Position numbers and translations under genes: made by a program. From assembly GCA_934364795.1 (NCBI GenBank), contig CAKRMK010000024.1:1-47190 (forward strand): a DNA stretch of 47,190 nt. The letters run 5' to 3'. This DNA comes from an uncultured Blautia sp. (GTDB lineage Bacteria > Bacillota > Clostridia > Lachnospirales > Lachnospiraceae). Shown here piece by piece: positions 1 through 47,190 of this stretch (positions are counted from its first letter, which is position 1; each line of letters begins with the position of its first letter). The notes below the pieces were generated by a model. It worked only from the letters and a program-made list of their open reading frames with translations, was not told the DNA's origin and did no database searches.

Positions 1-53
1 ACTCGTGTTTTCGCCGTGAGAGGGCGACGTCTTAACCCCTTGACCAACTGGCC
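1..53 (-). tRNA. tRNA-Glu (anticodon CUC), 3' part outside window
   Basis: Read on the minus strand, 53 down to 1 gives acceptor GGCCAGT, the D-arm with GTC/GAC stem and GGGGTTAA loop, then anticodon stem TCGCC/GGCGA closing the loop CTCTCAC (plus positions 16-22). The anticodon is CUC (plus 18-20). This matches the familiar bacterial tRNA-Glu pattern that begins GGCCCGTTGGTCAAG. The T-arm and acceptor 3' strand lie beyond the window edge. A good promoter sits just upstream. Confidence 0.88.
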
Positions 54-71
54 TTGTCAACCGACTTGCAT

Positions 72-100
72 AGTATATCTTACTTTCCGGAAGATTGCAA
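72..100 (-). promoter_or_regulatory. Promoter of the tRNA-Glu gene
   Basis: On the minus strand: -35 TTGCAA (plus 100-95), exactly 17-nt spacer, -10 TATACT (plus 77-72), about 19 nt before the mature tRNA 5' end. Close to sigma-A consensus and in the right place for a tRNA. Confidence 0.75.
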
Positions 101-212
101 GCACTTTTTTTAATTTTTTTCAAAAAATTTGAAAAATATACAAAAAAAGCAGGAAACATGCGGGGCTGCAGCCTTAAATAAATTTGAAAAAATTTCGAAA
201 ATGAAATTTTAC

Positions 213-242
213 TTGCCAAAATACCATAAAATGGGGTATGAT
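213..242 (+). promoter_or_regulatory. Possible promoter for parE or a short leader RNA
   Basis: TTGCCA at 213-218, 18-nt spacer, TATGAT at 237-242. It lies upstream of the repeat copy and the 356-379 hairpin, so transcripts would either end early or read through into parE. Confidence 0.4.
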
Positions 243-280
243 ATAGAACGAATGTTTGTGAAAAACAAAATATATGATAT

Positions 281-332
281 CAGGGTCAAAAAGTCAAAAA
301 GCTGTTTATGCTTGTACGATAAGGCTTTTGAA
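281..332 (+). repeat. Dispersed intergenic repeat, partial copy
   Basis: Matches the reverse complement of 13696-13747 at 45 of 52 positions by eye, with weaker similarity continuing about 25 nt further. Only one end of the 13557-13747 element is represented. Both copies are intergenic. Confidence 0.7.
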
Positions 333-355
333 TCGGATATCCACGAAAGAATAAG

Positions 356-379
356 AAGCGGACAATCTGTCCGCTTTTC
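356..379 (+). terminator. Terminator-like hairpin in the parE leader
   Basis: AAGCGGAC / GTCCGCTT stem with a 5-nt loop followed by a short T-run. It lies between the candidate promoter at 213-242 and parE. It could be an attenuator or the end of a small transcript. The T-run is short, so termination may be weak. Confidence 0.5.
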
Positions 380-449
380 ATAACCTGTAAAAATAATGTC
401 ACTTTTGTCTGTGGCATTATTTAAATTATTTAAGAAAGGAAATGGTACC

Positions 450-2375
450 ATGGCAAAGAAAGATACCTACGATGCGGGGAGTATTTCTGTCCTGGAGGGA
501 CTGGAAGCTGTCAGGAAGCGTCCGGGAATGTATATTGGAAGTGTTTCCCGTAAAGGCCTTAACCATCTGATATATGAGATCGTAGATAATGCAGTAGATG
601 AGCATCTTGCCGGATACTGCACGAATATAGAAGTAACTCTGGAAAAAGACGGATCCTGCACTGTAAAGGACAACGGACGTGGAATCCCAGTAGATATGCA
701 TGCAAAAGGCGTTTCAGCAGAACGTCTTGTATTTACCACTCTCCATGCAGGTGGTAAGTTTGACAATTCTGCATACAAGACAAGTGGAGGTCTTCACGGA
801 GTTGGTTCCTCTGTTGTAAATGCACTTTCCACCTACCTGGATATTAAGATCAGCCGTGACGGTTTTGTGCACCACGATCATTATGAGAGAGGAATCCCTA
901 CTATTGAACTGGAAGAGGGACTTCTTCCAAAAATCGCGAAAACCAGAGGAACAGGAACCTGTGTGAATTTTCTTCCAGATCCGGAAATCTTTGAGAAAAC
1001 AAGATTTTCTGCAACAGAAGTAAAAAGCCGTCTCCATGAAACAGCCTACCTGAATCCTAATCTGACCATTCATTTTATGGATCTTCGAGGTGAGAAACCA
1101 GAGGATATCACATACCATGAACCAGATGGAATCGTAGGTTATATTAAAGATCTGAACCAGAACTGTGAGGCACTTCATGAGCCTGTTTATCTGAAGGGAG
1201 AGGCAGACGGAATCCAGGTAGAGGCTGCTTTTCAGTACACCAATGAATTCCGTGAAAATGTACTTGGCTTTTGCAACAATATTTATAATGCAGAAGGTGG
1301 TACCCACCTTACCGGATTTAAGACTACTTTTACTACTGTTATGAACAGCTATGCCCGTGAAATCGGTGTGCTGAAGGAAAAAGATGCCAATTTCACAGGT
1401 GCGGATATCCGTAACGGAATGACAGCAGTTGTTTCCATCAAGCATCCAGAACCACGTTTCGAAGGCCAGACAAAGACAAAGCTGGACAACCAGGATGCTG
1501 CAAGAGCCACAGGAAAGGTGATGTCAGAACAGCTTGTACTGTATTTTGACCGTAATCTGGAAACTTTGAAAGCTATTTTATCCTGTGCGGAAAAAGCGGC
1601 CAAGATCCGTAAAACAGAAGAACGTGCAAAGACCAATCTCCTTACCAAACAGAAATATTCCTTTGACTCTAATGGAAAGCTTGCCAACTGCGAGAAAAAA
1701 GATCCTTCTCTTTGTGAAATTTTTATCGTAGAGGGAGATTCCGCAGGCGGTTCTGCAAAAACTGCAAGAGACCGTAACTATCAGGCCATCCTGCCTATCA
1801 GAGGTAAAATCCTGAATGTAGAGAAAGCCACCATAGATAAAGTGCTTGCCAATGCAGAAATCAAAACTATGATCAACGCTTTTGGATGCGGTTTTTCTGA
1901 AGGCTATGGCAATGATTTTGATATTACAAAGCTGCGCTATGACAAAATTGTGATCATGGCCGATGCGGATGTGGACGGTGCACACATTTCCACACTTTTG
2001 CTCACCCTGTTTTACCGCTTTATGCCGGAGCTGATTTACGAAGGACATGTTTATATTGCCATGCCTCCTCTTTACAAGGTAATGCCAAAGAAAGGTGCCG
2101 AAGAATATCTGTATGATGACAAGGCACTGGAAAAATACCGCAGGACCCACAAGCCGGGCAGCTTTACCCTGCAAAGATACAAAGGTCTTGGAGAAATGGA
2201 TGCACAGCAGCTGTGGGAAACTACTTTGAATCCGGAAACAAGAAGGATGAAGAGGGTGGAAATCGAGGATGCACGTATGGCCTCCAGTGTTACCGAGATC
2301 CTTATGGGAAGCGATGTTCCGCCGCGAAAAGCCTTTATTTATGAACACGCTACGGATGCAGAGCTTGATATCTAA
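450..2375 (+). CDS. parE: DNA topoisomerase IV subunit B
   Basis: ATPase subunit of a type IIA topoisomerase, which with ParC decatenates and relaxes DNA. The 641-residue product shows the GHKL ATPase fold: catalytic Glu43 and Mg-binding Asn47 in YEIVDNAVDE, DNGRGIP (74-80) and GGLHGVGSS (113-121). It then shows the TOPRIM motifs EGDSAGGSA (428-436), DADVDG (505-510) and QRYKGLGEM (575-583). I start at ATG 450, preceded by AAGAAAGGAAA; an in-frame start at 396 would add 18 unconserved residues. The parC gene follows after 30 nt. I call it ParE rather than GyrB because its partner lacks a recognisable GyrA box and the locus is not next to dnaA/recF. A second gyrase pair would be expected elsewhere in the genome. 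Confidence 0.87.
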   Translation: MAKKDTYDAGSISVLEGLEAVRKRPGMYIGSVSRKGLNHLIYEIVDNAVDEHLAGYCTNIEVTLEKDGSCTVKDNGRGIPVDMHAKGVSAERLVFTTLHAGGKFDNSAYKTSGGLHGVGSSVVNALSTYLDIKISRDGFVHHDHYERGIPTIELEEGLLPKIAKTRGTGTCVNFLPDPEIFEKTRFSATEVKSRLHETAYLNPNLTIHFMDLRGEKPEDITYHEPDGIVGYIKDLNQNCEALHEPVYLKGEADGIQVEAAFQYTNEFRENVLGFCNNIYNAEGGTHLTGFKTTFTTVMNSYAREIGVLKEKDANFTGADIRNGMTAVVSIKHPEPRFEGQTKTKLDNQDAARATGKVMSEQLVLYFDRNLETLKAILSCAEKAAKIRKTEERAKTNLLTKQKYSFDSNGKLANCEKKDPSLCEIFIVEGDSAGGSAKTARDRNYQAILPIRGKILNVEKATIDKVLANAEIKTMINAFGCGFSEGYGNDFDITKLRYDKIVIMADADVDGAHISTLLLTLFYRFMPELIYEGHVYIAMPPLYKVMPKKGAEEYLYDDKALEKYRRTHKPGSFTLQRYKGLGEMDAQQLWETTLNPETRRMKRVEIEDARMASSVTEILMGSDVPPRKAFIYEHATDAELDI

Positions 2376-2405
2376 TTGAAAATTAAGTATGAGGAATAAT
2401 AAATT

Positions 2406-4652
2406 ATGGAAACAAAACAGGAAAATGTAATTGCCACTGACTATGCGGACGTCATGCAAAAATCTTATATAGACTATGCCATGAGCGTTATCATTTCCAG
2501 AGCCCTTCCTGATGTCCGCGACGGTCTGAAGCCGGTACAAAGAAGAACTCTGTATGATATGTATGAGCTTGGAATCCGCTATGACCGTCCTTACCGTAAA
2601 TGTGCCCGTATTGTAGGAGATACCATGGGTAAATACCATCCTCACGGTGACAGCTCTATTTATGAGGCGCTGGTTGTAATGGCCCAGGATTTCAAAAAGG
2701 GAAAAATCCTGGTAGACGGACATGGAAATTTTGGCTCCATTGAAGGGGATGGAGCGGCAGCTATGCGATATACAGAGGCAAGGCTTGAGAAGCTTACCCA
2801 GGAGGTTTTTCTGGCTGATCTTGATAAGAATGTAGTGGACTTTATGCCAAACTTTGATGAGACAGAGAAAGAGCCAAGTGTACTGCCTGTAAAAATCCCC
2901 AATCTTCTTGTAAATGGAGCTGATGGTATTGCCGTTGGTATGGCAACCAGCATTCCCCCTCACAATCTGGGAGAGGTTGTGGATGCGGTAAAAGCTTATA
3001 TCAAGAATAACGATATCAGTGTAAAAGGCCTGATGCGATACTTAAAGGGACCTGATTTTCCTACAGGTGGACTGGTAGTAAATAAAGATGACCTTCTGAA
3101 TATTTATGAAACCGGAACCGGAAAGCTTCGCCTCAGGGGAAAAGTAGAGGTGGAGAAGCTAAAAGGTGGCAGGCAGCAGCTTGTGATCACTGAAATCCCG
3201 TATACCATGATCGGGGCAAATATCGGCAAATTCCTTAATGATGTAGCTTCTCTTGTGGAGACAAAGAAAACCACAGACATTGTGGATATTTCCAACCAGT
3301 CCTCAAAAGAGGGAATCCGGATCGTGCTGGAATTAAGAAAAGATGCGGATGTGGAAAACCTTACCAATATGCTCTACAAAAAGACCAGACTGGAAGATAC
3401 CTTCGGTGTAAATATGCTGGCTGTAGCAGATGGACGCCCGGAGACTTTAAGCCTGAAACAGATCATTGAGCACCATGTGGATTTTGTATTTGAAGTGACT
3501 ACCCGCAAGTACAAAACACTTCTTGGAAAAGAGCTGGAGAAAAAAGAAATCCAGGAGGGACTGATCAAGGCCTGCGATGTGATCGACCTGATTATCGAGA
3601 TCCTTCGTGGAAGCAAAAGCCGTGACCAGGTAAAGAAATGCCTGGTAGAAGGTGTTACAGAAGGGATTAAATTTAAGTCAAAGGCAAGTGAGAAAGCTGC
3701 GAAGAATCTGAAATTTACAGAAAATCAGGCAACAGCCATTCTTGACATGCGTCTGTACCGCCTGATCGGACTGGAAATTGAAGCACTTCAGGCAGAATAT
3801 GACCAGACCATGAAAAATATTACTTCTTATGAAGATATTCTGAATAATTATGATTCCATGTGCGAAGTGATTATAGAAGAGCTGGACGGAATCAAAAAAG
3901 AGTACAGTACAAAAAGACGGACTGTAATCGAGAATGCCGAAGAAGCCGTTTATGAAGAAAAGAAAATGGAAGAAATGGAAGTATGCTTTCTTATGGATCG
4001 TTTTGGCTATATGCGTCTTATTGACAAAAATGCCTTTGAACGAAATAAAGAAGCAGCTCTTGCAGAGAGTAAGTATGTATTTACCTGTATGAACACAGAT
4101 AAGATCTGCATTTTTACAGATATAGGAAGAATGCATTCTATCAAGGTTGCGGATATTCCGCTGGTGCGTTTTCGTGATAAAGGAACTCCGGCAGATAACT
4201 TAAGTAATTATGACAGCAGCCAGGAGCAGATCCTTTATGTGGCGCCTGTAGGACAGGTGAAAATGTCCACTTTGCTGTTTGTGACCAGAACTTCCATGTG
4301 CAAGCTGGTAGCAGGCGGTGAATTTGACGTTTCCAAGAGAACCATTGCTTCAACCAAGCTGGCAGAAGAAGACAGTCTGATTTTTGTGGGCGCTGCTGAT
4401 GAGATGGAACAGATTATATTCCAGAGTCAGAACGGATATTTTCTTCGTATTTTGAAAAATGATGTATCCACCATGAAAAAGACCTCTGTTGGTGTGCGTG
4501 GAATGAAACTGGGAGAAAAAGATGTGCTGGAACATGCATATCTATTAGAACCGCACCAGGAATACAGTATTACCTATCATGACAAGCCATACTGCCTGAA
4601 TAAGGTTAAGCTTGCAAAACGTGATACCAAGGGTACAAAACCGAGAGTTTAG
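2406..4652 (+). CDS. parC: DNA topoisomerase IV subunit A
   Basis: DNA-cleaving subunit partnering ParE. Its 748 residues include the winged-helix and tower core with the catalytic tyrosine at Tyr122 (in [12 protein letters not shown]) and the quinolone-contact region [10 protein letters not shown], with Ser83 and Glu87 in the usual unmutated state. The C-terminal blade domain (about 500-748) has degenerate repeats. No QRRGGKG-like GyrA box is present, which favours topoisomerase IV over gyrase. The ribosome binding site GAGGAAT precedes ATG 2406. It is translated from the same message as parE. No clear terminator follows; the next promoter begins 24 nt after the stop. Confidence 0.87.
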
Positions 4653-4675
4653 TTACTATAAGACGTAAAAAGCGC

Positions 4676-4704
4676 TTGCAATTAGGAAATAAAAGTGTTA
4701 GAAT
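4676..4704 (+). promoter_or_regulatory. Promoter of the rimP-nusA-infB operon
   Basis: TTGCAA (4676-4681), 17-nt spacer, TAGAAT (4699-4704). It lies 24 nt after parC and about 150 nt before rimP, giving a leader that includes the hairpin at 4735-4759. Confidence 0.7.
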
Positions 4705-4734
4705 GGGAACAGAAATCAGAACTTGTTGACAAAG

Positions 4735-4759
4735 GAGTGGGCTTACGCCCACTCTTTTT
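4735..4759 (+). terminator. Leader hairpin with T-run before rimP (attenuator candidate)
   Basis: A perfect 8-bp stem GAGTGGGC / GCCCACTC with a TTAC loop followed by TTTTT, about 25 nt downstream of the probable start site. Short stem-loops of this kind sit in front of rimP/ylxS in many Firmicutes (my recollection of the pattern). It is either an attenuator for the operon or a read-through structure. Confidence 0.6.
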
Positions 4760-4853
4760 GCTGATAAGACTGAAGATAAACTGTTGCTTTGAACAAAGGG
4801 AACAGTAACGATAACCTTACAAAGGTTATGAACTAAGAAAGGCAGGTGGGAAA

Positions 4854-5321
4854 ATGAGCAGAAAAGAAGAGTACGAGCAAAAAGCAGAAGCAATGCTTCT
4901 CCCGATCGTTGAAGAAAACGGATTCGAACTGGTAGACGTAGAGTTTGTCAAGGAAGCCGGAGTCTGGTACCTTAGAGGTTATATTGAAAGACCAGAAGGC
5001 GAGGGAATCACAGTAAATGACTGCGAGACAGTAAGCAGGGCTTTCAGCGATAAGCTGGATGAAGATGATTTCATCGAAGAAAGCTATGTTATGGAGATCA
5101 GCTCTCCAGGTGACAGACCTCTTAAGAAGGAAAAGGATTTTGCCAGAAATATGGGAAAACGGGTAGAAATCAGAACCTACCGGCCAATCGAAAAACAAAA
5201 AGAGTTTTGCGGAACATTGACAGCATATGATAGTAACAGTGTGACAATCGAAGACGAAGGTACAGAGCGTACTTTTGATAAGAAAGATATTGCACTGGTG
5301 CGTAAGGCATTTGAATTTTAA
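4854..5321 (+). CDS. rimP: Ribosome maturation factor RimP
   Basis: Cytoplasmic factor for 30S subunit maturation (YlxS/YhbC family). The 155-residue product has the N-terminal alpha/beta domain (NGFELVDVEFVKEAGVWYLRGYIE), the conserved YVMEISSPGDRPLKKEKDF segment and a C-terminal SH3-like barrel ending in KDIALVRKAFEF. The ATG at 4854 follows a purine-rich AGGCAGGTGGGA. It is the first gene of the operon that continues to ribF, with 36 nt before nusA. Confidence 0.92.
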   Translation: MSRKEEYEQKAEAMLLPIVEENGFELVDVEFVKEAGVWYLRGYIERPEGEGITVNDCETVSRAFSDKLDEDDFIEESYVMEISSPGDRPLKKEKDFARNMGKRVEIRTYRPIEKQKEFCGTLTAYDSNSVTIEDEGTERTFDKKDIALVRKAFEF

Positions 5322-5357
5322 TACCAACTGGAAAGCGAAAAGGAGGAAATAAGAAAA

Positions 5358-6566
5358 ATGAACAAGGAGTTAATGGGTGCTCTGGATGATCTGGAACGCG
5401 ATAAAAATATCAGCAAGGAAACTTTGCTTGATGCCATTGAGCAGTCCCTGATCCAGGCATGTAAGCAGCATTTTGGAAAAGCTGATAATGTACATGTGAC
5501 CATCAACAGAGAAACAGGAGATTTCAGCGTATTTGCAGACCGCAAGGTAGTTGAGTTTGTAGACGATCCGGCAGAGGAGATTTCTCTTGTTGAAGCGCAG
5601 AAACAGAATACCAATGCTGAAGTAGGCGATATCATCAAGGTACCGATCCATTCTGACAAATTTGGCCGTATTGCCACACAGAATGCGAAGAACGTAATCC
5701 TGCAGAAAATCCGTGAAGAAGAACGTAAGGTTCTTTTTGACCAGTATCACGGAAATGAGAAGGAAGTTGTAACAGGTATCGTACAGCGTGTTGTTGGACA
5801 TAACGTAAGCGTAAATCTTGGTAAAGCAGATGCTATTCTTGGTGAGAATGAGCAGGTGAAGGGAGAAACCTTCAAACCTACCGAGAGAATCAAAGTGTAT
5901 ATCCTGGAAGTTAAGGATACACCGAAGGGACCACGTATCCTGGTATCCAGAACACATCCTGGCCTTGTAAAACGTCTTTTTGAATCCGAAGTAGCAGAAG
6001 TAAAAGACGGAACTGTTGAGATCAAGAGCATTGCCCGTGAGGCTGGCTCCCGTACCAAGCTTGCTGTATGGAGCAATGATCCGGATGTAGATCCTGTAGG
6101 AGCATGTGTTGGTGTGAACGGAGCCCGTGTAAGTGCCATTGTAACTGAGCTTCGCGGAGAAAAAATCGATATCATCAACTGGGATGAGAATCCTGCAATC
6201 CTTATTGAGAATGCACTTAGTCCTGCAAAGGTAATCGCAGTTATGGCAGATCCGGATGAGAAAACAGCACTTGTTGTTGTTCCGGATTATCAGCTTTCTC
6301 TTGCAATCGGTAAAGAAGGACAGAATGCCCGTCTTGCAGCCCGCCTGACTGGATTTAAGATTGATATCAAGAGCGAGACACAGGCAAGAGAGTCCGGCGA
6401 CTTCTATGATTATGATGAGGACGATGACGAATACTACGAGGATGAGGAGTATGAGGAAGGTTCCGAAGAGACAACTGCAGCTGGTGAAGAAACAGCAGTA
6501 GATGAAGAAACAGCAGAAGAGTCTGAAGCAGCTGAGGAAACAGTGGAGAATGAAGACGAAGAGTAA
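5358..6566 (+). CDS. nusA: Transcription termination/antitermination factor NusA
   Basis: RNA-polymerase-associated factor controlling pausing, termination and antitermination. It has 402 residues: N-terminal polymerase-binding domain (about 1-125), S1 domain (about 133-200), and KH1/KH2 domains (about 200-345) with [19 protein letters not shown] and [18 protein letters not shown]. The C-terminal tail (about 350-402) is very acidic and low in complexity, rich in Asp, Glu, Tyr and later Thr/Ala. The ribosome binding site AAAAGGAGGAAA precedes ATG 5358. The 3' end overlaps the start of ylxR by 17 nt, so the two are probably translationally coupled. Confidence 0.95.
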
Positions 6567-6828
6567 GATCCCCATGCGCCAGTGTACCGGCTGCAGGGAA
6601 ATGAAAAATAAAAAAGAAATGATCAGGGTACTGAAAACCGCAGAGGACGAAATCGTCCTGGATGCAACAGGCAAGAAAAACGGCCGCGGGGCATATATTT
6701 GTTTTTCAAGGGAATGCCTTGAAAAGGCAAGAAAGAACCATGGCCTGGAACGCTCCCTGAAAGCGTCCATTCCGGATGAGGTTTACGAAAGCCTTGAGAA
6801 GGAGTTTGAGACTATTGAAAACAAATAG
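6550..6828 (+). CDS. rnpM: YlxR/RnpM family RNA-binding protein
   Basis: Small 92-residue protein of the YlxR family (DUF448), recently described in Bacillus subtilis as an RNase P modulator. Family features visible are RQCTGCREMKNKKEMIRVLK near the N-terminus and GRGAYICFSRECLEKA in the middle. Start chosen at ATG 6550, with GAGGAA 10 nt upstream inside nusA. Upstream in-frame starts would lengthen it into the nusA tail, and an alternative ATG at 6574 is possible. The stop overlaps the next gene. It is constantly found between nusA and ylxQ/infB in Firmicutes. Confidence 0.88.
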   Translation: MKTKSKIPMRQCTGCREMKNKKEMIRVLKTAEDEIVLDATGKKNGRGAYICFSRECLEKARKNHGLERSLKASIPDEVYESLEKEFETIENK

Positions 6829-7129
6829 AGCATTATCCTTGATCGGATTGGCAACAAAAGCCGGCAGGACAGTAAGTGGAGAGTTTTCCACAGAGAAGTC
6901 TGTCAAGACCGGTAAAGGATATCTGGTAATCGTAGCCGGCGATTCTTCCGAGAATACAAAGAAAAAATTCCGGAATATGTGTACGTTCTACGAAGTCCCA
7001 TTGTATATCCTTGCAGATAAAGAAACGCTTGGTCACGCCATGGGAAAAGAATTTCGCGCAAGTCTTGCAGTACAGGATGCAAATTTTGCACAGGCGATCA
7101 TAAAAGTACTGGAAGAAACCAAGGTCTGA
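6815..7129 (+). CDS. L7Ae-family RNA-binding protein YlxQ
   Basis: A 104-residue member of the ribosomal L7Ae/L30e/S12e/Gadd45 fold family, which binds kink-turn RNA. Visible features are LIGLATKAGRTVSGEFSTEKSVKTG (the RNA-contact region), VIVAGDSSENTKKKF, and CTFYEVPLYILADKETLGHAMGK. I chose TTG 6815 as start because AAGGAG ends 10 nt before it and the KTNRALSLIGLA N-terminus is typical of the family. An ATG at 6776 would add 13 residues from inside ylxR. It overlaps the ylxR stop by 14 nt. The specific RNA target in this group is not established. Confidence 0.87.
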   Translation: MKTNRALSLIGLATKAGRTVSGEFSTEKSVKTGKGYLVIVAGDSSENTKKKFRNMCTFYEVPLYILADKETLGHAMGKEFRASLAVQDANFAQAIIKVLEETKV

Positions 7130-7229
7130 AAATTCAGGCACTTTTCACCAAGGAGAAAGAAGTATTCTGCGGAATGCTTTTGAATGAAGCATCTGTGGAA
7201 TCGGATCTGGTGAAAGGAAGGCATGGTAT

Positions 7230-10208
7230 ATGACAAACAGGACCCATGAGCCTGCCAAGGATAAAATAGAGCAAAACAGAGAGAATAAGAGAAATATAGT
7301 GAAAAAAGTAACAGATACGGGAAAGGAGAAAGGAATAACATTGGAGACTCCTAAGACAGAAGAGCAGAAGGTTTCAGTAAATAAAGAAGGCGACGGTGCC
7401 CAGACACCGAAGAAGAAAAAGAATATCATCCGTGTATATCATGCACAGAATGCAAGTGACGGAGGTAAGAACAGAAAGAAAGCACCAGGCGAAAGAAAAG
7501 CCCGTCCACAGGGCGCACGCCCGGCAGCAGCACAGGCTGACAAACCGGCAGCAGGTGCACCAAAAACAGAAGCTGTAAGTGCACCAAAGGCAGAAGCCCC
7601 AAAAACAGAGGCCGCAAAGCCACAGCAGACAGCTGCTGCACCAAAAGCAGAAGCACCAAAGACAGAAGCTGTAAAGCCACAGGCAGCCCCAGCACCAAAA
7701 GCAGAAGCACCGAAGGCACCGGCAGCAAATGCACAGACAGCAGCACAGGCAAAACCGGCACAGCCAAAAAATGAAAATACACAGCGCCAGTCCAACACCT
7801 CCAATACAGAGGGAAGAAATCAGGGACAGCGTGACAACCGCGGATTCCGCCAGGGAGAGAACCGTGATGGAAACCGTGACAACAGAAATGGAAACGGAGG
7901 AAATGGCGGCAGATTCGGTCAGGGAAGACCACAGGGCGGCCAGGGAGCATTCCGTGGAAACAGAAACGGTGACGGCCAGGGAAGACCTGCAAGACAGGGA
8001 GACGGCCAGAACAGAGGACCACGCCAGGGGGATGGAAACAGCCGTGGATTCCGTCAGGGCGACAACCGTGACAACAGAAATGGAAACGGAGGAAATGGCG
8101 GCAGATTTGGCCAGGGAAGACCACAGGGCGGCCAGGGACGCTTCAGTGGCAAAGATGAAGGCCGTGACAGCCGTACAGAAGGTCGCTTTGGAGGACAGAA
8201 GTCACAGGGACAGCGTTCCGGTGGTGCCAGAAGAAGCGGAAGCGCAGATGCTATCTTTACACCAGAGCTGACCAAGACATCCAAGGACAGCAAGCGTGAG
8301 CGTGACAGAGAGAACAAAAATAAAAAGAAAGACTTCGATAAGACTTCCGGTGGCGGACACAGACCAAACCAGGGCGGCAGAAATCAGATGTCCAGAATTC
8401 CAAAAGCCCTTCAGAAACCAACTCCACAGCAAAAACCAGAGGAGAAGAAACCGGAGATCAAGGAAATTACAATTCCGGAGAAGCTTACAATCCGTGAGCT
8501 TGCAGAGGCAATGAAAATGCAGCCATCTGCAATTGTCAAGAAGCTGTTTATGGAAGGTCAGATGGTAACTGTAAACCATGAGATCGACTTCGAGCAGGCA
8601 GAAGAAATCGCTCTTGGATTTGACATTATTGCAGAAAAAGAAGAAAAAGTAGATGTAATTGAGGAACTCCTCAAAGAGGAAGAAGAGGATGAATCCACAA
8701 TGGTTTCAAGACCTCCTGTAGTCTGCGTTATGGGACACGTTGACCATGGTAAAACTTCCCTTCTGGATGCAATCCGTAAGACAAATGTAACAAGAGGCGA
8801 GGCCGGCGGAATCACACAGCACATCGGTGCTTATGTGGTAGATATCAATGGTCAGAAGATCACCTTCCTTGATACACCAGGACATGAGGCATTTACTGCC
8901 ATGCGTATGCGTGGAGCCAATTCCACAGATATTGCAGTTCTTGTAGTTGCAGCTGATGATGGTGTAATGCCACAGACTGTAGAGGCAATCAGCCATGCAA
9001 AAGCAGCAGGCGTAGAGATTATTGTTGCCATCAACAAAATCGATAAGCCAAGCGCAAACATCGAGCGTGTAAAACAGGAGCTTTCCGAATATGAACTGAT
9101 CCCGGAAGACTGGGGCGGAACAACACCGTTTGTACCGGTATCTGCAAAGACAGGAGAGGGTATTGATGACCTTCTGGAAATGATCCTGCTTACAGCAGAG
9201 GTTTCCGAGCTGAAAGCAAACCCGAACCGTGCAGCAAGAGGTCTTGTTATCGAGGCACAGCTTGATAAAGGTAAGGGACCGGTTGCAACAATCCTGGTAC
9301 AAAAAGGTACTCTTCATGTTGGAGATTTCATTGCAGCAGGCGCATGCAATGGTAAAGTACGTGCAATGATGGATGATAAGGGACGCCGTGTAAAACAGGC
9401 AGGTCCGTCTACTCCGGTAGAGATCCTTGGCCTTGGTGATGTGCCAAATGCAGGTGAAGTCCTTATGTCCTTTGAAAACGACAAAGAAGCAAAGAGCTTT
9501 GCAGCAGCATTTGTTTCCGAGAACAAGAACCGTCTTCTTGAGGAAACAAAGGGCAAACTTTCCCTTGATAATCTGTTTGACCAGATTCAGGCAAGTGATC
9601 TGAAGGAGCTTCCGATCATTGTAAAAGCTGACGTTCAGGGTTCCGTTGAGGCTGTTAAGCAGAGTCTTGTAAAACTTTCCAATGAGGAAGTTGTTGTAAG
9701 AGTAATCCACGGTGGTGTTGGTGCCATCAATGAGTCTGATGTCAGCCTTGCTGCAACATCAAATGCAATTATCATCGGATTTAATGTGCGCCCGGATACC
9801 ACAGCAAAACAGCTTGCAGAGCAGGAAGGCGTTGATCTTCGTCTGTACAGGGTTATCTATCAGGCAATTGAGGATGTGGAAGCTGCCATGAAGGGTATGC
9901 TGGATCCTGTATTTGAGGAAAAGGTTATCGGTCATGCAGAGGTTCGCCAGCTGTTCAAGGCTTCCGGTGTTGGAACTATTGCAGGAAGCTATGTCCTGGA
10001 TGGTACATTCCAGAGAGGCTGCAAGGTCCGCATTACAAGAGGTGAGGATCAGATCTACGAAGGAGAGCTGGCTTCCCTTAAGAGATTTAAGGATGATGTC
10101 AAAGAAGTCCGTGCAGGCTACGAGTGTGGTCTTGTATTCCAGGATTTCAATGATGTAAAAGAAGAAGATAAAGTAGAAGCATATATTATGGTTGAGGTGC
10201 CACGCTAG
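7230..10208 (+). CDS. infB: Translation initiation factor IF-2 with long low-complexity N-terminus
   Basis: GTPase that brings fMet-tRNA to the 30S subunit. It has 992 residues, longer than the roughly 700-900 of well-known homologues. Residues about 90-190 are Ala/Pro/Lys/Glu repeats ([11 protein letters not shown] type); about 195-330 are Gly/Arg/Asn/Gln rich with RGG-like runs; about 414-465 is the IF2N domain. The G domain has GHVDHGKT (502-509), [20 protein letters not shown] and SAK, followed by the beta-barrel, domain III and the C-terminal tRNA-binding barrel. ATG 7230 follows GGTGAAAGGAAGG. Within the Gly/Arg region the DNA holds a roughly 75-bp repeat (see separate entry). It sits 100 nt after ylxQ in the operon. 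Confidence 0.96.
7875..8141 (+). repeat. Intragenic direct repeat in the infB N-terminal region
   Basis: About 75 bp starting at 7875 recurs at 8067 (offset 192 bp, 64 codons) with only a few silent differences. Both copies encode the [20 protein letters not shown] segment. The repeat likely drives length variation of the IF-2 disordered tail by recombination or slippage. Confidence 0.8.
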
Positions 10209-10292
10209 GAAAATTTTACTGTTGCATACAGTAGGCAGTAGGTTTGCGGGATTGCATAAGCGGTATAAAGCGTAGTGACCCGCAAACGTTAG

Positions 10293-10324
10293 TTGGGGGC
10301 AAAATTTGTTTGCCCCCAATTTTT
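10293..10324 (+). terminator. Rho-independent terminator between infB and rbfA
   Basis: An 11-bp perfect stem TTGGGGGCAAA / TTTGCCCCCAA with a 5-nt loop followed by TTTTT. Just upstream a second inverted repeat, GTTTGCGGG (10242-10250) and CCCGCAAAC (10279-10287), could form another stem. It lies inside what is otherwise one operon, so it probably lowers rather than stops expression of rbfA and downstream genes, unless a separate promoter exists that I did not find. Confidence 0.8.
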
Positions 10325-10354
10325 CCGTGGCAGAGTTTTAGTAGGAGACCAAAA

Positions 10355-10771
10355 ATGAGAAAAAACAGTATTAAAAATACACGGATCAATGCAGAGGTTC
10401 AGAAAGAGCTTAGCAATATTATCCGTAACGAAATCAAAGATCCACGCATCCATCCAATGACATCTGTCATGGCAGTGGAGGTTGCACCGGATCTGAAAAC
10501 CTGCAAGGCATTTATCAGTGTGCTTGGCAGTGACGAATCCAAGCAGTCTACCATCCGTGGCCTGAAAAGTGCGGAAGGCTATATCCGCCGTCAGCTGGCA
10601 AAGAATCTGAATCTTCGAAACACACCGGAGATTCGTTTCCTTCTGGATGAGTCAATTGAATATGGTGTAAATATGTCCAAATTAATCGACGATGTGATCC
10701 AGCATGATCATGAAAAAAGTACAGAAGAAGCAGAAGGAACTGTTGATACACAAGAGGAACAGGAAGATTAA
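10355..10771 (+). CDS. rbfA: Ribosome-binding factor A
   Basis: Binds the 30S subunit near the 16S rRNA 5' helix during late assembly. It has 138 residues with the single KH-like domain: N-terminal NTRINAEVQKELSNIIRNEIKDPRI, central VAPDLKTCKAFISVLG, and C-terminal LRNTPEIRFLLDESIEYGVNMSKLIDD. An acidic tail of about 25 residues follows. I start at ATG 10355 with GTAGGAG upstream; an open frame from 10244 reads through the terminator hairpin and is not credible. The next gene begins 12 nt after the stop. Confidence 0.94.
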   Translation: MRKNSIKNTRINAEVQKELSNIIRNEIKDPRIHPMTSVMAVEVAPDLKTCKAFISVLGSDESKQSTIRGLKSAEGYIRRQLAKNLNLRNTPEIRFLLDESIEYGVNMSKLIDDVIQHDHEKSTEEAEGTVDTQEEQED

Positions 10772-10783
10772 TGAGGTGAGGGA

Positions 10784-11746
10784 ATGGAAAGAATCGAAGA
10801 AATTCTGGATGGCGTAAAGACCATGGGAATCGGCGGACATGTGCGTCCGGACGGAGACTGTGTGGGTTCCTGTATGGCACTTTATCTTTATATCAAGAAA
10901 TGGTATCCGGATATCAAGGTGGATATTTATCTGGAAAAACCAAAGCCTGTGTTCGGCCATATAGCATGTATGGATGAAGTGAAGTTTGAAGCAGGAGAGC
11001 CGAAGGAATATGATCTTTTTGTAACATGTGACGTAAGTGCACTGGAGCGTCTGGCTGTAGCAGGAGAATATTTTGACACTGCCAAAAAGACTGTGTGCAT
11101 TGACCATCATATCAGCAATCCGGGCTTTGCAAAAATTAATCATGTGCAAGGAGAAATAAGCTCTGCAAGCGAAGTGCTTTACAATCTCCTTGAAAAGGAC
11201 AAAATTGATCTTGACATTGCCACTGCTATTTATACAGGAATGATTCATGATACCGGAGTTTTCCAGTATTCTTCCACATCACCGGACACCATGCGTATTG
11301 CCGGAGAGCTTATGGCAATTGGCGTGGATTTTTCCAATATTATTGATGAGTCCTTTTACCAGAAAACCTATATCCAGAATCAGGTTATGGGACGGGTTCT
11401 GGCAGAAAGCATTATACTTCTTGACGGCAAATGCATTGTGGGCTATATGAAAATGCGTGATATGGACTTCTACGGAGTTGTGCCGTCTGACCTGGATGGA
11501 ATTGTAAGCCAGCTGCGCCTTACAAAAGGAGTAGAAGTGGCTATGTTTATTTATGAACATGAGAGCCAGGTATTTAAGGTATCTCTGCGTTCCAATGGCA
11601 AGGTAGATGTAAGCAAAATCGCTTCCTATTTCGGTGGTGGCGGACATGTAAAGGCAGCAGGCTGCGATCTTGCCGGCTCCATGTACGATGTGATTAATAA
11701 TATTTCAGAACAGATCGAAAAACAGCTTTTAGGACAGGAACAGTAA
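10784..11746 (+). CDS. nrnA: DHH/DHHA1 phosphoesterase, NrnA-type nanoRNase
   Basis: A 320-residue DHH-family phosphoesterase, probably degrading short oligoribonucleotides and/or pAp as B. subtilis NrnA does. Mn-binding motifs visible are GHVRPDGDCVGS (about 18-29), VTCDVS, the DHH signature IDHHISNP, and IHDTGVFQYSST. The C-terminal DHHA1 substrate domain ends with GGGGHVKAAG. The position between rbfA and truB is a conserved Firmicutes arrangement. Its stop codon overlaps the truB start by one base, indicating coupled translation. Whether it prefers nanoRNA, pAp or cyclic dinucleotide products cannot be told from sequence. Confidence 0.9.
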   Translation: MERIEEILDGVKTMGIGGHVRPDGDCVGSCMALYLYIKKWYPDIKVDIYLEKPKPVFGHIACMDEVKFEAGEPKEYDLFVTCDVSALERLAVAGEYFDTAKKTVCIDHHISNPGFAKINHVQGEISSASEVLYNLLEKDKIDLDIATAIYTGMIHDTGVFQYSSTSPDTMRIAGELMAIGVDFSNIIDESFYQKTYIQNQVMGRVLAESIILLDGKCIVGYMKMRDMDFYGVVPSDLDGIVSQLRLTKGVEVAMFIYEHESQVFKVSLRSNGKVDVSKIASYFGGGGHVKAAGCDLAGSMYDVINNISEQIEKQLLGQEQ

Positions 11747-12636
11747 TGGCAGAATTTCAGGGAATCATTGTAATTCATAAAGAAAAAGGCTTTACTTCCC
11801 ACGATGTGGTTGCTAAGCTTCGCGGAATCCTTCACATGAAAAAAATCGGGCATACAGGTACTCTTGACCCGGATGCCACCGGAGTGCTTCCGGTAGCACT
11901 GGGAAAAGGAACCAAGCTGGTGGATCTGCTTACAGACAAAGAGAAAACCTACGAGGCAGTGCTTCATCTTGGAATTACCACAGATACCCAGGATATGTCA
12001 GGTACTGTTCTGGAAGAAAAGCAGGTGTCTGTGACAGAAGAAGAGGTAAAAGAAGTACTGAAAGGTTTTCAGGGGGAACAGATGCAGGTCCCACCTATGT
12101 ACTCTGCCCTGAAGGTGAACGGGAAGAAGCTTTATGAGCTGGCAAGAGAGGGAAAAACGGTAGAGAGAAAGGCACGTCCGGTATGTTTCTATGAGATCAC
12201 ACCTCTGGAAATTGCACTTCCACTTATAAAAATAAGAGTTACCTGCAGCAAGGGAACCTATATCCGCACTTTATGTCACGATGTGGGGCAGAGACTTGGA
12301 TGTGGCGGCTGTATGGAAGAACTGCTGCGTACAAAGGTGGGACGCTTTTCTCTGGAAGAAAGCTATACGCTGGAAGAAGTAGAGAGGGCTGTGCAGGATG
12401 GTACAATTTCAGAAATGATACATCCTGTAGAAGCAGTTCTGGCAGATTATCCTGCCATTTATGCGGATTCTTACGGCGACAGGCTTTTACAAAACGGAAA
12501 TCCGCTGTCTGATAATCTGGTCAGTCCCCAGCACAAAGAAGGCTGGGTGCGTATGTATGCCAGTGACGGAACATTTACAGGTATTTTTCAATGGGACAAG
12601 GGGAAAAAGAAATATTATCCGGTAAAGATGTTTTGA
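11746..12636 (+). CDS. truB: tRNA pseudouridine(55) synthase
   Basis: Makes pseudouridine 55 in the T-loop of tRNAs. It has 296 residues. The catalytic aspartate is Asp41 in GHTGTLDPDATGVLPVALG. Other family motifs are KEKGFTSHDVVAKLR near the start, QVPPMYSALKVNGKKLYELAR, and VTCSKGTYIRTLCHDVGQRLG. The C-terminal region (about 240-296) is the PUA-like extension. ATG 11746 overlaps the nrnA stop; 12 nt separate it from ribF. Confidence 0.95.
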   Translation: MAEFQGIIVIHKEKGFTSHDVVAKLRGILHMKKIGHTGTLDPDATGVLPVALGKGTKLVDLLTDKEKTYEAVLHLGITTDTQDMSGTVLEEKQVSVTEEEVKEVLKGFQGEQMQVPPMYSALKVNGKKLYELAREGKTVERKARPVCFYEITPLEIALPLIKIRVTCSKGTYIRTLCHDVGQRLGCGGCMEELLRTKVGRFSLEESYTLEEVERAVQDGTISEMIHPVEAVLADYPAIYADSYGDRLLQNGNPLSDNLVSPQHKEGWVRMYASDGTFTGIFQWDKGKKKYYPVKMF

Positions 12637-12648
12637 CAGGAGAGTTAT

Positions 12649-13545
12649 ATGGAATACCTGAAGATAGATGGCGAGTTTCCAAAGCTTGCCAACTGTGCAG
12701 TAACAATGGGAAAATTTGACGGGATCCACCGTGGACACAGAAAACTGGTAGAGAAGATCAAAGAGCGGAAAGCATTTGGAGAACAGGCTGTTCTTTTTGC
12801 CATTGATGCTTCCAGCAATATGATCCTTACCAGTGAAGAGCGGGCTTCCCTTCTTGAAAAAATGGGCATTGATGTGCTGGTGGAGTGTCCTCTTAATGAC
12901 AGGATCCGGCACATGAAAGCAGAGAATTTTATAAAAGAAATTCTGATGGGAGATCTGGGGGCATCCTACGTGGTTGTAGGCGAGGACAACCGGTTTGGCT
13001 TTGAACGGAAGGGAAATCCGGAGCTTCTGAAGGAATTTGGCAGTAAATATGGTTTTCAGGTAGAAATCCTTTCCAAGGAAATGGATGGACACCGTAAAAT
13101 CAGCAGTACTTTTATCAGGGAAGAACTGAAAAAAGGAAATATGGAAAAGATTACCTCACTTATGGGGGCTGATTATTTTGTGGAGGGAGCTGTGGTTCAT
13201 GGAAGAGGTATGGGACATAAGGTGCTTCTTCCAACTACCAATATTGTACCTCCAAAAAGCAAAATCCTGCCGCCAAACGGGGTTTATGTAACAAGCTCCA
13301 GTTTTGGAGATAAGGTTTATCATGGAATTACCAATATCGGGTACAAGCCTACAGTTGGAGAAAGCTTTATTGGAGTGGAAACATACCTTTTTGACTGTAA
13401 AGAGGATTTATACGGGCAGGATTGCCGTGTTGATTTTAAGAAATTTTTAAGACCGGAGAAAAAATTTCCATCTCTGGAAGCACTGAAGGCAAGGCTGTTG
13501 GCTGATGCAGAAGATGGCAGGGCTTATTTTGAAACAATAAAATAA
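12649..13545 (+). CDS. ribF: Bifunctional riboflavin kinase / FMN adenylyltransferase
   Basis: Converts riboflavin to FMN and FMN to FAD. Of 298 residues, the N-terminal half is the nucleotidyltransferase with MGKFDGIHRGHRKL (the H-x-G-H type site), VVGEDNRFGFERKGN and the KISSTFIREELKKGN segment. The C-terminal half is the kinase with LPTTNIVPPKSKILPPNGVYV and GITNIGYKPTVG. The ribosome binding site CAGGAGAG precedes ATG 12649. It is the last gene of the operon. No FMN riboswitch is visible in front of it, as expected for an internal gene. A repeat element starts 11 nt after the stop and its first hairpin could help end the transcript. Confidence 0.95.
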   Translation: MEYLKIDGEFPKLANCAVTMGKFDGIHRGHRKLVEKIKERKAFGEQAVLFAIDASSNMILTSEERASLLEKMGIDVLVECPLNDRIRHMKAENFIKEILMGDLGASYVVVGEDNRFGFERKGNPELLKEFGSKYGFQVEILSKEMDGHRKISSTFIREELKKGNMEKITSLMGADYFVEGAVVHGRGMGHKVLLPTTNIVPPKSKILPPNGVYVTSSSFGDKVYHGITNIGYKPTVGESFIGVETYLFDCKEDLYGQDCRVDFKKFLRPEKKFPSLEALKARLLADAEDGRAYFETIK

Positions 13546-13556
13546 AAAGGAAATGA

Positions 13557-13747
13557 GTGTCAAAAGGTCTTTTGACACTCATTTGATACCCCGGATTGCT
13601 CCGCAGCTACGCTGCTCCCACAATCCTCCAAATATTCGAAATCCGCTGATTTACTGCGTAAATCGCTACTTTCTCATATTTGGTCGTGTCCCAAGTTCAA
13701 ACGCCTTATCGTGCAAGCACGAACGGCTTTTTGACCTTTTGACACTG
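13557..13747. repeat. Intergenic element with 13-bp terminal inverted repeats
   Basis: GTGTCAAAAGGTC at 13557-13569 is repeated perfectly inverted at 13733-13745. Internally there are further small palindromes, for example GCAGC/GCTGC near 13602-13614 and GATTTA/TAAATC near 13648-13664. The left end also folds on itself as GTGTCAAAAG/CTTTTGACAC. The right 52 nt match 281-332 (inverted) at 45 of 52 positions. No coding capacity is credible. It looks like a MITE-like or REP-like dispersed repeat. It occupies the ribF to Na/Pi transporter gap. Confidence 0.7.
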
Positions 13748-13790
13748 GTATCATTAAAATAGTTCTGTATAAAATACAAGGAGACAATTC

Positions 13791-15428
13791 ATGACGCAGA
13801 TTATTCTTGGGTTAATGGGCGGTCTGGGGCTTTTTCTTTATGGCATGCGACTGATGAGTGACAGTCTGGAAAAAGCAGCAGGGGCTAAAATGAGAAGCAT
13901 CCTGGAATTTTTTACAAAAACACCTGTTCGGGGAATCCTGGTGGGAACATTGTTTACCGCAGTTATTCAGTCTTCCAGTGCGGCAACGGTAATGGTAGTC
14001 AGCTTTGTAAATTCAGGGCTTATGAATCTGTACCAGGCTGCAGGTGTGATCATGGGGGCCAATATCGGTACCACCATCACCTCCCAGCTGATTGCATTTA
14101 ACCTTTCAGAACTGGCACCTGTGATCATCATGGCAGGAATTATCATGGTGATGTTTTCAAAGAAAACAAAAGTGCAGCGTGCAGGGGAAGTTCTGCTGGG
14201 ATTTGGTATTTTGTTTATGGGACTGACAACGATGTCCACATCTATGTCAGTTCTGAAGGAGTCCACGCAGGTGGTAAATGTAATGGGCTCTTTGGACAGC
14301 CATTTTGTGGCACTTATCGTAGGTATGGTAGTAACAGCCATTCTGCAGAGCTCATCTGCCACTGTGGGAATCATTCTGCTTCTTGCCAATCAGGGACTTT
14401 TGGATATGCGGATCTGCTTCTTTATTATCCTGGGATGCAATATAGGAGCGTGTGTGTCTGCACTTCTGGCAGGACTTGGCGGAAAAAGGGATGCAAAGAG
14501 GGCCGCACTGATCCATTTGCTTTTTAACATCATTGGAACCGCAATCATGTATGTGATTATTTCCATAGGACTGGAACCTGTTACCCATTTTATTGAAAAT
14601 ATTTCCGGCCATAATCCGGGAAGGGAAGTTGCAAATACACATACTCTTATCAAAATTGTGGAAGTACTGATGCTTGCACCGTTTAACAGACAGATTGTCA
14701 GACTTACCGGTTTCTTTGTAAGGGATGAGGAAGAGAAAAAACAGGATGGATTTTCTTTGCAGTACATTGGAGAAAAGTCGGTTTATTCTCCTACAACGGC
14801 AGTGTTTGATGCCATTCAGGAAATGGGACGTATGGGACAGATGGCAGTTACCAATCTGGAAAATGCCATGAATGCCCTGATTACCCTGGATGAAGCGGAT
14901 ATCGGACAGGTTTATGTAGTGGAGAAGCAGATCGATTTTCTCAATCATGAGATTACCAATTATCTGGTAAAAATAAACGAAACCACACTTCCTGCGGATG
15001 ATGCAAAAAGTATAGGCGGTCTGTTTCACATTGTAAATGACATTGAGCGTATCGGAGACCATGCGGAAAATATTGCAGATGCGGCACGGTCCAGACTGGC
15101 TCATGGGATTCAGTTCAGCCAGTCTGCCCAGGAAGAGCTTACCAACATGCTGGAGTTAACCGTAAAAGTCACCAACTATGCTCTTGATATGTTTTTGCAC
15201 AATAATCTGACCCATATGCAGGATATCCTGAATCTGGAAGAGCAGGTAGACCAAAAGGAGCGGGATCTTCAGGAATCCCATATCCAGCGTCTTACAAGAG
15301 GAGAATGTACGGCAAGTGCGGGAATGATATTTTCTGATATCATATCCGGGCTGGAGCGTGTTTCAGATCATGCTACCAACATTGCCTTTTCTCTTTTAGA
15401 TGAAGATCCCAAAAAAATGTACAGATAA
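13791..15428 (+). CDS. Na+/phosphate cotransporter with C-terminal PhoU-like domain
   Basis: A 545-residue membrane protein of the Na/Pi-II (NptA/PhoU-fused) family, probably importing phosphate with sodium. About nine hydrophobic segments lie within residues 1-310. The two inverted QSSS repeats typical of the family are visible: IQSSSAATVMVVSFVNSG (about 60-77) and LQSSSATVGIILLLANQG (about 185-202), each with a following glycine-rich GANIGTT or GCNIGA segment. Residues about 345-540 form a helical PhoU-like domain with the metal-site style motifs NDIERIGDHAENIAD and GLERVSDHATNIA. ATG 13791 follows CAAGGAGA. No terminator is visible before the rpsO promoter. A 15-nt tandem duplication (about 15416-15445) spans the stop codon. 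Confidence 0.9.
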   Translation: MTQIILGLMGGLGLFLYGMRLMSDSLEKAAGAKMRSILEFFTKTPVRGILVGTLFTAVIQSSSAATVMVVSFVNSGLMNLYQAAGVIMGANIGTTITSQLIAFNLSELAPVIIMAGIIMVMFSKKTKVQRAGEVLLGFGILFMGLTTMSTSMSVLKESTQVVNVMGSLDSHFVALIVGMVVTAILQSSSATVGIILLLANQGLLDMRICFFIILGCNIGACVSALLAGLGGKRDAKRAALIHLLFNIIGTAIMYVIISIGLEPVTHFIENISGHNPGREVANTHTLIKIVEVLMLAPFNRQIVRLTGFFVRDEEEKKQDGFSLQYIGEKSVYSPTTAVFDAIQEMGRMGQMAVTNLENAMNALITLDEADIGQVYVVEKQIDFLNHEITNYLVKINETTLPADDAKSIGGLFHIVNDIERIGDHAENIADAARSRLAHGIQFSQSAQEELTNMLELTVKVTNYALDMFLHNNLTHMQDILNLEEQVDQKERDLQESHIQRLTRGECTASAGMIFSDIISGLERVSDHATNIAFSLLDEDPKKMYR

Positions 15429-15458
15429 AAAATGTACAGATAAAAATTGAAAAAACAG

Positions 15459-15487
15459 TTTACAGAAGTTTTTCCTTATGCTATACT
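15459..15487 (+). promoter_or_regulatory. Promoter of rpsO
   Basis: TTTACA (15459-15464), 17-nt spacer, TATACT (15482-15487). A start near 15494 would give a leader of about 195 nt before rpsO. Confidence 0.75.
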
Positions 15488-15493
15488 ACACAA

Positions 15494-15689
15494 GGTGCGA
15501 GCAGGGAAATCCTGTTTTGTGCTTTAAACAGCCCATATTCAGGGGTTGGAATCTCCGACCGTCTCTTAATATGCGGCGATCACGTCACCACAGAATTTTG
15601 CCGGTGTCTGCACAGCTTTGTGTCAGATGTTTTTGGCAGAAGATCTGCATGGATGACTCTATAATAAGAATTATAAGGAGGAAATCAAA
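15494..15689 (+). promoter_or_regulatory. Long structured 5' leader of rpsO (S15 autoregulation candidate)
   Basis: About 195 nt between the promoter and the rpsO start. Possible stems: CAGG/CCTG near 15503-15515; GGTTGG/CCGACC near 15543-15560; TCTG-CACA / TGTG-CAGA near 15606-15630; GCAGA/TCTGC near 15638-15651. S15 represses its own translation through leader RNA in several bacteria, with structures that differ between lineages. No terminator is visible, so control, if any, would be at translation. The exact fold is my inference. A 71-codon frame here looks non-coding. Confidence 0.5.
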
Positions 15690-15956
15690 ATGATTTCAAA
15701 AGAGAAGAAAGCAGCAATCATGAAAGAGTATGCAAGATGTGAGGGAGATACCGGTTCACCAGAGGTACAGGTAGCTGTTCTTACTGCAAGAATCCAGGAG
15801 CTTACCGAGCATTTACAGAATAACCACAAGGATCATCATTCCAGACGTGGTCTGCTGAAAATGGTAGGTCAGAGACGTGGACTGTTAGCTTACTTAAAGA
15901 AAACAGACATCGAAAGATACCGTACACTGATTGAGAAATTAGGCTTAAGAAAATAA
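15690..15956 (+). CDS. rpsO: 30S ribosomal protein S15
   Basis: Primary 16S rRNA-binding protein of the central domain. At 88 residues it has the normal length. It shows the family sequence [17 protein letters not shown], the [16 protein letters not shown] signature and the C-terminal [19 protein letters not shown]. Strong ribosome binding site AAGGAGGAAA before ATG 15690. Followed by a terminator, so it is largely a single-gene unit upstream of pnp, a pairing conserved widely in bacteria. Confidence 0.97.
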
Positions 15957-15969
15957 TTAGTATGCGGAA

Positions 15970-15999
15970 GGGGCGGATATCCATCCGCCCCATTTTAAA
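15970..15999 (+). terminator. rpsO terminator
   Basis: A 9-bp GC-rich stem GGGGCGGAT / ATCCGCCCC with an ATCC loop, then ATTTTAAAA. It starts 14 nt after the rpsO stop. Confidence 0.82.
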
Positions 16000-16110
16000 A
16001 TGTAAGAGTCATAGCAGAAGTATTATTGCTGTTTTGTAAACAGTTCCAAAAGAAGAGCTGTCAATTGTTTTTTGATGTGCCTGACGCTTTTGAGATTGTG
16101 GAAAGATAGC

Positions 16111-16185
16111 AGGAATTTCCGAGACTTCTGAAAAGCGCATTTGTATGTTTCACAAGTGGATTTTTCAGTCGTTTCGGACTTCTGT
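16111..16185 (+). promoter_or_regulatory. Long imperfect hairpin in the region before pnp
   Basis: Arms 16111-16144 and 16152-16185 with a 7-nt loop match at 21 of 34 positions, and several further pairs are G-U. The core TCCGAGAC..CTGAAAA / TTTTCAG..GTTTCGGA is strongest. In enterobacteria a pnp leader hairpin is cut by RNase III for autoregulation; here the similarity is only positional. The rest of 16000-16271 is AT-rich, and I cannot assign the pnp promoter confidently. Confidence 0.45.
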
Positions 16186-16271
16186 TCTGGCGAAATGTTG
16201 TTTATTCTGCTTTTGCAGGATACAACTGACTATATTTAATGTTTATATTATATTGTAAAAGGAGAAAGAAT

Positions 16272-18365
16272 ATGTACAAAAGTTATTCCATGGAATTAGC
16301 TGGAAGAACACTTACCGTAGATATCGGCCGTGTTGCGAAACAGGCAAATGGCGCAGCACTTATGCATTATGGCGATACCACTGTACTTGCTACAGCAACT
16401 GCATCCAAAGAGCCAAGAGAGGGAATCGACTTTTTTCCGTTAAGTGTTGAGTATGAAGAGAAAATGTATGCCGTAGGAAAAATTCCAGGCGGTTTTAATA
16501 AGAGAGAGGGAAAAGCAAGCGAGCATGCAATCCTTACTTCCCGTGTTATTGACAGACCTATGCGTCCTCTGTTCCCCAAGGATTACAGAAATGACGTTAC
16601 ACTTGTAGATATGGTTATGTCTGTTGACCCGCAGTGCAATCCGGAGATTCCGGCTATGCTTGGTTCCTCCCTTGCTACCTGTATTTCTGATATTCCTTTT
16701 GACGGTCCGTGTGCGACTACACAGATCGGTCTTATTGACGGTGAGTTCATTGTAAACCCTACACTGGCACAGAAGGATGTTTCTGACCTTCAGCTTACAG
16801 TAGCTTCCACAAGAGATAAAGTTATCATGATCGAGGCTGGTGCAAATGAAGTTCCGGAAGATCAGATGATCGAGGCTATTTACAAAGCACATGAAGTAAA
16901 CCAGGAAATTATCAAATTCTTTGACCAGATCATTGCAGAGTGCGGAAAAGAAAAACACAGCTATGAGTCCTGTGCAGTTCCACAGGAGCTGTTTGATGCC
17001 ATCAAAGAGATCGTTCCTCCGGAAGAAATGGAAGTTGCAGTATTCTCTGATGACAAGCAGACAAGAGAGAACAATATCGCCCAGATCACAGACAAACTGA
17101 AAGAGGCTTTTGCAGAGAAAGAAGAATGGCTGGCTGTTCTTGGTGAGGCTGTTTACCAGTATCAGAAGAAGACCGTGCGTAAAATGATCTTAAAAGACCA
17201 CAAGCGTCCAGATGGCCGTGCAATTACACAGATCCGTCCTCTGGCAGCAGAAGTTGATATTATTCCGAGAGTACATGGTTCTGCTATGTTTACCCGTGGA
17301 CAGACACAGATCTGTACCATCACAACTCTGGCGCCTCTTGCAGAAGCACAGAGAATTGACGGACTTGACGAGTTCGAGACAACTAAGAGATATATGCATC
17401 ATTATAACTTCCCGTCCTACTCTGTAGGTGAGACAAAACCATCCAGAGGACCGGGACGCCGTGAGATCGGACATGGAGCACTGGCAGAAAGAGCCCTTGT
17501 TCCGGTACTTCCAAGCGTAGAAGAATTTCCATATGCTATCCGTACTGTATCTGAGACATTTGAGTCCAACGGATCCACTTCACAGGCAAGTATCTGTGCA
17601 TCTACCATGTCACTTGAGGCAGCTGGTGTACCGATTAAGAAACCTGTAGCTGGTATTTCCTGTGGTCTTGTTACCGGTGATACAGATGATGATTATATCG
17701 TTCTTACTGATATCCAGGGACTTGAGGACTTCTTTGGAGATATGGACTTTAAGGTAGCTGGTACTCACGATGGTATTACTGCAATCCAGATGGATATTAA
17801 GATCCATGGTCTTACAAGACAGATCGTAGAAGAAGCAATCAGACGTACAAAAGAGGCAAGAGAGTATATCCTTAACGAAGTTATTGAGAAATGCATTCCT
17901 GCACCTCGTACAAATGTGGGCAAATATGCTCCGAAGATCATCCAGATCCAGATTGATCCTCAGAAGATCGGTGATGTTGTTGGCCAGAGAGGAAAAACAA
18001 TCAACACGATTATCGAGCGTACCGGAGTTAAGATTGATATTACAGACGAAGGTGCTGTATCTATCTGCGGCGTAGATGATAAGAACATGAAAGAAGCAAA
18101 ACGTATGATTGAGATCATTGCTTCTGATTTTGAGCAGGGACAGATCCTTACCGGACAGGTTGTAAGCATTAAAGAGTTTGGAGCTTTTGTTGAGTTTGCA
18201 CCTGGCAAAGAGGGAATGGTTCACATTTCCAAGATCTGCAAGGAGAGAATCAACCGTGTAGAGGATGTTCTTACACTTGGAGATAAAGTAACAGTTGTAT
18301 GCCTTGGAAAAGACAAGATGGGAAGAATGAGCTTCAGCATCAAGGATGTTCCGACAGAAGCGTAA
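16272..18365 (+). CDS. pnp: Polyribonucleotide nucleotidyltransferase (PNPase)
   Basis: Phosphorolytic 3'-5' exoribonuclease, part of RNA decay. Its 697 residues contain the first RNase PH domain (about 10-145), an all-helical linker, the second RNase PH domain (about 310-540) with FTRGQTQ, GPGRREIGHGALAERA and SNGSTSQASICAS, a KH domain (KIGDVVGQRGKTINTIIERTG) and a C-terminal S1 domain (GQVVSIKEFGAFVEFAPGKEGMVHIS). I start at ATG 16272 after AAAGGAGAAAG. An upstream in-frame start at 16239 would add 11 residues lacking family similarity. Length fits the family. Confidence 0.96.
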   Translation: MYKSYSMELAGRTLTVDIGRVAKQANGAALMHYGDTTVLATATASKEPREGIDFFPLSVEYEEKMYAVGKIPGGFNKREGKASEHAILTSRVIDRPMRPLFPKDYRNDVTLVDMVMSVDPQCNPEIPAMLGSSLATCISDIPFDGPCATTQIGLIDGEFIVNPTLAQKDVSDLQLTVASTRDKVIMIEAGANEVPEDQMIEAIYKAHEVNQEIIKFFDQIIAECGKEKHSYESCAVPQELFDAIKEIVPPEEMEVAVFSDDKQTRENNIAQITDKLKEAFAEKEEWLAVLGEAVYQYQKKTVRKMILKDHKRPDGRAITQIRPLAAEVDIIPRVHGSAMFTRGQTQICTITTLAPLAEAQRIDGLDEFETTKRYMHHYNFPSYSVGETKPSRGPGRREIGHGALAERALVPVLPSVEEFPYAIRTVSETFESNGSTSQASICASTMSLEAAGVPIKKPVAGISCGLVTGDTDDDYIVLTDIQGLEDFFGDMDFKVAGTHDGITAIQMDIKIHGLTRQIVEEAIRRTKEAREYILNEVIEKCIPAPRTNVGKYAPKIIQIQIDPQKIGDVVGQRGKTINTIIERTGVKIDITDEGAVSICGVDDKNMKEAKRMIEIIASDFEQGQILTGQVVSIKEFGAFVEFAPGKEGMVHISKICKERINRVEDVLTLGDKVTVVCLGKDKMGRMSFSIKDVPTEA

Positions 18366-18403
18366 CAGGCTGTAACCAGAATAAAGATAAATAATATAAT
18401 GTG

Positions 18404-18430
18404 GAATGCCGGGCAGTTTGTCCGGCATTC
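18404..18430 (+). terminator. Hairpin after pnp (weak terminator candidate)
   Basis: GAATGCCGG / CCGGCATTC, a perfect 9-bp stem with a 9-nt loop, 39 nt after the pnp stop. No T-run follows, so it may act in mRNA protection or be a weak terminator. A TATAAT at 18395-18400 could belong to a dut promoter, but I see no good -35. Confidence 0.5.
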
Positions 18431-18473
18431 GCTGTATCCGGGAAAATTTGAGTGAATAAAACAGGAGAAGAAT

Positions 18474-19010
18474 ATGAAAAGAATTGCAAAATTTCATAAA
18501 GTAAGTGAAAATCGTTTTATTGCAGACTGGAAAGATACATTTGATAGCAGTCTTGGTGAAGTAAGTGAGGAAGAGGCGAAGAAAATCTACGAAAATATCC
18601 GTCTGCCAAGAAGGGCAACTGCAGGAAGTGCAGGATATGATTTCTTTTCTCCAGCGGATTTCGTAATAAAACCAGGAGAAACAGTTAAGATTCCTACCGG
18701 AATCCGTGTGGAAATGGACCAGGAATGGGTACTGAAATGTTATCCAAGAAGTGGTCTTGGCTTCAAGTTCCGCCTGCAGTTAAATAACACAGTTGGAATT
18801 ATTGACAGCGATTATTTCTATTCAGACAATGAAGGCCATATTTTTGCCAAGCTGACCAATGATTCCAATGAAAATAAAACAGTAGAGCTGAAGGCAGATA
18901 CCGGTTTTATGCAGGGGATTTTTGTGGAATATGGAATTACAGTGGATGATGATGTAACGGATGTAAGAAACGGCGGATTCGGAAGCACTACAAAAACGGC
19001 GGCAGAATAA
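18474..19010 (+). CDS. dut: dUTP diphosphatase (trimeric dUTPase family)
   Basis: Hydrolyses dUTP to dUMP and PPi, limiting uracil in DNA and feeding dTMP synthesis. At 178 residues it is somewhat longer than the roughly 145-150 of simple homologues, because of a 40-residue N-terminal extension. Conserved motifs: RRATAGSAGYDFFSP (motif 1), YPRSGLGFKF (2), NTVGIIDSDYF (3), FMQGIFVEYG (4) and the C-terminal RNGGFGSTTK (5). A dCTP deaminase is unlikely because motif 5 is present and motif 3 is dUTPase-like. The ribosome binding site ACAGGAGAAG precedes ATG 18474. Confidence 0.9.
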   Translation: MKRIAKFHKVSENRFIADWKDTFDSSLGEVSEEEAKKIYENIRLPRRATAGSAGYDFFSPADFVIKPGETVKIPTGIRVEMDQEWVLKCYPRSGLGFKFRLQLNNTVGIIDSDYFYSDNEGHIFAKLTNDSNENKTVELKADTGFMQGIFVEYGITVDDDVTDVRNGGFGSTTKTAAE

Positions 19011-19102
19011 GAAATAGTGGGATAAGAATTTAAGAATCATGGAATAAAAACGGTGAAAGAAAAATCGTGAATAAAAAACCATGAATAAAAATAGCAGTGA
19101 AT

Positions 19103-19153
19103 AAAAATAACAGGTACATGTGAAATTTAGTATCATATGTGCCTGTTATTTTT
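19103..19153. terminator. Long terminator hairpin after dut, possibly bidirectional
   Basis: AAAAATAACAGGTACAT (19103-19119) pairs with ATGTGCCTGTTATTTTT (19137-19153), 17 bp with one G-U. A-run and T-run flank it. Upstream, 19020-19110 has a loose tandem pattern of GTGAATAAAAA-like units every 14-18 nt. Confidence 0.75.
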
Positions 19154-19212
19154 ATACAATAGGGAGTTCCGCCGGAATCCCCCATTGCGTAAAAGATCCT
19201 ACTGGGCAGGAA

Positions 19213-19377
19213 CTAGTACAGCGAATATTAAGTAACCGCCATATTGACTTGTCTGATTTTTCATATGCCGCGTTGTCGTCAATCGCCGTAGCCACCGCTA
19301 CGCCTCATTCCTCCGCCTTGCATATGAAGAAATCATCCTGCGTCAATATAGCAGAAACTTAATTTTTGCTGTACTAG
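19213..19377. repeat. 165-bp palindromic intergenic element
   Basis: Terminal inverted repeats of 21 nt (19213-19233 and 19357-19377) match at 19 positions and start CTAGTACAGC. The arms continue to match imperfectly inward (CATATTGAC/GTCAATATAG, TTTCATATGC/GCATATGAAG) to a centre near 19287-19306, GCCGTAGCCACCGCTACGCC. The whole segment is one long imperfect hairpin with no open frame of note, typical of a MITE. Its right end abuts a solo end of the element found at 43898-44061. Confidence 0.7.
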
Positions 19378-19392
19378 AGCGTGTTTGAAAAA
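19375..19392. repeat. Solo copy of an 18-bp element end
   Basis: TAGAGCGTGTTTGAAAAA is identical to both terminal inverted repeats of the element at 43898-44061. No inverted partner is visible nearby, and weak similarity continues a further 15-20 nt to the right. It looks like a remnant or partial element. Confidence 0.7.
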
Positions 19393-19438
19393 GTTTCCGC
19401 ACATGCTGACAGGGAAAGTCTTGGACAAAACAGTTAGA

Positions 19439-19837
19439 TTATTCTAATGGCTCTCCGGCTGCTTCTGCTTCCCTTGCATTCTGAAGGACGGTATCAAATG
19501 CTATAGCTGCCTTATTATATTCTTCATCACTTTCAATATTGGAGAGCATAGGAGCTCCGGTTTCTGTACGGGTGAAGGAATAAAGATAAACCTCTCCGTC
19601 ATGGTTCTGTCCTTCCTCATCAAGGGGAAGAAGTGCAATATATTCCTTGGCATCAACAGGGAAAATAGTAAGAATGGCACATTCTACTTCGGTGTCATCC
19701 TCCATGGTAAGGGTGATGGTGCTGTGCTGCTTAGGGTCAGTGCTGCATCCGTCACATGTGGAGCAGTCAGAGCCGCTTCCGCAGGATGCGCTGCTTCCAC
19801 AGCTGCTGCAGGAATTGTTCATATCTAAATCACTCAT
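19439..19837 (-). CDS. DUF1292 family protein with Cys-rich N-terminus
   Basis: A 132-residue protein, function unknown. Residues about 47-115 resemble DUF1292 (LTMEDDTEVECAILTIFPVDAKEYIALLPLDE .. EVYLYSF), a small beta-rich domain common in Firmicutes, often near ruvX/mltG-type loci. The first 40 residues are unusual: six cysteines in a Gly/Ser-rich stretch (CSSCGSSASCGSGSDCSTC then GC), suggestive of metal binding or disorder. I use ATG 19837 with GTGAGG nine bases upstream; a GTG at 19852 would place the start on the ribosome binding site itself. The only minus-strand gene between 13 and 26 kb. Confidence 0.8.
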   Translation of the reverse strand: MSDLDMNNSCSSCGSSASCGSGSDCSTCDGCSTDPKQHSTITLTMEDDTEVECAILTIFPVDAKEYIALLPLDEEGQNHDGEVYLYSFTRTETGAPMLSNIESDEEYNKAAIAFDTVLQNAREAEAAGEPLE

Positions 19838-19960
19838 TGGTATATACCTCACTTTATTCTTTTATTATAGATTATCTCCCCGGATTTTGAAAACAGGCTG
19901 CATTACTGTGAACTGTAAGCGGGGAACAGTATATTTAGATTGTATCAGAAAATTTGAGGT

Positions 19961-19988
19961 TTGTGAATAGCAAATTGTGTGTTATAAT
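19961..19988 (+). promoter_or_regulatory. Possible promoter of exoA
   Basis: TTGTGA (19961-19966), 16-nt spacer, TATAAT (19983-19988). Downstream, the inverted pair CTGCCAG (20000-20006) / CTGGCAG (20029-20035) lies before a second TATAAT at 20036-20041. The pair could be an operator or a leader stem. No LexA-type GAAC-N4-GTTC box is visible. Confidence 0.5.
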
Positions 19989-20062
19989 TAAGAAAATGGC
20001 TGCCAGCAGAATCTTTTTTTGATATACTCTGGCAGTATAATTTTCACAGATTGGAGAATAGC

Positions 20063-20818
20063 ATGAAACTTGTATCATGGAATGTAAATGGAATCCGTGC
20101 GTGTATTACCAAGGGCTTTGAAGAAAGCTTTTCACAGCTGGATGCAGATATCTTCTGCCTGCAGGAAACAAAATGCCAGGAGAATCAGGTAAAGCTGGAG
20201 CTTCCCGGATATTATCAGTACTGGAATTATGCCAACCGCAAGGGCTACTCCGGAACTGCTGTTTTTACAAAAAAAGAACCAATTCTTGTAACTTATGGAA
20301 TGGGGATTCCGGAACATGATAAAGAGGGGCGTATCATAACAGCAGAAATGGATAATTTTTATCTGGTTACAGTTTATACCCCGAATTCCCAGTCAGAGCT
20401 TCGCAGACTGGAATACCGTATGGAATGGGAGAGGGATTTCCTTTTGTATCTTCTGAAGCTGCAGGAAAAGAAGCCTGTGATCTGCTGTGGAGATATGAAC
20501 GTGGCACATCAGGAAATTGACCTGAAAAATCCCAAGACCAACCGCATGAATGCAGGATTTACAGATGAAGAGCGTTCCTGCTTTACCAAAGTACTGGAAG
20601 CCGGATTTATTGATACGTTCCGTTATTTTTACCCGGATCTTACCGGAGCCTATTCCTGGTGGTCTTACCGCTTTAAGGCAAGAGAGAAAAATGCCGGATG
20701 GAGAATTGATTATTTTCTTACATCCCCTTCTTTGAAGGATTCTCTCATAGATGCGAAGATTCACAGTGAAATTATGGGATCAGATCATTGTCCGGTGGAG
20801 CTGGATCTTAAAGACTGA
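20063..20818 (+). CDS. exoA: Exodeoxyribonuclease III / AP endonuclease
   Basis: Base-excision repair nuclease of the ExoIII/ExoA family (endonuclease/exonuclease/phosphatase fold), 251 residues. Active-site motifs in order: SWNVNGIRACI (metal and DNA-binding Asn), LQETKCQ (metal Glu), GYSGTAVF, TVYTPNSQ, CGDMNVAHQEIDLKNPKTN (catalytic Asp and Asn), GAYSWWSYR and GSDHCPVELDL (catalytic Asp-His). The start is ATG 20063 after TTGGAGAATAGC; a TTG at 20051 would sit on the ribosome binding site. It appears to be a single-gene unit with its own promoter; the GH13 gene follows after 56 nt. Confidence 0.94.
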   Translation: MKLVSWNVNGIRACITKGFEESFSQLDADIFCLQETKCQENQVKLELPGYYQYWNYANRKGYSGTAVFTKKEPILVTYGMGIPEHDKEGRIITAEMDNFYLVTVYTPNSQSELRRLEYRMEWERDFLLYLLKLQEKKPVICCGDMNVAHQEIDLKNPKTNRMNAGFTDEERSCFTKVLEAGFIDTFRYFYPDLTGAYSWWSYRFKAREKNAGWRIDYFLTSPSLKDSLIDAKIHSEIMGSDHCPVELDLKD

Positions 20819-20874
20819 ATATTTCCAGCACATCATTTACAGACGGACATGAGAAAGACAGGAGGGGAATTTTG

Positions 20875-22848
20875 ATGGCAGTACCAGGAAATAAAAATTT
20901 GATACCACAGCCGGGAGATCCGCTTTTACTGGGGGCGAACAGACTTTCAGACGGGTATAATTTCGCTGTGGAGGCAGAAGAGGACTCACAGGTTTCTTTA
21001 CTTCTTTACCGCAAAAAGGGAAAAGAGCCTGTCTATGAGCTGCTTCTGGATGAAAAATACCGTACAGGGCGCGTATTTGCTGTCCTTTTGAAGAAACTGA
21101 ATGTAACGAATCTGGAATATAATTTTAAAATAAATGGTAAGGTAGTACTGGATCCCTGTGCATTTGAAATCAGCGGAAGAGAGCACTTTGGAACTGCTTT
21201 AGACGGGGATGCCCATAAGCTTCGCTGTGGCTTTCTTAAGGAAAAGGAATATGACTGGGAAGGGGATATAATGCCTGACACCGGGTATGAGGATCTGATC
21301 TTATATAAAGTACATGTAAGAGGATATACCAGGCAGGCGAAGCTTCCGGCACCCTTAAGGGGAACCTATGCCGGTCTTGTGGAAATGCTCCCTTATTTAA
21401 AAGACCTTGGAATTACAGGTATTGAGCTGATGCCTGCCTATGAATTCATGGAAGTGACACAGGAGCTGGAACCAGATGGACTGGTTTCACGCAAAAGCAA
21501 AAAAGACGAGGTCAATTACTGGGGATATAAGCAGGGCTTTTATTTTGCTCCCAAGAAATCCTATTGTGCAACCAAAGATCCGGAGAAGGAATTCTGTGAT
21601 ATGATAAAGGCTTTTCACCAGGCTGGAATCCTTTGTATTATGGAAATGTATTTTCCGGCCACAGTAAGTCCGCTTACTGCGCTTCGTGCACTTCAGTTCT
21701 GGAAACGGTATTATCATGTGGATGGTTTTCATGTTCTGGGAGAGGGTGCCTCTCTTGATCTTATTATGAAAGACGGGGTACTGTCCGGAACCAGAATTAT
21801 GGCAGCCGGAATGGATATGAATGCTTTTTATCAGGGGAAAAAGCCTGCACACCGCAGATTTGCGGAATATAATCTTGGATTTTTGCAGGATATGCGCCGG
21901 TTCCTGAAAAGTGACGAGGATATGGTGCCGGCAGTCCAGTACAGGATCCGCCATAATCCGGATGACCATGGTGTGGTGAATTATATTACCTGTCAGGATG
22001 GTTTTACTTTAAATGACCTTGTGTCTTATAATTACAAGCATAATGAGGCAAATGGAGAAGGGAATAATGACGGCTGCAGCTATAATTATTCCTGGAACTG
22101 TGGCGTGGAGGGACCAAGCCGTAAGCAGCAGATCCGCCAGATGCGGGAGCACCAGATGCGGGCAGCTTTTGCCATGATGCTGTTTTCACAGGGAGTTCCT
22201 ATGATTTATGGCGGGGATGAGATTGGTAATTCCCAGAATGGTAATAACAATGCTTATTGTCAGGACAATCCCATTGGCTGGACAGACTGGAAGGGCCTAA
22301 AAAGAAATGCCGGACTGCTTGCTTTTGTGAAAAAAGCAGTTGCGTTCCGAAAGGAACACCCTGTTCTTCATGCTGATGGTGCCATGAAGGAGGCAGACAG
22401 CCAGGGAAAAGGTTTTCCAGATATGTCCTTCCATGGCGAACGGGCGTGGTTCTGTAATATGGAAAATACAAGCCGCATGATCGGTATGATGCTTTGTGGA
22501 GGGCGTCCTGGAGCAGATGGAAAAAATGCCGATGATTTTATTTATGTAGGTTATAATTTCCACTGGGAAGTCCGTAAGATTGCCCTGCCTAATCTTCCAG
22601 AGGGAATGCAGTGGAAAAAGGTGATGGATACAGGAGATCTATCCGGTGACGGATTTTATGAAGATGGCCCGGTGTATACAAGAGAGGTGGAAATGGGCCC
22701 CCGTACTGTGTCCGTGCTGATGGGCGTACCTGTGAAACAGGAGAAAAAAAGCACACAGCACTCCCATGGAGTGAAAAAGGTGGCAGAAGAAAAGGGTGAA
22801 AATTCAGACAGGAGGGTGAGTGAGGATGCATCCGTGGCTTCACTTTAA
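20875..22848 (+). CDS. GH13 glycogen-debranching homologue lacking catalytic residues
   Basis: A 657-residue protein with the isoamylase/GlgX layout: N-terminal beta-sandwich (about 15-115), (beta/alpha)8 barrel (about 140-520) and C-terminal domain. Strong family segments are VNYWGYKQGFYFAP, CQDGFTLNDLVSYNYKHNEA, YSWNCGVEG, LFSQGVPMIYGGDE and NNNAYCQDNPIGWTDW. Yet the catalytic regions are altered. Region I reads EMYFPAT where DVVYNHT is usual (257-263). Region II reads VDGFHVLG for VDGFRFDL (282-289), so Leu288 replaces the nucleophile. Region III reads MAAGMD for IAEPWD (309-314), so Ala311 replaces the acid/base. Region IV keeps Asp375 but has Gln374 for His. It is probably not a hydrolase; glycan binding or regulation is my inference. 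ATG 20875 follows GGAGGGG. The 3' end overlaps the next gene. Confidence 0.85.
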   Translation: MAVPGNKNLIPQPGDPLLLGANRLSDGYNFAVEAEEDSQVSLLLYRKKGKEPVYELLLDEKYRTGRVFAVLLKKLNVTNLEYNFKINGKVVLDPCAFEISGREHFGTALDGDAHKLRCGFLKEKEYDWEGDIMPDTGYEDLILYKVHVRGYTRQAKLPAPLRGTYAGLVEMLPYLKDLGITGIELMPAYEFMEVTQELEPDGLVSRKSKKDEVNYWGYKQGFYFAPKKSYCATKDPEKEFCDMIKAFHQAGILCIMEMYFPATVSPLTALRALQFWKRYYHVDGFHVLGEGASLDLIMKDGVLSGTRIMAAGMDMNAFYQGKKPAHRRFAEYNLGFLQDMRRFLKSDEDMVPAVQYRIRHNPDDHGVVNYITCQDGFTLNDLVSYNYKHNEANGEGNNDGCSYNYSWNCGVEGPSRKQQIRQMREHQMRAAFAMMLFSQGVPMIYGGDEIGNSQNGNNNAYCQDNPIGWTDWKGLKRNAGLLAFVKKAVAFRKEHPVLHADGAMKEADSQGKGFPDMSFHGERAWFCNMENTSRMIGMMLCGGRPGADGKNADDFIYVGYNFHWEVRKIALPNLPEGMQWKKVMDTGDLSGDGFYEDGPVYTREVEMGPRTVSVLMGVPVKQEKKSTQHSHGVKKVAEEKGENSDRRVSEDASVASL

Positions 22849-23368
22849 GACAATTACAAAACATAAATTAATGGTCATGAAATATTGTTTCCGTATTGGG
22901 CTGTATAAACAGGGTCTGCTTCATGACCTTTCCAAATATTCACCTTCAGAGTTTTTTGTTGGCTGTAAGTACTATCAGGGAACCAGAAGCCCAAATAATG
23001 CAGAGCGGGAGGATATTGGTGTTTCTACTGCCTGGCTGCATCATAAGGGGCGTAACAAGCATCATTATGAGCACTGGGTAGATTATGCAATTAATGACCC
23101 GGAACACGTAATTATGGGTGCGAGAATGCCCCGCAGATATGTGGCAGAAATGGTGATGGACAGGATCAGTGCTTCCAGGACATATCTTGGAGATGCCTAT
23201 GATAATCACCAGCCTCTGGAATATTTTCTGAAAAGCAAGCCCAAGCTGTGGTTTGTCCATCCCCAGACCAAAAAGGAGCTGGAGGGCCTGCTTCGTATTC
23301 TCTCAGATAAGGGAGAAAAAAAGGCTTTATGGTATATTAAAAATGTGTATCTGAAAAAAGGCAAATAG
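22826..23368 (+). CDS. DUF5662 family protein
   Basis: A 180-residue protein I assign to DUF5662; function unknown. Conserved-looking histidine motifs suggest a metal site: GLLHDLSKYSPSEF near residue 32 and AWLHHKGRNKHHYEHW near residue 70, followed by RMPRRYVAEMVMDRISAS. The HD pair in the first motif recalls HD-domain hydrolases, but the full HD pattern is not evident. ATG 22826 lies inside the preceding GH13-like gene with GGAGG 10 nt upstream, so the two overlap by 23 nt and are likely co-translated. A GTG at 22820 is possible but too near the ribosome binding site. Confidence 0.75.
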   Translation: MHPWLHFKTITKHKLMVMKYCFRIGLYKQGLLHDLSKYSPSEFFVGCKYYQGTRSPNNAEREDIGVSTAWLHHKGRNKHHYEHWVDYAINDPEHVIMGARMPRRYVAEMVMDRISASRTYLGDAYDNHQPLEYFLKSKPKLWFVHPQTKKELEGLLRILSDKGEKKALWYIKNVYLKKGK

Positions 23369-23396
23369 AAAAAGAAGAAAAATTAAAGAATTTGTC

Positions 23397-23426
23397 TTGC
23401 ACTTTCATACTCTTCTGTGTTAAAGT
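23397..23426 (+). promoter_or_regulatory. Possible promoter of the symporter gene
   Basis: TTGCAC (23397-23402), 18-nt spacer, TAAAGT (23421-23426), about 60 nt before the chosen start codon. Modest match. Confidence 0.4.
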
Positions 23427-23487
23427 ATCAGATAACGAAAAGCCAGAACTTTATTTAAAAAGGTTCTTGCACAGAGGAGGAGAAAAA

Positions 23488-25023
23488 TTGAGTGGTACAA
23501 CAGTAATAATTCTGATCGCTTTTGTATGTTATCTTGCGATGATGATCGTAATAGGTGCGGTCTACATGAAGAGAACCTCCAGCTCAGAGGATTATTTCCT
23601 TGGAGGAAGAGGTCTGAACGGATGGGTGGCAGCACTTTCCGCACAGGCTTCTGATATGAGCGGATGGCTGCTGATGGGACTTCCGGGAGCTATTTATTCT
23701 TTTGGTTCCGGACAGATCTGGATTGCGGTAGGTCTTTTTATTGGCACAATTCTGAACTGGGTATGTATTTCAGGAAGACTTCGCAAATACACCATTGTGG
23801 CTAACAATTCTATGACGATTCCGGCATTTTTTGAGAATCGTTACCGTGATAAGAAGAAAGTACTTCTTCTTATCTCATCCGTTGTAATTGTTATCTTTTT
23901 CCTGGTATATACAGCGTCTGCACTGGCTGCCGGGGGAAAACTGTTTAACACGGTATTTGGTCTTGATTATCATGTTGCACTGGCAATCGGGGCAGCAGTT
24001 ATCCTTTGCTATACTTTTATGGGCGGCTTTATGGCTGTGTGTGTGACAGACTTTGTGCAGGGAACCCTGATGCTTGTAGGGCTTCTTGTAGTGCCGCTGG
24101 TGGCATATTTCCTGCTTCCGGGGAATCTTACAGACCTGATCACTTCAAGCGGTGTTACAGGGGGCGCCAGCGCATATCTGAATCCGTTTATGAATGGAGA
24201 CAGACCCTATACGTTTATTGAAATCTTTTCCCAGCTTGCATGGGGCTTCGGATATTGTGGAATGCCTCACGTTCTGGTAAGATTCATGGCTGTAAAGAAT
24301 GAAAAAGAACTGAAGAAATCCTGGGTGATTGCCATTATATGGGATCTGCTTTCCCTGACAGCTGCATTTGCAATTGCAGTTATCGGAAGAGCTTATCTGC
24401 TTCCTACTATCCTTGGTGAGAACGGGGCAGCATCTTCAGAGAGCGTTTTCATTGAGATGATCCGGAAGGTTTTTACCTCCCAGCTGGCACTTCCGTTTAT
24501 CGGGGGACTGTTCCTTTGCGGAATTCTGGCAGCAATTATGTCCACTGCTGATTCCCAGCTTCTGGTAACAGCTTCAGCTGTATCAGAGGATTTATATCAC
24601 AGCTTTATCAAAAAAGATGCAGATTCTAAGGAAATTCTGAAAGTCAGCCGTATTACTGTTATTGTGATTGCAGTAATCGCATTTATTATTGCATGGAATC
24701 CAAACAGCAGTATTATGGGGCTGGTATCCAATGCATGGGCTGGACTGGGCTCTGCTTTTGGTCCTATTGTTGTAATGTCCCTGTTCTGGAGAAGAACCAA
24801 TCTTCCGGGAGCAATTGCAGGTATGGTTACTGGTGGACTTACCGTTATTATCTGGGACTACATTCCGTTAGCTGGAGGACAGACCCTTGGTGCTTATACA
24901 GGGCTTTATTCACTGGCTGTAGGATTTTTATTAAGTCTTGTGATAATCGTGATCGTGAGCCTTCTGACTAAGGAGCCTGATAAGGAAATCACAGACGAGT
25001 TTGATAAAGTGGCAAAAATGTAA
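23488..25023 (+). CDS. putP: Sodium/proline symporter (SSS family)
   Basis: A 511-residue solute:sodium symporter, most similar in pattern to PutP. About 13 membrane segments are visible. Family motifs: SSSEDYFLGGRGLNGWVAALSAQASDMSGWLLMGLPGA around residues 30-70 (sodium and substrate site), GGFMAVCVTDFVQG, WGFGYCGMPHVLVRFMAVK, and AAIMSTADSQLLVTASAVSEDLY. I start at TTG 23488 because AGGAGG ends 7 nt before it and the first membrane helix begins right after. An earlier in-frame start at 23392 would add 32 residues without a ribosome binding site. Substrate (proline versus another amino acid) is not provable from sequence. A strong terminator follows. Confidence 0.88.
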   Translation: MSGTTVIILIAFVCYLAMMIVIGAVYMKRTSSSEDYFLGGRGLNGWVAALSAQASDMSGWLLMGLPGAIYSFGSGQIWIAVGLFIGTILNWVCISGRLRKYTIVANNSMTIPAFFENRYRDKKKVLLLISSVVIVIFFLVYTASALAAGGKLFNTVFGLDYHVALAIGAAVILCYTFMGGFMAVCVTDFVQGTLMLVGLLVVPLVAYFLLPGNLTDLITSSGVTGGASAYLNPFMNGDRPYTFIEIFSQLAWGFGYCGMPHVLVRFMAVKNEKELKKSWVIAIIWDLLSLTAAFAIAVIGRAYLLPTILGENGAASSESVFIEMIRKVFTSQLALPFIGGLFLCGILAAIMSTADSQLLVTASAVSEDLYHSFIKKDADSKEILKVSRITVIVIAVIAFIIAWNPNSSIMGLVSNAWAGLGSAFGPIVVMSLFWRRTNLPGAIAGMVTGGLTVIIWDYIPLAGGQTLGAYTGLYSLAVGFLLSLVIIVIVSLLTKEPDKEITDEFDKVAKM

Positions 25024-25053
25024 TTTTTACCATGTAATTTCTAAAAGATTTAT

Positions 25054-25093
25054 AAAAAAAGGTAGTCTCTGGCAGTAGGGACTACCTTTTTTT
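25054..25093 (+). terminator. Terminator after the symporter gene
   Basis: AAAAAAAGGTAGTC (25054-25067) pairs with GACTACCTTTTTTT (25080-25093), 14 bp with a 12-nt loop and flanking A and T runs. Likely bidirectional in form, but only the upstream gene needs it. Confidence 0.85.
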
Positions 25094-25102
25094 CAGAAAA
25101 TT

Positions 25103-25111
25103 TGTTATAAT
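25103..25111 (+). promoter_or_regulatory. Extended -10 promoter of glf
   Basis: TGT-TATAAT (25103-25111) fits an extended -10; no good -35 is visible, as is usual for this class. A transcript start near 25118 leaves about 30 nt before the glf start. Confidence 0.5.
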
Positions 25112-25148
25112 AGAAATACGAATCGTGAAACGAAAGGGGCAACACAAG

Positions 25149-26264
25149 ATGAAAAAATATGATTATCTGATCGTGGGAGCCGGTCTGTTTGGCGCTGTAT
25201 TTGCCCATGAGGCAACTAAGAAAGGGAAAACCTGTCTGGTAATTGACAAGCGCGATCATATCGGAGGAAATATTTACACAGAGGAAATTGAGGGAATCCA
25301 GGTACACAAATATGGTGCACATATTTTCCACACTTCCAAGAAAGAAATCTGGGATTATGTGAATCAGTTTACAGAGTTTAATCACTTTGTGAATTCACCG
25401 ATTGCCGTGTATAAGGACGAGCTGTATAATCTTCCCTTTAATATGAACACATTTCATCAGTTATGGGGAGTGAAAACTCCGGCACAGGCCAAGGCGAAGA
25501 TTCAGGAGCAGATCAGCCGTATGCATATCACCCATCCGAAGAACCTGGAAGAACAGGCTCTGGCACTGGTGGGACAGGATGTGTATGAGAAACTGGTGGA
25601 AGGTTATACCAGGAAGCAGTGGGGAAGAGAATGTAAAGATCTGCCTGCTTTTATCATTAAGAGACTTCCGCTTAGATATACTTATGATAATAATTATTTC
25701 AAGGATCCTTACCAGGGAATCCCTAAAGGCGGATATACCCGTATTATCAAGAAATTGCTGGAGGGAGTCCAGGTTTGCCTGAAGACAGACTTCTTTGCAA
25801 ACAGAGAAGAACTTATGGCAAAGGCAGATAAAGTCCTGTTTACCGGTATGATTGATGAATTTTATGATTACTGCTACGGGGAACTGGAATACCGTTCTTT
25901 GCGTTTTGAGACAGAAGTGCTGGATATGGGCAACTTTCAGGGAAATGCTGTTGTGAATTATACAGATTATGAGGTCCCGTATACCAGAATTATTGAGCAC
26001 AAGCACTTTGAATTTGGTACCCAGCCAAAGACTGTGATCACCAGAGAATATCCGGCTGCATGGGAGAAAGGAAAAGAGCCTTATTATCCTATTAATAACC
26101 CGAAGAATGACGAGCTGTTTGGCAAGTATGAGCGTCTTGCACTGGAAGAAAAGAATGTACTGTTTGGCGGACGTCTTGGTATGTACCGCTACATGGATAT
26201 GGATAAAGTAATTGAGGAAGCTTTGAATATGGCAGAGACAGAGCTGACTTACGAAGAAGCATAA
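25149..26264 (+). CDS. glf: UDP-galactopyranose mutase
   Basis: Flavoenzyme interconverting UDP-galactopyranose and UDP-galactofuranose, precursor for cell-surface galactofuranose polymers. It has 371 residues. The N-terminal FAD-binding motif is YLIVGAGLFGAVFA (GxGxxG type), followed by DKRDHIGGNIYTE and the family signature HKYGAHIFHTS. Later segments include YTRKQWGRECKDLP, PKGGYTRII, and the C-terminal GGRLGMYRYMDMDKVIEEAL, typical for FAD and substrate contacts. I start at ATG 25149 with GAAAGGGG upstream; a GTG at 25125 is less likely. No glycosyltransferases are in view, so its glycan is unknown. The DUF6553 gene follows after 11 nt and probably shares the message. Confidence 0.95.
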   Translation: MKKYDYLIVGAGLFGAVFAHEATKKGKTCLVIDKRDHIGGNIYTEEIEGIQVHKYGAHIFHTSKKEIWDYVNQFTEFNHFVNSPIAVYKDELYNLPFNMNTFHQLWGVKTPAQAKAKIQEQISRMHITHPKNLEEQALALVGQDVYEKLVEGYTRKQWGRECKDLPAFIIKRLPLRYTYDNNYFKDPYQGIPKGGYTRIIKKLLEGVQVCLKTDFFANREELMAKADKVLFTGMIDEFYDYCYGELEYRSLRFETEVLDMGNFQGNAVVNYTDYEVPYTRIIEHKHFEFGTQPKTVITREYPAAWEKGKEPYYPINNPKNDELFGKYERLALEEKNVLFGGRLGMYRYMDMDKVIEEALNMAETELTYEEA

Positions 26265-26275
26265 AGGAGAAGATT

Positions 26276-26857
26276 ATGGATACCCCAACGATCACACAAT
26301 ACTACAGAGAAGCGGACCCGAACAAACGTCTGGCCCTTCTGAATATGTCTATTGAGGCAGGAGAGGAACCAGAACTGAACCAGATTCGTAAAGAATTATG
26401 GGAAATCCGTTATCAGGATAAATCAGAGCTGGGACCGGATGAGCGTGCCGACGGGCTGATCGCTCTTTGGATGCTGATGGAATTTAACCGTGACAGCGGC
26501 AAGCGCTTCATGGGAGTACGCGGCGGCCGCAAAGAAATCCAGAAGCAGCTGGATAAAATGAAATTCCAGGAGATCCGTGGGAAAGGAAAGGACTATGAGG
26601 ACCTTCTTTACAGAGAGTGCTGCCACATGGTCAAGACTTATATGGAGCTTTGTGAGACGGATAAGGCATATAATTCTACTTTGTTTGGAATCATCCGTAT
26701 GGGAAGCGCCCAGGCAAAGGAGAAGCTGAAAGCGGATATTTACCATACCGCCATAGAGCTGCCTCAGACTCTTAAGATGGAAGAAGAGCTGGGAATGATT
26801 ACCAGAGCTGCAAGAGAAATGTACGAGCTTCATTTCCCGGGAGAAGGCAGTCTTTGA
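26276..26857 (+). CDS. DUF6553 family protein
   Basis: A 193-residue, probably cytoplasmic and mostly helical protein; I recognise it only as resembling DUF6553, with no known function. There is no signal peptide or membrane segment. It is rich in charged residues. Distinct segments are TQYYREADPNKRLALLNMSIEAGEEPE at the start, and LGPDERADGLIALWMLMEFNRD and GVRGGRKEIQKQLDKM in the middle. The ATG at 26276 has AAAGGAGAAG upstream and lies 11 nt after glf, so it is probably co-transcribed. A role linked to glf is suggested only by this position. Confidence 0.65.
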   Translation: MDTPTITQYYREADPNKRLALLNMSIEAGEEPELNQIRKELWEIRYQDKSELGPDERADGLIALWMLMEFNRDSGKRFMGVRGGRKEIQKQLDKMKFQEIRGKGKDYEDLLYRECCHMVKTYMELCETDKAYNSTLFGIIRMGSAQAKEKLKADIYHTAIELPQTLKMEEELGMITRAAREMYELHFPGEGSL

Positions 26858-26892
26858 AATATGTGAAAATGGTTTTGTAATGTTATAAAATG

Positions 26893-26976
26893 AAAAGTCC
26901 TTCACTTTGAGGTCTTAGGTATGTTTGGAAACAATTCTGTTATTTTTGGACATATCTTTCAAAGTGAAGGACTTTT
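26893..26976. terminator. Long-armed bidirectional terminator
   Basis: An 18-bp perfect inverted repeat (26893-26910 and 26959-26976) with a 48-nt loop whose ends can also pair imperfectly (AGGTATGTTTGG with GGACATATCT). T-runs follow on the right and A-runs precede on the left. It lies between convergent genes, the DUF6553 gene (plus) and the transposase (minus), and suits both. Confidence 0.7.
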
Positions 26977-26984
26977 TTGTTTTT

Positions 26985-28496
26985 TTAATATCGTAACAGA
27001 CGCCTGATCTGGAGCTGGTTCAGATACTTATTGTGCAGATTCAGACCAAGAACCCTTTCACAGGCATCCAGCAGCTCATCATAATAAGTGAACTGATAAA
27101 TATTTCCGGAAATCTGTACACAGTTATATCGTTGCAGGGAGTCTATGATCTGCGCCGTGGAAAAACGGAAATCCAGCTTGGCCTGAAGCATCCGCATGAT
27201 GACAAAAGCAGTAAAACATATGATGAAATGTGCATTGATTTTTTCCGGAGTCCAGATAAAAGAGGGCAGTGAGTCATAATTGCTTTTCATAGCGCGAAAA
27301 TTGGATTCCATACGTCGAAGCCCGTTATAGCACAAAAACAGGGAAGAAGAATCTGCCTGCAGTTCGCTGGTGACAATGGCGTAATATCCATCCAGTTTTA
27401 ATCCTGTTTTGCGGCCGATGGTTTCTCTTGCAAGGCGTTGCTGCCTTGCCTGTAATTCATGGTAACACACAAATTGTTTTTCTCTGTTTTCAAAAATACG
27501 TTCTTTGTAAAGCAGCGGTGATGTGTCAGCAGAATCGCTCCAGGCATTCAGCTTCTGGTAGCCATCGGTGAGAATCCATTCTTTAAATTCCAGGTCTGCA
27601 TTGTAAACAGACTGTTCGTAAATGAAACCGTCAGGAACCAGCCCGTCACAGATAAAGGGCTGGCTTTTTGTCCGTTTTGCAGAGGTAAAAATATAACGGC
27701 AGTCAAAACCGTCCTTTTTGATTCTCTTTACAGCTGTGGAAACGGACTGGTTCAACTGGATATCACCTGTAAAAAGATCGTATGCAACCGGGATTCCCTG
27801 GTGATCTGTCAATAGCTTCAGCCTCAGTGTGGAATCGGTTCTTTTGGAATTAGGCTGTGTTTCGGATGTCCGGATTCCGGGAATGGAGAATGTGTAATCT
27901 GTCTGATCCAGAAAAGCCACAGAAAGATCCCTGTCAAGTAAAGCATGAGAGTGTTCAAAGATCCATTTCTGAATATCTTTTTGGTATTTTACGATTATAT
28001 TTAGTGCGGAGTCAATATGTTCCTGGGAAAAAGCAGGTACAGTCTCAAAATAGCTCTCCTTTTTCATGGTGGTGGTCCAGGGAGTATTGGGATACAGAAT
28101 CTGGGAAATCACAATAAATCGAAAAACTTCTTCTATATTGTAGGGAAGAGAAAGCTTCCAGGCCTTTGTACGCCAGAAAATATCCAGCTGTAGTTCTTTG
28201 TACAAAAATTTCAAAATCCCATAGCCGATATTTTTCTGTGAAAGCTCACTTGGAAGGAGGGGAGTAGTGAGGTCTATGTATACAACGGAATTTTTCCTGG
28301 TTTCCCGTTCCTGGTTCATGTCAGCAACTACCTGCTCGAAATGGGCAACCGGGTCCGGATATTCTTTTTTTAATTCTTCCAGATAACCAAGAGGCATGAT
28401 GGTTTTCTGGCGGGTAGTTTTCCTTTCTTTATCATAGTAGGATTCGGTGATGGCAAGATAAGTGCCTTTAGGTTTGGGAGTTTTTTTCAGAAACAT
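26985..28496 (-). CDS. IS1634-like transposase, middle catalytic Asp not evident
   Basis: A 503-residue protein of the IS4/IS1634-type DDE transposase group. Seen: an N-terminal GTYLAITESYYDKERKTTRQK segment typical of IS1634; a candidate first acid in AFLDQTDYTFSI (Asp197); GIPVAYDLFTGDIQLNQSV; and YNGLRRMESNFRAMKS with Glu397, the usual final acid. Where relatives have a D-R-G-type second Asp, this reads FTSAKRTKSQ (270-279), so the middle acid looks lost or displaced. I start at 28496 with AGGAGG 6 nt upstream, dropping 39 unrelated residues from a longer frame. Ends of an insertion sequence were not resolved. It could be a decayed or domesticated transposase. Confidence 0.8.
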   Translation of the reverse strand: MFLKKTPKPKGTYLAITESYYDKERKTTRQKTIMPLGYLEELKKEYPDPVAHFEQVVADMNQERETRKNSVVYIDLTTPLLPSELSQKNIGYGILKFLYKELQLDIFWRTKAWKLSLPYNIEEVFRFIVISQILYPNTPWTTTMKKESYFETVPAFSQEHIDSALNIIVKYQKDIQKWIFEHSHALLDRDLSVAFLDQTDYTFSIPGIRTSETQPNSKRTDSTLRLKLLTDHQGIPVAYDLFTGDIQLNQSVSTAVKRIKKDGFDCRYIFTSAKRTKSQPFICDGLVPDGFIYEQSVYNADLEFKEWILTDGYQKLNAWSDSADTSPLLYKERIFENREKQFVCYHELQARQQRLARETIGRKTGLKLDGYYAIVTSELQADSSSLFLCYNGLRRMESNFRAMKSNYDSLPSFIWTPEKINAHFIICFTAFVIMRMLQAKLDFRFSTAQIIDSLQRYNCVQISGNIYQFTYYDELLDACERVLGLNLHNKYLNQLQIRRLLRY

Positions 28497-28943
28497 GTGG
28501 AACCTCCTGGGTAATTTACAAAATAATTTATGGGATGTGTTATTGATTGTTTTTATGATAGTAAACGTATCTGTCCTGAAAATAATTTTAACATGATTGA
28601 AACAATACATCAAGATACACCATAAAAAACGCTGAATTAGTACTACAAAAACAGATAAATATTGTAAGAAAATATGATTGGAAAGTAAAAATAATTATAC
28701 AATTTGACGAAAAAATCTAAGGCATTGAAAGCGAAAAAACCTCTGCTTGTTTTGGGTAAAAGGGCAGAAATATAAAAATACATGATAAGTGGAATTATTT
28801 TTGTGAAAATAATTAAAAAAATGAGTAATAATTATATATATAACTAAATACACTATATAGAACATTGTATTATGCTCATCAATAATTTGCTAAAACAGCG
28901 AAAATATAAGCTTTTTTTCGTTATTTTAAAATATTGAAAAATA

Positions 28944-28972
28944 TTGATGCGAAAAACGTTGTGTGTTAATAT
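28944..28972 (+). promoter_or_regulatory. Promoter of the adhesin gene
   Basis: TTGATG (28944-28949), 17-nt spacer, TAATAT (28967-28972), about 180 nt before the adhesin start. Confidence 0.55.
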
Positions 28973-29057
28973 AAAGAAAATAGTTTTGCATAAATCAAGT
29001 ATGGTAACTGTTGAGGATTTTTTTCTAATAATATTCAAGGAGGGCAATATATATTTT

Positions 29058-29096
29058 ATGAAGAACATGTTAGAAAAAGCACTGGATTCAGGATGA
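29058..29096 (+). CDS. Possible 12-residue leader peptide
   Basis: ATG at 29058 to TGA at 29094 encodes MKNMLEKALDSG, with AAGGAGGG at 29037-29044, a 13-nt gap that is rather long. It sits in the adhesin leader, 54 nt before the adhesin start. It might be translated upstream of the adhesin; equally it may be chance. No run of a single amino acid or terminator suggests classical attenuation. Confidence 0.22.
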   Translation: MKNMLEKALDSG

Positions 29097-29150
29097 GATG
29101 CGAATAGAAAAATAAAAATCAGTCATAAGCAGACAAAAGGAGGACATGAC

Positions 29151-32100
29151 ATGAAAACAAAGAAATCAAGGCTGAAATCATTTTTTGCCATGCTTTTGGT
29201 CGTATCCATGGTCTGTCAGCAGTCAAGTCTGACGGTACTTGCAACAGAGGATACATACGAAGCAGACGGGGAGACTGTGGCACAGGAAGTTCCTGTTGTC
29301 CAAGAAACTACTGGCGAAATTCAGCAGCAAAATGAGCAGGCAGCAGAAGGTACAGCTGCAGAGGAACAGAGTGAGCCTGTAGTGCAGGATCAGACAGAAA
29401 GCGAAAATGTAGAAGGCTTAGAACAAGTGACAGAAGCTTCTACAGATCAACCGACAGTAGAGATAACGGATGTTCCGTCAGACCAACCAACGGCAGAAGC
29501 AGAAGTAACAGAAGCTCCATCAGAGGAACCGACGGCAGAAGTAACAGAAGCTCCGTCAGAGAAACCGGCAGCAGAAGTAACAGAAGCTCCGTCAGAAGAA
29601 CCGGCAGCGGAAGTAACAGAAGCTCCGTCTGAAAAACCAGAAGTGACAGATGTTCCACAGGTGGAGCCAACCGCAGAAGTAACGGAAGTTCCCACAGAGA
29701 AACCAACCGCAGAAGTGACAGAAATGCCGGCAGAGAAACCAACTGCAGATCCTACAGTTACACCTGACGAACCAACAGAGGCTCCAGCACCAAGCGCAGA
29801 GGCTACTCCAATTCCGGAAATTAGTATAGAACCTACAGAAACGCCGGCTCTGACTCCGAAAATAACAGAAGCACCGACAGAAGAACAAGCGGAAGTGGTA
29901 GGAAGTGTTACGCAGGAAGTTCTGAATCGCGAAGTTGACGGGAATATGGCCGCTGTTATAAAATTTAAAATTAAAGTTGAAAATTGTTCTGTTGACAAGG
30001 ACGCTGTAACAGACATAAAAGCTATTTTGCCTGAAACTTTAACCTTTCTTACTGATAATGAAACCACAGAAGATTATATAGTAGAGAATGGAACGATAGC
30101 TTGGAAAAAACAGGAAATTTCAGCATATGAAGTGAAAGAATATGTTTTTTTTGCACTTGTGAATGAAAATGTTACAGACACTAAAAATTTAATTGTAAAA
30201 TTTTACATTGATGATGAAAAAATTCCCGACAATAAAGTAAGCTGGGCAAATACTGAATTATTGAATATTGCGAAAGTGGAAGAAGCTCCAACCTTATTAT
30301 CTTCAGTCTGTAGTGGGGTTGAAGTAACGGTAACTGCAGATGAGGGCGTTTTAGAGCCAGGTACTACTTTAAATGTAAAAAAAGTTAGTACTATAAAAGC
30401 AACAGAGGCTGTTGAAGATATACTTGCAGAAAATCAGTCAGTAGAAGAATTAGTTGCTTTTGATGTTACACTTGTAAAAGATGGCGAAGAAGTTCAACCT
30501 AATGGACAGGTTAATCTTTCGTTTGCAAATATTTCTTTTGTAGATCAGGCAGAAGACGAAGATAAAGAACTGGTTATTGCACATGTTGCCGATAGCATGA
30601 CCGATGCAGAAGATATGGGAGAAATAATTGTTTCTGATGATTCAGTAGCAGTGGATACCACACACTTTTCCGTATATGCAGTAGCATTGGTAAAAGCAAG
30701 CGATGAAACTGAATATAAAACAATAACAGAGAAATATGAATCACAGAATGGATTTAATTATAATGACGGAAATAACAGTTATAGTTCAATTGCATTTGAC
30801 TTTCATATATTCGCAAAAGAATCTACAATAACTAACCATACAAATGGTAATATTGCTGCAAATAAATTTAATGGCGGTGGACACGGAATTGGTACGAATC
30901 AGAATAGAGAGGATAATGTACTTGAGTATAATTATTTTGGTGAATCCGCCAACGGAGTAGGAACCATTGCCAGTGGAATTACTGTTATCGGAAAGAATAT
31001 TTCTACATCTAAAGAGAACAACGGTAAAGAACTTACGATTGGAAATGGTACGAAACAGGAAGAAAGTGTATCTAAAAATATTTATAAAGAAGCGCAGGAA
31101 TCTGACGCATTTATTGATATTGACAGTGAATTAGAAAATCTAAAACTGATATCTAAAGATATGGCGCAAAATGGAACCAGCAGTGAGATTAAAACAGATT
31201 TTCCGGCAGATACTAATAATAAGATAGTTGTTGATTTATCAAATTCACAAAATCAGATTAATTATTTGAATGTTACAGCAGAACAGTTACGAAGAAATGG
31301 AAATAAAAGTATAATTTTGTTCAAGGGATTATCTGGAAAAACATTAATTGTGAATGTGGATATGACAGGAGCAGATCCAGCGGCACTTGAGAATATTGTA
31401 TCAGAGATTGAAGGATTTAGTAATGGAGAAACTGTTGTACGATCTGAGTGTAATCTTTTGTGGAATTTTTATGAAAGAAAAAATGGTCAAATTCAATCTT
31501 ATACAACATCCGAAGATCAGTATGCCAAAATTGGAACCAGTGATTATTTTATGGGTACAATTCTGGCTCCAGGTGCAAATGTAAAATATGGTGCATTGAA
31601 TGGATCTGTGATTGCACAGAAAACCGAAAGCTCTGGAAAGGAATCCCACAATTGGAGGTACTCTGGTTTATCTGCTACTATAACAGTTAATAAATCTTTT
31701 GATGTAAGTAATGCTTCTGCACAGACATTCTATTTTGCAATCTTTTTAGATCAAGGTGTAACCAGAGTTACGGATCAAGCTGTTAAATCTGTTACTTTGT
31801 CCGGGGGACAATCGGGCACAGTGAAGTTTAGCAATTTAAAATCTGGAGTAACATATTATGTTTATGAAACAGATGTAAATGGAAATCCTGTGGGAGATAA
31901 TTTTGCTTACACAATTGTTGGAGGAAATGGAAAAGTCATTATACCTGAACAGGGAAATAATGATATAAGTATTAGCAATACAACTAAACAGATACAGACA
32001 TCAATTGAAATAACTGCTAATAAAAAATTGAAAGGAGGGGTATTACAGGCTAATCAGTTTAGGTTTACTCTAACTCAAATTGATGACAATGGAAATCCAT

Positions 32101-35100
32101 GTGGAACTCCAGTGACAGCAACAAATGATGCAAATGGGTATATTGCATTTCCGGAGATTACTTACACAACTGTAGGTGCATATAATTATGTGATAGAGGA
32201 AATTACCGGAACCGATGACAAATATGAATATGATACAAGTTCTTATAATGTAGAGGTGAGGGTAAGTGATGATGGAAATGGTGGCCTGACAGTAAGTAAA
32301 ACAATCACCAAAAACGGTACGAAAGTAGCCGTTGCCGAATTTATTAATAAGTGCATAAAAGTTGATATTGAAGGAAGTAAAACTTGGTCTGATAATAACA
32401 ATAAATATACCACCCGTCCGGGAGAGATTACAATCCGTGTAAAGAACGGAACAAGAGAAGTAGCGAGTACGACAGTAACCGCAGCTAACAACTGGAGTTA
32501 TGAGTTTAAAGGTCTGCCGAAGTATGACAGTGATGGAAATGAAATCCAGTATAGCATTGAAGAAGATGCAGTAACCGGTTATGATTCCAGTGTAACCGGT
32601 TATGATGTAGAAAATACGCTACAGACCATTGACATCAGTGGAAGCAAGGAATGGAACGATGCGGGAAATGAGGGCGCACGCCCAACAGAGATCACCGTAC
32701 GTCTTCTTGCAGACGGAAAGGAAGTGGACCATGCCGAGGCGAACGAGTCAAACGGCTGGAGCTGGAGCTTCAGTGGAAAGCCGAAATACGCAGCCGGAAA
32801 CGAGATCAAATATTCGGTAGTGGAAGACAATGTAGAGAACTATACGACAGAAAAGGGAACCGGAAAGTACGATATCAAGAATACGTATAACCCGGGAAAG
32901 ACCAGCATCCATGTGACCAAGGCATGGAACGATGCCGGAAACAAGGATGGAAAACGGCCGTTGAGCGTGAAAGTGGAGCTTTACGCAGACGGAAAGGCAA
33001 CCGGAAAGACCGCAACCCTGAATGAGTCAAATGGCTGGAGCTACACCTGGAGTGATCTTGATGAGAAGTCAAATGGAAGAACCATTACTTACAGTGTAAA
33101 GGAAAAGGATGTAAATGCAGCATATACGGTAACGTATGATGGCGATGGAAAAGGAAACTTCACCGTGACCAACACCCATACCCCGGAGACTGTTGACATC
33201 AGTGGAAGCAAGGAATGGAACGATGCGGGAAATGAGGGCGCACGCCCAACAGAGATCACCGTACGTCTTCTTGCAGACGGAAAGGAAGTGGACCATGCCG
33301 AGGCGAACGAGTCAAACGGCTGGAGCTGGAGCTTCAGTGGAAAGCCGAAATACGCAGCCGGAAACGAGATCAAATATTCGGTAGTGGAAGACAATGTAGA
33401 GAACTATACGACAGAAAAGGGAACCGGAAAGTACGATATCAAGAATACGTATAACCCGGGAAAGACCAGCATCCATGTGACCAAGGCATGGAACGATGCC
33501 GGAAACAAGGATGGAAAACGGCCGTTGAGCGTGAAAGTGGAGCTTTACGCAGACGGAAAGGCAACCGGAAAGACCGCAACCCTGAATGAGTCAAATGGCT
33601 GGAGCTACACCTGGAGTGATCTTGATGAGAAGTCAAATGGAAGAACCATTACTTACAGTGTAAAGGAAAAGGATGTAAATGCAGCATATACGGTAACGTA
33701 TGATGGCGATGGAAAAGGAAACTTCACCGTGACCAACACCCATACCCCGGAGACTGTTGACATCAGTGGAAGCAAGGAATGGAACGATGCGGGAAATGAG
33801 GGCGCACGCCCAACAGAGATCACCGTACGTCTTCTTGCAGACGGAAAGGAAGTGGACCATGCCGAGGCGAACGAGTCAAACGGCTGGAGCTGGAGCTTCA
33901 GTGGAAAGCCGAAATACGCAGCCGGAAACGAGATCAAATATTCGGTAGTGGAAGACAATGTAGAGAACTATACGACAGAAAAGGGAACCGGAAAGTACGA
34001 TATCAAGAATACGTATAACCCGGGAAAGACCAGCATCCATGTGACCAAGGCATGGAACGATGCCGGAAACAAGGATGGAAAACGGCCGTTGAGCGTGAAA
34101 GTGGAGCTTTACGCAGACGGAAAGGCAACCGGAAAGACCGCAACCCTGAATGAGTCAAATGGCTGGAGCTACACCTGGAGTGATCTTGATGAGAAGTCAA
34201 ATGGAAGAACCATTACTTACAGTGTAAAGGAAAAGGATGTAAATGCAGCATATACGGTAACGTATGATGGCGATGGAAAAGGAAACTTCACCGTGACCAA
34301 CACCCATACCCCGGAGACCATAAACATCGATGGCTCCAAAACCTGGAACGACAACGGCGATGAATCCAATCGTCCATCCAGCATCATCATCAATCTTCTT
34401 GCCAATGGCACAGTGGTTGACACCAAAGAAGTAACTGCTATAGATAACTGGACCTGGAAGTTTGAAGGAAAACCGAAATACGAATCTGGAAAAGAAATCA
34501 AATACACCGTATTAGAAGACCCGGTTGACGGATTCATTTCATCCAAAGGTGACGGAGATTACGATATTGTAAATACTCCGACCAAGGTAACCATCAACAA
34601 AGTAGAAGCCAGAAACAAAGAGAATCTTTCAGGTGCAACCCTTCAGATTAAGGATGCAGACCTCAATGTGGTTGAAGAATGGGTTACAGATGGAACACCA
34701 CATGTAATTATCGGAAAACTTGCAATTGGTAAAACTTACACATTAGTTGAAACAATAGCACCGAAAGGATATGCAGTTGCAGATCCGGTTACATTTACCG
34801 TTGAGGAAGATGCCACAAAGAATGAAATAACACTTGTAGATGTATACTCTGCAAAAGGCTCCCTGTCCCTGACAGCAACCAAGCGCCTTACCACAAACGA
34901 AACTGCTCTTTTGCCAGATCAGTTCACATTTGTCCTTTGCGACAAAGATGGAAACATCCTTCAGACAAAGAAAAATGATGCAGATGGTAATGTAACATTT
35001 GACGAGATCCCATATGTTCTGAAAGCAGAGATAGATGAGAATGGTTCTTATGTTTACACAGATGAAACGGGCTCCTATGAGTACACTGTGAAAGAAGTAA

Positions 35101-37313
35101 ATGACGGTAAAGCTGGTTACACCTACGATGACACTATTTACACCGTAAACGTGGAAGTAACGGATGCTGGTGACGGTAATTTAACGGTAACACCGAAGTA
35201 TCATTCTTCCAAAGCAGCATCTGCTGATGAGACAGTGGAAGCCATGACATTTAACAATATCTATACAGCTTCCGGTGAGATTGTCCTGGATGCTACAAAG
35301 AGCCTGACAGGTCAGAACTTGGAAGAAAAACAGTTTACCTTTGAAGCAAAACAGGTAAATGAAAAGGGCGAAGCGGTCACAGACGGTTACAAAGAAACAG
35401 CAAACAATGATGCAGGTGGAAAGGTTATTTTCCCAATCATCAAATACGAGAAATCCGGAATTTACTTCTACCAGATCACAGAAGTAAATGATCAGAAATC
35501 CGGTTATGAGTATGATGGAAGCATCTATCTTGTAACAGTAGAAGTAAAAGATGACGATGCCGGAAACTTAACAGCAGCAATCAAGTCTGTTAAGAAAAAT
35601 GGCGAGGAAGTACCAGAGGGTGAAAATATTGTATTCCACAACACTTATACTGCTTCTGCAGAACTTGAGCTGACAGCTAAGAAATCCATGAAGATGGAAG
35701 GTACCGAACTTGGAACCTTCGAGTTTGAGCTGAAAGATGCTGCCGGAAATGTAATAGAAACGGTACAAAATGATGGAACAGGAACCATCACATTCAGTAA
35801 GCTTCCGTATGATCAGACTGCGATTGGCCAGACATTTACCTACACAGTAAATGAGAAGATCCCAACTGCAGAGGAACAGGCAGGCACAGAAGGAACAAAA
35901 TATGTATATGACCACACCATCTACACAGTAACAGTGAATGTAGAAGATAACAAAGATGGTACTTTGAAACTAAATAAGACCATCACAGCTGACGGCGTGG
36001 AATATGCAGAGGAGGCTATGAAGTTTGTCAATGACACAACGAAGGTAACCATTTCCAAGATCGATGATGCCAGCGAAAAAGCTCTTGAAGGTGCAACTCT
36101 TCAGGTGACAGATGCAGATGGCAATGTAATCGAAGAGTGGGTTTCCGATGGAACACCTCATGTAATTACAGGAAAACTGATTGCAGGAAAGACCTATACT
36201 TTAGTGGAAACCATTGCTCCGGAACATTACGAAATTGCAGATCCAATTGAATTTACAGTAGAGGAAGACGATACTAAGAATGAAGTTGTGATGCGTGATG
36301 TAATGACAAAGAGCAAGAAAGCTGCGATTAAGATCACCAAAGAGCTGAAGCTGAACGATGAGCTTATGACAGCTGTTGACAAGACGTTCTATGTGGCACT
36401 TTTTGCAGACCAGGAGTGCACAAAGATGGTATCTGAAATAAAAGCGCTTGAGTTCAAAGATGCTTCTTCTGCAACTGTTGAATTTAAGGGGCTTGATCTT
36501 GGCAGAACCTATTATGTGAAAGAAGTTGACAAAGACGGTCAGGTAATCGAAGTTGGAACCACAGAGGATGGAACTGCTTTTGTACCGTTCTTCCCGGAAG
36601 GCAACGAGGCAACCATTACAGAAGATGGAGAAAAAACTACGCTTACCTTCGAAAACCAGTTTACAGACTGGCCGGATGGATTCTACCTCGAGGCGAAGCT
36701 TACCATTACCAAGCAGCTTCTGAAGGCAAACGGTAAAGCGCAGAAGAGCGATAAAGTATTCTACGCAGGAGTCTTTGAGGATGAAGACCTGACCACATTG
36801 ACAACAAAACTTGAAAAACCGGTTATCAAATTGGATCTTGCCGGTAATTCACAGGCATCTGAAACAGTCAAGATGGTGCTCGAAGAAGGTGAAAGCTTCA
36901 AACTTTATATAGCAGAGACAGATAAGAATGGAACTCCTGTAGATAATCTGGAAAAATTTGCATATGATTATACCATTGAAAATGGAAATGTAAGTTTTGA
37001 CAAAGATAATACAGTTGGGGAAGTAACCATTATTAATAAGCCTCGTCCAAAGGTAACGCCAACGGTGACTCCGACTGTTACCCCGGAAGCAACACCTACA
37101 GAAACACCAAGCGTAACACCTACTGATACACCACAGTCTACTCCGACTGTGACACCAGAAGGAAACGCAACGCCTACACCGGTGCCGACCACCTCCACAG
37201 GTGTGAAAACCGGTGACGATACACCAATCGGATTTTATCTGCTGCTTCTTCTTGCAGCAGCGATTACAGTAGAAGAAACTGTAAGAAGACGCCGTAAAAA
37301 AGAACAGGATTGA
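29151..37313 (+). CDS. Giant cell-wall surface protein with choice-of-anchor A and many CnaB/pilin-type domains
   Basis: A 2720-residue adhesin. Signal peptide 1-31 (cleavage after VLA); Thr/Pro/Glu-rich repeats about 35-240; an Ig-like region about 250-510; a choice-of-anchor A-like domain about 540-840, ending in GTILAPGANVKYGALNGSVIAQ; FctA/Spy0128-like domain about 950-1068; CnaB about 1071-1159; three identical 188-residue units (1160-1723), each with two CnaB domains; CnaB 1724-1806; a SpaA-like module near 1810 and its near copy near 2297, with FctA-like domains between; two further beta domains; a Pro/Thr linker 2632-2680; and an anchor at 2683-2720 made of TGVKTGDD, a hydrophobic helix and RRRRKKEQD. 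Lys in SK(E/T)W and Asn in the NT(Y/H) endings suit isopeptide bonds. There is no LPXTG and no sortase gene in view. The ATG follows AAAGGAGGACATGAC. Likely binds host or mucus ligand (inference). Confidence 0.88.
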   Translation: MKTKKSRLKSFFAMLLVVSMVCQQSSLTVLATEDTYEADGETVAQEVPVVQETTGEIQQQNEQAAEGTAAEEQSEPVVQDQTESENVEGLEQVTEASTDQPTVEITDVPSDQPTAEAEVTEAPSEEPTAEVTEAPSEKPAAEVTEAPSEEPAAEVTEAPSEKPEVTDVPQVEPTAEVTEVPTEKPTAEVTEMPAEKPTADPTVTPDEPTEAPAPSAEATPIPEISIEPTETPALTPKITEAPTEEQAEVVGSVTQEVLNREVDGNMAAVIKFKIKVENCSVDKDAVTDIKAILPETLTFLTDNETTEDYIVENGTIAWKKQEISAYEVKEYVFFALVNENVTDTKNLIVKFYIDDEKIPDNKVSWANTELLNIAKVEEAPTLLSSVCSGVEVTVTADEGVLEPGTTLNVKKVSTIKATEAVEDILAENQSVEELVAFDVTLVKDGEEVQPNGQVNLSFANISFVDQAEDEDKELVIAHVADSMTDAEDMGEIIVSDDSVAVDTTHFSVYAVALVKASDETEYKTITEKYESQNGFNYNDGNNSYSSIAFDFHIFAKESTITNHTNGNIAANKFNGGGHGIGTNQNREDNVLEYNYFGESANGVGTIASGITVIGKNISTSKENNGKELTIGNGTKQEESVSKNIYKEAQESDAFIDIDSELENLKLISKDMAQNGTSSEIKTDFPADTNNKIVVDLSNSQNQINYLNVTAEQLRRNGNKSIILFKGLSGKTLIVNVDMTGADPAALENIVSEIEGFSNGETVVRSECNLLWNFYERKNGQIQSYTTSEDQYAKIGTSDYFMGTILAPGANVKYGALNGSVIAQKTESSGKESHNWRYSGLSATITVNKSFDVSNASAQTFYFAIFLDQGVTRVTDQAVKSVTLSGGQSGTVKFSNLKSGVTYYVYETDVNGNPVGDNFAYTIVGGNGKVIIPEQGNNDISISNTTKQIQTSIEITANKKLKGGVLQANQFRFTLTQIDDNGNPCGTPVTATNDANGYIAFPEITYTTVGAYNYVIEEITGTDDKYEYDTSSYNVEVRVSDDGNGGLTVSKTITKNGTKVAVAEFINKCIKVDIEGSKTWSDNNNKYTTRPGEITIRVKNGTREVASTTVTAANNWSYEFKGLPKYDSDGNEIQYSIEEDAVTGYDSSVTGYDVENTLQTIDISGSKEWNDAGNEGARPTEITVRLLADGKEVDHAEANESNGWSWSFSGKPKYAAGNEIKYSVVEDNVENYTTEKGTGKYDIKNTYNPGKTSIHVTKAWNDAGNKDGKRPLSVKVELYADGKATGKTATLNESNGWSYTWSDLDEKSNGRTITYSVKEKDVNAAYTVTYDGDGKGNFTVTNTHTPETVDISGSKEWNDAGNEGARPTEITVRLLADGKEVDHAEANESNGWSWSFSGKPKYAAGNEIKYSVVEDNVENYTTEKGTGKYDIKNTYNPGKTSIHVTKAWNDAGNKDGKRPLSVKVELYADGKATGKTATLNESNGWSYTWSDLDEKSNGRTITYSVKEKDVNAAYTVTYDGDGKGNFTVTNTHTPETVDISGSKEWNDAGNEGARPTEITVRLLADGKEVDHAEANESNGWSWSFSGKPKYAAGNEIKYSVVEDNVENYTTEKGTGKYDIKNTYNPGKTSIHVTKAWNDAGNKDGKRPLSVKVELYADGKATGKTATLNESNGWSYTWSDLDEKSNGRTITYSVKEKDVNAAYTVTYDGDGKGNFTVTNTHTPETINIDGSKTWNDNGDESNRPSSIIINLLANGTVVDTKEVTAIDNWTWKFEGKPKYESGKEIKYTVLEDPVDGFISSKGDGDYDIVNTPTKVTINKVEARNKENLSGATLQIKDADLNVVEEWVTDGTPHVIIGKLAIGKTYTLVETIAPKGYAVADPVTFTVEEDATKNEITLVDVYSAKGSLSLTATKRLTTNETALLPDQFTFVLCDKDGNILQTKKNDADGNVTFDEIPYVLKAEIDENGSYVYTDETGSYEYTVKEVNDGKAGYTYDDTIYTVNVEVTDAGDGNLTVTPKYHSSKAASADETVEAMTFNNIYTASGEIVLDATKSLTGQNLEEKQFTFEAKQVNEKGEAVTDGYKETANNDAGGKVIFPIIKYEKSGIYFYQITEVNDQKSGYEYDGSIYLVTVEVKDDDAGNLTAAIKSVKKNGEEVPEGENIVFHNTYTASAELELTAKKSMKMEGTELGTFEFELKDAAGNVIETVQNDGTGTITFSKLPYDQTAIGQTFTYTVNEKIPTAEEQAGTEGTKYVYDHTIYTVTVNVEDNKDGTLKLNKTITADGVEYAEEAMKFVNDTTKVTISKIDDASEKALEGATLQVTDADGNVIEEWVSDGTPHVITGKLIAGKTYTLVETIAPEHYEIADPIEFTVEEDDTKNEVVMRDVMTKSKKAAIKITKELKLNDELMTAVDKTFYVALFADQECTKMVSEIKALEFKDASSATVEFKGLDLGRTYYVKEVDKDGQVIEVGTTEDGTAFVPFFPEGNEATITEDGEKTTLTFENQFTDWPDGFYLEAKLTITKQLLKANGKAQKSDKVFYAGVFEDEDLTTLTTKLEKPVIKLDLAGNSQASETVKMVLEEGESFKLYIAETDKNGTPVDNLEKFAYDYTIENGNVSFDKDNTVGEVTIINKPRPKVTPTVTPTVTPEATPTETPSVTPTDTPQSTPTVTPEGNATPTPVPTTSTGVKTGDDTPIGFYLLLLLAAAITVEETVRRRRKKEQD
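32629..34318 (+). repeat. Three tandem identical 564-bp repeats in the adhesin gene
   Basis: Units begin at 32629, 33193 and 33757. I see no base difference between copies, including at silent positions; the last copy diverges only at its final bases (34319-34320). Each encodes 188 residues with two CnaB domains. Base identity at silent sites means recent duplication or ongoing gene conversion. Copy number may vary between strains, and such repeats are a known assembly hazard. Confidence 0.95.
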
Positions 37314-37346
37314 TTTTTAAATCAGTCAAAATAATGTAATTTGATA

Positions 37347-37390
37347 TGCTCCGCTGGTAGAACGTTATGGTTTTATCAGCGGGGCATTTT
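37347..37390 (+). terminator. Terminator after the adhesin gene
   Basis: TGCTCCGCTG (37347-37356) pairs with CAGCGGGGCA (37377-37386), 10 bp with one G-U and a 20-nt loop, then TTTTA. Located 33 nt after the stop. Confidence 0.7.
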
Positions 37391-37479
37391 ATGTGGCAGA
37401 AAAATTTTACAGTACGAACATTACCTATGAACAGTAAGCAGATATTGCTGTTTATAGAAATCTTTAGTCTAAAGTCTCT

Positions 37480-37509
37480 TGCACAGCTCACACCTTGGAT
37501 GTTATAATA
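37480..37509 (+). promoter_or_regulatory. Promoter of the M16C peptidase gene
   Basis: TTGCAC (37480-37485), 18-nt spacer, consensus TATAAT (37504-37509), about 100 nt before the start codon. Confidence 0.65.
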
Positions 37510-37612
37510 ATTTTTACGAATGAATTTCCGGCATACTTTTTAGACGAAAGGACATTCTAGTAAAAAACATCCTGCAGCATTTTTTTTAAGCACAGGATTT
37601 TTGGAGGAAAAA

Positions 37613-40537
37613 ATGAGAATAGAAAACATTCCTGCATATGAAATTGAGAAACAAGAAAATCTGACAGATATTCATTCTACCGGATATCTGGTACGCCACA
37701 AAAAAACAGGCGCAAGACTTGTCCTTATTGAGAACGATGACGAGAATAAAGTATTTTCCATTGCATTTCGCACACCGCCCAGGAACAGCACAGGTGTACC
37801 ACACATCCTGGAACACAGCGTTCTGTGTGGCTCCCGCCAGTTCCCGCTGAAGGATCCATTTGTAGAGCTGGTAAAGGGCTCTCTGAACACATTCCTGAAT
37901 GCAATGACTTATCCGGACAAGACCTGTTATCCAGTTGCAAGCTGTAATGATCAGGATTTCCAGAATTTGATGCATGTATATCTGGATGCTGTATTTTATC
38001 CTAATATTTATAAGAAAGAGGAGATTTTCCGTCAGGAAGGCTGGAGCTATCACCTTGAGAATAAAGAAGGCCCACTGACTTACAATGGAGTAGTATACAA
38101 TGAAATGAAAGGTGCTTTTTCTTCCCCGGATGAAGTTCTGGAGAGGGAAATTATGAACAGCCTTTTCCCTGATAACACCTATGGAGTAGAATCCGGTGGT
38201 AATCCGGAGAATATTCCGGAGCTTTCCTACGAAGAATTCCTTGACTTCCACAGAACCTATTACCATCCTTCCAACAGCTATATTTACCTTTATGGAAATA
38301 TGGACATGGAAGAAAAACTGAAATTCATTGATGAAAAATATCTGTCTGCCTTTGATGCTTTGGAGGTGGACTCTCATATTCCTCATCAGGCTGCATTTTC
38401 CAGTGTGAAAGATATTCAGAAAGAATATCCTGTGGCAGAGAATGAGGAAGAGGAGGATAACACCTATCTTTCCTTTAATATGGTAGTTGGCGATGCCATG
38501 GATAATACCCTTGGCGTGGCGTTTGATGTGCTGGATTATGCACTTCTTAGCGCACCTGGGGCGCCGCTAAAAATGGCACTTCTGGATGCAGGAATCGGTA
38601 AGGATATTTATGGCTCCTATGATGATGGAATCCTGCAGCCATATTTTTCCATTGTGGCAAAAGGTGCCAGAACTTCACAGAAGGAAGAATTTGTTTCCAT
38701 TATCCGCAAAGTTCTTCAGGACATTGTGAAAAATGGAATTGACAAAAAGGCAATTCTTGCAGGAATCAATTATATGGAGTTCCGTTATCGTGAGGCTGAT
38801 TTTGGATCCTATCCAAAGGGACTGATGTACGGACTGGATATTATGGGGAACTGGCTTTATGATGATTCCAAGCCTTTTGCCCAGGTTCAGCTCCTTGCTG
38901 TTTATGACAGGCTGAAAGAGGCAGTAAATGAAGGCTATTTCGAAAGTCTGATCCAGAAATGGCTTCTTGACAATACCCATGGTGTGATTCTGGCTCTGGT
39001 ACCAAAACGTGGCCTGGCAGCACAGCGAGAGAAGGCACTGGAAGAAAAACTGGAGAATTACAGAAGAAGTCTTACTGATGAACAGCTGGAAGAGCTGGTA
39101 AGAAAGACAAATGCACTTGTAGAATATCAGGAATCCGAAGAAAAACCAGAAGACCTTGCCTGCATTCCCATGTTAAAACGCTCTGATATCCGCAGGGAAG
39201 TGAATGGATTTTCAAACGAGGAGTTATCTGTTGATGGCAGCCTTTTCCTGTATCAGGATGTTTGCACCAACGGAATCGGTTATGTGAATGCAATGTTTGA
39301 AATCAAAGATATGGCTGTAGATAAAGTCCATTATCTGGGACTTTTGAAATCTGTCCTTGGTTATGTCGACACACAGAATTATACCTATGGAGAGCTGTTC
39401 AATGCAATCAATGCAAGAACCGGTGGAATTCAGTGTGGGGTAGATGTTTTTGACAAGGCAAATGACCCGGAGGCATTTTGGACCATGTTTACCATCAGAG
39501 GCAAGGCTTTGTATTCCCAGATGGATTTCCTTTTCCAGATGATGGAGGAAATCCTCAATACGTCCCAAATTACAGACACCAAGCGTCTTTATGAGATTAT
39601 TGCAGAGATCAAATCAAGAGGACAGGCATCTCTTATTGGAGCAGGACATCAGACAGCAGTTTTGCGTGGTGCTTCCTATGGCTCCCCTATGGCAAGATTT
39701 CAGGATGAAATGGCAGGCGTTGGCTATTATAAATTTATAGAAGACCTGGAGAAGAATTTCCAGGAGAAAAAAGAAGAAATCGTAGCAGGACTGAAAACTG
39801 CCATGGCAGAGATTATCCGTCCGGATTCTTTTATGGTAAGCTATACAGGAGAAAGAGAATCTGTAGAGAAAATGCAGGAACTTTGCTGCCAGCTGAAAAA
39901 AAGCCTTCCAGAGGGAAAAGGAGAAGTTCCGGCAGTATCTGTTACCTGTAAGAAAAAGAACGAGGGCTTTAAAACCTCCGGTCAGGTACAGTATGTGGCA
40001 AGAACAGGCAACTTTGTGAAAAAAGGTTTTACCTACACAGGTGCCCTGGAGATTTTGAAGGTAGCTTTAAGCTATGATTATCTGTGGATCAACCTTCGTG
40101 TAAAAGGCGGTGCCTACGGCTGCATGAGCGGCTTTAAGAGAAGTGGTGAGAGCTATTTTGTATCCTACAGAGATCCCCATCTTCGCCGTACACTGGAGGT
40201 GTACCAGGGCGTGCCGGAATATGTGCGTAACTTCACAGCAGATGAGCGTGAGATGACCAAGTATATTATTGGTACCATTAGTGGAAAAGATGTTCCAAGA
40301 ACACCGCAGACCCAGGGCGCGCTTGGAAGAATGGCATATTTCCGTGGACTGACAGTAGAAATGATGCAAAAAGAGCGTGACCAGATTTTGAATGCAACAG
40401 TAGAAGATATTCATGCACTGGCTCCTCTTATTGAGGCAGTTCTTTCCGATGACCAGCTTTGTGTAGTTGGAAGCGAAAGTGCTATTGAGAAAGCAGAAGA
40501 TGTATTTATGGAGACAAAACCACTTGTTTCCTGTTAA
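37613..40537 (+). CDS. M16C family zinc metallopeptidase (presequence-protease-like)
   Basis: A 974-residue cytoplasmic peptidase of the insulinase/presequence protease type, which degrades peptides inside a two-half chamber. The inverted zinc motif is HILEH (64-68), with the distal ligand likely Glu164 in YNEMKGAFSS. The SVLCGSRQFPLKDPF and GSLNTFLNAMTYPDKTCYPVAS segments are typical of subfamily M16C. The C-terminal half shows VKGGAYGCMSGF, the conserved substrate-binding Arg/Tyr region. No signal peptide. ATG 37613 follows TTGGAGGAAAAA; a TTG at 37601 would sit on the ribosome binding site. Its 3' end is 19 nt before era, so the genes may share a transcript. Confidence 0.92.
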   Translation: MRIENIPAYEIEKQENLTDIHSTGYLVRHKKTGARLVLIENDDENKVFSIAFRTPPRNSTGVPHILEHSVLCGSRQFPLKDPFVELVKGSLNTFLNAMTYPDKTCYPVASCNDQDFQNLMHVYLDAVFYPNIYKKEEIFRQEGWSYHLENKEGPLTYNGVVYNEMKGAFSSPDEVLEREIMNSLFPDNTYGVESGGNPENIPELSYEEFLDFHRTYYHPSNSYIYLYGNMDMEEKLKFIDEKYLSAFDALEVDSHIPHQAAFSSVKDIQKEYPVAENEEEEDNTYLSFNMVVGDAMDNTLGVAFDVLDYALLSAPGAPLKMALLDAGIGKDIYGSYDDGILQPYFSIVAKGARTSQKEEFVSIIRKVLQDIVKNGIDKKAILAGINYMEFRYREADFGSYPKGLMYGLDIMGNWLYDDSKPFAQVQLLAVYDRLKEAVNEGYFESLIQKWLLDNTHGVILALVPKRGLAAQREKALEEKLENYRRSLTDEQLEELVRKTNALVEYQESEEKPEDLACIPMLKRSDIRREVNGFSNEELSVDGSLFLYQDVCTNGIGYVNAMFEIKDMAVDKVHYLGLLKSVLGYVDTQNYTYGELFNAINARTGGIQCGVDVFDKANDPEAFWTMFTIRGKALYSQMDFLFQMMEEILNTSQITDTKRLYEIIAEIKSRGQASLIGAGHQTAVLRGASYGSPMARFQDEMAGVGYYKFIEDLEKNFQEKKEEIVAGLKTAMAEIIRPDSFMVSYTGERESVEKMQELCCQLKKSLPEGKGEVPAVSVTCKKKNEGFKTSGQVQYVARTGNFVKKGFTYTGALEILKVALSYDYLWINLRVKGGAYGCMSGFKRSGESYFVSYRDPHLRRTLEVYQGVPEYVRNFTADEREMTKYIIGTISGKDVPRTPQTQGALGRMAYFRGLTVEMMQKERDQILNATVEDIHALAPLIEAVLSDDQLCVVGSESAIEKAEDVFMETKPLVSC

Positions 40538-40556
40538 TTTGAGAAAGGAAGAAGCT

Positions 40557-41465
40557 ATGACACCAGATTTTAAATCCGGATTTGTGGCAATTATCGGCCG
40601 TCCTAACGTTGGTAAGTCTACACTGATGAACCATCTTATCGGTCAGAAGATTGCCATTACCTCCAAGAAACCCCAGACAACCAGAAACCGTATCCAGACA
40701 GTTTACACCTGTGAGAAGGGACAGATCGTTTTTCTGGACACCCCAGGTATCCACAAGGCGAAAAATAAACTTGGAGAATATATGGTGGCAGTTGCAGAGC
40801 GCACTTTGAAAGAAGTTGACGCAATTATGTGGCTGGTAGAGCCGTCTACTTTTATTGGTGCAGGAGAACGGCATATTGCAGAGCAGCTTCAGGGTGTTGG
40901 TGTGCCGGTGATCCTGATCATCAACAAAATCGATACCGTGAAAAAAGAAGAAATTCTTCCTGCAATTGATACTTACCGCAAGATCTGTGATTTTGCAGAA
41001 ATTATCCCCTGTTCTGCACTTCGTGGACAGAATACGGATGATATTATTGACAGCATTCTGAAATATCTGCCATATGGTCCCATGTTTTATGATGAGGATA
41101 CCGTGACAGACCAGCCCCAGCGCCAGATTGTTGCAGAAGTGATCCGGGAGAAAGCTCTTCATGCACTGGATGCGGAAATCCCTCACGGAATTGCAGTTGC
41201 CATTGACAGGATGAAAGAACGTCCGGGGAAAAATCCAATGGTGGACATTGAGGCAACTATTATTTGTGAAAGGGATTCCCACAAGGGCATCATCATCGGA
41301 AAAGGCGGCGCCATGCTGAAAAAAATCGGCAGCAATGCCAGATATGAGCTGGAGAGAATGCTGGATTCCAAGGTGAATCTGAAACTCTGGGTGAAGGTGA
41401 AAAAGGACTGGCGTGACAGTGATTTCATGATCAAGAACTTTGGATATGACAAGAAGGAAATCTGA
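40557..41465 (+). CDS. era: GTPase Era
   Basis: Essential GTPase that binds the 3' end of 16S rRNA during 30S maturation. It has 302 residues. G1 GRPNVGKST (14-22), the switch region KPQTTRNRI, G3 DTPGIHK, G4 NKID and G5 CSALRG lie in the N-terminal domain. The C-terminal KH domain contains ERDSHKGIIIGKGGAMLKKIG. I start at ATG 40557 after GAAAGGAAG; an in-frame start at 40467 lies inside the peptidase gene. Two bases separate its stop from the recO start codon, so these are translationally coupled. Confidence 0.96.
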   Translation: MTPDFKSGFVAIIGRPNVGKSTLMNHLIGQKIAITSKKPQTTRNRIQTVYTCEKGQIVFLDTPGIHKAKNKLGEYMVAVAERTLKEVDAIMWLVEPSTFIGAGERHIAEQLQGVGVPVILIINKIDTVKKEEILPAIDTYRKICDFAEIIPCSALRGQNTDDIIDSILKYLPYGPMFYDEDTVTDQPQRQIVAEVIREKALHALDAEIPHGIAVAIDRMKERPGKNPMVDIEATIICERDSHKGIIIGKGGAMLKKIGSNARYELERMLDSKVNLKLWVKVKKDWRDSDFMIKNFGYDKKEI

Positions 41466-41467
41466 AT

Positions 41468-42235
41468 ATGAGTGATCTGATCACCGTACAGGGAGTGGTT
41501 CTTTTGGCGCAGCCTGTGGGAGAGTATGACAAACGAATTGTACTTCTTACCAGGGAGCGGGGAAAGATTTCTGCTTTTGCAAAAGGGGCAAGGCGGCAGA
41601 ACAGTCCCTTTATGGCAGCTGCCAATCCCTTTGTGTTTGGGAATTTTACTTTATATGAGGGAAGAAGCAGCTATAATCTGAATCAGGTAGTTGTGACTCA
41701 CCACTTTGTGGAGCTTGCAACAAGACAGCCTGGAGTGTACTATGGCTACTATTTCCTGGAACTTGCAGATTATTTTGGAAGAGAAGGTACGGATGAGAAA
41801 GATATGATGAATCTTCTGTACCTTACTGTGAAGGCACTTTTAAATCCGGAACTGGATGACAGGCTGATCCGGTGTATTTTTGAACTTCGTACTATGACAG
41901 AGCAGGGGCTTATGCCGGAGCTTTTTCACTGCGTGAACTGTGGAGAAGAGGTGCGAGGCAAGGAAAATCTGTTCTTTTCCCAGGCAGCCCACGGTATTGT
42001 GGATCAGGAATGCCTGAAGAAAGCCTCCAGCCAGGAAGCAAGATCTGCAAGACGGATTTCACCGGCTGCCCTTTACACCATGCAGTACATAGTTACGTCT
42101 CCTATGACCAGATTATACAGTTTTACAGTGAATGAGGATGTGCTGTGGGAGCTGGAACATCATATTCAGGCGTATATGGCTGCCAATACAGATAAAAAAT
42201 TCAAAAGCCTGCAGATTCTGGAAGTCATGGTGTAG
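41468..42235 (+). CDS. recO: DNA repair protein RecO
   Basis: Helps RecA load on single-stranded DNA via RecR in recombinational repair. It has 255 residues: an N-terminal OB-fold (QGVVLLAQPVGEYDKRIVLLTRERGKISAFAKGARR), a central helical part, and a zinc-finger-like region starting FHCVNCGEEVRGKENLFFSQAAHGIVDQECL. Only three cysteines of the usual four are visible there (CxxC and one later), so zinc binding may be altered or absent. The ATG at 41468 immediately follows the era stop. The era-recO pairing is conserved in Firmicutes. Confidence 0.93.
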   Translation: MSDLITVQGVVLLAQPVGEYDKRIVLLTRERGKISAFAKGARRQNSPFMAAANPFVFGNFTLYEGRSSYNLNQVVVTHHFVELATRQPGVYYGYYFLELADYFGREGTDEKDMMNLLYLTVKALLNPELDDRLIRCIFELRTMTEQGLMPELFHCVNCGEEVRGKENLFFSQAAHGIVDQECLKKASSQEARSARRISPAALYTMQYIVTSPMTRLYSFTVNEDVLWELEHHIQAYMAANTDKKFKSLQILEVMV

Positions 42236-42260
42236 ATTCCAACAAAAAATCTGCATAAAC

Positions 42261-42289
42261 TTTACAAAAAAGAAAGTAACGAGTATAAT
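42261..42289 (+). promoter_or_regulatory. Promoter of glyS
   Basis: TTTACA (42261-42266), 17-nt spacer, TATAAT (42284-42289). The resulting leader is only about 40 nt, too short for a T-box riboswitch. Confidence 0.75.
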
Positions 42290-42333
42290 ATACCGTAAAA
42301 ATAATCATCTATCAAACAATGAGGAGAGATATC

Positions 42334-43728
42334 ATGGAAAAAACAATGGACAAGATCATTGCGCTGGCAAAAGCAAGAGGATTTGTTTACCCGGGTTCTG
42401 AGATTTATGGCGGTCTGGCTAATACATGGGACTATGGAAACCTTGGCGTAGAGCTTAAGAATAATGTAAAACGTGCATGGTGGCAGAAATTTATTCAGGA
42501 GTCTCCGTACAATGTAGGCGTTGACTGTGCGATTCTGATGAATCCGCAGACCTGGATCGCTTCCGGACATCTTGGAAGCTTCTCCGATCCCCTTATGGAT
42601 TGTAAAGAGTGTCATGAGCGTTTCCGTGCAGACAAGATCATCGAGGACTACAGCCAGGAGCATGGTATTGAGCTTGAGAGTTCTGTAGATGGATGGTCAC
42701 AGGAAGAAATGAAGAACTTCATTGAAGAGCACAACGTTCCATGCCCTTCCTGCGGTAAGCACAATTTCACAGACATCCGTCAGTTCAACCTGATGTTCAA
42801 GACCTTCCAGGGCGTAACTGAGGATGCTAAGAATACAGTTTATTTAAGACCGGAGACTGCACAGGGTATTTTCGTAAACTTTAAGAACGTGCAGAGAACA
42901 TCCCGTAAGAAAATTCCGTTTGGTATCGGCCAGATCGGTAAATCTTTCCGTAATGAGATTACACCTGGTAACTTTACTTTCCGTACCCGTGAGTTCGAGC
43001 AGATGGAGCTTGAATTTTTCTGTGAGCCCGATACAGACCTTGAGTGGTTTGCATATTGGAAGAGCTTCTGCCTGAACTGGCTGCATTCTCTTGGACTGAA
43101 GGACGAAGAGGTTCGTTACCGTGACCATGATGCAGAAGAGTTAAGCTTCTACAGTAAGGCTACCACAGATGTTGAGTTCCTTTTCCCATTTGGATGGGGC
43201 GAGCTGTGGGGTATTGCAGACAGAACAGACTATGACCTTACCCAGCATCAGAATGTATCCGGACAGGATCTGACATACTTTGATGATGAGAAGAAGCAGA
43301 AATATATTCCATATGTAATTGAGCCGTCACTGGGAGCTGACCGTGTGGTTCTGGCATTCCTTTGCAGCGCATATGACGAAGAAGTTCTGGATGCCGAGAA
43401 GAATGATGTCCGTACTGTCCTTCATTTCCATCCGGCACTTGCACCTGTTAAAATCGGTGTGCTTCCTCTTTCCAAGAAACTGAACGAAGGTGCAGAGAAA
43501 ATTTATGCACAGTTGTCTAAGAAATATAACTGCGAATTTGATGATCGTGGAAACATTGGAAAACGTTACAGAAGACAGGATGAGATCGGAACTCCGTTCT
43601 GTGTAACTTATGACTTTGATTCTGAGACAGATGGCTGCGTAACTGTCCGTGACCGTGATTCCATGGAGCAGGTTCGTATTAAGATTGATGAGCTGGATGC
43701 TTATTTTGCAGACAAGTTTACATTCTGA
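42334..43728 (+). CDS. glyS: Glycyl-tRNA synthetase, single-chain (alpha2) type
   Basis: Charges tRNA-Gly with glycine. At 464 residues it is the dimeric eukaryote/archaeal-like class II form (glyQS type), not the tetrameric glyQ+glyS. Motifs: [18 protein letters not shown] near the start; a CKECH..C-P-S-CGK zinc-like insertion (about 88-142); [15 protein letters not shown] (motif 2 area); [29 protein letters not shown] (motif 2); [15 protein letters not shown] (motif 3); and a C-terminal anticodon-binding domain (about 365-464) with [19 protein letters not shown] 42334 follows GAGGAGAG; a start at 42319 would precede the ribosome binding site. Confidence 0.96.
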
Positions 43729-43761
43729 TCTGTTTAATCAAAATTGAATAAGTAATTAAAA

Positions 43762-43812
43762 AACAGCCCTGGTGTGCTTTGCAGAAATTTTGCAAAGTGT
43801 ACCGGGGCTGTT
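43762..43812. terminator. Long stem-loop after glyS
   Basis: AACAGCCCTGGTGTGCTTTG (43762-43781) pairs with CAAAGTGTACCGGGGCTGTT (43793-43812) with few mismatches or G-U pairs. A-runs precede it and only TTGTC follows, so it is a better terminator for the minus-strand epimerase gene than for glyS, though it may serve both. Confidence 0.65.
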
Positions 43813-43897
43813 GTCTTCAAACCGTAGTGATGTCAGGTATAAAGTATTTGGCATAATGTAACGTATATTTTGCCAAAAGCCTTTTGAGGGCATGTAC

Positions 43898-44061
43898 TAG
43901 AGCGTGTTTGAAAAATCATTCCCACAATCTGCACGCCCCACTTTGCGGTATATTTTACCCGAATTCAGTTGCCGTAGCCCGCTACGGCGCCCTCATCCGG
44001 GCAAAATCTCCCACAAATTGTGACGCACATCTTGCAGAAAGCCTTTTTCAAACACGCTCTA
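43898..44061. repeat. 164-bp palindromic element with perfect 18-bp ends
   Basis: TAGAGCGTGTTTGAAAAA (43898-43915) is perfectly inverted at 44044-44061. Inside, the arms continue to match (ATTTTACCCG / CGGGCAAAAT) to a centre GCCGTAGCCCGCTACGGC near 43971-43988. If the outermost TA on both sides is a duplicated target, it would be a 16-bp-ended element inserted at TA, as in IS630/Tc1-mariner-type MITEs. No coding capacity. A solo copy of the end lies at 19375-19392. Confidence 0.8.
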
Positions 44062-44073
44062 ATCTTGTATTTA

Positions 44074-44952
44074 TCAGAATACTTCAATTGTATAAGCAGT
44101 CTCAAACATTTCATCCATTTTCAGGTGATTGATAAATGGTTTTTCGGAAAGATCTCCGGTGAAACCACAGTCATCACAGCGTCCCATCCATGGCTCCAGG
44201 CATACAAACGGTGCATCCTGGGAAGCAGACCAGATGCCAAAGTTAGGAAAGCCTGTGCAGCGCATTTCCAGGTAAGGGGTTCCATCTGGAAGAGCAATGC
44301 CGGCCTTTGTAATCTGGTTGTCAAACACCAGGGCATCGTGGTCAAACATATGGTCATCAATAGGACAGGTACCGTTATCAAGAACAAGTGTTGCTTTTTC
44401 ATCTGCTTTGGCTGTGCCTGTTTCCGGGTCCAGAAGAAGGTATGTAAGGCTGTCCTGTCCATCAAAGGTCAGACGGTAATCGCTTCTTTTGGTGTCAGGC
44501 AGGATGGGAACATTAAATGCCGGATGTCCGCCGATGGCAAAATACATATCTTTTTCGCTGTTGTTTGCCACCTTCCAGCTTACAGTAAGAGTGCGTCCCC
44601 TCAGAATATGACGAATGCGAAGTATGAATTCAAAAGGATAAACTTTAAGGGTTTCTTCTGTAGAACGGATCTGGTGAGTCACGGAATCTGGTGTGGAATC
44701 AATGCAGGTGAAATCTGTATCCCGGGCAAAACCATGCTGCTTGGAGGCATATTCTTTACCGCCTGTACGGTAGCAGTTCTGATAATGCTTGCCCACATTT
44801 GGGAAAAGTACCGGCGCATGTCTGCCCCAGAAGGCCGGATCTCCCTGCCAGATCACTTCGTGTTCCTTCTCTTTGTCGTAGATGCTGACAAGCTCAGCAC
44901 CATGGTCATCAATTGTCACTTTGAGAAAATCATTTTCCAAAACTCGTTTCAT
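44074..44952 (-). CDS. Aldose 1-epimerase family protein (LacX-like)
   Basis: A 292-residue galactose-mutarotase-fold protein, probably interconverting the anomers of an aldose or a hexose phosphate. Seen: GAELVSIYDKEKEHEVIWQGDPAFWGRHAPVLFPNVG at the N-terminus, KQHGFARD with a candidate substrate His, AIGGHPAFNVP with the second conserved His, and CLEPWMGRCDD with the catalytic Glu region. The 292-residue length fits the LacX/YphB type rather than GalM (about 340). I start at 44952 with GGAGG 7 nt upstream; a longer frame to 45009 is unlikely. It runs towards glyS. Substrate unknown. Confidence 0.88.
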   Translation of the reverse strand: MKRVLENDFLKVTIDDHGAELVSIYDKEKEHEVIWQGDPAFWGRHAPVLFPNVGKHYQNCYRTGGKEYASKQHGFARDTDFTCIDSTPDSVTHQIRSTEETLKVYPFEFILRIRHILRGRTLTVSWKVANNSEKDMYFAIGGHPAFNVPILPDTKRSDYRLTFDGQDSLTYLLLDPETGTAKADEKATLVLDNGTCPIDDHMFDHDALVFDNQITKAGIALPDGTPYLEMRCTGFPNFGIWSASQDAPFVCLEPWMGRCDDCGFTGDLSEKPFINHLKMDEMFETAYTIEVF

Positions 44953-45348
44953 ATGTGAAACCTCCATGTAAGATTTCTGCAGACCGCGCAGCCGCGCAAT
45001 ATCTGGCATTAAATATTTTTACATCATTATATCATGAGATTGAAAAAATGTGTATCCTAAACTAAAGTGCAAAAATTACATACAACAAAGTGCTAAAATT
45101 CAACAGATATTTTAGAATAAAATTATACTGTTTTAAATATTATAAATCGTATATTTTGTTTGAAATATAAATAATACATACAAAAACACAACAAAATGAC
45201 AAAATAATATGCAAAATACACAATATCACATTGACTTTGTACAACTTGTTTGGTAAACTATTCCATTATAGGGCAAAAGTCCCGGATAATTTCTGGCTTT
45301 GGGGCTTTTGATTCCCACAATCAGGTGAAATAGAGGAGGAATACCACA
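44953..45348. other. AT-rich divergent intergenic region
   Basis: About 395 bases between the divergent epimerase and pfp genes. The 45040-45230 part is very AT-rich with no structure I can assign. The right end holds the pfp promoter (45231-45259) and a leader with an imperfect stem CAAAAGTCCC / GGGCTTTTG near 45273-45311. A minus-strand promoter for the epimerase gene must also lie here, but I could not choose one. Confidence 0.5.
45231..45259 (+). promoter_or_regulatory. Promoter of pfp
   Basis: TTGACT (45231-45236), 17-nt spacer, TAAACT (45254-45259), giving a leader of about 80 nt. Confidence 0.65.
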
Positions 45349-46605
45349 ATGGCAAAGAAAAGAAATATTATTGTAGGGCAGTCCGGAGGACCCACATCTG
45401 TAATCAATTCCAGTCTTGCAGGTGTATACAAGAATGCAGTAGAGCGCGGCTTTGACAAGGTATATGGAATGCTTCACGGAATCCAGGGACTTCTTGACGA
45501 GCAGTATATCGATCTTTCTACCCAGATCCATTCCGAGCTTGACATTGAGCTTCTGAAAAGGACTCCTTCCGCATTTCTGGGTTCCTGCCGCTATAAGCTT
45601 CCGGAAATTCATGAAGACAGAAGTATCTATGAGAAAATTTTTGAGATTTTAAATAAACTGGATATTTATGCATTTATCTATATTGGCGGAAATGATTCCA
45701 TGGATACTATCAAGAAGCTGTCTGATTACGCCATTATCACCGGACAGACACAGAAATTCCTGGGCGTTCCCAAGACCATTGACAATGACCTTGCACTTAC
45801 CGATCACACACCGGGCTTTGGAAGTGCAGCCAAATATATTGCAGCATCCACCAAGGAAGTAATCCGTGATGCAGAAGGCCTTACCTATAAGAAAAACATG
45901 ATTACAATTATGGAAATCATGGGACGTAATGCAGGCTGGCTTACAGGCGCTACCGCACTTTCCAAGTCTGAAGACTGTGACGGGCCGGATCTGATCTATC
46001 TTCCAGAGGTACCATTTGACATTGACCGTTTCCTTGTGAAAGTAAAAGAACTCCTGAAGAAAAAATCATCCGTTGTGATTGCAGTATCCGAAGGAATCAA
46101 GCTTGCTGACGGACGCTATGTATGCGAGCTTGGCAGTGTGGGTGATTATGTAGATGCATTTGGACATAAACAGCTTCAGGGAACTGCTACTTATCTGGCG
46201 AATTTCCTGGCAGCAGAGTGCGGCTGCAAGACCCGTGCCGTAGAGCTTTCCACCCTTCAGAGAAGTGCATCCCACATGGCATCCCGTGTAGATATTGATG
46301 AGGCAATGATGGTAGGCGGAGCAGCTGTTAAGGCAGCTGATGAAGGCGATACAGGCAAGATGGTAGTAATCGACCGTGTATCCGATGACCCATATATGGC
46401 AGCTACCGGAATTTACGATGTACACCGTATTGCCAATGAAGAAAAACTGGTTCCAAGAAGCTGGATGAATAAAGATGCATCTAATGTAACTAAAGACTTC
46501 ATCGACTATATTAAACCACTGATCCAGGGTGATTATCAGCCGATCATGGTAAATGGTGTTCCCCGTCATCTGGTGCTGAACACTGGAAGAAAAAAGAAAA
46601 ATTGA
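45349..46605 (+). CDS. pfp: Pyrophosphate-dependent phosphofructokinase
   Basis: Phosphorylates fructose 6-phosphate using PPi (reversible), replacing or supplementing ATP-PFK in glycolysis. It has 418 residues. The N-terminal VGQSGGPTSVINSSL segment is followed by the phosphate-donor site GGNDSMDT (113-120). The Asp at 116 (where ATP-PFKs have Gly) and the Lys at 142 in PKTIDND (141-147) are the established markers of PPi specificity. Further motifs are TPGFGSAAKYIA and EIMGRNAGWLTGA. Strong ribosome binding site GAGGAGGA before ATG 45349. Next to it lies ppdK, another PPi-linked enzyme, with its own promoter. Confidence 0.92.
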   Translation: MAKKRNIIVGQSGGPTSVINSSLAGVYKNAVERGFDKVYGMLHGIQGLLDEQYIDLSTQIHSELDIELLKRTPSAFLGSCRYKLPEIHEDRSIYEKIFEILNKLDIYAFIYIGGNDSMDTIKKLSDYAIITGQTQKFLGVPKTIDNDLALTDHTPGFGSAAKYIAASTKEVIRDAEGLTYKKNMITIMEIMGRNAGWLTGATALSKSEDCDGPDLIYLPEVPFDIDRFLVKVKELLKKKSSVVIAVSEGIKLADGRYVCELGSVGDYVDAFGHKQLQGTATYLANFLAAECGCKTRAVELSTLQRSASHMASRVDIDEAMMVGGAAVKAADEGDTGKMVVIDRVSDDPYMAATGIYDVHRIANEEKLVPRSWMNKDASNVTKDFIDYIKPLIQGDYQPIMVNGVPRHLVLNTGRKKKN

Positions 46606-46645
46606 CAAAATGATAAAAATTTGACTGTTTTTTGCCAGAATAACC

Positions 46646-46674
46646 TTGACGAATGACGAATAAGCCTATAAAAT
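46646..46674 (+). promoter_or_regulatory. Promoter of ppdK
   Basis: TTGACG (46646-46651), 17-nt spacer, TAAAAT (46669-46674). A small inverted repeat AACATA/TATGTT near 46691-46705 lies in the leader. Confidence 0.65.
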
Positions 46675-46738
46675 AACTATGTGCGTATAAAACATAGTTT
46701 TATGTTCAATGAACAAATATTTAGGAGGAAAATGTAAA

Positions 46739-47190
46739 ATGGCAAAATGGGTTTACATGTTTACAGAAGGTAACGCTGATATGAGAAACCTTCTGGGTGG
46801 TAAAGGTGCCAACCTTGCTGAGATGACAAACCTTGGACTTCCTGTTCCGCAGGGATTTACAATCACTACTGAAGCTTGTACTCAGTACTATGAGGACGGA
46901 AGACAGATCAACGACGAGATCATGGGTCAGATCATGGAAGCAATCACCAAAATGGAAGGAGTTACCGGTAAGAAATTCGGTGATATCGAAAATCCTCTGC
47001 TTGTTTCCGTTCGTTCCGGCGCAAGAGCTTCTATGCCAGGTATGATGGATACTATCCTGAACCTTGGTTTAAATGAAGACGTTGTAGCTGTATTATCCGA
47101 GAAGTCTGGCAATCCACGTTGGGCTTGGGACTGCTACAGAAGATTCATCCAGATGTACTCTGACGTAGTTATGGAAGTTGGTAAGAAATA
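46739..47190 (+). CDS. ppdK: Pyruvate, phosphate dikinase, 5' part only
   Basis: The first 150 codons; the gene runs off the window end. The enzyme interconverts PEP + AMP + PPi and pyruvate + ATP + Pi. Seen: [52 protein letters not shown] N-terminus (nucleotide-binding domain) and [22 protein letters not shown], both highly typical of PPDK. ATG 46739 follows TTAGGAGGAAAATGTAAA. It lies 133 nt after pfp with its own promoter. PPi released in biosynthesis could feed both enzymes in the glycolytic direction. Confidence 0.95.

Follow-up and report, generated by a model that had tools for sequence, protein, structure and literature searches.

In Firmicutes, ADP-glucose pyrophosphorylase has a second subunit, GlgD, which is a paralogue largely without catalytic function and belongs to the same pathway as the glycogen debranching enzyme GlgX; its fold and step are unrelated to those of the GlgX-like protein that we describe here. 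In plants, the GlgX-type paralogue ISA2 has lost its nucleophile and other catalytic residues, is kept by selection, and acts as a complex partner of ISA1; what makes selection maintain such a dead isoamylase has been posed as an open question for ISA2 (PMC12510319). Among the bacterial enzymes, Streptomyces GlgX forms dimers and carries a c-di-GMP site, and the acarbose contacts of the S. venezuelae protein include Trp222, Tyr224, Glu470, Asn534, and Tyr536 (PMC9530166). Elsewhere in GH13, a group of alpha-amylases with an aberrant catalytic triad has been published (PMC5347038).

The window, i.e., the whole stretch of 47,190 nucleotides analyzed here, carries on its forward strand a gene for a 657-residue protein with a GH13 isoamylase/GlgX fold but without the catalytic residues (20875..22848), to which we refer as pseudo-GlgX. 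Its open reading frame is intact from an ATG at 20875 to a stop codon ending at 22848, where a previous sequence-only reading of this DNA had placed it, and a ribosome binding site, AGGAGGGG (20860..20867, forward strand), lies 7 nt 5' of the ATG; a TTG at 20872, 3 bases 5' of the ATG, is a possible alternative start. In profile searches the protein matches TIGR02100 (GlgX) with an E-value of 4.4e-106 and 355.6 bits, below the equivalog cut-off of 640.9 bits, though this cut-off is strict (the family's real GlgX reach 608 to 687 bits and one fragment 456). Among solved structures, it is matched best by TreX and Streptomyces GlgX (each E 1.6e-72). The predicted structure has the GlgX/isoamylase order of N-terminal domain, barrel, and C-terminal domain and aligns with GlgX and ISA1 along its length, an outcome in favor of the sequence-only reading, which had proposed this structural check. 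The input of this model consisted of clade members only, with no GlgX rows, and its confidence is below 50 in the most conserved loops (residues 386 to 412 and 454 to 467).

The sequence-only reading had presented the protein as a debranching-enzyme homologue without its catalytic residues, and both an alignment of 133 clade members with 35 GlgX controls and an alignment-free motif count bear this out. In the window protein, the nucleophile Asp is replaced by Leu288 and the acid/base Glu by Ala311, with neither Asp nor Glu at these two aligned positions, while the transition-state Asp of region IV is kept as Asp375; the Asn-His of region I, the Arg of region II, and the His of region IV are all gone. 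All four regions lie on the forward strand. Region I (21634..21666, residues 254 to 264) reads CIMEMYFPATV in place of DVVFNHT, and region II (21712..21747, residues 280 to 291) reads YHVDGFHVLGEG, with His286 at the Arg position and Leu288 at that of the nucleophile. Region III (21793..21816, residues 307 to 314) reads RIMAAGMD with Ala311 at the acid/base position, and region IV (21982..22008, residues 370 to 378) reads YITCQDGFT, in which Gln374 replaces the His next to the retained Asp375. Moreover, the loop that joins regions I and II in GlgX has lost around 45 residues, and the stretch from region II to region III is around 14 residues shorter than in GlgX. These two loop deletions and the clade-wide character of the losses go beyond what the sequence-only reading had seen.

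Across the clade, the spacing between regions I and II is 30 to 31 residues in all 133 members vs. 75 to 80 in GlgX, and that between regions II and III is 22 to 23 residues in all 133 vs. 36 to 37. The full catalytic triad is found in none of the 133 members and in all 35 controls; 83 members retain no triad residue at all, 46 retain one, and 4 retain two. Single residues do reappear, with Glu at the acid/base column in 17/133 (e.g., in L132) and Asp at the otherwise varied nucleophile column (Asn, Leu, Val, Ile, Met, and others) in L115 only. The earlier statement that only Asp375 remains is thus accurate for the window protein but does not extend to the family, in which the region IV Asp is kept in 36/133. 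Besides the window, the alignment comprises 122 sampled loci and 10 of 12 earlier pseudo-type loci (L007 and L009 were omitted as near-copies), with three rows cut by contig ends (L222, L224, and L238), and the controls include 8 of the 55 real GlgX loci. The alignment-free count, which left out L068 (below 100 bits) and the second piece of L053, found motifs I, II, and III intact in 0/133 and motif IV in 5/133 sequences of a set made up of 120 listed proteins, 12 loci, and the window; motifs I to III were likewise intact in 0/122 sampled loci. All four motifs are present in 54 of the 55 real GlgX loci, the exception being L053, which reads X in region I. A fast alignment of the 120 homologues listed out of 7992 scored gave no nucleophile Asp and no full triad, acid/base Glu in 18/120, and region IV Asp in 117/120, but it was shifted by one column (52 of the 55 real GlgX loci scored as lacking one residue) and is replaced by the careful alignment and the motif count.

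In two trees, both built from part of the rows by a partly random choice, the pseudo-type clade is one side of a single fully supported branch, and of the rows used, 34 bacterial GlgX form its sister group (31 from the sampled family or its kin, 1 from Acetivibrio, and 2 from bins labelled Omnitrophota and Nitrospirae). The simplest reading is that catalytic residues were probably lost once, early in the sampled family, and that the altered form was kept and would have spread by descent. This family was sampled with 150 genomes from that of genome G004, which holds locus L004 of Blautia schinkii DSM 10518; these genomes are presumably Lachnospiraceae, as Blautia is. Pseudo-GlgX is present in 123/150 of them, so that the proposed search for orthologues with similar losses finds these to be widespread; the genes were sought with a pseudo-type profile (A1), with which diverged or intermediate forms may be missed, and two genomes with weaker matches (G050 and G122) were counted as lacking the gene. 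Real GlgX, at a presence threshold of E 1e-130, is rarer (43/150), and type I pullulanase and GDE_C were found in 37/150 and 27/150, respectively, while glycogen synthase GlgA is encoded in 149/150, GlgD in 147/150, and a DUF5662 protein in 130/150. These counts are uncorrected for relatedness among genomes that may be close kin, and absences are soft, genome completeness not being given. In a sample of the class, 7/196 genomes matched at 1e-80; six hold pseudo-type genes (G004 and G028, already known, and four genomes with the new genes L241 to L244), and the seventh match, in G350, is a real GlgX (L245). The clade therefore seems to be mainly a trait of the sampled family and its near kin. 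All 27 sampled genomes without detected pseudo-GlgX have GlgA, which argues that pseudo-GlgX is not needed for glycogen synthesis. At locus L138, a second GlgX-like open reading frame of around 809 residues lies directly downstream of pseudo-GlgX and is a possible tandem duplicate.

At the thresholds used, GlgX, type I pullulanase, and GDE_C all went undetected in 77/150 genomes; nearly all of these have glycogen synthase, and 58 of them carry pseudo-GlgX. Such a distribution could be taken to mean that pseudo-GlgX remains an enzyme, either through a rebuilt active site or with a new activity, as could the members with an acid/base Glu or a region IV Asp, the four with two triad residues, and the precedent of the aberrant alpha-amylases. 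We nevertheless regard this as highly improbable: The nucleophile column is varied, with Asp in 1/133 members and in 0/120 listed homologues, two active-site loops are missing, and at only five positions conserved at 85% or above does the clade depart from the most frequent residue of GlgX (Lys227, His281, Glu395, Gln439, and Asp508), of which Glu395 is also found in 11 of the 35 GlgX controls. With no new conserved catalytic set of residues, a new activity finds little support.

The same genome counts bear on the idea that pseudo-GlgX is a bacterial counterpart of plant ISA2, that is, a subunit without catalytic function that attaches to the cell's active GlgX and tunes it. The ISA1 complexes of ISA2 and the dimers of Streptomyces GlgX would fit such a role, real GlgX also occurs in 9/12 genomes bearing the pseudo-gene, and across the family sample the pseudo-gene is found in 41/43 genomes with GlgX vs. 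82/107 without it (Fisher p 0.008, uncorrected for kinship). However, GlgX was undetected at E 1e-130 in 82 of the 123 genomes that carry pseudo-GlgX (present in 41/123), so that partnership with an active GlgX cannot be the general role, and we consider the idea unlikely; some of these absences are soft.

The probability that we are looking at a pseudogene in decay, or at an artefact of sequencing, is next to negligible. The one observation in this direction is that pseudo-GlgX evolves faster than its neighbors (between the window and L001, it is 72.6% identical, while xth is 92.8% and DUF5662 95.6% identical), but the open reading frame is full length in 119/122 sampled loci, with the other three cut by contig ends, and dN/dS is far below 1. 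In three Blautia pairs, dN/dS of pseudo-GlgX is 0.046 to 0.063, compared to 0.041 to 0.049 for xth, 0.087 to 0.130 for DUF5662, and 0.017 to 0.023 for real GlgX; four more distant pseudo-GlgX pairs give 0.086 to 0.140 with dS near saturation, as it also is in the window's own pairs (dS 1.9 and 2.9). The dN/dS check proposed alongside the claim that this is no decaying pseudogene thus returned purifying selection, which, together with the intact frame, upholds that claim. Constraint on pseudo-GlgX is real but looser than on GlgX, since mean pairwise identity is 39% among the 122 sampled pseudo-GlgX vs. 59% among 27 GlgX of the family.

What this constraint may preserve is suggested by the residues that remain. 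Mapping of the S. venezuelae acarbose contacts onto the clade places Trp222 at window Trp216, kept in 133/133 members, Tyr224 at Tyr218 (120/133, with Phe in 13 more), Glu470 at Glu395 (129/133), Asn534 at Asn459 (131/133), and Tyr536 at Tyr461 (120/133, with Trp in 11 more), while the Arg212 contact is left uncounted due to a poorly aligning loop. Glu395 lies in a retained loop after region IV (22027..22113, forward strand; residues 385 to 413) that ranks with the best-conserved stretches in the clade, and Asn459 and Tyr461 lie in a retained GGDE...NNNAYCQDN...W segment (22213..22290, forward strand; residues 447 to 472). Contacts at the cleavage point are mostly lost across the 133 members, though the split between kept and lost contacts is imperfect, since aromatic residues persist at the W380 column (Trp in 37/133, Phe in 36/133, and Tyr in 9/133) and His is found at that of H449 in 48/133. 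Because the distal contacts of the cleft are kept and those at the cleavage point mostly lost, we prefer the explanation that pseudo-GlgX is a conserved pseudoenzyme that binds branched alpha-glucan non-catalytically, e.g., the cell's glycogen, as a scaffold or regulator, and we give this about an even chance of being correct. An old copy of GlgX would have shed two active-site loops along with its catalytic residues, probably a single time and at an early point in the family, and would have been retained ever since; the kept half of the cleft (Trp216, Tyr218, Glu395, Asn459, and Tyr461 with their loops) would hold on to a glucan chain but leave it uncut, and the protein would act as a glycogen-associated scaffold or regulator. 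The sequence-only reading had offered both a glycogen-binding or glycogen-sensing role and a new activity as possibilities; of these, glucan binding is indirectly supported by the residue pattern, and we infer glycogen as the ligand and a scaffolding or regulatory effect from there. The five retained contacts are weak evidence for binding because 94 columns conserved at 85% or above in the clade share the commonest GlgX residue, and many of these GlgX-shared positions, with no known sugar contact, may be kept for folding, which is our main caution. Also against glucan binding, the CBM48 match of the window protein is under the Pfam cut-off, ISA1 has been reported to lack the CBM48 glucan site (PMC12510319), GlgA is present even where pseudo-GlgX went undetected, and the model is least certain in the most conserved loops. 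A broader version, in which pseudo-GlgX would be a family-wide glycogen-binding pseudoenzyme without an active debranching partner and its half-cleft would serve the glycogen particle as receptor or scaffold, is one that we advance only tentatively. If true, bacterial glycogen biology would have a layer without enzymatic function, so far hidden by annotation as GlgX or pullulanase.

The genomic neighborhood speaks against a glucan-binding role, since the genes around pseudo-GlgX encode Xth, DUF5662, UvrD, ABC-F, TraX, LuxS, and TyrRS, with no glycogen gene among the annotated neighbor clusters or among the 16 other window genes scanned. In the window, the order is xth (exodeoxyribonuclease III; 20051..20818, forward strand, by profile match), pseudo-GlgX, DUF5662 (22820..23368, forward strand, its frame overlapping the end of pseudo-GlgX and its first ATG at 22826), and putP. 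Among close relatives, xth precedes pseudo-GlgX in 11/11 (L001 to L011; L013 starts at a contig end), DUF5662 directly follows it in 12/12 loci (L001 to L011 and L013), and putP comes after DUF5662 in 5/11. The 122 sampled loci, surveyed over 2 to 3 kb each with clusters common to at least 3 of 42 loci and part of these annotated, are more varied: Downstream are DUF5662 on the same strand (63), TraX (36), LuxS (25, of which 23 on the opposite strand), and TyrRS (22), and upstream are UvrD (40), ABC-F (35, plus 13 on the opposite strand), and xth (24). A gene resembling those for sugar-binding periplasmic proteins lies upstream in 17/122 loci (L115, L118, L157, and others), with Peripla_BP_4 found in the one scanned.

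These neighbors raise the question of whether the scaffold has left glucans altogether and now serves a housekeeping or stress pathway with DUF5662, TraX, ABC-F, or exonuclease III. The recurrent placement of DUF5662, TraX, ABC-F, and UvrD beside pseudo-GlgX fits this idea, as do the overlapping frames of pseudo-GlgX and DUF5662 in the window and their joining in one protein of 808 residues, P0070, a read-through fusion. However, DUF5662 does not co-occur with pseudo-GlgX beyond chance (108/130 genomes with DUF5662 vs. 15/20 without it, p 0.36), the overlap is not conserved, and a single frame slip within it would be enough to produce P0070, the one such fusion among the 13 proteins listed. 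The sugar-contact residues of pseudo-GlgX moreover remain, and DUF5662 is also fused to other domains, so that we find this repurposing doubtful. Those other fusions, 5 among the 13 listed proteins (P0121, P0122, P0124, P0126, and P0127), pair DUF5662 with an enzyme resembling diaminopimelate decarboxylase and are a clue to the function of DUF5662.

Two further ideas about this gene pair were rejected. Pseudo-GlgX of the window ends with CTT TAA inside the DUF5662 frame, which made a programmed frameshift joining the two a candidate, but among the window and 12 loci this end is found only in the window and L006, and L001, L004, L005, and L013 have no frame overlap. The idea of DUF5662 as a catalytic partner in the manner of a glycogen phosphatase was dropped because its structure model is poor (pLDDT 66.6); a fold search with DUF5662 returned nothing at E 0.001 or better, and the chance-level co-occurrence and P0070 as the sole joint protein among the 13 listed also argue against it. 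Further along the window, a putative giant surface adhesin is encoded by an open reading frame of 2720 residues (29151-37313, forward strand) that combines 8 stretches of Cna_B with FctA, SpaA, and an adhesive domain of ice-binding-like type, and a 542-residue open reading frame between DUF6553 and this putative adhesin (26985-28613, reverse strand) has no Pfam match.

In the open-licence literature, including the available parts of PMC11046441, PMC10395257, and PMC4236520, we found no description of a bacterial pseudo-GlgX, of its structure, or of DUF5662. Genes of this kind have probably been counted as GlgX so far. According to a 2023 review, Blautia obeum ATCC 29174 has two glgX homologues (PMC10395257), one of which we infer to belong to the pseudo-GlgX clade. 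If genes are miscounted in this way, the number of debranching enzymes comes out too high when glycogen metabolism is surveyed in gut bacteria.

Compared with the known systems, pseudo-GlgX shares with GlgX and TreX (TIGR02100, GH13_11 type) the predicted fold over its whole length and the order of domains and keeps the loops after region IV, the NNNAYCQDN segment, and the distal sugar contacts. It differs from them in that the window protein lacks the nucleophile, the acid/base residue, and the Asn-His of region I, has two shortened loops, and scores below the family cut-off. With plant ISA2, whose chains are among the structural matches of the pseudo-GlgX model, it shares the replacement of catalytic residues including the nucleophile in a GlgX-type paralogue kept by selection, and ISA2 is its nearest analogue. 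Unlike ISA2, which lies outside the rows of our trees, the pseudo-GlgX clade is bacterial and stands beside the family's own GlgX, its shortened loops are a trait of the whole clade, and most carriers have no detected GlgX. As a GH13 pseudoenzyme that is family-wide and loop-excised, pseudo-GlgX offers a bacterial system beside plant ISA2 for asking why a dead isoamylase persists.
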